Shown: positions 1 to 64,000 of the stretch, piece after piece | Numbering within the stretch: the first letter of the stretch is position 1 | Layout: the number at the start of each line of letters is the position of its first letter | From: Haematococcus lacustris | Taxonomy: Eukaryota; Chlorophyta; Chlorophyceae; Chlamydomonadales; Haematococcaceae | DNA: 64,000 bases | Direction: 5' to 3' | Assembly: GCA_030144725.1 (NCBI GenBank) | Contig: JASKMD010000029.1 | Coordinates: forward strand, 6,309,538 to 6,373,537 | Notes under the pieces: generated by a model | Databases searched by the model: none | Told to the model about the DNA's origin: nothing | What the model saw: only the letters and a program-made list of their open reading frames with translations | Made by a program: the position numbers and the translations under genes

Positions 1-52
1 AGCTGAGTGAGATTACCCACAGTCCAACATGTTATTCCTTGTTGAATAAGTT

Positions 53-1161
53 TTGTTGGAACTGCAGCACCTACGGTACAAGCATGAGATCCTGCCTGTG
101 GTGAGAGAGTTCAAGTACTTAGGCATGCATTTTAATCCCAGCGCCACCCCTGCTTTTGCTGCCACTCACATGAGGGCTGGCATGTTCCTCGCCATGCGCC
201 AGGCGTGCAAGCGTGCCAGAGAGTATGGGGTGCTGCATGATCCATATGCCCTGTGTCACCTCATTAGAGCGTTCGTGCTCCCTTTGGGGCTGTATGGCAG
301 CCAGGTATGGGGCACTGCATTCCTTGGGCATGGTGTGCAACTCTCCAACCCAGTGCAAACACGCATGCTTAGCTTTCTCAGGTTTGCTGCCAGGGTACGT
401 AGCTCAGTGTCAGGCCTGATGGTGCTGCATGAGTTGGGGCAGCTGCCCCTCCAGCTTTACTGGCTTAGGGCTGCTTGCAAGTTCTGGAACACTGCCAAAC
501 TATCCCACAGCGACCTGCTAATGAGGGTCATCAAGGCAGATGTGGAGTTAGGCAGGAGGTGTCAGGCCAGCTGGAGTGCTCAGTTCCAGCTTGCCGCCAG
601 AGAGCTGATGGGGGGTGAGTTCACCTTGAGCCCGGACATGGTCCTAGGCACCAAGGCTATGGAAGTCAAGTGGCTCGAGAGGTGGGGGAGGCGTTGGGTT
701 GGGTTTGAGGGAGACCCTAGACTGAGACGGTGCATCGGGAGAGATGCTCGTATGTTGCATGGTTCAAGCATGGGGACGGCATTGGCATCAACCACATGGC
801 ACCTCACCTGCTTAACAGACAGCTCTCTACAGAAGTTCGCACGAGCTTGACTAGGTTCAGGTTAGGCAACAGCGGTCTGGGGGTGGAGAAGGCTCGGTTT
901 GAGGGGGTAACTTTCATTGATCGCACATGCACCAGATGCACAGAGGGGGTAGTGGATGACGCCATGCATTTCATCTTTAAGTGCACTGCCACGAGTTCCA
1001 TCAGGGAGCAGCCGGAGTTTGCCATGACCTTACAGAACAATAATGAGAACTTGCATGACTTCATGTTGAGCCCATGTGCACCTTTGTTTGTGCACCTTGC
1101 TTTGAAGTGCGTTACAGAAAGTCCCGAACCCCTAGAGGGGGAGGGCGGCCTAGCAGCCTAA
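53..1161 (+). pseudogene. Non-LTR (LINE) retrotransposon, C-terminal part of reverse transcriptase ORF, frameshifted
   Basis: Two overlapping plus-strand frames together read as the end of a LINE polyprotein. The first (53-850) has the post-RT signature FKYLGMHF near its start and the thumb-like FVLPLGLYGSQVWG segment. The second (about 730-1161) carries the C-terminal zinc knuckle C-x2-C-x9-H-x4-C (CTRCTEGVVDDAMHFIFKC). The reading frame must shift near 730-800, where both frames overlap, so this copy is broken. The catalytic YxDD core is absent: a TAA stop lies just upstream (47-49) and the window begins there, so the copy is either 5'-truncated, as LINEs usually are, or continues outside the window in another frame. 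RT-family membership is from motif recognition; I cannot name the clade. Confidence 0.75.
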
Positions 1162-1715
1162 CGGCTGACGGCTTAAGCGGTGTAAGGCACATCATCATAA
1201 CGCGATGTGCTGTCCAGCCCTAGGATTCGCAACGTACACAATTGCACCCCCGGAGCCATGCAGGTCAGGATTATCTAACTATCTAACTAGCTAGAGGGCT
1301 CCACAACACAGCGCAACACCCGTTGACAACTAGCAGCAGTGCAGCCTCAGCTCGTTGAAGCAGTCAGCAAGCACTTCATGCATTCACAAGGCTCAACAAC
1401 AAGCCCATCTTTCCTGCTCCACAACAAGAGGACTTTGCCACTGTGTCCGGTGTGCTACTTACAGCAAAAGCACCTTGGGCAATGTGCAAGGTGGTGGGGT
1501 CATGGCACAGCACACGGAACGTGTATGGCAGCCAAGGGCCCCCTGATAGTTGCACCATGTGCTACACCAGTCATCCACGGCGCATAATTCCCCTACTACT
1601 AGGAGATGCGTTATCTGTAATCCGAACTGTCGGTACCCTCACCCCCTTCCGAGGGTAGGGCGATAGATGTTGGCATGAAACACATGCTCTAATGTAAGCA
1701 ACAGCTTAATCATTG
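1162..1715. other. LINE 3' flank without genes
   Basis: No supported gene. It probably includes the 3' untranslated end of the preceding LINE. A TGTAA poly(A)-like signal is at 1693-1697, and there is a short TAACTATC/TAACTAGC tandem near 1277-1292. Short ORFs here have no recognisable motifs. Confidence 0.4.
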
Positions 1716-2008
1716 CTACTGTGCTACAGGCTGCCGAGCTTGGGCCTTTGGGGCCTCCGTTTCGCTGCTTCTTGAAGCCCAATGCTGGGTACCCCTTGCC
1801 TTGGGCTGGAGCCCTTGCCCGGTGTTGCTACCTGCACAGCTCCAGTGGGCGCCATGGGGCCTCCCAATGCGCTGGAGGTTGAGAGCTGCGTTGCAATCCT
1901 GTCCGCCCGTTTGCCAATGTCCCCAGGGGTGGCTTGGTCCTGCTTGGGGCACCTCATGAGCGCCCGCACCGGCGTCTCAAACCGCTTGCTCCTGGCTGAC
2001 AGCAACAA
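1716..2008 (-). pseudogene. Diverged Fanzor C-terminal relic (RuvC-III end), multiple frameshifts
   Basis: Read on the minus strand, three frames in succession match the last ~110 residues of the Fanzor protein encoded at 19462-23207. They are PVRALMRCPK (full copy: PVRGLMWCPV), then the RuvC-III box DCNAALNLQRIG (full copy: DCNAALNMQRIG), then WRPLELC, and finally GKGYPALGFKKQR (full copy: GKEYPSLGYKRLR). The frame changes between these blocks and a TAG lies just after WRPLELCR, so it is not functional. The substitutions are many more than between the other two copies, so this is a separate, older subfamily. No N-terminal part is visible upstream (2009-2402). Confidence 0.7.
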
Positions 2009-2402
2009 GCGGTGCAGCAGCTGACCTGGCTGGGGCTAATAACATGACCTTTTGCCAACCATGGCAGTCATCCAGAGCAGCTGCTGGCATCCAGTGCAGA
2101 TCCAAGCAGTTCGACCACGGTCAGCTGGACAGGGTGCACCAGGGTCATCAATGGGGCCGGATCAACTGCCAGGTCGCCACGCCTCCGGCTTGAAGTCTGT
2201 CCCAACTGGCCCAGGGGCACCAGCTGGCTGCCCTGGCTGGTCAGGCGGAGAGCCAGGCTGTGCTCTGCTGCCCGCTCTGGATGCCTCCGGATGCATCTGC
2301 TGCAGCAGCCGAGACAGGTCTGGCCCTGATGCACCAGCTTGCCGAGCCTGCGAGACAAGTGGGGAGAGCATGAGGTGCTCACCAGGCATGGCTGGCTAGC
2401 GG
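2009..2402. other. Spacer between Fanzor relics
   Basis: No supported gene. A minus-strand open frame here (Q/P/S-rich) starts after an acceptor-like site but matches nothing I know. Bases 2109-2140 are a near-exact reverse copy of a block at 18628-18657, next to the solo Fanzor 5' end. This suggests both come from a larger repeat. Confidence 0.35.
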
Positions 2403-2424
2403 GCAGGGAGCCATGCTGAAGGGA

Positions 2425-2905
2425 GCAGCGCTGGTGGATGGGCTGAGCACAATGAGGGCAATGGTGGTGGGGAAAACGCAGGGAGGGTGGTTCGAGGTGC
2501 CAATGCAGGGCCTCATGTGGTGCAAGGAGTACCCTGGCCTGGGCTACAAGCGGCTGCGAGACAAGCCTCCCAAGGCCCAGCAGCAGCAGCAGCAGCAGCA
2601 GCCTGCTGAGGCACAGTAATGTGTGCCCCCTTTGTTGAGCTGTCATCAGCTTACAATTAGTGCATGCAGGTCATGCCAACTCTACATCATAGCCCTCGGG
2701 TCAGGCAATAGTGTAGGTGGTAGGAGGCTCATGTGCCATGTGCACTGGGTTTACTCCACACAGCCCAATAACACTGTTTGAGTCGGATCTAGTTAGTGGC
2801 TGCTAGTGGCTGCTAGTGGCTGCTAGTGGCTGCTAGTCGGTACTTCTGATCCGGCTCAAATGGAGGCCCTAGTGAGGGACAAGGGGGCTGAGCACAATGA
2901 GCACA
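2425..2905 (+). mobile_element. Internally deleted (MITE-like) Fanzor element
   Basis: A short relative of the full Fanzor element, here in plus orientation. Bases 2425-2456 match (reversed) the upstream flank at 23486-23520. A short coding remnant follows: QGLMWC (from the zinc-ribbon region) is joined directly to KEYPGLGYKRLRDK (C-terminal tail) and a polyQ tail ending at the TAA at 2617-2619, so about 95 codons including RuvC-III are deleted. The next ~265 bp are non-coding and nearly identical to the sequence after the stop of the full copy (19204-19461 reversed). GGCTGAGCACAATGAG occurs at 2441-2456 and again at 2886-2901, bracketing the homologous core. The protein cannot be active, but the 3' non-coding block is intact. 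Confidence 0.75.
2777..2860 (+). repeat. Stem-loop in Fanzor 3' non-coding block (copy A), candidate guide-RNA scaffold
   Basis: TTTGAGTCGGATC (2777-2789) can pair with GATCCGGCTCAAA (2848-2860) as a 13-bp stem. The loop is a tandem of the 10-mer GTGGCTGCTA. Compared with the perfect stem of the full copy (19230-19303), one base is changed (C to T in the left arm). At RNA level it becomes a G-U pair, so the stem is kept. Confidence 0.6.
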
Positions 2906-2961
2906 ATGAGCAATGATGGGGTCCACCACCAGGGCCAATACAACGTCCTTGAGGCATGACA

Positions 2962-4002
2962 TCAGAAGCCGATTAGAATGCACTGCACAAGGAATGTTGT
3001 CAAGCCACAGTCATGGGCTCTAGGCTGCTCACACATTTGGCTGCTCCCGCAGCCCCTCCTCCCTTACCCCACCCATGACCCCACCGCCTGCTTCAAGCCC
3101 TACCCCAGCAAGGCTGCCTTACTTGGTTGCCCATGGCTTCTTGCCGGAGCCGCCGCAGCCTCTCTTGCTCATCTATTGCAGCAACCTTCTGGCGCATAAC
3201 CTCAGCCTTCTCTGCCGACCTGCAGGCAGGACAACAGCGATGCTCAAGGTGAACGCCACATGAGGCTGCCTGCCTCCTTACCCTAGCACCTAGCGGCAAA
3301 GCCAGACTGCTGTTGATGACAGCAGCTTTCGTGACAGCTGGGCAGAGTGCATAGGTTGGCACTCCTGTCATGTGGGTGATGTCAGAGGGGGCGCCACGCA
3401 TAGCTGTGCCTGGCATTTTCCTTGCCCACCAGCTCACATGCTCATCTCCTCTGGTGTAGGTGGCTGCTGCCTAAGCTTCCGCAGCCACATGCGCCACTCC
3501 GGCGGGATCTCACATGGGTCATACAGCATGTGGGCCGCATGCCATTTTACCTGACAGCAATGCAGAGAGCAGCGGGGAAGGACTACAGGATGCACAGCCA
3601 GCCTATGCAGGCAATGCAATGCTGTGGACAGTGTGTGACACATGTTTTAACACACCTGGTTTGTGACAAGGTGCAGCACCTAAGCTACTTTTGAAGTACA
3701 CCATCTCAATCACCCACTCTGGCAAAATATGACAGTCCTACAATATGCAAGAGGCTCCTGCGTTGCGTCCAGAAAGGAAAGGCAGTAACACCCACCTCGC
3801 GTTTCTCAACCTTCTCCCCTTTAATGGTTTCGTGCCACCTGCCGCACGGGTGCAGCGCGCATGCGTTGGTACACCATCTGATCGACAATCGCTTATCTGG
3901 GACATACCGCAGGTACACATTGCCCAGAGCATCCTTGCCCACGACCTCTTTCCCTAGAAGGCTGCGGATTGCGTCGCTAGCGCGGCTCAAGAAGCCCGCC
4001 AT
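2962..4002 (-). CDS. NDUFAF2: NDUFAF2-like mitochondrial complex I assembly factor
   Basis: Homologue of NDUFAF2/mimitin (B17.2L), a matrix chaperone for assembly of respiratory NADH dehydrogenase (complex I). Proposed exons: 4002-3908, 3838-3796, 3550-3438, 3219-3123 and, less surely, 2982-2962; all have GT-AG borders and matching phases. The spliced ~122-residue product reads MAGFLSRASDAIRSLLG, VGKDALGNVYLRWHETIKG, EKREVKW, YDPCEIPPEWRMWLR, QPPTPEEM and a charged C-terminal helix (EKAEVMRQKVAAIDEQERL). The blocks LGN-Y, D-P-EIP-EW--WLR and PPTPEE are the family hallmarks. The last exon is weak: if the donor after MGNQ is not used the frame ends at a nearby TAG. The 3' end lies within ~60 bp of a deleted Fanzor element, so the C-terminus may have been altered by insertion. 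Confidence 0.8.
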
Positions 4003-4844
4003 GAGTCACCACTCACAGCCTCTTTTTACAGTAAGACAGTACGGACCTTAAAAACGGCACTGCGACACGGCTATACAATGACATGGGGGTCTGCTTTGTA
4101 AAGTTTGGACATGTACCGCATGGGGCATGCTATTGCTATGCGCATGGCATGCAAGCCCATCGGAGCCGCGTGATTTCCGGCTCGCGGCCGGTGTAAATGA
4201 TACAGACCGTGACGTGCACTGCGCTTGTGTCCCGTTATGTAGCCTAGATGAAAGGAACGGGCACAGCTTAGGAACAATCGCCAAAAGCTTGTGTGGGGCA
4301 CTAGAGGCACTCACGCTTGCTTTAGCTTCCATACCTCCACGCGGACACGGCGCACCCCTGGACGTCCCACGGACCCGCTTGTTCCTCCTTCATAAGCAGC
4401 ACGCTAGCTTTGTTGGATTTGTGTCAAGCTTGCACGGTTAGCGCAAAACCCGTTGTTAGAACCCGCCCACCAGGCTCATTGCTCAGCCGAGCTAGTTTCG
4501 TTGCGAGCGTGAGAGGCATCACGTATCCCGCGCGTCAAGCCCAAACCACCCCGCAGGTGGGCTCAGCAAGGGTGTGGCTCGACACAACTACACCGCACCA
4601 CTTGCAGCAGCTGCCCCGTTGCATATCTATCGCGTGCCTCCGCACCTGCGTCGTAGCTTCCCCATCTCCCGGATTGTCATCCTTCAGCTGCAGTTGCTGT
4701 TGCGCCTAGCCACAGCAGAACACAGAGCAGTAAAGTCACCAGCCACACAACGATCTTTTACGCATTAAACAGCAGGCAGTGTTGTGAACTATAGGAAGCT
4801 GGCAATCAACCTCTCTACCTTTGCGTAGTACCCTTCCGTTCAGC
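4003..4844. other. Divergent intergenic region
   Basis: This lies between the minus-strand NDUFAF2-like gene and the plus-strand Q-rich gene, so it probably holds both promoters and 5' UTRs. Short ORFs have no motif. No TATA box convincing enough to call. Confidence 0.4.
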
Positions 4845-6355
4845 ATGGCAAATGTGGCACAGACATTACAGGCTGAACAAGAAAGCTTGGCTGGTGACCT
4901 ATGCAAGGATACATCACTTGCAAGTGACGACCCGCCTTCACGCCTGGGCCGCCTTGCCTACCCTGATGCCCTACAGACCGCGAACCTTGCCAGCGTACGC
5001 AGCTGGGCTGTGCCGGGCTGCAGCACGCTCTTGAGCAATGTCACACAGGTATGTGCGTTGTGGTGTGTGGGTGGGTGACACGCTGCGGATTTACTCCAGG
5101 CACCCCAGGCCCGCCCTTGCTGTCACCAAGCACCCCCCAGACTGTCATTGCCACTTGCACTAGCTCTGCCCCCCTCCCCCACCGGCTCTGCTCCCCTCCC
5201 CTGCACACACAACACCTTGGACCTGTGCTGCCATGCCTTTACTGCGCCATGCCTGAGCTTGGACCTGTGCTGTGCCATGCTGTGCTGTGCTGTGCTGTGC
5301 TGTGATGTGCTGTGCTGTGCTGTGCTGTGCCATGTCTGTATCAAAGTCCCTGTATTTCCCCGCTTGTCCAGGCCTTATGCACAGCAGCTGGACAGAGGCA
5401 TGGATGTGCCCAGGATGAACAAGTACATGCAGGGCTTGCAGGTGAGTGACCACAGGGTCCAGTGTGCTCCCCTTGCTGCTGTGCCTGCTGAACTGGACCC
5501 CCTTCCCTCCCTCCCCGTCATGAACATCTCAAGCCAAAGCACTGTCCTTGCGGCAATGCTTCTCTCAATTCGATTCTCAATTCGAATTAAAATTTGTCTC
5601 AATCACCTTACAGCGCTGCTTGCCTGCCCCCCTGCTCAGGCCAGTGCTGAGCTGCTGCAAACCGAGCCCTGCTACCCCCAGGCGGCATGTGCCCCTGCCC
5701 CTGCCCCTGCCCCTGCCCTTGCTCCTCCTTTGCAACCCAGTGAGGAGTTGGAAAACATAGAGGCAGAGCAGGGGGGCAGCCAGGCAGGCCCCAGGCCCCC
5801 CTCTGGCTGGCGGTGTCAAGCCCCCTACCCTGTGCAGGGCGTGAGGGTCGCCCCCCAGGGGCCAGGACCCAGGTCTGGGGCCAGGGCGCCAGTGCAGGGG
5901 TGCGGGCAGGAGGTGCCCAGCATGCGTGGCCCTGGGCGGAGCAGTGCGGCATCCAGCCTGGCCTGCCCGCGTGACCTGCTGCGGTCAGAGCACCAGCATC
6001 TGCTGCTGCAGCAACAGCAACAACCACCGCCCCAGAGGGGGAGGGGCCAGGGGCCATTGTGTGTGGAGCCTGAAGAGGCGGGTGTGGCACAGCAGGCTGC
6101 ACTTCCCCCACAATGTGGCTTGTATCCTGGGTTGAGGCATAGGCAAAGGCAGGGGCAGGGGCAGGGGCAGGGGCGACATGAGCAGCAGCAGAGCCAGGGC
6201 TCACGTCAGGGGCAGCGGCAGCGGCTGCAGCAGCAGCCACCCCTATCCCTAAACTTGGAGCAGATCAAACAAACACGCCAGCTTCACGACAAGCAGCCAG
6301 CAGGCAGGGGTCAAGGGCGCCGCTCATCCAGCCTGCCGCACTCTCAACCCTTGCG

Positions 6356-6402
<47 letters not shown>

Positions 6403-7619
6403 GAGGCTCGTGTAGTCCAGCTGCGGTAGGGCGCAGCCGGGGAGGCCACCGCAAACTCACTGCTCAGCCGCAACCATTGCTGCCGGCTCTTCTGCAGCCG
6501 ACCTCTCCCCCGCTGCCCCTGCTGCCGCCAGGCCAGTGGCTGCGCCCTGCCCCTCCTCTAGCTGCAGCAGCTGGGGAGCAGAGCAGCTGCGGGGAGGAGG
6601 AGGGCAGCTGGGATGGGCAAGGCAGTGGTGTGGGCAGCCAGGTGCATGGCTACTCCCCGCATGCTGCTAACGTCCTGTGGCAGACAGGCACTGCCAATGG
6701 CAGAGGCAGGGGGCAGCAGGAGCTGGGTGGCAGCTGGGGTGTGATGAGGCGCAGGTACGGCCTGCAGGGTGCCCCTCAGGGGGGGGGGCTGGAGGAAGGT
6801 GGAGAAGGGGAAGGGGGGATGCGGGCAGCGGCAAGCAGAGAAGGGCCTGGGGGACGCAGGGGTCCGCGGGGGGGCTGGTCAGGGGCTGGCCTGGGCTCTC
6901 CAGGGACAACACTGGGTCGATGTGGGCTGCAAGGTGGTGGAGCTGGAAATGAGGGGCAGGTGGAGGGGGAGGGGGAGGAGGAAGCGGAGGGGGAGGAGCT
7001 GGACCAGGAGGGGGGGCAGCAGCAGGGGGAGGAGGAGGAGGAGGAGGAGGGGGAGGAGGAGGGGGAGGAGGAGGGGGAGGAGGGGGAGGAGGAGGAGGAA
7101 GGGGAGCAGCAGCTCGAGCCTGGCCTCCAGGGCGTTATGGCGCAAGGCATGATGGGGCTGTTGCAGCAGCAGCAGCAGCAGCAGCTGCAGATGATGGCGC
7201 TGCTGTGCAGGGCGCAGGGTATCAGGCCAGGGTTAGCCAGCTTCCCTCCTCAGGCCTCGGCTGCCACCACCCTCGGCAGCCCCTGTGCCCCCCACATGGC
7301 CCCCCTGCTCCCCTGCTCCTTCAGCCCTGCCTCTGTCAAAGCAGCCATGCTGCAGCAATGGTCCGTCATGATGTCCATGGCAATGGGCATGCCAGCCATG
7401 GCCATGCCCCAACACCCACTGCCCTGCAAGCCCTCCAAGCGCAAGCACAAACAGCCGCCGCCGCAGCAGCACCAGCAACAGCGGCAGTTTGGCAGAGTCA
7501 GCCGCCCCCAGCCCTCCCCCAGGGGCCCCCCCAAGGGCCCGCCCTCAGACAGGCCGTGTCGTGGGCCCCCCCTGCACGCTCCCCTTGATGATGCAGATGA
7601 TGATGTGGTGTGGGGCAGC

Positions 7620-7651
<32 letters not shown>

Positions 7652-10600
7652 GCAGCCATCGTCCCCAGGACCCCCCCGGGTCAGCCGTGGTGCTGCACCT
7701 CGCGCAAGCAACCGCCACCAACACCCTGCCAGGCTTCATCCCGCCCCCAGCCACACACCCCACACACCCTCCATGCCCCATGATGCAGCAATGGATCAAG
7801 CAGCACTCAGCAAACACCCTTGGCAGCTTGAGCTACAGCAGCAGCAGGGGCAGAGGCAGCAGCAACATTGCCAGACAGCAACGGCAGGGTTGGCTGCAGC
7901 ACACGGGGCTTTGCAACAGCCAGGGCAAGCAGGCTTTGCTGCCACCATGGCCGGCTCAGGCCTGGCCGGCCCAGGAGTCGATCCTGGGACGGGGAAGCCA
8001 ACGTCAATGGCCGCAGACGGGCCAGGCTTCGGAGCCCCGCCCCTCGTGTCGCGTAAGCAAGCAGCGGACGGTAGCACTGGCAGTGACAGCGTGGGCAGCG
8101 TGGGCCGTGCAGCCCACTCCCCGTCATCTGCTGTGCTTAAGAGAAGAAGAGCCGGTGGAAGCAAGGGAGGTCGGGCAGCAGCAGCAACGAGCGACGATGG
8201 CAAAGAGAACGCCGCCGAGGCCCTGATGGCATTAGCGGAGATTTGCGGTCAGGAGGTGGTGCAAAGGGCTGACAGCGAGGATTCAGACAACTACCAACCG
8301 CAGCGCGTAGCCGCCTTGCAACCGCAGCGAACCGGCGTGCGGGGCGGGGGTCCTCGATCGCACCGGCCCTCCAAACGCCAGCGCGGCAGCACAGACGACG
8401 GCCCAGGGCCGCCTCAGCCGTTCACCCTCCCTCGCACCCACCCTCCCAGATCTAGCTACGACTCTTGCGATGCAGGCGTCCTGCTCGACTGCACCAGCAA
8501 GCTGCACCCGCTGGCAGTGCCAGAGCAGGCAAGGTGGTCCGGGCCCTCAGCCGGGCTCTGGCCCCCTCCCCAGTGGGCTGACCAGGCTACACAGCAGGGC
8601 CGACAGCGGCGCAGGCCTTGGCTGGGCACACCAGCTCCCCTCCAGCCGCCAGCAAGGCAGCTGGTGTCAGGGCCAGCTCCAGTGGGCCTGCCTGGGCAGC
8701 TCCCCGTGCCGCCCCATGACGTGAACCTCTGTCTCAGACCTCCGGCTCCTGTGACTGCAGAGCTGCTCAGCTTGGAGCCCAGTAGAGGGCGAGGTGGCGG
8801 CGGGACCGGCGGCTGGCCAGCATACCAGGATGGCCAGCCCTGGCAAGGGGGGTTGGGGCAAGAGGGTGGCTGCTGCGCTGCGGCATTGTGCGACAAAGGC
8901 TGGCGCTTGCACCGTCCCCGCTCGCGACGCACGGGACGGCGCAGCTGGCTGGCTTTGGCGGCAGCCCTGGGCATAGCCCGCGGTGGACGCTCTGCCCAGC
9001 GACTGCCAGAGACTGGGGACAGAGTGGTGGCTGTGCCTAAGGTGGACCAGGCTGGTAGTCCTGCTGGGGTCGCGGCAGGGGTGGGAGTGGAGGTGGGGGT
9101 CAGGCCATGGATAGGGCCAGGGGCAGGAGGAGGGGCAGAGGTCAGGGCAGGAGCAGGGCCTTGGCCAGATGGGTATCTCGCTCCGGCCCATTTGGAGGAG
9201 CTGGGTAAAGGGTCAGCGACCAGGAGCCCTTCTAGCCTGGCCTCCCCCTGCACCGTTGCCGCCACACCTAGCTTACCAGCAGGCAGGTGGCAGAAGGCTG
9301 TTCAGCAGCAGCAGCAGCAGCAGCCACAGCAGCAGCAGGCTGTGCAGGCAGAAGCTCGGCTGCAGGCAGTGCAACAAGCTCAGCAGCTGGTACATGAGCT
9401 GGCGAGGCAGCAGTCAGCCGCTGCAGCCGCCATGCAGACAGCTGAGCAGGAGGCTGCAGCGCTGATGACTGCACACCAGCAGGCGCAGCGGCTGATGGCT
9501 GCGGGGGAGCACCAGACGCCTGCAGGGCCCCGGCCAGCCTTGGCTGGACACCAGGTGCTCATGCTGGGGGCTGGGGGGCAGCAGGGGCCTGGGGGGCAGG
9601 GGCAGGGGCAGGGGCAGGGGCAGGGGCAGGCAGGGCAGCCCACCCCACAGCCCCCACAGTCCCCACAGCAGCAGCAGCAGCAGCAGCAGCATTGCAATCA
9701 GCAGCAACCAGCTGCGCAGCTGGTACGCCGGGCCAGCAGCCCACCCTCCTTGGTGCTGACCCCAGGCATGCAGGCAGCCCAGCTAGTGGTGGCGGGCGGC
9801 CCCACCTCACCCCCCCTTCGCGACACACCCACGCCACCCTCCGCCCAAAGCCCAGCCCGGCCGTCCCAACCAGCTGCTGCAGCCTCCAGCCCCATCAGTG
9901 CTGCCGGTGCCGCTGCTGGATTCACAGCGGTTGGCAGCAGGGCAGCGGGGGATGGGGCATGGGGCAGAGCTGAGGCAGGACGCCCAGCTGCCTTGGCCCG
10001 AACACTCTTCCCCTCACACCCCACACCTCACCCCGCCAGCCTGCCACCAGCACCTTGGGGCCCGCGGCAGCACGCTAGTGGGCTGCCAAGCGTGCGGCCG
10101 TGGCAGCCCATTGTGCTGGAGACCCCCAGCCTGACCCAGAAAGCAAGCCAGGCCGGGGCAACCGCAGCTGCAGCAACACCTCACACAGCCGGACGTAGCC
10201 CTGCCCGTGCTGTCACACCCCTTATGTCACACCCCTCTCCACACAAGCAGGCCACAGGCTCAGCTCAGCCCAGCCATTATCAGGGGTGGGGGGTCCAGCT
10301 GCCCTCCCTCCAGCTGTCTGGACCTGCGGGGCTGCAGGGCAAGCAGCCGCTCAAGCGCCCCCCGCAGCGCAAGCCACGCCCCTCCCCACCACCATTCCCA
10401 CGCCCCCACTCCTTCCAGCACCCATTGCCTCCCCCCTCTATCCCAGGGCAGCCAGCCCCGCGCTCAACGCCTGCATGGCCAAGTGTGACCACCGCTGTGG
10501 TCACACCCACAGCCAGCCAGCCAGCCCCGAGACCCAGCACTGCGCAGCAGCAGAGCACCCAGACACAGCCCAGCCGCCCTGACGCTTGCAAAGGCCCCAT

Positions 10601-13412
10601 GGTGGCCTCCGCCTCCCCCACCCCTGCCCCCACCTCAGGCCCTCTGACCCCTGCCCCCTCACCCTGGTCGGACCTATCAACCTCAGGCCAGCCCAGCCCA
10701 GCCCCCACCCTGAACCTCAACGCGCACAGCCAGCCTCCCTCGTCAACTCTGCCCAGCACTGCCATCCCAGGCAGCCACTCCACTGCTGCAGCCCCCGGCC
10801 TGCAGCTAGCGGCCCTGCCAGCCTCCCGTGTGGGTCAGGCAGGCGGGCGGCAGCTCACCGACATGATGCGCATGTTGCTGCAGCGTGGGGTCGGCGCTCA
10901 CCAGGGGGCTATGCAGGAGCAGGGGGCAGGGGGGGCGACAGCTGACCGGGGGGGTGTGGCAGCAGCTGCTGCAGCTAGTGCTGTCGAGGGGCCTGCAGCA
11001 GGAGGGGAGATGGGGCCTGCCGGTAGGGGCAGGGCTGCAGAGGGCAGGGCGGAGGGGTACAGTGGCAGTCGGCAAGACGCTTCCAAGGCTCTAGGGCCCG
11101 TGGCAGGGCAGTTCAAGGGGGGGCAGCAGGGGGAGCCACAAGGGCAGGAGCCTCTGTCACCTGGCCTGCTGCTAGGTGTGACTCTCCCCCCATCACTGCA
11201 TGCACCTGCTGCCCCTCACACTGTGGTCACCAGCCCAGAGCCTGGCCAGCCCGCAGTCCGCTGCTGTGCAGGGCCTGACCCTGTAGGTGCTGGACCTGGC
11301 GAGAGCAGCACCAGCCCCACTGCACCCCTTGACCTGCTGCCTGGAGGGGCTTCCCTGCCTGGCTCTGCCACGCAGGCGGCGCCAGACCACCCTCAAACAC
11401 CTGTAGCAGCAGCAGCAGCAGTGATGGTAGCAGAAGTAGCGGTGGCAGCAGAGCAGGGGGTGGCGGGTCAGGGCATGTCACACTCTAGCCAATCAGCAGC
11501 CTCAAGGCCCCACACCTCCTGCTGCCCCTCCGCTGCCCAGGACAAGTCCCCACACTCAGCCCTTCACCCTCCTCCCTCCTCCACACACCAGGGGGAGCAG
11601 CAGGCGCAGCAGCAGCAGGGGCAGCACAAGGGACAACAGCAGCAGCAGCAGCAGCAGGACGGGCAGCAGCAGCAGTACTCACATCATCATCACCATCAGC
11701 AGCAGCAGCAGCAGCAGCAGCACACCCCACAGTTGCAGGAGGGGCTCACCCTCCCTCTGACACCAGCCACAGCCGCTGCAGGCCTCCTCTCCTCCTCCTC
11801 CTCTCCCCCCCTCCTCTACAGCTCAGCAGGCACCAGCCACAGCTCCCTAGCGCTGCCCAGTCACCCGCTAGGCTGTCCGCTGCGAGCCCAGATGGCAGCA
11901 GTGGTGCAGCGGCTGGCCTGGGAAGAGGCGCAGGCCAGCATCCCCCTCCTCCCCCTCCCCCACCCAACCCCACCCCAGCCCCTGCCCCAGCCCCAGCCCC
12001 TGAGCCAGCCCCTTCCCCCCAGCCTGCCGCCACCTGGCCCCAGCTCCAGCCCACTGGCCAGGTACTCAGGCGCCTCTCAGGTGGGTCCAGCAAGCCAGGT
12101 CATTGCGTTGCCACCCCACGCCCCTCCCCTGACAACCCCTTGGGGGGTGGTGGGTGGGGAGGGCTCTCTCTTGACCCTGCCTGTGAAAGAGCTCGGACCC
12201 AGAGGGTGGCATCAGAGCCATGACGCCCCTCGCCCTGCGCTGCGGCTGCTGCAGGACTGCAAGGGGCTGGAGCGAGCTAGGGCATGGGACCAAGGCAGCA
12301 ACCCCCCAACTCAGCAGCAGCAGCAGGAGCCGCCACAGCCAGTGGCAGGCACAGTGCATGCAGTGCCTCAGGCAGGGCCTCACCAGGCTGCCAGCGGCCA
12401 GCCCCCGGGCTGCAGCCTGCCTGGGGTCCCGTTGCCAGCACCTGATGCTGGGGCCAAGGCCTGGACTGCCCTGCAGGCAGACAGCCGGGCAGAGGGGGGC
12501 GCTGTGGAGCCCTGTACCCTGGGGGCTGTCGCTGCCTGCCCTGCCGGCGCCAAGGGTGGCAACCAGCTGGCCTGTGGGGCTGCAGAGTCTCCCTGGGCAG
12601 AGGCAGAGGTTGGCCTGGGGACTGGGGCTGGGGCAGCCAGCTCAGCCGCAGAGCATGCTGGCCCACTGAAGTCAGCAAAGGGAGTGAGCAGCAGGATGGC
12701 TGCACCTGGGGCAGGGCTCAGCGCAAGCTCAGGGGAAGGGGTGGCGCCTGGTCTGGTAGCAGGACGCTGGGCAGCGGTAGCCACACCCTCTGCCCCTGAA
12801 CTGGATCTGGTGGATGTTCCTGCGGACCCAAACGCCGGCGACAGAGTCATTGATCTATGCAGCTCGCAACTGGGGTTCGCCACCACGCGCTACCCGCTGA
12901 CTTACCGAGGATCACACGGCCGCGGTGGTGCAAGCGCGGCGGCCCCAGCCTCCAGCGCCCGCCCCTCAAATCCTTCCGTCATGCAGCCAGCTCCGCCCTC
13001 GCGAGCGCCCGTACTGACAGAGGCCGAGGATGAGGAAGATGGCGGCAACCTGCTCGCCACGTCCAGCATCCCGGCCAAGTCCGTGCTGCGCCGCAGACCC
13101 CGCGCCAACCGACAAAGCGACGCTGACGTGACTTGGCCGAGCCCTGCGCCGCTGACAGGCCGGTTTGCGCAGGATCAGGGCCAAGGCCAAGCAGCTGATG
13201 ATGGCGAGGAGTTGCTGGCATCCCATTCAGTGCACATGCCGTCAGGCACACGACACCTTAAGCGCCAGAGGAGCCTGGCAGACAAGGGTGGGATAGGCAA
13301 GATGAAGGCAAGCAGTGCCTTCCTGCCGACTGAGGGTGGGTTGCTGCCCTGGCCTCCCACGGCAATGCATATGTCTTTGATGTCCCCCCCCCTGGCGCCA
13401 TCAAAATGGTAG
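4845..13412 (+). CDS. Very large Q/P/S/A-rich, probably nuclear protein of unknown function
   Basis: Three proposed exons: 4845-5048, 5385-5441 and 5640-13412, all phase 0 with GT-AG borders, giving ~2,677 residues. I do not recognise the protein. The 7.8-kb last exon stays open throughout. Visible features: polyglutamine runs (~residues 327, 750, 1308, 2088), a GQGQGQ stretch, an acidic E/G tract (~540-580), a histidine cluster (~2100), and basic NLS-like clusters: LKRRRAGGSKGGR (~921), HRPSKRQRG and LRRRPRANRQ. DDGKEN followed by the helix-like ALMALAEICGQEVV (~940-960) is a possible KEN-box and short conserved element. The first exon (MANVAQTLQAEQESL) is ordinary in composition. No catalytic domain is seen. 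A disordered transcription- or chromatin-associated protein is the best guess, from composition only. Start chosen at the first ATG of a compositionally normal exon; an upstream in-frame ATG is at 4821. Confidence 0.6.
5276..5332 (+). repeat. (CTGTG)n pentanucleotide array in intron 1 of the Q-rich gene
   Basis: About ten near-perfect copies of the 5-mer TGCTG/CTGTG, with a single GATG variant, lie 50 bp before the proposed acceptor of exon 2. Confidence 0.85.
6357..6402 (+). repeat. Exonic (CAG)n run
   Basis: Fifteen consecutive CAG codons encode polyglutamine in the large Q-rich protein. The pure codon use suggests recent slippage growth rather than selection on a mixed CAA/CAG tract. Confidence 0.9.
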
Positions 13413-14928
13413 TCAACAGGATGGGTTAACGGGATTGCATGTGGTGGCTGCCACTAGGGCAGTGGCGAGGTGGGTCTCACTCAGTTCACACATTCCACCC
13501 CCACTGTCTACTTGCAGCTACTGCATGATGCAGCCATGTTTGCAAGGCTGTATGGATGCGGCGCGGGCTCACAAGCAGCTTGCATGCGCCCAATGGAATT
13601 TGCAAAGCATGTGAGGTGCAGCTAACAGCCGAGGCAAAGGGACAGACCAGGCTCTCCCAGGGGGTTCGGGATGGCCGGCAGTTGCTCGGAGGGTGCTCAA
13701 TATCCCAAGATATCTCTAGGCACCCTCACAGCAGTATGAGTGTGCTCACACAATGCCTATGCCATGCTCGGGATATCAGCACAGTTATTCAGGGAGGTTG
13801 CCCGCATTGCAGAAAGGTGGCCTAAGGGTCAGTCAGCAGCTGGCTTGAATGGCGAAGTAGAGTTGCTGGGTGGTTGGTTAGTGCAGGAGGGGTTTCGGAT
13901 CAGATGCTGCCAGGGTGACGGACAGGGCCTGCATCACATGCATGTGTGGCACTGCTGACGGTACCCTTGTGCAAAGTAAACGATGTCGGGACGCACGCTT
14001 TGTATTGCACTTGCAAGTTAGACCAGCTCTCCATGCCATGGTGCCTGGTGCGAGGGGTAACGCGTTGGTTGCTAGGGCTAACCGGCAGGGGCTAGTGGGG
14101 CAGTGAGTAGCAAGTTGTGATGGCAAAGCAATGGCTTTGGCTCCTCTGTGCCTTTGCGGGGGCTCCACTGGTGCTGTTGGTCACTCCGCATTGGCACTGG
14201 ATCTGGCCAGGGCTTCCAACATCTACTGCACGAGAGCTTGTATGTGTTATGATTTGAGAGAGTAGGAGGTTGCGAGAAGTTGGATCAATTCAGATGTCAG
14301 ATCAGATCATCTGCCATTTACCCCCTCCACGCCAGCCTCCCGGCAGTTGGCTGGACCGCAATGCAGCGCTGGGTTGAACAACGCATGTGGAAGAGCAGCA
14401 GGGCGCCCCTGGAGCTGTGCTGGTGGCCTGGCCTCAGGGCCGTGTGCTGCCCAGGCATCAAAGCATACAAGTGGCTGGGCAAGCAGCTGTGTGATTTGTT
14501 CTCCAAAATCAAGGCCAGTGTCATCACAAGTGGATGCTGTGGCACACGCTGCTGCACTGTGAAGCTGCCATCAGGTCATCAGCTATCGGCTGCTCTATCA
14601 TCATACGCAATGTCGATGCACCCAATCAGCTTGGCGGGGAGCCCCAGTAGGGTCTGGCGCACCCTGCTAATCTGTTAGGCCTCGCGGCCTTAGGGCCTGG
14701 AACCCGATTTGAGCCATGGACCCCAACACCAGCAGGCACCCCTGGTGCTGGGAGCCTACCGTTTGCATGATGGCAGTTTTGCCTGAACAGTGGTGTTTCC
14801 TGGCTTGTCGCATGGGAGGTGTTGACGTCCACGAAAAAGCCCAGATGCTGTTCACATCGAGCAGCGTTCAGCAAGCGGCACACAAGCCAGTCGACTAGTG
14901 GCAGCTCACAGCTCGTTGGCCCGGAGCG
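13413..14928. other. Convergence-free intergenic stretch, no gene recognised
   Basis: Contains the 3' UTR of the Q-rich gene and the promoter side of TL17. Several ORFs of 60-132 codons exist on both strands (for example 14280-14678 plus and 14626-14955 minus). None has a recognisable domain or splice-supported extension, so I do not call them. Confidence 0.4.
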
Positions 14929-17900
14929 ATGGCGATGCTGCGCAAGCAACTTCAATCGGCACGCCCCGCGCCCAGCCGCAGCATGACTGCTGTCCGCTGC
15001 AGAGGAGCACCCGAGAAAGGTGCGGCAATATGAGGCCCACGCAAATCTCGCTTTCCTGCTGATCTTGATGCTCGTTCATGCTCGCCTGCAACTCCATCGC
15101 ACGCTACCTTCTATCACTCGTACATCTGTCCCAGCATATTCTAACACCCTGCCGTGCCAAATGCTGACTGTATGGCACTGATGAAATACGACAGGCGATG
15201 GCTGCAAATTTTTAGCACACATGGCCCTGCCCATCCCAGTGTTTCATGGTCACTGCATGTGCAGCAGTGTTTGGGGGAGCTGGACCGCTGCAACTGATGG
15301 TGGGGGTGCTGGCCAGCGGTCTGCTGACCACCCAGGTGGCGCATGCGGAGTTTCGGCTCCCACCCATTGACCCAGGTGGGTGCCTGGGTGTAACGCTCCA
15401 AGGTAATGTGGTTCAAAGGTGTGATGTGGAATAACATGTGGAATGACAGTGGGAACAAGGTGCAAAATGCTGTGACAGTGTGTGATGAAATGCGACATCC
15501 CACACCCCTGCTGTGCTGTTGGCTGCCTGCCCTGCAGACCCCAAGCACTGCGAGCGCGGCTTTGTTGGCAACACCATTGGGCAGGTGGTTGCAGGTCCCC
15601 TACCCTCCTTGTGTTGGTTGGCCCTGCTGCTGGGCAAGCATGGGGGGTCATACACGCACAGGGCCTATGGGAACCATTCAAGGTGTTGTTATGACCCTAA
15701 GACGAATAGGTCGTTGCACATGGCTTATAGGCCAACGAGGGGTTGCCACGTGTTGTTGCCACCTGACCATGTTGAGCAAGGTTTCATGTGTACTGACCTC
15801 TGAAGAAAAACCAGAACACCATTGCCACTTACATAACAACATGGCAGGAGCCAGGATGCAGGCCTTTTAGAGAGGTGCATGGTGAAAAGTGCATGGTGAA
15901 AGGTGCATGGTGAGCAGTGCAGGGTTGCTGCACCACGAGCGATGCTGCACCACGTGAGACCGAAGCAGGAATGAGCCATGCAGTCAGCCTGCATGGAGAC
16001 GTGCGCCACGGCACCACTGGCTGCAGGCAAATGCTGTGAGCGACAAGCTTCTGGACCTGCGCCGCTGTGACTTCAAGGTCAGTCGCAGGGCGGGACCTGC
16101 AATGGGATGTGCCTCAGCCTGTGTGTGTTGCTGTGTCCCTCCAGCTGATGGTCTCAGAAGCTGTCCGCAGCGCAGGCCAGCCCAGGTTGCTGTGCATGTT
16201 GCCAGAGCAGCTGTGTGTGTTGCCTGTACAGCAGGTCCCGCCTGGTGTGGTGTGGTAGGTGGGATGTCCCGCTCATCCGCCCACCCGCCTGTTTGTGCTG
16301 ACCTGGGTTGACCTGACCTGACAAGAACCTCATCTCACTTTACCTATCCAGCTTAACCCCGGTGTACTGTAGTCTGTGCTGGGCTAGACTGGTGCAAGCC
16401 TGCGTGGTGGCAGCAGTGACAGAGCTGACCAGGAGCGAGGTGAGGTGAGGTGAGGTGAGGTGAGGTGAGTGGCCTGGCTGCAGGGCGCCAACCTGTCGGC
16501 CAAGGTGCTGGCGGGGGCTCTGATGAGTGAGAGCGACTTCACAGATGCAAACCTCACGGAGGCCGTGCTCACCAAGGCAAGTGGTGGGCTGGGCGGCCAC
16601 AGCTGGGGCAGGGCGGGCAGGGTAACACTGCCTGAGCAAGATGCATGGGGGATGCATGGGGGATGCATGGGCCATGTGTGCAATAGCTGCAGCAGCTGCG
16701 ACCTCGGCATCATAGGTGTTGCCAGTGTGACCTCAGCCGGGTCCATGCTGAGTGCCACACCACCTGTTGGTGTGTGAGCTCAGTGCGGCCCAGCCAGCTG
16801 TGGTCCCCCTGCAGGCCTATGCTGTGGGGGCAGTGTTCAACAACGCTGACATGACCAACGCCGTCATTGACCGGGTGGACTTCAGCAAGGCCAGCTTCAG
16901 GTGGGCAGCAGGCAGGGTATGGCCGACCGGCCAGTGATTGGAGGGAGGTGGGGCAGGGGGCCTGACCTGTGTCCCAGCAGAAGGCGACAGTAAGTGCTAG
17001 GCAGCAAAGTGGAGTGCTGGAGGGGGGGAAGGGAGGGGGGGTGGCTTCGGTGGGGAAGGGGAGGGGGGGCATGGGTGGAAAAGGAGAGGGGTTTAGTGTG
17101 TGGGGAGGAGGAGGGGCAGAGCCTGTACCTATCCACCCCATTCCAGCACCAGCTTACTTGCCATCTGTCTTTAGCCGCTGCTGATGCTGATGCTGATGCT
17201 GCAGAAGGGGCAACTACTGCTTGTGCTGCCACCGCCACCAACACCGTTGCTGCGTGCTGGCCGTGTTGTTGTTGACAGCATGGCGCACACGCAGCACCCC
17301 AGCTCAGCAGCTGGGCTCCCCGTCCTTTGCTCACTGTTGCATTGGGGGGCCGCGAAGAGCTTGCAACACTCGGCCTCAGCACTGGCCACAGGAGGAAGTG
17401 GGCAAGGTCGGCCTCCTTCACCTGTGGTGGGCTGTGGTGGGCTGGTTGTGCCCGCAGGGGTGTGAAGCTGGGCAATGCGGTGGTGACTGGGTCAAGCTTT
17501 GAGGGCGCTGACCTCACGGAGTCTGTGTGGGAGGGAGCTCTGGTGAGGCTGGAGGGCGGCAGGAGGCGACTGGGCGGGGAGGGATGAGGCAGGAGGCGAG
17601 AAGAGTGGGGTTTGGGGGGCAGGCAGGGCCATGGCATGGCATGGCAGGACGAGGCGAGTTCAGAACAGTTCAGCATGCTTGTGGCCCCAGGGCCTTGATG
17701 CTTCCCCTGCCGGCTGTCACCTACCTGGTTAGTCGCCTCGCTGGCCGCCCTGCACGTTGCTGCGCTGCTGAAGTGTGGGCCGGGCTTTACGTTGCCCTGT
17801 CGATCACTGGAATCGGGGTGATGCCTCAAAAGCGTGCATGCTGGCGCATTGTTGCCTGTCGTTGATTGCGCGCCGCTCACTGTGCACGTGCTGGTTTGCT

Positions 17901-17987
17901 CAGGTGGGCGGCGAGGACGTGAAGCGTCTGTGCCGCAACCCCACACTTGTGGGCGAGAGTCGCCTTGAAGTCGGTTGCAGGAACTGA
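14929..17987 (+). CDS. TL17: Thylakoid lumenal 17 kDa protein (pentapeptide-repeat, TL17 type)
   Basis: Eight exons with consistent phases: 14929-15019, 15265-15375, 15538-15584, 16027-16077, 16484-16576, 16815-16900, 17458-17542 and 17904-17987; product 215 aa (plant TL17 is ~236). Residues 1-30 form a basic, Ser/Arg-rich plastid transit peptide ending VRCRG. A hydrophobic lumen-targeting signal ending in an A-H-A-like site follows (GVLASGLLTTQVAHA), so import is bipartite. The mature part shows DPKHCERGFVGNTIGQ, LLDLRRCDF, pentapeptide repeats (DFTDANLTEAVL, VFNNADMTNAVIDRVDFSKA, SFEGADLTES) and the C-terminal CRNPTLVGESRLEVGCRN with conserved cysteines, all diagnostic for TL17. It acts in the thylakoid lumen; its exact role in plants is unclear. 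The intron after exon 5 has a GC donor (AAG-GCAAGT). An in-frame TAG at 14896 makes 14929 the first ATG. TGTAA at 18237-18241 is a likely poly(A) signal. Confidence 0.9.
16437..16470 (+). repeat. (GGTGA)n pentanucleotide array in TL17 intron 4
   Basis: About six and a half copies of GAGGT lie just upstream of the acceptor of exon 5. Earlier in the same intron (16306-16321) is a short TGACC tandem, the same unit as the giant array in the Fanzor gene. Confidence 0.8.
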
Positions 17988-18236
17988 AGCGGCGATTCTT
18001 ACCTGAACATGGATGTTTCATCTTGACAACCGACCTGTTGCTTGGTCGGCGATGTGATTCCCATGAGTTGCGTCGTGCGCGCCCGGCATTTTCGCATTCG
18101 AAGGCCAAGCCGCGTTCATTTTTGGCTCGCCGTTGTTAGCTTGAGTGTGTGGTGAGTAAGGATACCTGTGGCTTCATCCTAGGCAGATTTGAAATTTATG
18201 TAGCCACGGGTAGTTGACGTCACGGGTAGCAATCAA

Positions 18237-18241
18237 TGTAA
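18237..18241 (+). terminator. TGTAA poly(A) signal of TL17
   Basis: TGTAA, the usual chlamydomonadalean polyadenylation signal, 250 nt after the TL17 stop codon and the first one downstream. Confidence 0.5.
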
Positions 18242-18440
18242 CCGAATACTGGCTGTCGTTGGTATCCGCGTCATGGTTTCGTGGGGTATTGGTTGACGAC
18301 GACAAACAGCAACAACTGCAACCACGCCACCGGTAGGCTCTCAATACTATGATGCCTCCTAGTGTGGGCACATGATCCAAAGCAGGGGCCGTTGGGGGTT
18401 GCACCACTACATGGTGCTTGAAGGTGTTGCCACACAGCGC

Positions 18441-18615
18441 GTCACACAGCGCGAAGCCCACAGTAGCCCACAGTCGGCTAGGATCACGCACCTTTCTGTT
18501 TCTTTCCCGGGTCCTTCTTGTGCTTCTTCTTAGCCATCACGCGATGCGCAGTGCGACGGGCGGTGGCCTTTTCAAGCAACTTGGGTTTCACGTGAAAAAT
18601 ACACGGTTGTGTGAA
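18441..18615 (-). mobile_element. Solo 5' end of a Fanzor element (exon 1 and upstream block)
   Basis: Nearly identical to 23110-23286. On the minus strand it holds the complete first exon (18537-18492) encoding MAKKKHKKDPGKKQK with the same GT donor, the beginning of intron 1, and the upstream block containing CACGGTTGTGTGAAA. Homology stops inside intron 1 at about 18441, so nothing else of the protein is present. It lies ~600 bp from the 3' end of the full element, in the same orientation. It may be a leftover of an aborted or recombined copy. Confidence 0.75.
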
Positions 18616-19118
18616 ACCCTGTGTTGTGTGCACCCTGTCCAGCTGACCGTGGTTGAACACTGTTTGGGCTGTTTGGGCTCATCCGCGCCCAAACAGAAGG
18701 TGTTGCAGCCTGGTTCATGTGAGGCTAGGGTCGTAGCACGGCTTTAGCTTGTCAGCCAACAGACACCCAGGCTGCCAAGTCCAGAGAAGGCTACAACCTT
18801 CGGCCACCTCAAGTAATGCCATACACAGAATACTGTACAGAAGCAAGAGGCGCTGCTCAGTTGCTCCAAGATTCTTGGCATCAGTGATAGGCGATACAAC
18901 GTTGTCATAACATGGATGCTGTAGGCCACCCCCCAGCGTCCCCACAACAGCGGTGACCCGTGTCCCATAGCTTTCTGCTGGACTGCTGCAACCTCAGTCA
19001 GGTCAGGACCAACATTGCTTCCCACTCAAGACATCTCCTGCAAGGGTGTTCCTTTGGCTACTACTAAGTCCACTTCATCCGTTAGGGCACCCTTCATAGC
19101 TACAACTCTCTTAACCCT

Positions 19119-19134
19119 GGTGGCACGTGCCACC
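19119..19134. repeat. Perfect 16-bp palindrome
   Basis: GGTGGCACGTGCCACC is self-complementary without a spacer. It contains the G-box-like CACGTG core. It lies 70 bp from the end of the Fanzor element. Confidence 0.85.
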
Positions 19135-19151
19135 CCTCACCTCTGAGTCAG

Positions 19152-19176
19152 AGGGAGCTCAGAGTCTGAGCTCCCT
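19152..19176. repeat. 25-bp hairpin (12-bp arms, 1-nt spacer)
   Basis: AGGGAGCTCAGA, then G, then its exact reverse complement TCTGAGCTCCCT. It lies 13 bp from the 13-mer that borders the Fanzor element. Confidence 0.85.
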
Positions 19177-19203
19177 TAAGAAACCTGGTTGGTGCTTGAC
19201 AAC

Positions 19204-19461
19204 CCCCTTGTCCCTCATCAGGGCCTCCATTTGAGCCGGATCAGAAGCAGCCACTAGCAGCCACTAGCAGCCACTAGCAGCCACTAACCAGATCCGGCTC
19301 AAACAGTGTTATTGGGCTGTGTGGAGTAAACCCAGTGCACATGGCACATGAGCCCGCCTACCACCTACAGTATTGCCTGACCCGAGGGCTATGATGTAGA
19401 GTTGGCATGACCTGCATGCACTAATTGTAAGCTGATGACAGCTCAACAAAGGGGGCACACA
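19204..19461 (-). ncRNA. Candidate Fanzor guide RNA region downstream of the stop codon
   Basis: The ~258 nt after the Fanzor stop are almost identical to 2620-2886 of a copy whose protein is destroyed; I count about a dozen differences plus a change in the copy number of a 10-mer. In TnpB and Fanzor loci the guide (omega) RNA comes from the 3' end of the gene and reaches to the element end, so the next bases outside would be the guide. By that rule the scaffold here would end in the hairpin at 19230-19303 and the run up to 19203. This is inference: the sequence shows conservation and a stem, not transcription. Confidence 0.5.
19230..19303. repeat. Perfect 13-bp stem with 10-bp tandem loop (full Fanzor copy)
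   Basis: TTTGAGCCGGATC (19230-19242) and GATCCGGCTCAAA (19291-19303) are exact complements. The 48-nt loop is about four copies of CAGCCACTAG. The same structure, with a longer loop, is in the deleted copy at 2777-2860. Confidence 0.9.
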
Positions 19462-22400
19462 TTACTGTGCCCCAGCAGGCTGCTGCTGCTGCTGCTGGGC
19501 TTCGTGAGGCTTGTCTCGCAGCCGCTTGTAGCCCAGGCTAGGGTACTCCTTGCCCTTGGCTGGCAGAGCTCCCTGGTCTGGCCAGTAGCACAGCTCCAGT
19601 GGCCGCCACCTGCTCTCCCCAATGCGCTGCATGTTCAATGCTGCATTGCAGTCCCTGTCCAGCCACCTGCCTGGCTGTGGTGCTGGCTTGGCTTTGGCAG
19701 CCCTGCCCTTGCCCTTGCCCTTGGTGGGCTCAGCTGCCGGCTTGGTGCGCTTGGCTGGAGGGGGACTGCTGGGCCCTGGCTCTGAGGCTGCTGGCTGTGT
19801 GGCTGCCTGGCTGCTGCGTGGGGCCTGTGGGGGCTTGCGGGGGGCCACTACCGGGCACCACATCAGGCCCCTCACTGGCTGGTCACGCTCCTGGCTCCAG
19901 GCTGGGCGCACCAGGCGCTGTTCCACCTGCCCTGCTGGTGGCTTCCAGCCTGCAGGCCTGGTGGCACTGAGTTTGTCCAGCTCCTCCTCACATGGCTGCT
20001 GGCCATTCACTGCTGAGCTGACCCGGCTGGTGCGGTGCTCATCCACAAGCACCACCCTGCACCCCCGCTGGCCTGCGCCCCTGGGCCTGCACACCACCTT
20101 GCGGCAAGCACGCAACACCGCATCAGCACCCCAACCACCCCCAGTGCCAATGGTAGCTGCACCAAAGAACACCACCAGCTGCTTGGCACACCCATGGCGC
20201 TTCATGGACAACTCCGCCATCTGCTCCTCCAACTGCAGCCATGCACACAAGGCACACACATGGTGGCTGACATGGTGGCACCAGGTTAGGCATGGCACAA
20301 TCAAGTACTCTTTCGTTTCGTGCCCAACCAACCACCTCTCAGTCCCTTACCCCCCCTCCCTCCCACCTACCCACCCATCCACCCTCACCTTGTTGAAGAA
20401 CTGCTCCAGCGCCCAGTCCTGGGCTCCGTACAGCCTCAGCCGCTGCCGTGCCCACTTGGGGTCCAGGTACACCTCCCACACCGCATCCCAGGTGGCCAGG
20501 GTGACGGTGATGTGCTTCAGGTTGGCCTCCAGGGAGGTGCCGGCTGAGCTTGCTGCTGCCAGGTGCTGGAGGTGGGGCTTGATTGGTGCTAGCCACCGCT
20601 CTGTGTTACGGCGGGCATTGTTCAGGCCGCTGGCATGCTTCACCTCGCCCTTGGTCAGCTTCCACCGGCGCAGCTGGTCTGCCTTGAGCTGGCCTGTTGC
20701 TGGATCCCACACCCCAGAGGCTGCGCTGACTGCCTGGGTGACGCCGGGGTCGATGCCCACCCCAATCTGTGTGTCTGGGTCAAACACAAACTCACGCATC
20801 TCAGCTATGCCCCTGCCTATGTGGGGGAGCCCCACCGCATGAGCCGCTGCTGCTACTGCACTTGGGCGGCTGCTGGTGCTGGTGCTGCTGGCAGCTGTGG
20901 GTGGGGCTGGAGGAGGGGGAAGGGGGCGCGTGTAGTGCACGCACACGCTGACACCATCTGTGTCCACCAACCTCTCGAAAGCAAACCCCTTGTTGCGAAG
21001 CTTGTTGGTGTTGAACCACCTGGCCCAGTGATGGCTCAGTGCTGGCTCTGAGGTGAATGCTGCCCGGGTTTCCTTGGTCAGGCCCAGCTGCCTGCACACC
21101 CCATGCAGCACCCTGCTGTCCACCTTGATGAAGTGCACCCCCACCCTGGCCATGGGGGTGAGGGTAAAGGGGGGTGGGCAGGTCAGGGTCCGGGGACCAA
21201 CCCCACGCCTCTTGCCGCGCTTTGGCTGCCCTGGTGCGGGTGGGGTGTGGGGCTGCTGCCACCGCTCTAGCCACCGGCACACACGCACTGCATGGCGCAT
21301 GCGGCAGGGCAGGGGCAGGGTGTCCTGCAGGGAGCCTTCCTTCTTCATGCCCAGTAGGCGACGGTGCTTGTTGGCCTCCTCTATCAGGTCCGCCACATGC
21401 CCCTTGTCCAGTGTGGCGGCCTTCAGCTCCGAGCTCTTGGCGTTGATGCCATACCCGCACGCCATCTTGATGAACAGCAGCGCCTCCTCACCGCTCCAGC
21501 CTAGCTGGGCCCTGGCAGCCTTGGCGTACAGCTTGACAAAGCGCTCTGCAGGTCAGGTCAGGTCAGGGTCAGGTCAGGTCAGGTCAGGTCGGGTCAAGGT
21601 CAGGTCAGGTCAGGTCAGGTCAGGTCAGGTCAGGTCAGGTCAGGTCAGGTCAGGTCAGGTCAGGTCAGGTCAGGTCAGGTCAGGTCAGGTCAGGTCAGGT
21701 CAGGTCAGGTCAGGTCAGGTCAGGTCAGGTCAGGTCAGGTCAGGTCAGGTCAGGTCAGGTCAGGTCAGGTCAGGTCAGGTCAGGTCAGGTCAGGTCAGGT
21801 CAGGTCAGGTCAGGTCAGGTCAGGTCAGGTCAGGTCAGGTCAGGTCAGGTCAGGTCAGGTCAGGTCAGGTCAGGTCAGGTCAGGTCAGGTCAGGTCAGGT
21901 CAGGTCAGGTCAGGTCAGGTCAGGTCAGGTCAGGTCAGGTCAGGTCAGGTCAGGTCAGGTCAGGTCAGGTCAGGTCAGGTCAGGTCAGGTCAGGTCAGGT
22001 CAGGTCAGGTCAGGTCAGGTCAGGTCAGGTCAGGTCAGGTCAGGTCAGGTCAGGTCAGGTCAGGTCAGGTCAGGTCAGGTCAGGTCAGGTCAGGTCAGGT
22101 CAGGTCAGGTCAGGTCAGGTCAGGTCAGGTCTGGGGTGGGCTGGGGTACAGGGTCTAGTCACCACAATCACTTGCCTGGGTTTGAGTAATGCTGCTGCAT
22201 GGCCACCGCCAGCTGCATGGAGTGTGCGTCGATGGTGTTGGCGTCACCCGCCAGGTTGATGCTGCCCAACTCCTGCAGCTTGGCCAGCAGCGCCTGGTTG
22301 CTGGGGTCCTCGAAGACTGGCATGAGCATGGGGTGGCGGCGCTGCCCTTTGCGCACAAGGCGCCGCTGCAGCTGGTTGTAGCATGTCTTGAAGTTTGGGT

Positions 22401-23207
22401 TGGCGAAGAACTTGCAGAAGTCTTTCAGCTGCCTGAGCATCAGGGGGTCCTCGCAGTCAAGGGGCAAGGGAGGGCCAGTGGGTGCTGCAGGTGCAAGGGC
22501 TGCCAGGCGGGCGCTGCAGCGCCTTTGGGGGGATTGCGTGACTGGCTCGGGTTCCGACTCTGACTCCGAGTCAGACTGTGGCTCTGGATCAGAGTCACAA
22601 TCTGACTCGGAATCAGAGTCAGTGTCACACTCCATGCTGGCAGGCTGGGCAGGGGCAGGCTGGGCAGGGGCCCGTGGGGGTAGGGGGGGTAGGGGGGGAG
22701 CATCAGGGGGTTGGGGAGGCTGCACGGCTGGTGGCTGAGCGGCGCTGCGGTACCCCGGGGTGGGGTAGCCCACCAGGCACGTTAGGAAGATTCTGAGCAC
22801 AAACAGCGACGCAATCAGGCGGAGCTGGGAGTGGATTTCAGCCCGCAGCCGGAGGTGCTCCCGCAGCTTGCGCCTCGTCTTCTTGCAGCCGCGCAGCACT
22901 GCGCCCTCGGGGACCTTGATGACCTGCAGCCAATCAAAGTTGCCATTTTGACAGGCCAGGACACTAGGCGGGGACACAAACAGTGCGGGGACACATAAGG
23001 CGGGGCCGTCACCTGGCGGTTGCGCGTGGTCCAGCCATCCCGACGCTCCTGGCGTTGCTTGCCTTGACGCGAGCGAGACGCTGCAATGGAACCAACAGGA
23101 GCGACGGGTTATCACACAGCGCGTAGCCCACAGTAGCTCACAGTCGGCTAGAGTCACGCACCTTTCTGCTTCTTTCCTGGGTCCTTCTTGTGCTTCTTCT
23201 TAGCCAT
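19462..23207 (-). CDS. Fanzor RNA-guided endonuclease (eukaryotic TnpB homologue), apparently intact
   Basis: Five exons join without a stop: 23207-23162, 23080-23013, 22923-22176, 21545-20389 and 20232-19462; 929 aa. Residues 1-38 are very basic (MAKKKHKKDPGKKQK, then RQGKQRQERR), a likely NLS. A P/S/D/E-rich disordered part (~95-200) and a helical region (~205-290) follow. About 412-435 read PPFTLTP and HFIKVDSRVLHG, and ~475-490 read FERLVDTDGVSVCVHY: the conserved Fanzor blocks before RuvC. Catalytic candidates: D553 in VGIDPG (RuvC-I), E738 in VLVDEHRTS (the relocated RuvC-II glutamate of Fanzors), and the DRD at 865-867 in DRDCNAALN (RuvC-III). The C4 zinc ribbon is degenerate: SSAV replaces the first C-x2-C and only one Cys remains in MWCPVV. 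A Lys/Pro-rich insert (~805-860, KGKGKGRAAKAK) and polyQ tail are lineage oddities. Intron 3 has a GC donor and a (GGTCA)n array. Confidence 0.85.
21551..22131. repeat. ~580-bp (GGTCA)n array in Fanzor intron 3
   Basis: More than 100 copies of GGTCA. The last ~530 bp are perfect; only the first ~50 bp contain variants. In the sense (minus) strand it reads (CTGAC)n and runs up to 4 bp before the acceptor CTGCAG at 21551-21546. The whole intron is 22175-21546 (630 bp) with donor CAG-GCAAGT. Long open frames through the array are an artefact of the 5-mer having no stop. Confidence 0.95.
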
Positions 23208-23243
23208 CACGCGATGCGCAGTGCGATGGGCGGTGGCCTTTTC

Positions 23244-23459
23244 AAGCAACTTGGGTTTCCCGTGGAAAATACACGGTTGTGTGAAAATACTATAATAAGT
23301 GCAGCCCGGGCATTGTGCTCAGCCATAGGTGCTTTGGTGCTTGACAGTCATAGGTTAGCCTGCCTGCTAGGTCGGCTGCTTGTGGGATTGGCCATCAACG
23401 CCCATGCTGCCCTGTCAAGCAACTTGGGTTTCCCGTGAAATATACACGGTTGTGTGAAA
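23244..23459. repeat. Duplicated 5' block of the Fanzor element
   Basis: CAAGCAACTTGGGTTTC followed by CGTG, an A-rich centre and CACGGTTGTGTGAAA occurs at 23244-23286, at 23416-23459 and also at 18571-18616. CCGTG and CACGG can pair as a small hairpin. The first block is 37-79 nt upstream of the Fanzor ATG, where a promoter or 5' UTR would be. CATTGTGCTCAGCC follows each at 23311-23324 and 23486-23499. Confidence 0.75.
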
Positions 23460-23794
23460 CTACACAAGTGCTGGTGCAGCCGGGGCATTGTGCTCAGCCC
23501 ATTCACCAGCGCTGCTCCCACATACAGTTGGCAGTCTGTAACACTGAGCCACACAGGACCAGTAGCTTGACTGGGACACTCCTCTCATCGCTGCCTCCAA
23601 CACATCAGGAAGGGTGTGTACCCTTCTTGTTGAAGGTGCAACATTGGAAAGAGCACAAGGCCTTGACAAGCCCAGGTAAGGAACCATCTGCCCGAGGCCA
23701 TGCCATGAGCACAGCCAACAAAGGGCCATCTGGCAGTGGTGTTTGACAGTCATAGGTTAGCCTGCCTGCTAGGCCGGCTGCTTGTGGGCTTGGC
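23341..23794. repeat. Direct repeat pair (~52 bp) bracketing a second truncated Fanzor 5' end
   Basis: TTGACAGTCATAGGTTAGCC begins a segment at 23341-23393 and again at 23743-23794, differing at two or three bases. Between them lies another 5' block and a flank (23486-23525) that matches the start of the deleted copy at 2425-2456. This looks like a nested or duplicated insertion on the 3' side of the DSS1 gene. Confidence 0.7.
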
Positions 23795-23856
23795 GCAGCC
23801 AGTGCGGACAGGGATGCTGGGTACTCTGCAAGATCCAGGCGGGCACGGGTTGGTGG

Positions 23857-24333
23857 CTACTCTGCCATTTGCTTGTCCAGCTCTGCCCGCAGGCGCTGCT
23901 GGAAATCCTCGCCCACGTCCTCGTCATCCCAGTCAGCCTCCCATAACCCTGCCGGCTCGTCTTTCACATCAGCAGCACTGGACTCTGCATACACGCCCAC
24001 ACAGGAGCTGCCAGTCAGAGACAAGGCCCTGACTGGCAGGCAGGCAGGTGTGCAGGCATAAGGAGACCCCCTTCACAGCAGAACTGGATGTAAGAAAGAG
24101 GGCATGCTAGCATTTACAGGACAGAGGTGGCGTAAAAGGCAGGGGCAGGGTGGCTGTGTTACGAGGATGATGTGATACGGTAAATTGTGATCTAGGACAT
24201 CGAAGGAGCTGGACGCACCTGCAAGCTCAAACTCCTCGAAGGTGTCCTCCTCAAAGGCGTCCGCTGTGACCTGCGGGACTTTGTCCGCGAGCGCAGGTGG
24301 TTGGCTAGTAGTGTCTTTGTCCGGCACTGCCAT
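23857..24333 (-). CDS. DSS1: DSS1/SEM1, 26S proteasome lid subunit and BRCA2 partner
   Basis: Two exons, 24333-24219 and 23984-23857, join in phase 1 to an 80-residue acidic protein, the usual DSS1 length. The product has the two conserved acidic-aromatic segments (EEDTFEEFEL; LWEADWDDEDVGEDF) and the C-terminal helix (QQRLRAELDKQMAE), the exact order of DSS1/SEM1/RPN15. The family acts in the 19S regulatory particle, in TREX-2 mRNA export, and as a DNA mimic helping BRCA2 load RAD51. GT-AG intron of ~234 bp. The stop codon is ~60 bp from repeats belonging to the Fanzor element, so its 3' UTR probably contains mobile sequence. It is divergently placed to the next gene. Confidence 0.92.
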
Positions 24334-24807
24334 TCTGTAGCACTTTGATCACGGACTTTCGAACAATAGCTTGTGCATGGACTTCCTCCCTGGACATTTG
24401 TTTGAACTCCCCAGAATTCATCCGTCTGCATGGCCGATGAAAACATTCCATTGATCTCCAGGGCTAGTCTCCCCTACAAGTAAAATACAGGTGCTCGCGC
24501 CCAAAGCTCTGAGAGTGCCGAGGTCTGGTCACTGGAGGAGAGAGCCTTCCTCGCGTGTTTATTTGTATGGCACTACCTCGCCATTGCTAATTTAGGGGCT
24601 CAATCTATCCCTTCGATTACTACTCAGAGCTGTATAACATGCATGAGTTTTGACGAGTCGTGGGTCGAACATGCGGCCGTCGGCTGTGTAGTTTGCGAGT
24701 GCTCCGCGCGGCACCGACTGTGCGCTGGGCGTCACAAGTGTTCCTCAATTGCGTCAGCGTAGTACTTTACGGGGCGAGTACCAAACCCTCGATGCGCAGC
24801 CTCCGCA
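24334..24807. other. Divergent promoter region DSS1 / membrane protein
   Basis: Intergenic between the minus-strand DSS1 and the plus-strand membrane-protein gene. It probably contains both promoters. An alternative upstream ATG for the plus gene is at 24660 or nearby. Confidence 0.4.
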
Positions 24808-27800
24808 ATGCGCCATGCGCAACTCCGCAATACTCAGCCGTGCCATCCACTGCTGCAGGGCCGAGCACATGGTGGTCCTGCTTCCGGGCGCTTGCAAGGC
24901 TATGCAGGGAACCCGGCCCTGCCCTACTGCCTGCCCTCCGTGGCTTCCCACCCCATTGCAGCAGCGCTTTGTCCTCATGCATGGACTCACAACCCGGTGA
25001 GGCCGAGGGCTGCACACCTCCACTGACCAGCAGCTATCAGAGACAGAGTATGCCCCCCTCCCCTTTCACCATGCACCTACTCCATGTGCACACACCCCAT
25101 GCAGGCGGAGGCACCTGGCTCGTGGGGGGCTAGGGTCAGGCCCAAACAGCCCTGGCAGTGACCCCACTCCCTCACCACTGCGGCATCCATTGCTGCCGCT
25201 GAAGCCCGACCTGCAGCCGCCACAGCCAGGCATGGGGACCCTGCCCTCCCTGCTCTCACCAGCTGCCTCAGCAGGAGCCCAGGATGACCTGGGTGTCAGG
25301 AGGGCAGCTGCCCGCCCCAGCCTGGCTTCACCGCACACCCCTAGCCCCCCTGCCAGCCCCAGCAGTGCAAGCAGCAGCAGCAGCAGCAGTGGTCAAGAGG
25401 GTGAGGGGGAGAGGGTCGGGCCAGAGTCAGCGCGGTGGTGGCAGCGGCTGAACCCGCTGAGCCTGCTGCCGCCCGCCCTGTCCCTGCACCTGATGCAGCG
25501 GGCAGGGGACCTCCTGCGGGCCCACTTCGTGCCTGTGCTGCTGGTGTACGCCCTGAAGGACCTGGGCTGCTTCCTGCTGCACAGGGCGTCACAGCGGGCC
25601 ACCAACCTGGGTGCGTTGCGGATCAGAGACCAGGGGGTGAGGGGGCAGGGGGCCAGGGGGGAGGTCAGAGAGGCAGGAGGGTGTGTGGGGTGGCCATGAG
25701 CCTGGGGGCTGGATGTAGACAGAGGGGATTAGGGAGGGGCTGGGGGAGGGGCCTGGGGGAAGGGGAGGGGGAGAGGTGGGGTGGGGAGGCCCAGGGGCGT
25801 TGCGCTCAGTAGGGCTGACAGGGCTGTGGGCCGCAGCTGGTGTGAGGCGTGGGGGGCCTGCTGCCTGCCTGCCTGCTGCCTGCCTGCACCCACCCGCCCC
25901 CCTGAGCCCTGCCAGCCCTGCAGCCAGGCCCTCTCAGGCGGCCAGCCCCTGCTGCCTGCAGTCAGCGACCAGCTGCTGGGCACGCATGTGGTGGCGGCCT
26001 CAGGCAACGCCTGGTGGCTCTACCTGGACTCGGCATTCCTGGAGAATAACCTAGGTGAGCCTTAGGGCGGGGGGAGGGCGGGGGGAGGGCGGGGGGAGGG
26101 GGCAGCGGGCTGGGTGAAGGATGGATAAGATCCTGCGGCCCCTCCTCCTGCCTCCTCCCTTGCTGCCTACCACCACCCTAGCTGCCCTTGCCCTTGCCCT
26201 TGCCCTTGCCCTTGCCCTTGCTCTTGCCCTTGCCCTTGCCCTTGCCCTTGCCCTTGCCCTTGCCCTTGCCCTTGCCCTTGCCCTTGCCCTTGCCCTTGCC
26301 CTTGCCCTTGCCCTTGCCCTTGCCCTTGCTCTTGCCCTTGCCCTTGCTCTTGCCCTTGCCCTTGCCCTTGCCCTTGCCCTTGCCCTTGCCCTTGCCCTTG
26401 CCCTTGCCCTTGCTCTTGCCCTTGCCCTTGCCCTTGCCCTTGCCCTTGCTCTTGCCCTTGCCCTTGCCCTTGCCCTTGCCCTTGCTCTTGCCCTTGCCCT
26501 TGCCCTTGCCCTTGCCCTTGCCCTTGCCCTTGCCCTTGCCCTTGCCCTTGCCCTTGCCCTTGCCCTTGCCCTTGCCCTTGCCCTTGCCCTTGCCCTTGCC
26601 CTTGCCCTTGCCCTTGCCCTTGCCCTTGCCCTTGCTCTTGCCCTTGCCCTTGCCCTTGCCCTTGCCCTTGCCCTTGCCCTTGCCCTTGCCCTTGCCCTTG
26701 CTCTTGCCCTTGCCCTTGCCCTTGCCCTTGCCCTTGCCCTTGCCCTTGCCCTTGCCCTTGCCCTTGCCCTTGCCCTTGCCCTTGCCCTTGCCCTTGCCCT
26801 TGCCCTTGCCCTTGCCCTTGCTCTTGCCCTTGCCCTTGCTCTTGCCCTTGCCCTTGCCCTTGCCCTTGCCCTTGCCCTTGCCCTTGCCCTTGCCCTTGCC
26901 CTTGCCCTTGCCCTTGCTCTTGCCCTTGCCCTTGCCCTTGCCCTTGCCCTTGCCCTTGCCCTTGCCCCTGCTCTTGCCCTTGCCCTTGCCCTTGCCCCTG
27001 CCCTTGCCCTTGCCCTTGCCCTTGCCCTTGCCCTTGCCCTTGCCCTTGCTCTTGCCCTTGCCCTTGCCCTTGCCCTTGCCCTTGCCCTTGCCCTTGCCCT
27101 TGCCCTTGCCCTTGCCCTTGCCCTTGCCCTTGCCCCTGCCCTTGCCCTTGCCCTTGCCCCTGCCCTTGCCCTTGCCCTTGCCCTTGCCCTTGCCCTTGCC
27201 CTTGCCCTTGCCCTTGCCCTTGCCCTTGCCCTTGCCCCTGCCCTTGCCCTTGCCCTTGCCCTTGCCCTTGAATCCTGCCCTCCGACGTCACCACGCCCCC
27301 GGCCCCTGCCCTTCTCCCTCCCCCCCCGACCCTAACCTTACAGGCTACCAGGCGTGCATTGTGCTCTTCTTCCTGCTGGCGCTGCCGCTCAACATCCTGC
27401 TGGCCTCAGCCGCAGCCACAGTGGTGGCCACACTGGCAGGGGAGGCAGCTGGCCTGCCACCAGCACCCAGTGGGCCAGGCTCCAGGCCGGGGGGGGCAGC
27501 AGGGGCCCTGGGGGGGTCAGGCAGCAGGGATGCAGCCGAGGCCCCCAAGGCTGTGCTGCCAGGGTTGGGTGCTGGTGACGACCTTGTGGCTCTGGCACAG
27601 CAGCAGGCGAGCAGCAAAGGCGGCAGCAGCAGCAGCGGCAGCAGCAGCGGCAGCAGCAACGGCAGCAGCAGCAGCAGCAAAGGTGCAGAGGCCAGCAGCA
27701 GCAGCAGCAGGGCCAGAACAGCGGGGGAGAGCAGCAGTGACCCCTCTAAGCAGCAGGCGGGGGGGGTGGCTGGCAGCATGCAGGGCGGTGACCAGGACAG

Positions 27801-29489
27801 CCAGTCAGGTCCTGGGGACGGGGTGGGTCTGCTGCTGCAGCTGGCTCAGGGCCTGGCGGCTGTGAGGGGGGTGCTGCCCGCTGCCCGGGCCAGGCTGAGG
27901 CGTGTGTGGCTGGCTGACCTGCTGTTCAACGCCTGGGCGCTGCCTTTGCAGGCGAGTGCCGCAGCCAGGGGTGGTGGAAGGAGCGGGGTGGGGCCACAGG
28001 CCGAGAACAGGGGGCAGGGGCAGGGCAGGGGGCAGCAGGGCAGGCAAAGCAGCATGCCAAGTGCTGGGAGGCTGTGTATGCCTGCTCACCCTGCTCACAC
28101 TGCTCACCCTGCAGGCGCTGTCCCTGCTGGTGGTGCCTGTGATGTGGACGGTGCCCCGGCTGCTGGCCATCCAGCTGACCCTCCCTGTGGCCATTCTGGA
28201 AGGTGGGTCCTACCTTGGTGGCGCCCTGCAGCTCAGGCCAGGGCCTGAGGGGCTCAAGAGGGGGCTGCACTCACAGCCAGCACCTAGGGGACCACCTATG
28301 CACTGTTCAAGCAAATGACCCCGCGTCCCTCAACCCCACCCCTCCCTGTACCCCACCCCACCCCACCCCTCCCTTGCCCACACCCACCCTCCCTACCCCC
28401 CACCCCGCCCCTCCCTCTCCCCCACCCCTCCCCGCCTCCCCCTGTGCTGGGTGCAGGGCTCGGGCCCCGCCAAGCTCTAGCTCGCTCCGAGCAGCTGATG
28501 TCCCGAGGCGGGGGGCTGCGCCCGGCCTATGGCTGGCCTTTCGTGGCCCTGCTCCTGGCGGTGGGCCCCGCAGCTGACGCCAGCCCAGCCCCTCACCAGC
28601 CTGCCCCTTCAGGGCGCCATGCTGTGTACTGCCACTGCCACTGCCACCCTGGGCGCTGCTTGGGCCACTGCCGCCCTCTCTAGTGCTGCCTCCGCCGCTG
28701 GCTGCCGCCTCCGCACCTCGCCTGCCTCAGCTACTGCTGCTACTGGCTGCACAGTTTTTGAGCGCAGTTGCCAGCCACAGTCACCCCTGATGCTGCTGGC
28801 GTGACTGCTGGCTGCAGATGCGAGTCCTGGACGGGCTGCGCAATGTGGCGCTGACCGCTGTGCCGCCCCGCTGGTGGCAGGAGGTGGTGGAGGTGCCCAT
28901 CTTGCTGACCGCTGCCTTCAGCTTTGCAAAGCTACTGGTGATCAGGTGGGGCGAGAATAAGGGGGTGGAGGGGCAGGAGGAGGCGTGTGTGCAGATTTTG
29001 CTGGTTGGCCGCCGCCAGCTGTGTTGCAGCAGGGTGTGTGTTCTGGCTGTACATTGGTGACCGCGCTCGAGCACATGCCAGGCCAAGACAGCAGCACCAC
29101 GGCCATGGGCCCTGCTGCATGCGCCAGTAGCTTTCATGAGGAGCAGCTTCTGAGGCCCAGCCCAAGATGGCTGTTGTGGGCACCCTATGGTATCCATGTC
29201 AGTGTCCATTGCCTGGCTTGGGGTCTGAGCCGGGAGTGAAGGGGAGTGAGGGTAGGTGAGGAGTGGGTGATGAGTGTGGGCTGTGTGAGGCGACAGCAGC
29301 ATGTGGCCCCCACCCCGTTTGCTGGCTGACTGTGCTGCCGGATGTGTCCCTGCGTGCGAGTGCAGGCTGCAGGACCTGCTGCCCCTAGCTGCATACTTGC
29401 TAGCCCGGCGTCAGGAGGAGGGTGGAGGCGCGGTGGAGGCGCAACCCCTCACCCTGCCCCTCCCCCCACAGCAAGTGCCCACCATATGA
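24808..29489 (+). CDS. Multi-pass membrane protein, probably plastid, unknown function
   Basis: Core exons with matching phases: ~25217-25610, 25962-26054, 27344-27951, 28115-28202, 28457-28560, 28818-28945 and 29366-29489 (TGA). Hydrophobic segments: VPVLLVYALKDLGCFLLHRA, IVLFFLLALPLNILLASAAA, LSLLVVPVMWTVPRLLAIQL, GWPFVALLLAV and VPILLTAAFSFAKLLVI. Between them lie GNAWWLYLDSAFLENNLGYQ, LADLLFNAW and PPRWWQE, which look like conserved loop motifs, and a Ser/Gly/Gln-rich variable loop (from ~27600). The pattern resembles uncharacterised plant chloroplast membrane proteins, but I cannot name it. The 5' exon is uncertain: 24808-24996 fits in phase 0, but other frames starting at 24660 or 24749 are possible. 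The fourth intron (after 27951) has a GC donor (CAG-GCGAGT). Confidence 0.65.
26180..27270 (+). repeat. ~1.09-kb (CCCTTG)n hexanucleotide array in an intron
   Basis: About 180 copies of CCCTTG fill the 26055-27343 intron of the membrane-protein gene. CTCTTG variants occur along the whole array. CCCCTG variants occur only in the last third (from ~26965). Long open frames here (Ala-Leu, Pro-Leu or Gln-Gly dipeptides) are artefacts. Confidence 0.95.
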
Positions 29490-31294
29490 TGGCCTGCTCT
29501 GATGGGCTGACTGACTGGCAGCATTCAACTGGACAGCAGGATGAGGTGGAGCAGGCACAGGGCTAGAGGGGGAAAGCTGTAGGTGGATCTTGGTGGGGTG
29601 GGTGGGTGGCGGGGCAGACCGCATGGGGTGGTGGTGGGGGGTATAGATTGAAGATGCCTGCACGGTTAGCCACGGGGGGAAAGGCAGGGAGCATGGCATG
29701 GCTCACTGCTGCCTTGCAGGACACAGCAGCAAACCAGGGCTGCGCTGCGGGTCATGGGCTCAGCCAAACCTAAGGAGAAACCCACGTGCGGCCCACTGCT
29801 TAAGCAGGGTAGCCACAAGTTGTGAAACCGGCACATGGCATGGTGGAAGCTAGGGGTGGAGGTAGCAGCCATCATGACAGGCAGTAGAGGCTTGGCAAAG
29901 CAGCATGTCATAGCATGAAGTCAGAATGGGCGTGCAGTGCCCATCTCTCCAAGGATTCAGGCCCAACATGCGCGCATAATGAAGTTGACCCTGCAACCAC
30001 GGCACACGTGTGGGAAGCAGGCAAGACGAAACAAGTTTGCGGACAAAATGCCTTGAGTGTTGATGATGCCCGGTCAAGGCATTTGTTGCGATTGGTTTGT
30101 AAACGTAGTGTGATGTTTCTCAGTGTTTGCCACGTTTCGCATAATGAAGCTACGGCCCTGTTCGCACTCGGTTCGGTTTTCGATATTCGATGTCGTTGAC
30201 GGTTGACCGGTTAACTGCCGCGCTTTCGTTGGCTGGCTTCGCTGATGGGCGCGTGTAAGGAGTGTAGGGAGCAGGCTGGATGGGGACGCAGAAGCCGAAG
30301 AGCGACAGGAGTTGGAGGAGGAGGAGGAGCGTCTTCGCGAAGATGAAATTGCTGATGATGACCGACGACGGCAAGAATTCGAAGACCTCATGGTCATGGT
30401 TGTGCTTGCGCAAGGGCGCCCACCAGTGCGGTAGGATGCTGCAGCCACATGTCCAACATGTTGGCTTCGCTTACACGTTCTCACCTCCGCCGCATCACTT
30501 CATCGCTGTTGCGTTTGTAGTGCTAGCATCGGCGAAGCCATTGGCGAAATTGTCTGCTGGGCTTGAGCTTGCGCCTGTGCTTGAGCCTGTGCTCGAGCCC
30601 GTAATACGAGTTGTAGCTGACCCAGAAGCATCGGGTTGAGCTGCTGCATTTGTCGCCGCTGCTCGGCTACCCTGCTCGAAAGATTCCATCACCTGAAACC
30701 TGAAACCTGATTCAACTGACCCGTCATTCTTCATCATTCTAGCCCCGATTCAAACGCGGCGAAAAGGAGGCTAGAATGATGAAGCGTGACGGGTGCACGA
30801 ACCGACGAAACCGACCGCCCCTCGCTGTCTCCTTTTGGGCTGCTGAGCAGCTCCCCTGACTGCTGTGAATGCGGGGTCACAACGATCAGCTACGCAGCCA
30901 GCGGCTCGGAACGGTAAAAAGTGCGTCGGTTGGCCGCGAATAATTCAAAATACAAAATTTGCGAGTGCGAACAGGGCCTACATATGTGGCAGAGTATTTG
31001 GTAACTGCACAACGAGTGTACAAACTTTTTTCTCGGTTCCCGACTTGTCCGGAATTACTGATAATGTTGATAATGAACAGGTTGGCGTTATACAATCATA
31101 CATATATCGCAGACTTGCAAATGTCCCCATTCTCGCTTACTGTATCCTTTTGTTACTATCTCCCTTTGTGTCACCTTTTGGAATTTGATTGTGTACAGGT
31201 TGTCGATACAACATTTCATCTACTGCACATCACCGAGTGAGCACAGGGTTGTCACCATAGCAAGGGCGAATTAGTAGCCAATTCATTTGTTTGG
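29490..31294. other. Intergenic, no gene recognised
   Basis: Contains the membrane-protein 3' UTR. The base composition becomes more AT-rich after ~30900. The only clear structure is the long inverted repeat at 30719-30794. Short open frames on both strands lack motifs. Confidence 0.4.
30719..30794. repeat. Long imperfect inverted repeat (8 + 16 bp arms)
   Basis: CTTCATCATTCTAGCC (30729-30744) is exactly complementary to 30769-30784, with a 24-nt spacer. After a 2-nt mismatch the outer ACCCGTCA (30719-30726) pairs with TGACGGGT (30787-30794). Total stem ~26 bp. Confidence 0.9.
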
Positions 31295-31483
31295 TGAGGT
31301 GCTCAACCTCGGCAGGAGTGCAACGCCGAGGTCAAGCTGTGCACCCGCAGAGCAAGCCCTGCATTGGGTGCACCCTCAGAAAAATAAGTTAGATAGCATT
31401 GGTCCAATGGACCAAGAGTTAGCTATCAAACTAACTAGAACAGAAACTACACTTGATCTTAGCCAAAAGGCCGAGAAAGGTAT
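31295..31483 (-). ncRNA. U2: U2 spliceosomal snRNA
   Basis: The minus strand starts ATACCTTTCTCGGCC, TTTTGGCTAAGATCAAGTGT, the classic U2 5' domain (stem I and the branch-point-binding region). Next come a stem-loop with GGTCCATTGGACC at its tip, an Sm-like site in CTTATTTTTCTGAG, and a 3' part ending in the stem-loop CCTCGGC-GTTGCACTCCT-GCCGAGG (SL IV type). The length of ~189 nt is normal for U2. The branch-point recognition sequence reads GTAGTT where the usual is GTAGTA. The 3' end is estimated from the end of the last stem. Confidence 0.9.
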
Positions 31484-31888
31484 GCTTGTGAAGAGGGACC
31501 ACAGGGGGTGGGGCGGGTGCACATGGTATGGTGTGACAGCTGACCGATGGTGGGTTTACGGCAAGCTATGGTGGAGTATGGTGCCAGGACTTTGCCGCTC
31601 AACAACGCTAACAATACCGGAGTCACCAACAATGACATAGCACCTGCGATACATTCTGACCAGCAAACCATGCACGGCCGTGTCCCAAAGCATGTGTCTC
31701 AGTGCAGCTATTTGACATCCAAACTCTATGGCTCACTGCATGGGCCACTGCCGGCAGCGCGGCAGCGCTGCAGCGCTCACCAGGGTTGACCCCGCAACAT
31801 ACTCGTTTCATTGCACACTGAAATCTGTAAGCAACAGTGCAGCAGCAAGATCCACCGTGTGCCCCTGTCAGCGGCCACGTGCTACGAC
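31484..31888. other. Upstream region of U2 and end of the PRMT gene
   Basis: No gene recognised. The U2 promoter should lie here (minus strand, upstream of 31483). I do not see a motif I can name as USE or TATA. Confidence 0.35.
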
Positions 31889-41372
<9,484 letters not shown>

Positions 41373-41837
41373 TGCAACGCAGCGATTTGACCTATAACTG
41401 TACTGCTCTATCACAGCCTGGATTATACGGAGCGAGAAGCGTCAGTCGGACCGCTCACATGGTCATATTAGGAAATCTAATTAACTTCGTCGCGGTTGGC
41501 CCTTTTGGTCCTGTGAAGGGTGATGCAGCTGGTAATGAAGTTGTGGCATTAAGCGGGCATTCTTTGGCAGTCATGCCCTCTCAGGTGCCTGGCAAGGCGC
41601 AGCTCGAGATATGTATGCAGCATACGCAGCATTATTGAACCACTTGGAGCAGAAACTAGGCTGCTAATAGCAGGCACGTGCAGCATAGGCAGGTGAGGCT
41701 GTACAACTAACTTCAGTGGTTGCAAAATTACCTGCCCTGCTCCTATTCATTTACGTTGTATACACTGTAAGAAAGACGGGATTCCAAATTGTGCCAAGCC
41801 TGCCCTGCCAAGTGTCCCCAAGCAGCGCCACCCTACG
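41373..41837. other. PRMT promoter side, no gene
   Basis: Upstream of the minus-strand PRMT gene. No motif called. Confidence 0.35.
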
Positions 41838-42062
41838 CACTAACTGCAGGGGTTCTGGCACCACCAGGAGCGTAGCTGACAGCAGCACCACCCTATCCAC
41901 TAGCTGTAATTGTGCTGGCACCACCAGGAGCACAGCTGGCAGCAGCACCACCCTACCCACTAGCTGTGGGAGTGCTGGCACCACCAAGAGCACAGCTGGC
42001 AGCAGCACCACCCTACACACTAGCTGTAGGGGTGCTGGCAACAACAGGAGCACAGCAGGATG
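41838..42062 (+). repeat. 63-bp tandem repeat (about 3.6 copies), open in one frame
   Basis: The period is 63 bp, so every copy stays in frame. The plus frame reads the 21-residue unit STTLxTSCxxAGTTRSTAGS. An open frame begins at ~41716 with a hydrophobic stretch (LPALLLFIYVVYTV), but it has no ATG. I see no evidence that it is a gene. Confidence 0.85.
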
Positions 42063-44473
42063 GAGCTGATGAGTAGGCATCTTAACCATATGACTTGTAT
42101 GTATAAGTCCTATCTGGAGGCTGCGCGTGTGCGCACGCTCTTTAGCATATAAATCTTAACATACTCATGAATAGATCTGCATTGAGGCTGGGGCCTGGCA
42201 GTCACAAGGCCTGGCATATTGCATTGCACATGGAACTCGAGTGTTCTCGCCCAGGGAGACCGGTAGTTCTGTGTGCGGCAATGGCTAGCTCGAACGCAGC
42301 GACATCAGTGGACAGTGCGGGTTCTTTGGCCCGGACTGCGGACTGCGGACCCTTGCGGACCACTGCGACCGAACCATAGCATCTTACATATCATTTTACA
42401 TAGCTGGTGATGGACTGGCTTGTTTCCTCAAGCAGGTCTCAGCGCTGATAGCCGCTGCGCGAAGAACGGCCGTCGGTGCGTCGGGGCGCAAACCTCCTCA
42501 CTCCCCTCACACTGGCCAACCTCGCATGGAGCCCAGTTTTCTCAACATCATCTGACACTGCCTCCCCCTCCACATGAATCTCCACCCAGCAAGTGTTGCC
42601 AGCTGGCGTAGATCTCACACTAAAACCCCTCTTAACAATTCTCAACAATAGTTGAAAACTTGGCAGGGGGTTCACAGTGAGTTCCCTAGCCAGTAACGCA
42701 AGGCTGGAGAGTTGCATTGAGTTGCATGGTTGTCAGCCGGGCATCACCAGAGTGAGCAGCATGGAGGAGGGTTAGCCCTCAGGCGCTCCCAACATTCAAA
42801 AAATGACAGTAAACCGACCCCTGGTAGTAGGACGGCTGTAACTCTGCACTCGCTGCGCCAAATCTAATGCTAGCTGGCTCAGTATGTAGTCAACCCAGCC
42901 AGCTACCTTTCAACCATCCAAAATAATTATCCAGTCAGTAGGCCGTGCACAGCAAAGCATCAAAATTAGTAATTGAGCCGGTTCGGGGCATGCAGTCATC
43001 GCTGCGACCACCCGCGCCGCTTAGGTCGCTCTACACGAGCATGCGCATCGGCAGAAGCAGTCGGATCGGAAAACGGTTGCGGGATGTGGCACGAAGGCGG
43101 TTGGCAGGTGGTTGGGGGAGGTGGCCGGTACAGCCTTTGTTGCGCACTTTACAACCTGAGTTGGTGCTGGGGGGCTGTCTAACTAAGTCTCGTGGATCAC
43201 CGCTTGCGCTTGGCAGCTGTCTTGGGCAGCCCCAACTCAGAAGGTGTGGTACGCTTGCGTAGCGTGAAGCTAGGAGTCAGGTCCCACAAGGTCTCTTTGG
43301 CAAAATGTACCGTGAGCCATTTGATGCCGCGCTTACACAGCCGTGATCAGCGAGCCTTCCCGATATGCCTACTGCATCAAAGGGCCTGCACGGCCTGGAC
43401 GCCCACCAACCCTTGCCAAGTGTCCAGGTGGCAAGGTTACTGTAGATGGATGCGGCGCTCTTTTGTAAGCGGGTGCTGGTAGGTACGGTACACAACAGCG
43501 CTAGCGCGAGGGCCGGCGGTTATGTCGGTTAACCGAGTGGCTCGCATCTCGCATCGGGCTGCCGCAGCTCGCTCGCAACATACCTAAGCGTTGCAATGGC
43601 CCTACTCCTCCACCACATCAAAGCATATACTACGAGCTGCAGGCAGCATGTCCGAAGGAACTGTTTTTTTCTGGTCTCTCCTTCGACGACATTATTGAGA
43701 GGGCTAATGAACGACGAGAGCTTCCTATGCTTTCTTATGCTTTCCTATGCTATCCTCTGCTGTCCTATGCTTTCCGAGCCTTCCTATTCTTACTACGCTG
43801 ACTGCGTCGGCCCATCGCTAATTATGGCCGCCAGTCTACATCATTTGTGCCGCTGATGAACGTTGGTGGTAGCTTGGAGGAATTAGAACAACCACTTACA
43901 CTTTCGCAGCCTAGTGAGCGCGAGATGATGGGCTAATTTAGACATGAGCATAGTAGGTATGTCTGGGTGATCTATGGGTGCTAATCCTAATAATAGTTAC
44001 CAAAATAGTCTACCAAAAGTGTACGAGATTCTCGGGGCACACCGTTTGCATCTCTACAGGAAGTCAGCACGGCGTTTGATGCACTTCCTGCCCCAAAATA
44101 AGGTTACTACGCACTGTGATTTTAAGAGCTTCCCAACCTGCGCAGGGCCGCTTTAATACCGACTAGTCACCGCTCTACCTCGCTCGTCGTTGCGGCGTTG
44201 TGCACTACCGTCAGGGTGCAAGGAGTCACTGTGCCAGGATACCGCGGAGGGGGGCAATGTTGACTTTAGCCCGTCCCTCGCAGGCCAAGCTGCGGAGCTG
44301 CACGCCGCAGCGGGGCGTCGCGGTTTGACCTCTTGGAGTACGCGACAAAAAGTGACGGTACATTTTTTCGAGCCATTTTACCTGACCTTGTGGGACCTGA
44401 CTAGGAGCCGGCGCTGCTGCACCTAGCTCACTACCTTGAGCCGGAGCAGCCTGCCCTTGGGTGGCGATTGCAG
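42063..44473. other. Gene-poor region with one transposase relic
   Basis: No gene supported. Bases 42559-42620 are listed separately. At ~43724-43795 a degenerate ~10-bp tandem (TATGCTTTCC) is seen. A plus frame around 43650-43690 (SFDDIIERANERRELP) looks coding-like but breaks soon after and matches nothing I know. Confidence 0.4.
42559..42620 (-). mobile_element. Short relic of the 57621-61572 transposon (transposase N-terminus)
   Basis: On the minus strand this encodes TPAGNTCWVEIHVEGEA, matching TPAGLAGWVEIHVEGEA near the start of the transposase gene at 58183. About 60 bp align; the flanks do not. Confidence 0.7.
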
Positions 44474-44723
44474 CTAGAGCCAGCTGATACATGTGCCGTA
44501 AATCAGGTGATGCAATAGGCCCCCTGAGGCGACGCAATGGGGGGTGCCAGCATCTGCCCCTCTAGGGCTGTGCCCCACGAGCTCCGGCCCTGCTGCTGGG
44601 GTGGCTGCTGTGGGGGGGGCTGTGGAGGCGGCACACCTGCTGGCACAACTCGGCTGCACCCTGCTGCTGCTGCTGCCGCCCGTTGCTGGCTTGCATGGTC
44701 CCCCACATTCACCACAACCCCCC

Positions 44724-45030
44724 CTACACAGCAAGCAGCTGCTGTGGCTTTGCGTGCGGCTCTTGGTGTGTTGCCTGCAGCTGCTCAGTATCTGCCCGCA
44801 CTTGCTGCAAATGTGCCTCCGCATCACCGAGCTGCTGGTGGAGCCGCTTAACCTGTGCCCGCAATTCCATGGCCTCCTCATGTGCCTTGTTCTTTTGAGC
44901 TTTCAAGCCACTAGGGCTGCACTTAAACCCTGCCTTGGGTGAGGCATGCAGCTCTTGCAGCTGTTGACGCTGCTTCTTGCTGAGCCTCTTACCCCCATGG
45001 TGGTGCCTAGGGCTGGGAGGGGGCAGGGGG
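44724..45030 (-). CDS. Coiled-coil fragment, hypothetical
   Basis: A minus-strand frame with RLSKKQRQQLQELHASPK and EEAMELRAQVKRLHQQLGDA reads as a continuous heptad-rich helix of ~70 residues and ends at 44724. It follows directly on the P/S/T-rich minisatellite frame. I cannot extend it convincingly by splicing. It may be an exon of an unrecognised gene or part of a mobile element. Not recognised. Confidence 0.3.
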
Positions 45031-45049
45031 GGGGAGTGGAGCAGGCAGC

Positions 45050-45330
45050 GAGCAGGGAGTGGAGCAGGGAGTGGAGCAGGCAGCGAGTGGGGTGGGGTGG
45101 GGTGGGCTGGGAGGGGTTGGGCTGGGGGGGTGGGCTGGGAGGGGGTGGGGGTGGGCTGGGAGTGGGTGGGCTGGGAGTGGGTGGGCTGGGAGGGGTTGGG
45201 TTGGGAGGGGGTGGGCTGGGAGGGGGTGGGGGTGGGCTGGGAGTGGGTGGGCTGGGAGGGGTTGGGCTGGGAAGGGTTGGGTTGGGAGGGGAGGGTGTGG
45301 GCTGCGAGGGGGTGGGCAGGCTTGATGAGG
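45050..45330. repeat. Degenerate GGGCTGGGAGGGG minisatellite
   Basis: Imperfect 10-18 bp tandem of GTGGGCTGGGAGGGG-like units. Open frames on the minus strand (QPNPSQPTHSQPT) arise from it. The plus strand is strongly G-rich. Confidence 0.85.
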
Positions 45331-45978
45331 TGGGCTCCTGCAATGATGGGTGGAGGAGGGGCGGGCATGGTGGGTCGTTGCATGCCGTGGCCTTGAACCT
45401 GCCTTGTGAATGTGATGTCACTTTGAAAATGTCAAACTGAACGAGGCCTGGATTGTTTAATGTGCGGTTTGTTTCAATAGATGCGCCAATGGGTATAGAA
45501 CAAACATTCCATGGCCATTTTCCTGTGGATGCAGCGGGTGCAACACAGTGGAGGAGGGGGGGTGTAAGCCGGTGATACCTTAGTGTGCGCCGACCCAACT
45601 GGTGTATACGGCGGAAGCGAGCATGGAAATATGTTTCAATCACCCCGTCTAGGCGCCCTGCACGCCCGGCAGGCATCGCGTTGGGTGTCGGCCGGACATT
45701 CCATTTGTGCACGACCAGCTCACTACGCTAGGTAGATGGGGTCACAGGGATGCGGCTCACCGTGCCAAGGAGTGCCGTCTCGCCGCTGTGATTTGTTCGC
45801 GGGCACATGTGGCAGTACGTGAGCAAAGAATGCAATGGCTTGCGCTGATGGTCAGATGACGCGCATTGAAGTGCAGCTGCCAATGTGACAAACGCTATTG
45901 AAAAAGATGAAGTACTGAGAGAGTAATCGCATGCATTTTACCAACCCCATGTTGGGAGCGCCTGATTAGCCCACCTCA
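45331..45978. other. No gene recognised
   Basis: A minus-strand frame starting at ~45712 (MHKWNVRPTPNAMPAGRAG) runs into the minisatellite. Its first ~115 residues have normal composition but no domain that I know. Confidence 0.35.
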
Positions 45979-46369
45979 TGAAGCCTAACCAACAAGGGTT
46001 TGATGCAGTTGCCACTGCTGTGCTCCTACTGTGGTCTCCTCCGAATTCCAGAGCCTCAGAGCCTAGTTCCGTCGCCCCAGAGCCAGCGCATGTTGGTTTT
46101 CATGTTGGACATGAGGTCGGGCTCCTCGCACATCGCGCACTATCCATCGCGTTAAACAGGGACTTACTGCTACTGGGTCAACGTACATCGAGTCCGCAAG
46201 CTTCGCAGGGTCGGATACCCGGCAACATGCCCGACCAGCTCAGCGTGTATCTCAGCGCGGCTGCATTCCGACGCTTCAATTAGCGTGAAAATCCGAGCAG
46301 AAATGAGTCCGGAAAAGCCGTTGTGCTTCATCGTGGTCCCTCATTCGTGGTCCAATGGGAGGGGTGACC
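45979..46369 (+). mobile_element. Solo terminal segment of the 57621-61572 transposon family
   Basis: About 390 bp match the left end of the full transposon (57621-58010) in inverted orientation. They end with GTGGTCCAATGGGAGGGG and TGACC at 46369, the terminal inverted repeat with one change. The internal gene is absent. An open frame (45978-46283) inside it is shared with 57781-58005 on the minus strand and is a property of the repeat, not a host gene. Confidence 0.75.
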
Positions 46370-46428
46370 GGCAGAGACAGATGTGAGGCCCATGCAAATC
46401 CGCACTACCCTGCGCTGGCCTTTTCACG

Positions 46429-49400
46429 ATGTTTTCACGGCGCTATATGTTCTCGTGCCGTTTGCTCGGGCGCATCAGTTTTTCAGCCCCCGGTCGCCTA
46501 ATTACGATCGGCACGGTGCCGATAGGTCGTCGCATCCTATTTGAGCTCGACGACCTGTACTACCCTATTGGTAACACCAAAGTAATCCAGAGAGCTGGTG
46601 GATCGCTCGGCGCTAAGTTGCCTCATTGAACCGCCCAGCGAGCGGCGCCGCGTGTGCTTGCACAGGCCGTAAGCTGGCTCAACCCTCATCCCTACGCCAT
46701 CGACCGCTCGGGCCACTGCCGCGTGCTGTCCCTGGGCTGTGGCGACCCCCGCAACCTGCTGCTGACGCTGGGCTCACTGAGCCCGCATGGCCCGTCAACC
46801 ACTGCTACCCCAGACTCCGCAGCCAAGGCCAGCAGCTGCTCATATCTGGAGCTGCATGCCAATGACCACAACCCCAGCATCATTGCTCGCAACATGGTGC
46901 TGCTGGCCCTGGCCACTGAGGTTGACCCCGCCAGCCCCACAGACATGCAGTGTGAGCGTCATGAGGTGGTGGCAGCGCCCTGGCCAGTGCCATCAGCCCA
47001 CGCACGTCAGACGCTGCTTTGTTTATTTGTACGTAGTGCTGTTTGACGTGTGGTACAACCTGCTGTGGGACAAGGGCAGCCAGGTGGAGGTGCGCTTCAA
47101 GACCACCATCCAGCACATCCTGGACGGCAGGTGGGCAGGCAGTGACACCTTGCCCTCGCCCACTGCCTTGCATCTCGTGCGTCATGGTCTGAGCTGGCTG
47201 CTGCTGCCCAGGTACCCCTGGATGCAGGTGCCCCGGCCCAGCGACATGAGGAAGGTGCATGAGGTGCTGCGGTGGTGGCTGGAGGATGCCAGGCAGTACA
47301 CATCAGCCCATGTCCTGGAAGTCAGGCAAGCCACTGCTGGAAGTGCAGCTAATGCTGGGCCAGGGCAGCCGTAGTTAGGCTCACTGTCGTGCTCTATTGC
47401 CAAAACAAGCAAGGGCTCTGTCATGTGGAATGAGCTCTACGAGTAATTCATATCACTCCCCACTCTAGCCTCATCAGCGGGACCTCTAGCAGCATCAAAA
47501 GCATCAGCAGCAAGACTACATTGCCACTTGCACAGTGAAAAGGTTGAGAAGAGTGACCTCCATGCAGTTGGGCAGTCACACAGACAGTGAGGCCTTCAGC
47601 CAGGATCCAGCCTCCTGGTGGCATTCGCACCATGCAGCCATTTGCTGAGTTGCCTGCTGCTCTGTGGGGTTCTGACCATTCATTGTGTGGGGCCTGCTCC
47701 CTTTGTTGGGTGACTGGGCTGATTGGCTCTAGCCATGGGTCAGATAACGTCTGTAAAAGTGGCGTGATATACGTCCAAGATGCGCGGTTGCCTGCCGCCA
47801 TGCAGGAGGCTTCACCGAACCCACATGCACATGTCTGTAAACGAACCCAACTCTTCCAAAGAGAATGTCGATTCGTTTGACATGGATGCTACTGACCAGG
47901 CCCTTTCAGAGCCGCTCCTTTGGCAGGTGGGTACATGTGAGTGTTGATGAGAGCGCACAGAAAGGAACACCTAGCACAGCGCAGTGTCACGGCCACTGGT
48001 CATTGATGACATCCTATCTGAGCACAGCCACACACGTCCACCAGTCACAAGTCATTAGGACATAGACATGGCTGCGTTTGTGGTGACGACACCAGTGCAG
48101 CAAGCAAGGCATAGCTTGAGGCCGTGGGAAGCCGTGTTGTAAGTTTTGCACTGTTGCATACGCTGGCTGGCTGGCTCTGAATTGCCAACCAAGCTTCATG
48201 TTTTGCGAGCCTTGGTCTGCTAAGCATTTTGACTGGTGTTCATGAGTGTTCATAGAGGGACTTCTTACACGCAAACAAGCTTATACATGTATTTTCTGCA
48301 CCATGCACTTTGCACTGTTCAGCTGGCTGGCTGCTGGCTGGCTGGCTGGCTGCTGGCTGAGTGGCAGTGGGTTTATGCTGGGCTGGGGCACACAGCCTAT
48401 GCACCATGGCAAACAACCACAGTATGATGTTTTGTCACAAAATTGTAGGCTGTTGAGGCTGTTGGTCTTGTTGCCAGCACCCACGAGCCCTGGCCTGGGG
48501 TGTTGCTGCAGACTCTCCCCTTCAATTCACATTCAGAGATGCTGGGAACCGTCCTGGCCATGTGTGATGGCGGCGGCATGGGCGGAGTCTTGAAGGCTGA
48601 TTTTGTGGCATGGGCCCAGCTGGGCAGCCTGCGGGGTCATCAGGAGCAGCAGTGGAGCAAGAGCACTGCAAAGTCAGCGGTGGTGAACTGCACAGTGAGT
48701 GGCAGACACACAGGGTGGGCAGTGAGGGTCTCAGGCACTGCAATGGCCATGGCCTTGGAAGCTTTGTCTGCCTGCATATGACAAAAGGCTCATGTGCCTC
48801 GTCATGTCACAGCCAGTTGTGACAGCCTGCTCTTCTGGTGGCTTCCCAATGAACTGCTTATAACATCCACTATGTTGATGCTTGGCTGCAGATGCTGCCC
48901 CCCTTCCAAACACCTGTCCCCCGCTGGATCGCCCACTATGACCAACAGTTCATGCGTGCCTGGGCTCCCCTGGAGCTGCATGAGCTGCAGGCAGTGGCGC
49001 GGCCTGACCAGCTGGCTTCAGCGCTGCAGGCTGCTGCCACTGCTGCCAGAGCCAGCCCTGATGTGGAGGATGCCCCTCTCCCTGGCCCCTGGGGAGCTTT
49101 CCCTCCCTGCCCCGCCCCTCCTGTGGACAAGGCAGGGGCCAGGCCTGAGTACCGCCCTGCACTCGTGAACCAGACATACAAGGCAGGCATGCTGGCCAGG
49201 GCGTGCATGGTGCGCATGGCAGCAGCTTGTGTGGCCATGCAGCACAATGCAAGGCTGGGCGGGCCAGGGGAGGTGGTGCCCATGCAACAGCCACCAGCAG
49301 GTCACGGCAGACCTGGTGACAGCGCTGGCAGGAGTGGGGTGCCAGCCCAGCTGTGCTTCTGGCTGGGTGACTGCCTGCAGCTGTGCCAGGGCCCTGACCT

Positions 49401-52400
49401 GGAGCAGCACTGGGCCCACCGCCCTGCTGCCCAGCCAACAGTCGTGAGAGCCCCACAGCAGGCACAGCAGGAGCAGCCTTTCCCACAACCGGCTGTGCAG
49501 CCTCCCCTGATGTTCCACGTCATTGACACCAGCAATGTGGCGGACCACGCTGGGCTGTTCAACTTACTGCTGGCAGCCCAGCCGCGCCTGGTGCCCCACC
49601 CTCTGGCCCGCCTCATCACCTGCAGCATGACGTGGACGATGAGCTTCAAATCCATGCGGGAATACCTGCAAAGGTGAGTGTAAGAAGGGTGATAGGTGTT
49701 GCTTACAGCGCATAGCAAATGTCTTTTGTGCCTTGTTACATGCCAATGCTTAGCCATGGCTGCTACCACCATCATGCACACTTTGCCCACCAACTGCTGC
49801 CGTCATGGCTGCCTGAAGCTATGCAAGCAATTTGTCTGTGCTAATCCACCCGCAATTTGCCTGGTCACCCGGCATCATTGTGAAAACATCTGCCTCATTT
49901 TGCTTACCATGCACCGTAACAGTCTATGATAACGGCTCTCTCGTGCTCATCCACCAGCATTATGGTTGTGCCTGTGCCTGTGCCGGAGTCAATGCAGATG
50001 ATGTGTCTGTTTCCTTCCACCGTTGGTCACATTGCATCAGTGTGAACACATTTGCTACCTGTCTTGCAGTTGTCTGAGCTGCCCACCCAGCATGTACCCC
50101 ACACTGCTTGGCCTGCGCCTGGTCACGGACATCACAGCTGGCAGGCCACAGCCCCTGGGCCTTGCGGCCCTGCTGAGAGCCATCGGCCAGGACCCCCGGC
50201 CGCTGGTGTGGAGCAAGTCAGTGGCGGCTGTGGGGACCGCTGCCCTCACCCAAACCCTGATGCTGGGGCAGCAGCAGTTGATGGCTGCAGGGCGGCTTCC
50301 GTGCCTGGCCGAAGACCCTCAGCCTGGGCCTGGGCTTGCGGGAGGTGAGGTCACCCTCCTGCTGCAATGAGCACCCTGACACTGCTCATTCACGACTGCT
50401 ACCGCAAGGTTGGGTTTGCTTCTTGTTGGCACACAAGTAGTTGGCCACTCAGTGGCACAGCAAACTGCTCATCGCATACTGCTACAACCCAACTGTGCCC
50501 TTGTTCGGTGCTGCTGTGCAAGCAGAGCCGTCAAGAGCTATGACCCAGGTGGTCCCAGCCGTGGAGGTGTTGGCTCCAACACCTGGCTTGGCCCTGACTG
50601 GAGCGAATGGTTGCTTGCCACGCCACCTTAAGATAGGAGGGAAGGGTGCCAAGGTGGCTGCAAGCCACAAAGACTCTCTGGAGCACCATCTTGAGGAGGT
50701 CACGAGGTCATGCACCCCACAGGTCAGGCAGGCATGCATGCGTGGTGCAGCCATTTCGTGCAAAAGTTGGTGCAACAGCCTTCCAGGTGCACTTTCTTGG
50801 CTCCAGCTGCGCCGTGTTGATGCTACTATCTGACTTGCACCACTTGCCATGCTGGCCTCATCTTGCCTCACCACGCATAGAGAGGCACGGTACATTAGGA
50901 CAAGAGATGCACACTGGAAGCAGGGTCGCCTCAGTGGCACGCTTAAGACAGCACCTGTACAGATAGTAGTGTGTGCTGGTCTAGAGATTATGTCTGCCTT
51001 GACACTGCGCTAAAGTGCAAAACCAATGTATCCATTCCAGTGCAATGTGCCCCAGACTGCGCAGCTTCAGTGCTTGGCACAACGGCTGGCTGTTTAGAGA
51101 ACTGAGGTGTGATGCACACAGGTATGGTGCACACAGGTATGGTGCACACAGATATGGACTCCAGACTTCTGTGCAGCTTCCTTGCCTGGCACAATGGCTG
51201 GCTTAACTTAATCTGGCTATGTTGCTATAACATGCATTGCTTAAGAGGTAGTGTGTTTCAAGTTTGAAGCGAGGTGCAGTGCACATACATGGGCCTGGGG
51301 TCCTTCATACCTCCTTGGAGACGGGCTGGCTGTGTGGAGACACCCGGCACTGTCCTGCCTGGTTGCCGCATGCCCTGCTCAGGCTTGGCCCTTCCCTATG
51401 GACGGATGCGGCCTGATCTTTACAACCCCTGCCAGCCTGGCTCACCTGCTGTTAGGCGGCTGTGCTGCCGGCCGCTTCTCCCTCCTGCCCCGCACATCGC
51501 CCACTTCACAGCCTCACAGCTCCACCCTCCTCCACAGCTGCAGCTCAGCCTCAGATTCTCCAAACTCTGCAGCTGGTCAGCGAGTCCTGCACCAATGCCA
51601 GGAGCTGATGACCGCAGTGGGGGCCCAGCTGCCCCGTCACTGGCAGCTTGGCTGGCGGGCGGTGCAGGCCGACCTGGTGGGCCGCTCTGCCGCAACCCTG
51701 GCTGCCCAGCCTGATGGCCATGCAGCTGCTGCTGGCGGCCTGGACCTGCCCCAGGGCCCCGGCCTACTACGCTTTACCAAGGTGTCGCCAGTGGTTATGA
51801 CGGCACACATCTCATCCTTTAACCGCAGCACTCCCATACTGCGCGCCCTGCTGCTCCCAGTGGCAGCCAACAGCACCGTGTCAGCCGCCAGCGTTCCCTC
51901 ACAAGGCGTGCTGGACCAGCCAATCCCATTCCCCTTGAATTGGGATGAGCGCATCATGGCCTGGGCAGCCCTAACCCAATCCTCAGCACCCGTCCCTCCT
52001 GCTGGGGTGCACATCCTTGACAACCTGTCCCTTGATGAGGTACCAGGCAGCAACAGGTGCCAATGGACGCTGAGCCTGCTGCTGCCAATTGACCATGGTC
52101 TGGACCTGCGCCGCACCGCGGTAGTCGTGATGGATGTTCTTCAGGGCGAGACTTTGCTGCAGCCCACCCAGCTCAGCTCATTCAATGTGGAGCAGGTCAC
52201 ACATAGACCCGACCTGGTCACACTACTGCTGCAGTCAGCTGCTGCTGGGCTGGCAGCGGGGCCTGGCTGGGCTGTGGCAGGGTGTGGAAGCCAGTCAGCA
52301 GCAGGCAGTGATGCGGCACAGTGCTGTGCTCAATGTGGAGCAGCAAACGTGAAGTTGTCCAGATGCAGCCGTTGCCAGGAGGTGACCTACTGCTCACCTG

Positions 52401-53871
52401 CCTGCCAGATAAAGCACTGGAAGGCGCACAAAGCATCCTGTCACGCTCCAACTGACGCTGCCAGCCAATCTGCAAGCACAGTCAGCCAGCCAGCAGGAGC
52501 AACATCAGAGCAGGCAGGCCCAGTGGCTAGTGAGCATGACCAGGCAGCTGCCAGCCCCTACAGCTGGGCAGTGGCGGAGGCTATTGAGACCAGCAGCTCC
52601 TACTCCCTCATCCTGCAGCTGACCAGCACCGGCACTGCAGCCAGGGCTGATTGTGAGCCAGGTGGCTTGACGGCTGAGGTGGTCAAGCACTGGGACTGGC
52701 AGCCGGGCAGGAACACCAGCAGCAGCAGTGGGCCCATTGCCAAGGGAGGCCGGGGTAATGCTCCTGAGCTGCTGTCCTTGCGCCTTGGTGTGACCACCTC
52801 ACACTTCATCGCCCTGAGGTTGGAGCAGCCGGCAGGTCAGAGCCCGCCCAGTATGCTGGCTCAGCTGCAATGCCTGCACCAGCTGGGTCATTATCACTGC
52901 CTACCTAGCTGCCTTGCTGCCTTCTTGCTGCAGGCGTGCTGCCCCTGCTGCTGCAACTGCCCTGGCCCATCAGCAGTGGAGCTAATGAGCCTGATGGTAT
53001 GCCACTAGGCTGCTACTCTGGTGGCCAGGGCCTGGAGTCAGTCCAGCTGCGGCGCAAGTCAGGCCAGGTCTGGCTCAAGCTGCGCAAGGCAGAGGTGAGG
53101 CTGCTGCCAGCACCCTGCTGCAAGTCACCCATCTGACCTGATGCCACAGTCTCTTGTCCTGTGGCCCTTGATCAGCCCAGGGCAGCAGGCTGCATCACCT
53201 GCTGCGTTGCTGCTGTTGGCCTCAGGAGTGGGAGCGCTGGCCAGCAGATGCCCTGCCCACCCTGCTCTCTACACCACCCCAGCCACGCCCAGCAGCCACA
53301 CCCCTCCCTGCTCTGCTACCGGCCCCTGACTGCATAGACATCACACACCTACGGCCCTTGGACCTCTCCAGTGGCACACAGCTGCTCGCACTTCATATGT
53401 TTGCCATGGCCCCCCGTCAACAAATGGTGCAACAAGCCCAAAATATGTAAGGGCTGACGCTTTGCTAAAGCTGGCAGACTCATTGCATGACAATGGCTCG
53501 ACATGGCTGTGTGCTGCAGTTTTATTAACTGTGATGCTGAGTCTGAGCTGCGTGAGAGCATTAAGACCCTGTTCAACAGAGCAACAGAGGGCGTGCGCTT
53601 CTTTGCCGTGGAGAACATGGCCGGCCAACCTCAGTGCGTGCACTGCCAGATCGCTTGCTATTGTGCTTGTTACAGAGCTTGCTACAGAGCTCGCAATAGA
53701 GCCGAGAGCTCCTCATCATGGTGCATGACAACCTGCACAAGGCTGAAGGATTCTATGCTTCCCCCTGCAGGCTTCAGGGCTGCTCAGCTGAGCTCTTTGT
53801 CCTACTACACCTGCCCATCCTAGAGGGGCCCGATGTTGGCCCCATCCTGCCCATCACAGTGGTTGACAACA
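46429..53871 (+). CDS. DUF4470-like / MYND zinc-finger protein, multi-exon
   Basis: Long plus-strand gene. The start exon 46429-46581 ends LYYPIGNTK and splices (phase 0) to 46666, giving AVSWLNPHPYAID, VLSLGCGDPRNLLLTL and LELHANDHNPSIIARNMVLL, the DUF4470 pattern. A GTGAGC donor after DMQ then joins LFDVWYNLLWDKGSQVEV. Later exons near 47220-47335, 47830-47926 (ending SEPLLWQ), ~48510-48690, 48892-49674 (FHVIDTSNVADHAGLFNLLL), ~50080-50370 and ~51400-52850 follow. The MYND finger is at ~52320-52440: CAQCGAANVKLSRC, CQEVTYCSPACQIKHW, HKASC. C-terminal exons at ~52935-53095, 53518-53630 and 53771-53871 (LQGCSAELFVLLHLPILEGP) have good splice sites. The role is unknown; MYND fingers bind proline-rich partners. 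The end is uncertain and may extend past 53871. Splitting into two genes cannot be excluded. Confidence 0.6.
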
Positions 53872-54229
53872 GGTGAGTGGCTTGATGACCGACCCATCCC
53901 ACTCCTTGACTGCTGCCCGCACTCTCACAGTGGTGGAAGGAGGCCGCGCCCTGGGCTGGAGTTCCTCCATAAGTTCTTCCATAGAACTACAGTTTTGCGC
54001 ATGTGGGTGTGCTTATAAATGTTTTAGACAACCATCCCTTGCATAACATGTCAATCCTCGGTGGTTTACACTCTTACTGCACCGGCCACCAAGTCAAGCT
54101 AACCCCATGAAGTCATGGTGCACTTGTGGCTGCTTGCAATGCCGGCAAATCTCTTCATCCTCTTAAACACACTCAAAAATGCGTGCCCTAGCAGTAACCC
54201 ATGCCGCAACCATAGCAATCATCTCGGCA
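53872..54229. other. Possible 3' end of the MYND gene
   Basis: Starts at a GT donor (GTGAGTGG) after the last recognised exon. No further exon is recognised. Confidence 0.35.
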
Positions 54230-54570
54230 GCTGCATTAAGACCTCGGGGGCAGCCTCAGCGAGCGTCGGGGCGGGGGTCTATATCCCGGAGAACAACGTC
54301 ATCATCACAACCGCCATGAACGACCCAGAGAGCAACACCATCAATAAGGCATAAGTCGTAGCGACACATGCGGCACTCAAAGCGGGGGCCAGACGCATTG
54401 CCACAGACAGCCCATCATCATCCAGAGACACAACGACATCCTGACCGACATCGCCACCCTCATCATCGACAGCCCCGCCACGATCCACTACTTCAAAGTC
54501 CAGGCCCACTTGGGCATCATCGGCAACGAAGGAGCAAATGGCCTTGGTGAGCACGCAGAGCTGCACCCGG
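54230..54570 (+). pseudogene. LINE-type RNase H domain, broken
   Basis: The frames read SASVGAGVYIPENN, then NKA-stop-VVATHAALKAGARRIATD, then (other frame) IHYFKVQAHLGIIGNEGANG. The last is the C-terminal RNase H signature (KVxAHxGIxGNExAD), with N in place of the final D. The stop codon (TAA, 54351-54353) sits where the catalytic glutamate of the R-A-E-L motif is expected. At least one frameshift. A relic of a retrotransposon polyprotein. Confidence 0.65.
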
Positions 54571-55373
54571 AGCTTTCCAATATCGGGCAAAATATATATA
54601 GGCACTCATGCACTGCAAGCACAGCTTAGGCCTCGCCAACCAAGACAATATCTACTACCCACTGTCCCTGGAAACTCATAACTTGCCAATTACCCACCCC
54701 TTGCAGCTGGCACTGTGTCGTCGTTGCCGTTGTTGTCGTTGCTGCTATAGCTAGCGCTGCTGGTGCTGGCGCTGTAGCTGTTGGCATTGCTTTTGCTGCT
54801 GCACACCTAGCTATGTAGGGACAACAGAGGGAGGCAAGGGCAGGGTGATGACACTGGTGAGTAAGCTGAAGTAAGCATCTCGCATATCTGGGCCACAAGA
54901 GTGGTGCCAGCTGGCACAAAGAGGCAGTGCACAAAGGGGTAGTTTTGCTTAAACCACTCCAACACAGTCCTTTTCCCGTGCATGGCTTACATATGCAGCC
55001 GGTAAATCACTGAGAGCCACTGAGCCACCAGCAGCTCGCCGAGCTTGTGGCCAAGCTCAGTGCCGCTCCTCTTGTAGTCAAGCAGAATGACACGCTCGAA
55101 GTGTTGCTTGTGGTTGTCCTCGGTCGCCCAGCGAGACGGCGTGGCTGTGACGTCATGACTTGCTCAATCAGCTGCCACTTGAGCTAGCAGAGGCTGCCAT
55201 GCCCTCGCATTCTTGGGCTTGCCTAGCAGGGTCATGATGCTAGACAACTTGCGAGGTCTGCCTGGCCCACGCTTCTCAACAACCGCATCTTCACGGTGCA
55301 TTCGTAAATATTAGTCCCTGCACCAATCCCTGCACGTTACCGACCTTGTCGAATTGGACTTGATTCTTTATAG
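54571..55373. other. No gene recognised before the assembly gap
   Basis: Short open frames only. Given the chromovirus 3' end beyond the gap, part of this could be retrotransposon sequence in broken frames, but I see no motif. Confidence 0.35.
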
Positions 55374-55873
55374 NNNNNNNNNNNNNNNNNNNNNNNNNNN
55401 NNNNNNNNNNNNNNNNNNNNNNNNNNNNNNNNNNNNNNNNNNNNNNNNNNNNNNNNNNNNNNNNNNNNNNNNNNNNNNNNNNNNNNNNNNNNNNNNNNNN
55501 NNNNNNNNNNNNNNNNNNNNNNNNNNNNNNNNNNNNNNNNNNNNNNNNNNNNNNNNNNNNNNNNNNNNNNNNNNNNNNNNNNNNNNNNNNNNNNNNNNNN
55601 NNNNNNNNNNNNNNNNNNNNNNNNNNNNNNNNNNNNNNNNNNNNNNNNNNNNNNNNNNNNNNNNNNNNNNNNNNNNNNNNNNNNNNNNNNNNNNNNNNNN
55701 NNNNNNNNNNNNNNNNNNNNNNNNNNNNNNNNNNNNNNNNNNNNNNNNNNNNNNNNNNNNNNNNNNNNNNNNNNNNNNNNNNNNNNNNNNNNNNNNNNNN
55801 NNNNNNNNNNNNNNNNNNNNNNNNNNNNNNNNNNNNNNNNNNNNNNNNNNNNNNNNNNNNNNNNNNNNNNNNN
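55374..55873. other. Assembly gap (500 N)
   Basis: Exactly 500 N, probably a scaffold gap of unknown true length. Any open frame across it is meaningless. Confidence 0.98.
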
Positions 55874-56452
55874 ACCAAGATATCACCTGTGGCTTACAAG
55901 CTGGACCTACCCACCACGATGAGGATCACACCCACCTTCCACATCTCCAAGCTGCGGCCGTACCTTACCACCAGCTCCTTCCCCGACCGCCATGTTGACC
56001 TGCAACCACTACCCCAATTGGAGGACGGTGAGGAGTATTTCACCATTGAAGCCATCTTGGGCCGACGCTGGAACGACTCCCAGCATGCGTTTCAATACCT
56101 TGTGAAGTGGAAGGGCTACGACGACTCCTTCAACTCGTGGGAATGGGGCCCAGCATTGGCCGAACAAGAGGACGTGGCTGCCATGATCAGAGACTACACG
56201 GCTCGCTACCACGTACCTCCAGACAAGCCGGTAGACGACGATCCTGCATGCCAGATTTGCGCGAGTCGCGCTAGCCACCCTCCCATGTTACTTTGCGACA
56301 AGTGTGACCAAGGTTATCACATCACCTGCCTCACTCCACCTCTACGTAGTGTTCCCAAAGGAGCATGGCTATGTCATGAGTGCAGGCGGAACAGCGTGCG
56401 GAGGTCACGACGGTTAAATGTTTCGGGGCGCAACATTTCAGGGAGGGGGTGA
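55874..56452 (+). CDS. 3' end of Ty3/gypsy chromovirus polyprotein: integrase tail, chromodomain, PHD finger
   Basis: Partial; it begins in the assembly gap. The first residues, ISPVAYKLDLPTTMRITPTF and HISKLRPY, are the integrase C-terminal domain typical of Ty3/gypsy elements. Next is a chromodomain (EAILGRRWN, FQYLVKWKGYDDSFNSWEW) with its aromatic cage residues. Unusually, a canonical C4-H-C3 PHD finger follows: CQIC, 11 residues, CDKC-DQGY-HITC, then WLCHEC. It ends with a basic tail and a TGA at 56450-56452. The chromodomain and PHD finger both read histone tails, so this integrase probably targets marked chromatin. RT and protease are not in view. The sequence directly after the stop may hold the polypurine tract and LTR (GGGAGGGGGTGA is at the stop). 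Confidence 0.88.
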   Translation, partial: TKISPVAYKLDLPTTMRITPTFHISKLRPYLTTSSFPDRHVDLQPLPQLEDGEEYFTIEAILGRRWNDSQHAFQYLVKWKGYDDSFNSWEWGPALAEQEDVAAMIRDYTARYHVPPDKPVDDDPACQICASRASHPPMLLCDKCDQGYHITCLTPPLRSVPKGAWLCHECRRNSVRRSRRLNVSGRNISGRG

Positions 56453-57620
56453 ATGCAACGGTTTGCATGCATGCTCGTCCATGCAGCCCGGCAGCGGTGG
56501 TATTTCTACATGTCATGCACGGTTTAGATATCATCTGTTTTCTGCATGGAACCTTCTAGATATGTGAGACGGTGTGAGCTACCCTGTTTTAAGCACAGAA
56601 CAGTTGTTTATGGACATTCCGTGTAAGACGCAAGTGCGTGTCACCGCTCTCCCGGATTCCTGTGGCTTCTCCCCGTTACAACAGCAGCCTACATACCAAG
56701 TCTCGGACCTCAACTCGCAAGTTTGCCGAGCCAGCCAGCCCTTATTCTCCACGAGTGCCTCTTCCTCATCCCCCCCCTCCTCCTCCCCTCCCTCCCGCTG
56801 CTGCTGCTGTTGGACCAAGTGCTCTAGCCGTTGGGCAATGACACGTAGCTGCTCATCGTCGTCACTGTCAAGCTCACGCTCGTGGGGGTCTGCATCCCCC
56901 TCCGTGTCCGGAACCCCTCCCCACAATGTACCTGCCTTGCTCCTCCTCACTGCCTCATCTATAGGCTGAAGGATCGAGGTTAGCAGGCTCTGTTTCAGCT
57001 TTGCCGCCATATACCATAGAGTTACGGTGAACTTCAGGGTGCTGCTACAAATTTGGTGACAGCCGCATCTCAACAAATAATGATACAATTTGGTGACGAT
57101 TTGATTTGGTGAAATCACCAACAGGGCGTATCAGTACGGTATGTGTATATGGCCGTGAAGACGAGGACGAGTCCCTTGGATTCACGTGTTTGAGTTTTAC
57201 TTGGTTGTAACTATGTAAATGGGCCAAGTTATGGCAATGTATTGCTTACTCACCTGGTTTGGATGCAAGTTTTTGGAACCTCCGCAGCCGCAGGCCCCGA
57301 CGTTGGTGCGTTGCATTGTGGGCCTGGCAAGTGGTGGTTGGGTTCGCTTGGTGCGGCGGCTGCGGCTGGCGTTATTGCGGCTGGCGTTATTGCGGCCGGC
57401 GCGGTTATCAAGGGTGGGTTCCCAGCTTGGCCCACCCGAGACATTGCCACATCACACAAGCAAATTAGTAACAGGGTTTTTTAGAATCGCGGCCTGAGTG
57501 TTGGCACATACGCAAATGTGATTGCAACAATGGCGGTTGAACGAAAATATATAGAAAAGTGATCGCGAAAGTGATATACACTCGGTGTAATGCAGGTGTA
57601 ATGCAGTGACTGGCGCAGGA
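56453..57620. other. Retrotransposon 3' flank and intergenic, one weak ORF
   Basis: Probably includes the 3' LTR of the chromovirus; its borders cannot be fixed without the 5' LTR. On the minus strand 57010-56579 is an open frame starting MAAKLKQSLLTSILQPIDEA with an acidic, Gln-rich coiled coil (DEEQLRVIAQRLEHL), called separately. Confidence 0.4.
56579..57010 (-). CDS. Hypothetical acidic coiled-coil protein
   Basis: 144 codons from an ATG: helix (LKQSLLTSILQPIDEAVRR), acidic stretch (DTEGDADPHERELDSDDDE), coiled coil with QQQQQ, and a D/E-rich segment. The second half has odd composition (CELRSETWYVGCCCNG), so a splice donor may lie near there. Not recognised. It could be host or element-encoded. 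Confidence 0.3.
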   Translation of the reverse strand: MAAKLKQSLLTSILQPIDEAVRRSKAGTLWGGVPDTEGDADPHERELDSDDDEQLRVIAQRLEHLVQQQQQREGGEEEGGDEEEALVENKGWLARQTCELRSETWYVGCCCNGEKPQESGRAVTRTCVLHGMSINNCSVLKTG

Positions 57621-57643
57621 GGTCACCCCTCCCATTGAACCAC
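57621..57643 (+). repeat. Left terminal inverted repeat of the transposon
   Basis: 23 bp, perfect partner of 61550-61572. Starts GGTCACCCCT. Confidence 0.95.
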
Positions 57644-58182
57644 CAACCCCCCTAACGATAAGGGACAACGGCTTTTCCGGACTCATCTCTGCACGGGTTT
57701 ACACGCGAATTGAAGCGTCGGAGTGCGGCCGCGCTGAGGCACGCGCCGAGCTGGTCGGGCATGTTGCCGGGTATCCGACCCTACCGAGCCTGCGGACTTG
57801 ATGTACGCTGACCCAGTATCTGTGAGTCCCCCATTGACGCGATGAATAGTGCGCGATGTGCGAGGAGCCCGACCCCATGTCCAACATCGTGACCAACATG
57901 CGCTGGCTCAGGGGCTCTGAAACTTGGAGGAGACCACAGTAGGAGCACAGCAGTGGCAGCTGCATCAATCCCTTGTGGATTAGGCTCCAAAAGGTGGGGA
58001 AACACTCCTCCATGCTGCCCACTCTGTTGATGCCAATATGGCGACCATCGGACGCAAACGAATGCCCCAGCCCTGCGTCACTGGCTAGGGAACCTATCTG
58101 TGGACCCCCTGCCAAGGTCTCAACTCTTGCTGAGATTTGCAAATAGGGGTTTTAGAAGCTGGCGTGTGCACATGCCTGCAGC

Positions 58183-61100
58183 ATGCCGACATCCAAGTAT
58201 CACCCCTACAAGGGGAAGGGCGGGCATGCAGCCCGCTGTGCGCTGTGTGTGAAGACGACACCAGCTGGTCTTGCTGGCTGGGTGGAGATTCATGTGGAGG
58301 GGGAGGCAGCCTCCTACCGCTCCGGGCAGAGTGTACGAGCCATCGGCCAGGTCACAACCCAGATGGCTGAAATCATCAAGGCCTGCGACAACTTGGTGCC
58401 CGCACTGATTCCATTAGCCCACAGGAGTTGCGCTGAGTCTGCTGCAGCTGCGCATGCTGTGTGCCAGCGGTTGCGGGGGCAGGAGTCAGCCAGTCAGCTC
58501 CAGCCCATGCCCCGTCTCAGCTCCACACCCACGCAAGCACCTGGCTCAGCAGACCAGCAGGCTCAGCTGTTGGAAAGAGTGCTCACCAGCCCCCAGCTGC
58601 CGGTGGCTGTGCAACAAGCCATGCAGCAGTGTCCCACCACAAAACAGAGGGTGGCATGCTTACTGCTCGATAGAGTGCAGCTGCTCATGGACTCCGGCAC
58701 GTGTGGCAAGAAGGGGGGCCAGCACACAGATGACGTGACAGCAAGGAGAGTTCTGGCACGCTTGGTGCCTCCAGAATTGCTAGAGCAGCAGCTTGTCAGT
58801 GCATTTGCTCAACAAACTGGCCTGGACCGCCACTGGGTGTCAGAGGCAGCGCGACAGAATCTAGATCAGCATGCATGCATTGAGGACCGGGTAGACAGTC
58901 TCCGGCACTTCGCCGCTGTCAGAAGCCCTGACAACAGGGGCCACCAGGGCATCAGCCAAGCAGTGTTCGACTTCATTCGCCATCACTACCATGAGCGCAG
59001 CAAGCCCTCGCCCTCGTGCAAGGATCAGCGGTCATATTGGGTGTGCTTAACTACTGGGTGAGTGCCATAGCGCCAAACTACATGTGCATTGTTGGCTTCG
59101 ATTGCATGAATGTGCTGCAGCCACTAGTGTGCCCCTGGTGTGCCATGTACCAAGTTGTCTGGCACAAGGCTTGCTGCATGTGTGCTTGCCATAGGGACGA
59201 CACATGCACACTTGTAAAGGAGACCAGGCGTTTCTTCGAGAGCTCACTGCTGGTGATGTGGCGTGAGTTTGATGACGAGCAGCAGCACTTGGAGGATCAG
59301 CATCAGGAAGGAGGACAGCTGCAGCAGCCACCCAGCATGCGTGTCAGCCTCAGCACGTTTGTCAGGCTGAGGCCGCCATGGGTGGCACGCCTGACGGCAT
59401 CACAGCGGCAAGTGTGTGTGTGCAAGACTTGTTGCAACCTGGACAACTTGCTCACAACACTAGCCCAACACAAAAAGAGCCTGCAGCTGCCCCCCGCTGC
59501 AGCCATTGCTGCCCCCCTGGCTGCAGTAGGCGCTGCCCCTCAGCTGCCCCCCCACCAAGGGGGTGATGCCCCCCCTGTTGCTGAGGAGGAGGACGAATCC
59601 CTCACCGCTGCTGCCTCTCCCTACATAGATCCACTTGGTGAATTTGAGCAGCAGGAGCGTAGGTGGCAAGCAGAGCAAGAGCGTCAGCCTTGGCCGGCCG
59701 CCCCACCCTTCCACCCTTCCCACCTTCCCCCACCCCTCTCCCCTCCCCTCTACACTCCTGGCCTTCCGCCTGTCCCGCTGCATTCACCACCTCCCCTCCC
59801 CCCCCACTCCCCCATCCTAATCCCACCACCTCCCAGCAAAACCCAGCCCCTGAGCGCCACAGCTATGCGGCAGTTGTTCCTGTGTCCTTGTGAGCTTGGC
59901 CAGCAGCCTGGCCTTGCATGCTCTTTGCGCACATGCCTCCATTGCAAGTCGCGCAGGCTACAGCTGCAGCCTGATGCAGATGGCAGCGTCATGCTCACTG
60001 TGCGTCAGTATGGAAAGCCATCATCAGCTGTAGGCAGCCGGCCGGCACCAGCAGCAGGCAAGGCTAAAGTTGAGCTGCTATGCATGAGGGTGAGCTTGAG
60101 TGATGTTGTTGGCATGCTGAACAAGCAGATGCCAGAGTACATCAGGCACCACCGGTTGGCACATCATCAGCTGCAGGTTTTCCGTGAGCACCGTGAGGCC
60201 GTCAAGGCAGGCCAGGATGGGAAGGTCGTGATTTCATGTGATTGGTCAGAGAAGCTGACTGTTGAGCGCAGCGTTGAGATCATGTCAGAGCATTGGCATG
60301 CGCAGCAGATGGGCATTCTCGTTGCGTGTGCATACTTCAAGAACAAAGAGGGGGCCTACAAGGAGCACACCGTGTATGTGATGACAGATGGGAAGGAGCA
60401 GTCGGCAGCCATTACCCAAGCAGCAGTAAACCAGGTGGTGTGTTACTTGCTGGCTGAGCATGACATGGACATGAGGCAGTTGTACATGTGGTCTGATGGG
60501 TGTGCAGGGCAGTTCAAGGGCGCCCCAGCCATGCGACAGCATTGGGGCATGGCACAGAGGTTCAGCATGCCGGTGTGGTGGAGCTATGGGGCTACAGCTC
60601 ACTTCAAGGGCAGGCATGATTCAGAGGGAGGGGTGGTGAAGCAGTGGTTGAGGGGTGAGATCCTGGCTGATCGTGTTGGGAAGTGCAATGCATTGGGGTT
60701 TGTGCAGCATTGCAATGCATATCACAAGCCAGCTGCTGCTGCTGACCCCAGCAAGGCTCACCGTGCACGAGCAAGTGTGGGTCATCGGTGGTGCTTGGAG
60801 CTGAGCACACAGGAGGTAGAGCTTTGCAGTGCTCCACAGCGGGATGCACATGCCTTTGCATCATCCATCCCCGGCTCTATGAGCATGCACAGCTGCTTCT
60901 TCCCTGCTGCAGGGATCCACGTTGAGTGGTCAGAGACTGCATGTGCATGTGCCCAATGCATGGCCCCCGCACCAAGGGGTGTGTGCATGAGGCCCTTAAT
61001 CACAAAGCCCTTTGTGGCCATGCCCATGTTCGATCAGAAGAGGGATGACAAGCACTGGGACGATGAGTGCCTCACCCTTCTGTGCTCATTTGCACCAGAT

Positions 61101-61259
61101 AGCGTGAAGCAGCTGTGCACCTTGGGCAAGAAGCTGAGCGTGAAAATGTTAAACGAGTATTGCAAGGCAGTGGGGTTGTATGTGCCAGCCAACACCTTGC
61201 GTGCTGACCTACGGTACATGGTACTGGAGCATCTCAATGGGCAGGCAGAGTGTGATTGA
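58183..61259 (+). CDS. D-D-E-like (RNase H fold) transposase, unclassified superfamily
   Basis: Two exons, 58183-59030 and 59195-61259, joined in phase 2 (CG-G, giving KDQRDDTCTLVK), 970 aa. N-terminal: a Cys-containing GWVEIHVEGEA region and helical part, then RPPWVARLTASQRQVCVCKT with clustered cysteines, a P-rich linker (~450-500), and FLCPCELG with CLHCKSRRL, a probable zinc site. Catalytic-domain candidates: D632 in VISCDWSEKL, D717 in WSDGCAGQFK, and HDSEGG (757-762; D758 or E760) after the HFKG motif. These blocks resemble transposase-like proteins seen in many metazoan genomes (WSDG--xQFK ... HGKG--DG-GG), which I cannot name to superfamily. C-terminal: CACAQC cysteine cluster and HWDDECLTLL. 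No internal stops, so it may be active. Start chosen at the first ATG of the open frame; an acceptor CTGCAG directly before it leaves an upstream exon possible. Confidence 0.8.
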
Positions 61260-61549
61260 GCTGGCTATGTAAGGTGACGTTGAGAAAATTGGGCTCCATG
61301 CGTAAAGTGTACCGCAGTGTACCGCAGCGGAGAACTCTGCATCCCGCGTTGTGGGTGTTGTTAGGCAGCACTTGAAAGGCCCATCGCGCACAGCGGAACC
61401 GTTCGCGTGCCTGGCAGACTGCCGGTCACCGTGGGTGCCAGCAGCTCGGGCGCGCAGGCGCAAGCGCGGCGCAGAGATAAGGCATTCCGCGTTAAAATGA
61501 CAACTCAACTCCCACCAGGCATGCCGCAAAGTCAAATGTCCCTTACGTG

Positions 61550-61572
61550 GTGGTTCAATGGGAGGGGTGACC
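61550..61572 (-). repeat. Right terminal inverted repeat of the transposon
   Basis: 23 bp, perfect partner of 57621-57643. Ends AGGGGTGACC. Confidence 0.95.
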
Positions 61573-62328
61573 AGGAGTATACCATGAAAAGCAATAATCT
61601 TACCATAATCTTAAGGAACAACAATAACAAACCATTAGAATACCAATGAATTACCAACATATCTACATTATTACATCATGAAACTACTAGACTGTGGGCC
61701 GATCCGCGAACGGGCGAGAAAAATATCTAAACTTTTCTCCCAAACCGCTACGCTTTTTGGCCGCCCGCTGCAGCTCTCACTGGTTTAACCCCGTAGGATT
61801 TTGTTGTGCTATAGCATCAGCCCGGGGAGTGGTTCAGGCTGCAAATGGTCGTTGTTTAGGGGCCTCACTCGGCGGAGGTTTTCCTCGGCCTGGGGGAATG
61901 AGGGGAACAGCGCAGCGTGGAATTTTATTCCCTCTCTAAGCGCCGTCCAACTGCCGTTCCCCTGCGAGTCCGTTTGCGCCGTTGGGGAAACTCCCCCAGG
62001 GGAATTGAAGAAGAAGAAGAAGAAGAAGAAGAAGAAGAAGAAGAAGAAGAAGAAGAAGAAGAAGAAGAGGACTACTCCGGCTGAGCCGGCGTGTATCTAG
62101 GGAGGAGCTTCCGCCCGGGGCGCGGCCTGCTCCCACCACTTGACCTGGATGTGAAGAACCCCTTCAACCCCTATCCTTGACACTCGCCCTGAGTCTGTAG
62201 CTGCTTCTGGCTATGCTATGTGAGCTTACGTCCGCATGTCAGTTTATTTAGCAGTTTAGTGGTGATAGTTTGCGTGATGCCTATGGCTTCCATGTGTAGC
62301 TTGGTATGTGTGTTGTAAGTGATGCCGC
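61573..62328. other. No gene; trinucleotide array
   Basis: Contains the (GAA)n run listed next. The sequence around it (61800-62150) has no recognised coding content. Confidence 0.4.
62007..62068 (+). repeat. (GAA)n array
   Basis: About 20 perfect copies of GAA/AAG on the plus strand. Confidence 0.95.
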
Positions 62329-62980
62329 CTATTCCCAGTAGAATGGGTCAAACTTGATTTCCAGCAGGGTTACGTGTTTGGTTGACTCGTTCGATCCCTG
62401 CTTCCTTTTCTTCGTGTTGTTGATCATAATGATGTCCGGGCGGGTGGTCGTGTTGGTGTCCCTAGCTGAGAGGCTTAGGTCTTCCAGAGGCTTGCGGAGC
62501 GTGGCGCTGGGTATGTCGATGCCTTCCGTCTCGCCTCGTTCGTCGCTTCCGATGTCCGCGAACTTGATGCACCCTCCTTGGGCTCCCTTGCTGATAGCTT
62601 TCATGATTAAGGGCCCAGCCCCGTTGTGTCGTTCCTGCACGAGACCTGCGGTGCGGCTGCAGCCCGAGAGTAGGTGTGTCGCGCTGTCGGCCTCCCCGTA
62701 CAACGGGCACCGGTCATCCGCAGCCTTTCCCCAACGCATTGCCAAGTTCTGGTTTTAGAGCCCGCCCGTTCGATAGAGTAGGGCGGTCCTCTGCGCCTCT
62801 GTTGGAATGCCCGCGTCGGTCATCACTCTTTCGTAGGAGCCTTTCGCCGCTACCTTGGTGATTTCCCGTGACATCTGGTAGTAAATGCTCTCTTGGTTGG
62901 CGAGGCCGAGTTTGTGTTTGTTGCTCATGTGCGCGCGTACGCGGGGCTGGCGGTGAGGCACCTCTATGCCCTGGAAACAA
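62329..62980 (-). pseudogene. LINE reverse-transcriptase ORF, C-terminal end, broken by a stop
   Basis: Minus strand: LANQESIYYQMSREI, RTALLYRTGGL, an in-frame TAA, then NQNLAMRWGKAADDRCPLYG, ADSATHLLSGC and finally RPDIIMINN with TLLEIKF. The order and spacing are those of the zinc-knuckle and endonuclease-like C-terminus of LINE polyproteins. The stop, and a CPLY where CPLC is usual, show decay. The RT core is not present upstream in the window. Not the same subfamily as 53-1161. Confidence 0.7.
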
Positions 62981-64000
62981 TTCGCGTTGACTTCGGTCGC
63001 ACAGGTTGGCTAAGCTACCTCACCACCGCCCCCAGCGGTATATAAATTGGGATGCAACGGGACAGCCTTCTAGTGCTTGAACGGGCACCGCTTTGTCTAG
63101 TGTTGGCTGGACAACGTTGACTGCAAGGCCCATGCTCACCTTTGCCGTTATGGTAGGCAATCACACTGGAGACGCCCTTCTTGGCGTACTTGTACTTGTC
63201 CTTGCATTGCATTGCAAAGGAGCAAAGGAGCATTGCAGGCAAAGGAGCTGTCACGGGATGTGCATTCTTGTTGTACAAGGTCCCAGAAGGGCTTATAATT
63301 ATCCCTCCTCTTGAAGGGACGCAACCGTATGGGTGTAGCGAACGGCTCCTCGAAGCCTAGCTCGCCTCCGAGTACTTCTGGTCACCCCCGCCATTGGCTG
63401 CACCCCTGATAACATCTTACCGGTCTTTAGGAATTTTACAGCGATTCTTGCGCAGGGCGGTGTAGCTCATCAACGCGAAGCTAGCGGGCTGCTCGGGCTG
63501 ATGTGCACCAATGCCGGGGCGGGCGGGGGTGCTGAGAGATTGGGTCGCGCTGTGTCGGGAATAGCCTACTTAGTGGGGCTGTGATCAGAGAACAGCTATC
63601 GCGCTCGGTGGCTCCGCTGCATGGACGCGCTCAGTTTTTTTGTGTCACGTGACCCCATGTCAATTTTTTAGTAATGTGGGCCTTCTTGCAGTCCATTTAA
63701 CTGTCCAACCAGGTCGTCAAATGATGCACTGCCAGTTGTGTGCGTTTCCTTGTGTGGAATACTAATGTGTCTATGATACAGAAACGTGTTATGTTCACGT
63801 TTGGGCCCTTGATGCTGCTTCGAAATAGACCCCCGTGAACCTTACACCCAGCCACAACAATTGTCCGCCTCATATTCAGCCTCCAGCTCCTCAGTTCTCA
63901 GCTCTCTCAGCACCAAACGACGCAAGTCCCGACGTCCCTCTTGCCTCCACCCCATGTGCATGCGATATCGTTCACAGTGTTTGTTGGTCAGTTTGCCAAA
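62981..64000. other. No gene recognised to the window end
   Basis: A minus frame (63015-63278) next to the LINE fragment may be its diverged upstream part, but it lacks clear motifs. The last 700 bases have only short open frames. I looked for tRNA-like folds near 63455-63500 and found none convincing. Confidence 0.4.

What the first reader, a model, noticed from the sequence alone, without database searches (positions are those of the whole stretch)
19202..23346. Complete Fanzor (eukaryotic RNA-guided nuclease) gene in an algal nuclear element
Seen: five exons splice to 929 aa without a stop; VGIDPG, VDEHRTS and DRDCNAALN appear in the right order, as do the Fanzor-type blocks FTLTP and TDGVSV. 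Known: these are the marks of Fanzor, the eukaryotic TnpB homologue, programmable by a guide RNA in tested species. Inference: this copy could still be active, since all three acidic residues are present and close relatives exist in the same window.
Basis: partly seen in the sequence, partly recalled or inferred. Interest (0 to 1): 0.9.

Follow-up and report, generated by a model that had tools for sequence, protein, structure and literature searches.

The report
Zinc-finger-less Fanzor transposon, amplified thousandfold
The window holds an intact five-exon gene for a relative of Fanzor, predicted to be an RNA-guided DNA cutter, inside a transposon whose 3' end occurs more than a thousand times in the same green-alga genome (Haematococcus lacustris), and the relatives examined nearly all keep the catalytic residues but lack three of the four zinc-binding cysteines of known Fanzors.

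Summary
In detail: on the minus strand five exons splice to 929 aa with D553, E738 and D867 in RuvC order; annotated homologues favour another donor for intron 3, giving 905 aa. The host is Haematococcus lacustris. A profile of three solved Fanzor1 proteins plus viral ones scores the protein 15.1 bits (best of 2,209 decoys 4.5), so it is Fanzor1-related. The gene lies in a 4,131-bp element flanked by a 14-bp target duplication (one mismatch). Genome-wide, 1,250 exact 3' ends occur. Insertions favour GG^CTG, have a fixed 3' end, variable 5' truncation and 12-16-bp duplications, much like Chlamydomonas CRe Helitron2-type Fanzor elements. The 3' UTR folds strongly and its core is shared with a subfamily only about half identical in protein; it is a candidate guide-RNA scaffold, untested. 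Activity, guide RNA and expression were not testable. New variant of a known kind.

The parts
19203..23333 (-). Fanzor element, 4,131 bp, 3' end ...GGGACAAGGGGG
   Evidence: 38 fetched genomic copies stop at the same position, 28 with these exact last 12 bases and 10 with one base changed, then unique DNA; direct repeats at both ends
19189..19202 (-). 3' copy of target-site duplication (TTGTCAAGCACCAA read on minus)
23334..23347 (-). 5' copy of target-site duplication (CTGTCAAGCACCAA read on minus)
23162..23207 (-). exon 1, lysine-rich start MAKKKHKKDPGKKQK
   Evidence: similar start in annotated homologues
23013..23080 (-). exon 2
20389..21545 (-). exon 4: FTLTP, TDGVSV, RuvC-I VGIDPG (D553)
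19462..20232 (-). exon 5 with stop: E738; S745 and V748 in place of the first two zinc cysteines; C799 in place of the third; no cysteine between C799 and RD867
21546..22247 (-). intron 3 (GT-donor model) with about 116 copies of a pentamer (21549-22131)
19203..19461 (-). 3' UTR, candidate guide-RNA scaffold reaching the element end
   Evidence: fold z -4.26 for 19202-19464; core shared with subfamily 2; fewer mismatches among copies than introns, with selection bias
2457..2887 (+). short derivative that keeps only the 3' end (homology from 2522), flanked by CTGAGCACAATGAG twice (2443-2456, 2888-2901)
18442..18616 (-). isolated copy of the exon 1 / 5' block, 95% identical to 23112-23286
23409..23519 (-). 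partial duplicate of the 5' block upstream of the element
1759..1990 (-). decayed C-terminal remnant, closest to subfamily 2
14339..14495 (+). decayed C-terminal remnant

Best explanation
This is an intact gene for a zinc-finger-less Fanzor1 relative, carried by a high-copy transposon of the alga Haematococcus lacustris, and it is predicted to act as an RNA-guided nuclease that likely helps the element keep or raise its copy number. Shown: an open five-exon structure, conserved RuvC acidic triad, homology to solved Fanzor1 proteins, loss of three of four zinc ligands in both subfamilies, fixed 3' end, preference for GG^CTG insertion sites, target duplications, more than a thousand 3' ends, dN/dS about 0.38. 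Inferred: the structured 3' UTR, transcribed through the element end into the unique flank, would supply scaffold plus guide; the guide would then match the same locus on a chromosome without the insertion; a cut there, next to the GG-CTG motif, would be repaired by copying the element. Also inferred: rolling-circle (Helitron2-like) mobilisation by a transposase encoded elsewhere.
For: Spliced ORF and motif order. HMM of SpuFz1, PpFz1, GtFz1 and viral Fanzors: 15.1 bits for this protein, up to 26.7 for its homologues, 4.5 at most for 2,000 shuffles and 209 reversed sequences; columns line up through DPG, DExxTS, GLxxC and RD. Direct BLASTP of a subfamily 2 protein to the viral Fanzor in the same register, E 0.008 for one pair. 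Foldseek ranks 1-4 are SpuFz structures, though from a poor model. Triad kept, first two cysteines never present, fourth not conserved. dN/dS 0.382 (exon 5, 27 copies with the window's) and 0.385 (exon 4, 9 copies with the window's). Window copy deviates at 2 of 196 conserved columns, equal to the median of 101 controls. 1,250 exact 3' ends, control 0. Target motif and duplications. 3' UTR fold z -4.26, core shared between subfamilies.
Against: The C4 zinc finger, present in the solved Fanzor1 proteins, is absent, so the nuclease may be altered or dead. No covariation: 0 of 84 predicted pairs in the 3' UTR has a two-sided change; subfamily 2 UTRs fold only modestly better than mononucleotide shuffles (z -1.2 to -2.3 for the 6 of 12 copies measured). 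AlphaFold models are poor: pLDDT 45.8 and 41.8. Profile-profile comparison was weak, probability 3-5%, and direct PDB sequence searches found no Fanzor. If GG-CTG were the recognised motif, the element's own right junction (GGGGGCTG) would also carry it; the window copy itself sits behind TGA, not GG. No expression data. UTR conservation is biased by how copies were chosen.
Confidence: 0.55

Rival explanations
1. The protein is a Fanzor1 descendant that no longer cuts DNA: after loss of the zinc ribbon it is kept for another task, such as binding the element's RNA or DNA ends for the transposase.
For: Three of four zinc ligands lost in both subfamilies; Pfam zinc ribbon below cut-off.
Against: D, E and D of the triad are kept in 129/140, 151/155 and 150/156 subfamily 1 proteins and in 44/47, 44/51 and 47/47 subfamily 2 proteins, which a pure binding role would not need.
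Confidence: 0.22
2. The gene is a passive passenger: the high copy number comes wholly from a transposase acting on the element ends, and the protein is only slowly decaying.
For: Most fetched loci hold only part of the element; only 2 of 6 near-full exon 4 copies and 14 of 20 near-full exon 5 copies lack frameshifts and stops.
Against: dN/dS about 0.38 among copies and conservation across two subfamilies about half identical.
Confidence: 0.13
3. The element is moved through RNA by a LINE-type machinery (target-primed reverse transcription) rather than by rolling-circle replication.
For: Fixed 3' end, 5' truncation, 12-16-bp duplications, GG shared by target and element end.
Against: At least 70% of introns 1, 2 and 4 is found in 11, 13 and 16 of the 38 fetched loci, so spliced RNA was not the template there; 3' hairpin and variable sequence upstream of the 5' module resemble Helitron2.
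Confidence: 0.2
4. Not a TnpB/Fanzor protein but another RNase H-fold family.
For: Pfam, NCBIfam and PHROGs scans and direct PDB sequence searches gave the protein, or close relatives of it, no decisive TnpB or Fanzor hit.
Against: Known-Fanzor HMM against decoys, alignment of all motifs in order, Foldseek ranking.
Confidence: 0.03

Closest known systems
Fanzor1 elements CRe-1, 2, 3 of Chlamydomonas reinhardtii (Bao and Jurka 2013, PMC3627910)
   Same: Green alga; five exons in CRe-1; Fanzor without a recognised transposase in the element; frequent 5' truncation with intact 3' end; duplications of about 7-19 bp; extra sequence at some 5' ends.
   Different: CRe targets follow T-rich tetranucleotides, here mostly GG^CTG; the C4 zinc finger is part of the motif the paper gives for Fanzor and TnpB proteins, here lost. 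The CRe sequences themselves were not available for comparison.
SpuFz1, GtFz1 and PpFz1 (solved Fanzor1; 8gkh, 9cer, 9cf0)
   Same: DPG (SpuFz1: DPN), E or its counterpart six residues before the zinc position, RD or RN, TDG block, GLL/HLL-x-C.
   Different: These three have CxxC after the glutamate and C-x4-C before WNR; the alga's protein is 905-929 aa with low-complexity insertions against 600-700 aa for most Fanzor1 (PMC11423790, passage seen).
IS607-type TnpB and pro-Fanzors (PMC10711439)
   Same: DPG and alternative-glutamate fingerprint.
   Different: Introns; zinc finger lost; no serine recombinase was recognised in the element, though none was searched for with a model.
Fanzor repeat of Auxenochlorella (PMC12636532, passages seen)
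   Same: A Fanzor-encoding element reported as that alga's most abundant repeat.

Membership tests
Fanzor1 | RuvC-I DPG (Yoon et al. 2023) | tested here: met
   VGIDPG at 550; D in 129 of 140 subfamily 1 homologues, P in 131 of 140, G in 128 of 140
Fanzor1 | Catalytic E six residues before the first zinc position (E-alt) | tested here: met
   E738-HRTSRV-S745, in register with ExxxxxxC of the solved Fanzors; the cysteine itself is replaced
Fanzor1 | C4 zinc finger in the strictly conserved motif of Bao and Jurka 2013 | tested here: not met
   S745, V748, C799 and no cysteine between C799 and R866; cysteine at C1 and C2 in 0 of 155 and 0 of 155 (subfamily 1) and 0 of 51 and 0 of 51 (subfamily 2), gaps counted; third kept in 128 of 154 and 41 of 46; between third ligand and RD no cysteine in 157 of 173 stretches of 159 proteins, single stray ones in 16; PF07282 15.2 bits against 26.3
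Fanzor1 | RuvC-III RD | tested here: met
   D867 in 150 of 156, R866 in 150 of 156
Fanzor1 | Sequence homology to proven Fanzor1 proteins | tested here: met
   15.1 bits against at most 4.5 for 2,209 decoys
Fanzor1 | RuvC fold in a predicted structure | tested here: inconclusive
   pLDDT 41.8, TM about 0.14; still ranks 1-4 are SpuFz; a homologue (P0115) was folded, not the window's own spliced protein
Fanzor1 | omegaRNA-guided DNA cleavage | not testable with these tools
   needs biochemistry
Helitron2 (non-autonomous, CRe type) | Fixed 3' end, 5' truncation, TSD of 7-19 bp in truncated copies | tested here: met
   38 of 38 copies, chosen by 3'-end similarity, stop at the same position; repeats of at least 12 bp in 18 of 38 against 3 of 1,404 control pairs
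Helitron2 (non-autonomous, CRe type) | 3' subterminal hairpin and 5' terminal hairpin | tested here: met
   CCCT-N4-AGGG nine bases before the 3' end, stem unchanged in 38 of 38 rows; CCGTG/CACGG at the start of the conserved 5' module, by eye, stem intact in 5 of the 7 family rows where it could be read or fewer, so weaker
Helitron2 (non-autonomous, CRe type) | Insertion after a T-rich tetranucleotide | tested here: not met
   15 of 17 left repeats preceded by CTG, GG before those three bases in 12 of 17, background GG before CTG 12% of 2,642
Helitron2 (non-autonomous, CRe type) | Ends shared with an element that encodes RepHel | not tested
   the only attempt, a family search in the genome, did not complete

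The most novel reading that the evidence does not exclude
A diploid alga carries a natural library of more than a thousand Fanzor elements, each of which, by ending in a shared RNA scaffold followed by its own unique flank, would encode a different guide; a zinc-ribbon-free Fanzor uses them, with the GG-CTG insertion motif as its recognition motif, to cut the uninserted allele and home, as a built-in genome-wide drive.
Probability: 0.18. Interest if true: 0.85.

Novelty: new variant of a known kind. Interest (0 to 1): 0.62.

Why it matters
It is a natural test of whether the Fanzor/TnpB nuclease needs its zinc ribbon: two abundant subfamilies lost it, kept the catalytic triad and spread. The copy number, the fixed 3' ends and a preferred insertion motif also make the open question of what Fanzor does for its transposon testable in one organism: more than a thousand loci with predictable guides and targets.

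Tried and rejected
Pfam, NCBIfam and PHROGs scans and PDB sequence searches with the protein or its close relatives gave nothing decisive; a few chimeric homologues reach PF07282 over 14 residues. A viral scan with the family alignment found no relative. Further viral scans gave no second Fanzor: one search matched nothing, L002 shows no Fanzor among its three listed ORFs, the other stretches show none (by eye), and one search returned only L001. Profile-profile comparison had too little diversity. Both AlphaFold jobs were poor. Covariation test of the 3' UTR: no two-sided change among near-identical copies. The idea that the protein encoded at 58156-61259 moves this element (the start of homologue P0069 matches its C-terminus, read by eye) was not supported: 18000-24500 shares no DNA with that region at E 1e-5. 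A guide-adjacent motif was considered (GG-CTG) but not claimed, because the right junction carries it too. The base counts used hand-typed flanks with one row shifted; one search replaces them. My first count of the fourth cysteine looked three residues after the third; solved Fanzors have it five residues after, so one search replaces that count. PF26935 appears in the precomputed domains of viral Fanzors and some algal homologues, but the local Pfam copy gave no such hit, so I do not lean on it.
Full report
Observation. The alternative gives 905 aa in the same frame. It changes nothing in RuvC.

Host and abundance. The best 120 hits listed of the first protein search (612 with E at most 0.001, of 7,992 scored) and of the second (529 of 5,894) are all named Haematococcus lacustris; the rest were not shown. 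The window lies in a 307.9-Mb assembly in which several contig lengths (8,564,122; 8,050,159; 21,499,393) equal contigs of that species in the hit lists, while two of the largest differ slightly (17,718,615 against 17,722,355; 21,597,500 against 21,607,000). An exact 33-base 3'-end pattern occurs 1,250 times, control 0. A pattern that adds CTG and drops two leading bases occurs 1,165 times. A second subfamily, about 50-56% identical, is also abundant: 150 scored places of 13,655 candidates, listed at 93% identity or more over 83-84 residues. Copy number rests on calls; the species name rests on the hit names and contig lengths.

Is it Fanzor? Direct searches of Pfam, NCBIfam, PHROGs and the PDB gave no decisive hit. 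A viral contig, found with a degenerate DNA pattern of my own making, encodes a 671-aa protein that matches the solved PpFz1, SpuFz1 and GtFz1 at 4.5e-35, 2.8e-34 and 4.4e-23. A profile built from those and viral relatives scores the window's protein 15.1 bits and its homologues up to 26.7; the best of 2,000 shuffles and 209 reversed sequences reaches 4.5. Taken alone, the single stretches of the window's protein score low (10.5, 1.3 and -2.2 bits), but they fall in the right order at TDG, DExxTS and RD. The joint alignment carries the TDG block, DPG, the FG strand, DE-x-x-TS, GL-x-x-C and RD in order. A subfamily 2 protein aligns to the viral protein by plain BLASTP in the same register (E 0.008 for the pair). 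A low-confidence model of a homologue still ranks four SpuFz chains first among 350,542 chains, with E 9.4e-4 to 5.3e-3, then a Cas12-type structure and GtFz, but with TM-scores near 0.14. This is weak support; the alignment behind the model also held viral Fanzors.

The missing zinc finger. In the three solved Fanzor1 proteins the DE (PE in GtFz1) is followed, six residues on, by CxxC, and a second pair, C-x4-C, stands before WNR. Here the first pair reads S745 and V748; the third ligand C799 is kept; between C799 and R866 there is no cysteine. Counting homologues that align there, gaps included, cysteine is found at C1 in 0 of 155 and at C2 in 0 of 155 of subfamily 1, and in 0 of 51 and 0 of 51 of subfamily 2; the third is kept in 128 of 154 and 41 of 46. 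Between the third ligand and RD, 157 of 173 stretches (159 proteins) have no cysteine; 16 have stray ones, 3 of them three to six residues after the third ligand. The triad is mostly kept: D553 in 129 of 140, E738 in 151 of 155, D867 in 150 of 156; in subfamily 2, 44 of 47, 44 of 51 and 47 of 47. C754 is also conserved (146 of 155 and 46 of 50), so a rebuilt metal site is possible. Bao and Jurka (PMC3627910; abstract, parts 1 and 2 of 3 of the results, and passages read) call the C4 finger part of a strictly conserved motif; Yoon et al. (PMC10711439; one section and passages read) say many TnpBs and Fanzors contain it and take DPG plus the shifted glutamate as the fingerprint of Fanzors. By the second definition this is a Fanzor; by the first it fails, so I call it a Fanzor1 relative. 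I saw no description of a zinc-finger-less Fanzor clade in the listings or the passages read; a main survey of Fanzor diversity (recalled; doi 10.1126/sciadv.adk0171) is not held, so absence from print is not established.

Selection. Among fetched copies, the window's included, dN/dS is 0.382 for exon 5 (27 copies, 348 pairs) and 0.385 for exon 4 (9 copies, 36 pairs). The window copy departs from 2 of 196 columns that are at least 95% conserved, the same number as the median of 101 controls. The protein without zinc finger was thus under constraint while the family spread. Many copies are broken: 2 of 6 near-full exon 4 and 14 of 20 near-full exon 5 copies are free of frameshift and stop. Copies were chosen by similarity at the 3' end, which includes the last 92 coding bases.

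The element. The 38 fetched copies stop at the same position; 28 read GGGACAAGGGGG and 10 have one base changed; the next three bases are CTG in 36 of 38 (TTG and CCT once each), then the sequences differ. A repeat of 12 bases or more that starts at that point lies upstream in 18 of 38 copies against 3 of 1,404 cross-copy controls; the 18 include a tandem copy (L056), the pair L033/L034 with one and the same flank, and L039, which has the same flank repeat as the derivative in the window. The other 20 have no repeat of that length within the fetched 5 kb. Asking only for the bases after the three, 18 of 37 distinct flanks have a repeat of nine or more; leaving out the tandem copy, the left repeat is preceded by CTG in 15 of 17 and GG stands before those three bases in 12 of 17, where GG precedes CTG in 12% of 2,642 background sites. 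So insertion favours GG^CTG. The window copy has a 14-base duplication with one mismatch and TGA, not GG, before it. Of 12 subfamily 2 ends fetched, most also stop at ...GTGCTG before unique DNA (by eye). The conserved 5' module starts ATTTTCACACAACCG; upstream of it groups of copies differ. Apart from the target motif this is the pattern that Bao and Jurka describe for CRe-1 to 3.

The 3' UTR. It folds at z -4.26 against 200 dinucleotide shuffles, with bases after the stop codon pairing with the element end. Within a set chosen by similarity to this very region, mean mismatch between copies is 3.05 and 4.98% in the two UTR halves and 7.9-9.8% in introns 1, 2 and 4; the 17 copies with all parts, the window's included, give 3.2 and 4.7% against 8.9%; the choice favours the UTR. 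A hairpin core, GCATG-loop-CATGC, is shared with subfamily 2. There is no compensatory change in 84 predicted pairs, and subfamily 2 UTRs fold only 1.2-2.3 standard deviations better than mononucleotide shuffles in the 6 of 12 copies whose end could be located by exact match. An RNA role is plausible, not shown.

Mechanism. From established Fanzor and TnpB biology (Saito et al. PMC10432273, Xu et al. PMC11423790, Yoon et al.; passages seen), the protein would bind an RNA made from the element's 3' end and the neighbouring host DNA and cut matching DNA. In a diploid (Haematococcus is cited as diploid in PMC12636532, passage seen; the 2024 genome paper it cites was seen only by its title there) the natural target would be the empty allele. 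A cut there would favour copying of the element. All of this is inference; what speaks against it is listed above.

Noticed in passing
55895-56449 (+): End of a retroelement-like polyprotein with a chromodomain followed directly by a PHD finger (Pfam Chromo 1.3e-10, PHD 7.3e-12); masked bases (500 N in the window) lie just upstream.
   Followed up: partly
58156-61259 (+): Two long overlapping ORFs without any Pfam match; the C-terminus of the second recurs in front of a Fanzor in the annotated homologue P0069 (by eye).
   Followed up: partly
21549-22131: Intron 3 is mostly a pentamer array (about 116 copies); on the coding strand it reads CTGAC, which resembles a splicing branch-point consensus (recalled).
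   Followed up: no
26183-27270: A TGCCCT hexamer array of about 181 units, 1.1 kb, open in several frames.
   Followed up: no
homologues P0014, P0027, P0068, P0138 and others: Many annotated Haematococcus proteins join Fanzor exons to unrelated Pfam domains: either annotation artefacts or exonised elements.
   Followed up: no
L021, L038, L025, L053 (5' ends): Groups of copies share different sequences upstream of the common 5' module, as if flanks had been captured.
   Followed up: partly
50-850 (+): Open frame that looks like the C-terminal part of a non-LTR reverse transcriptase (impression only, not tested).
   Followed up: no
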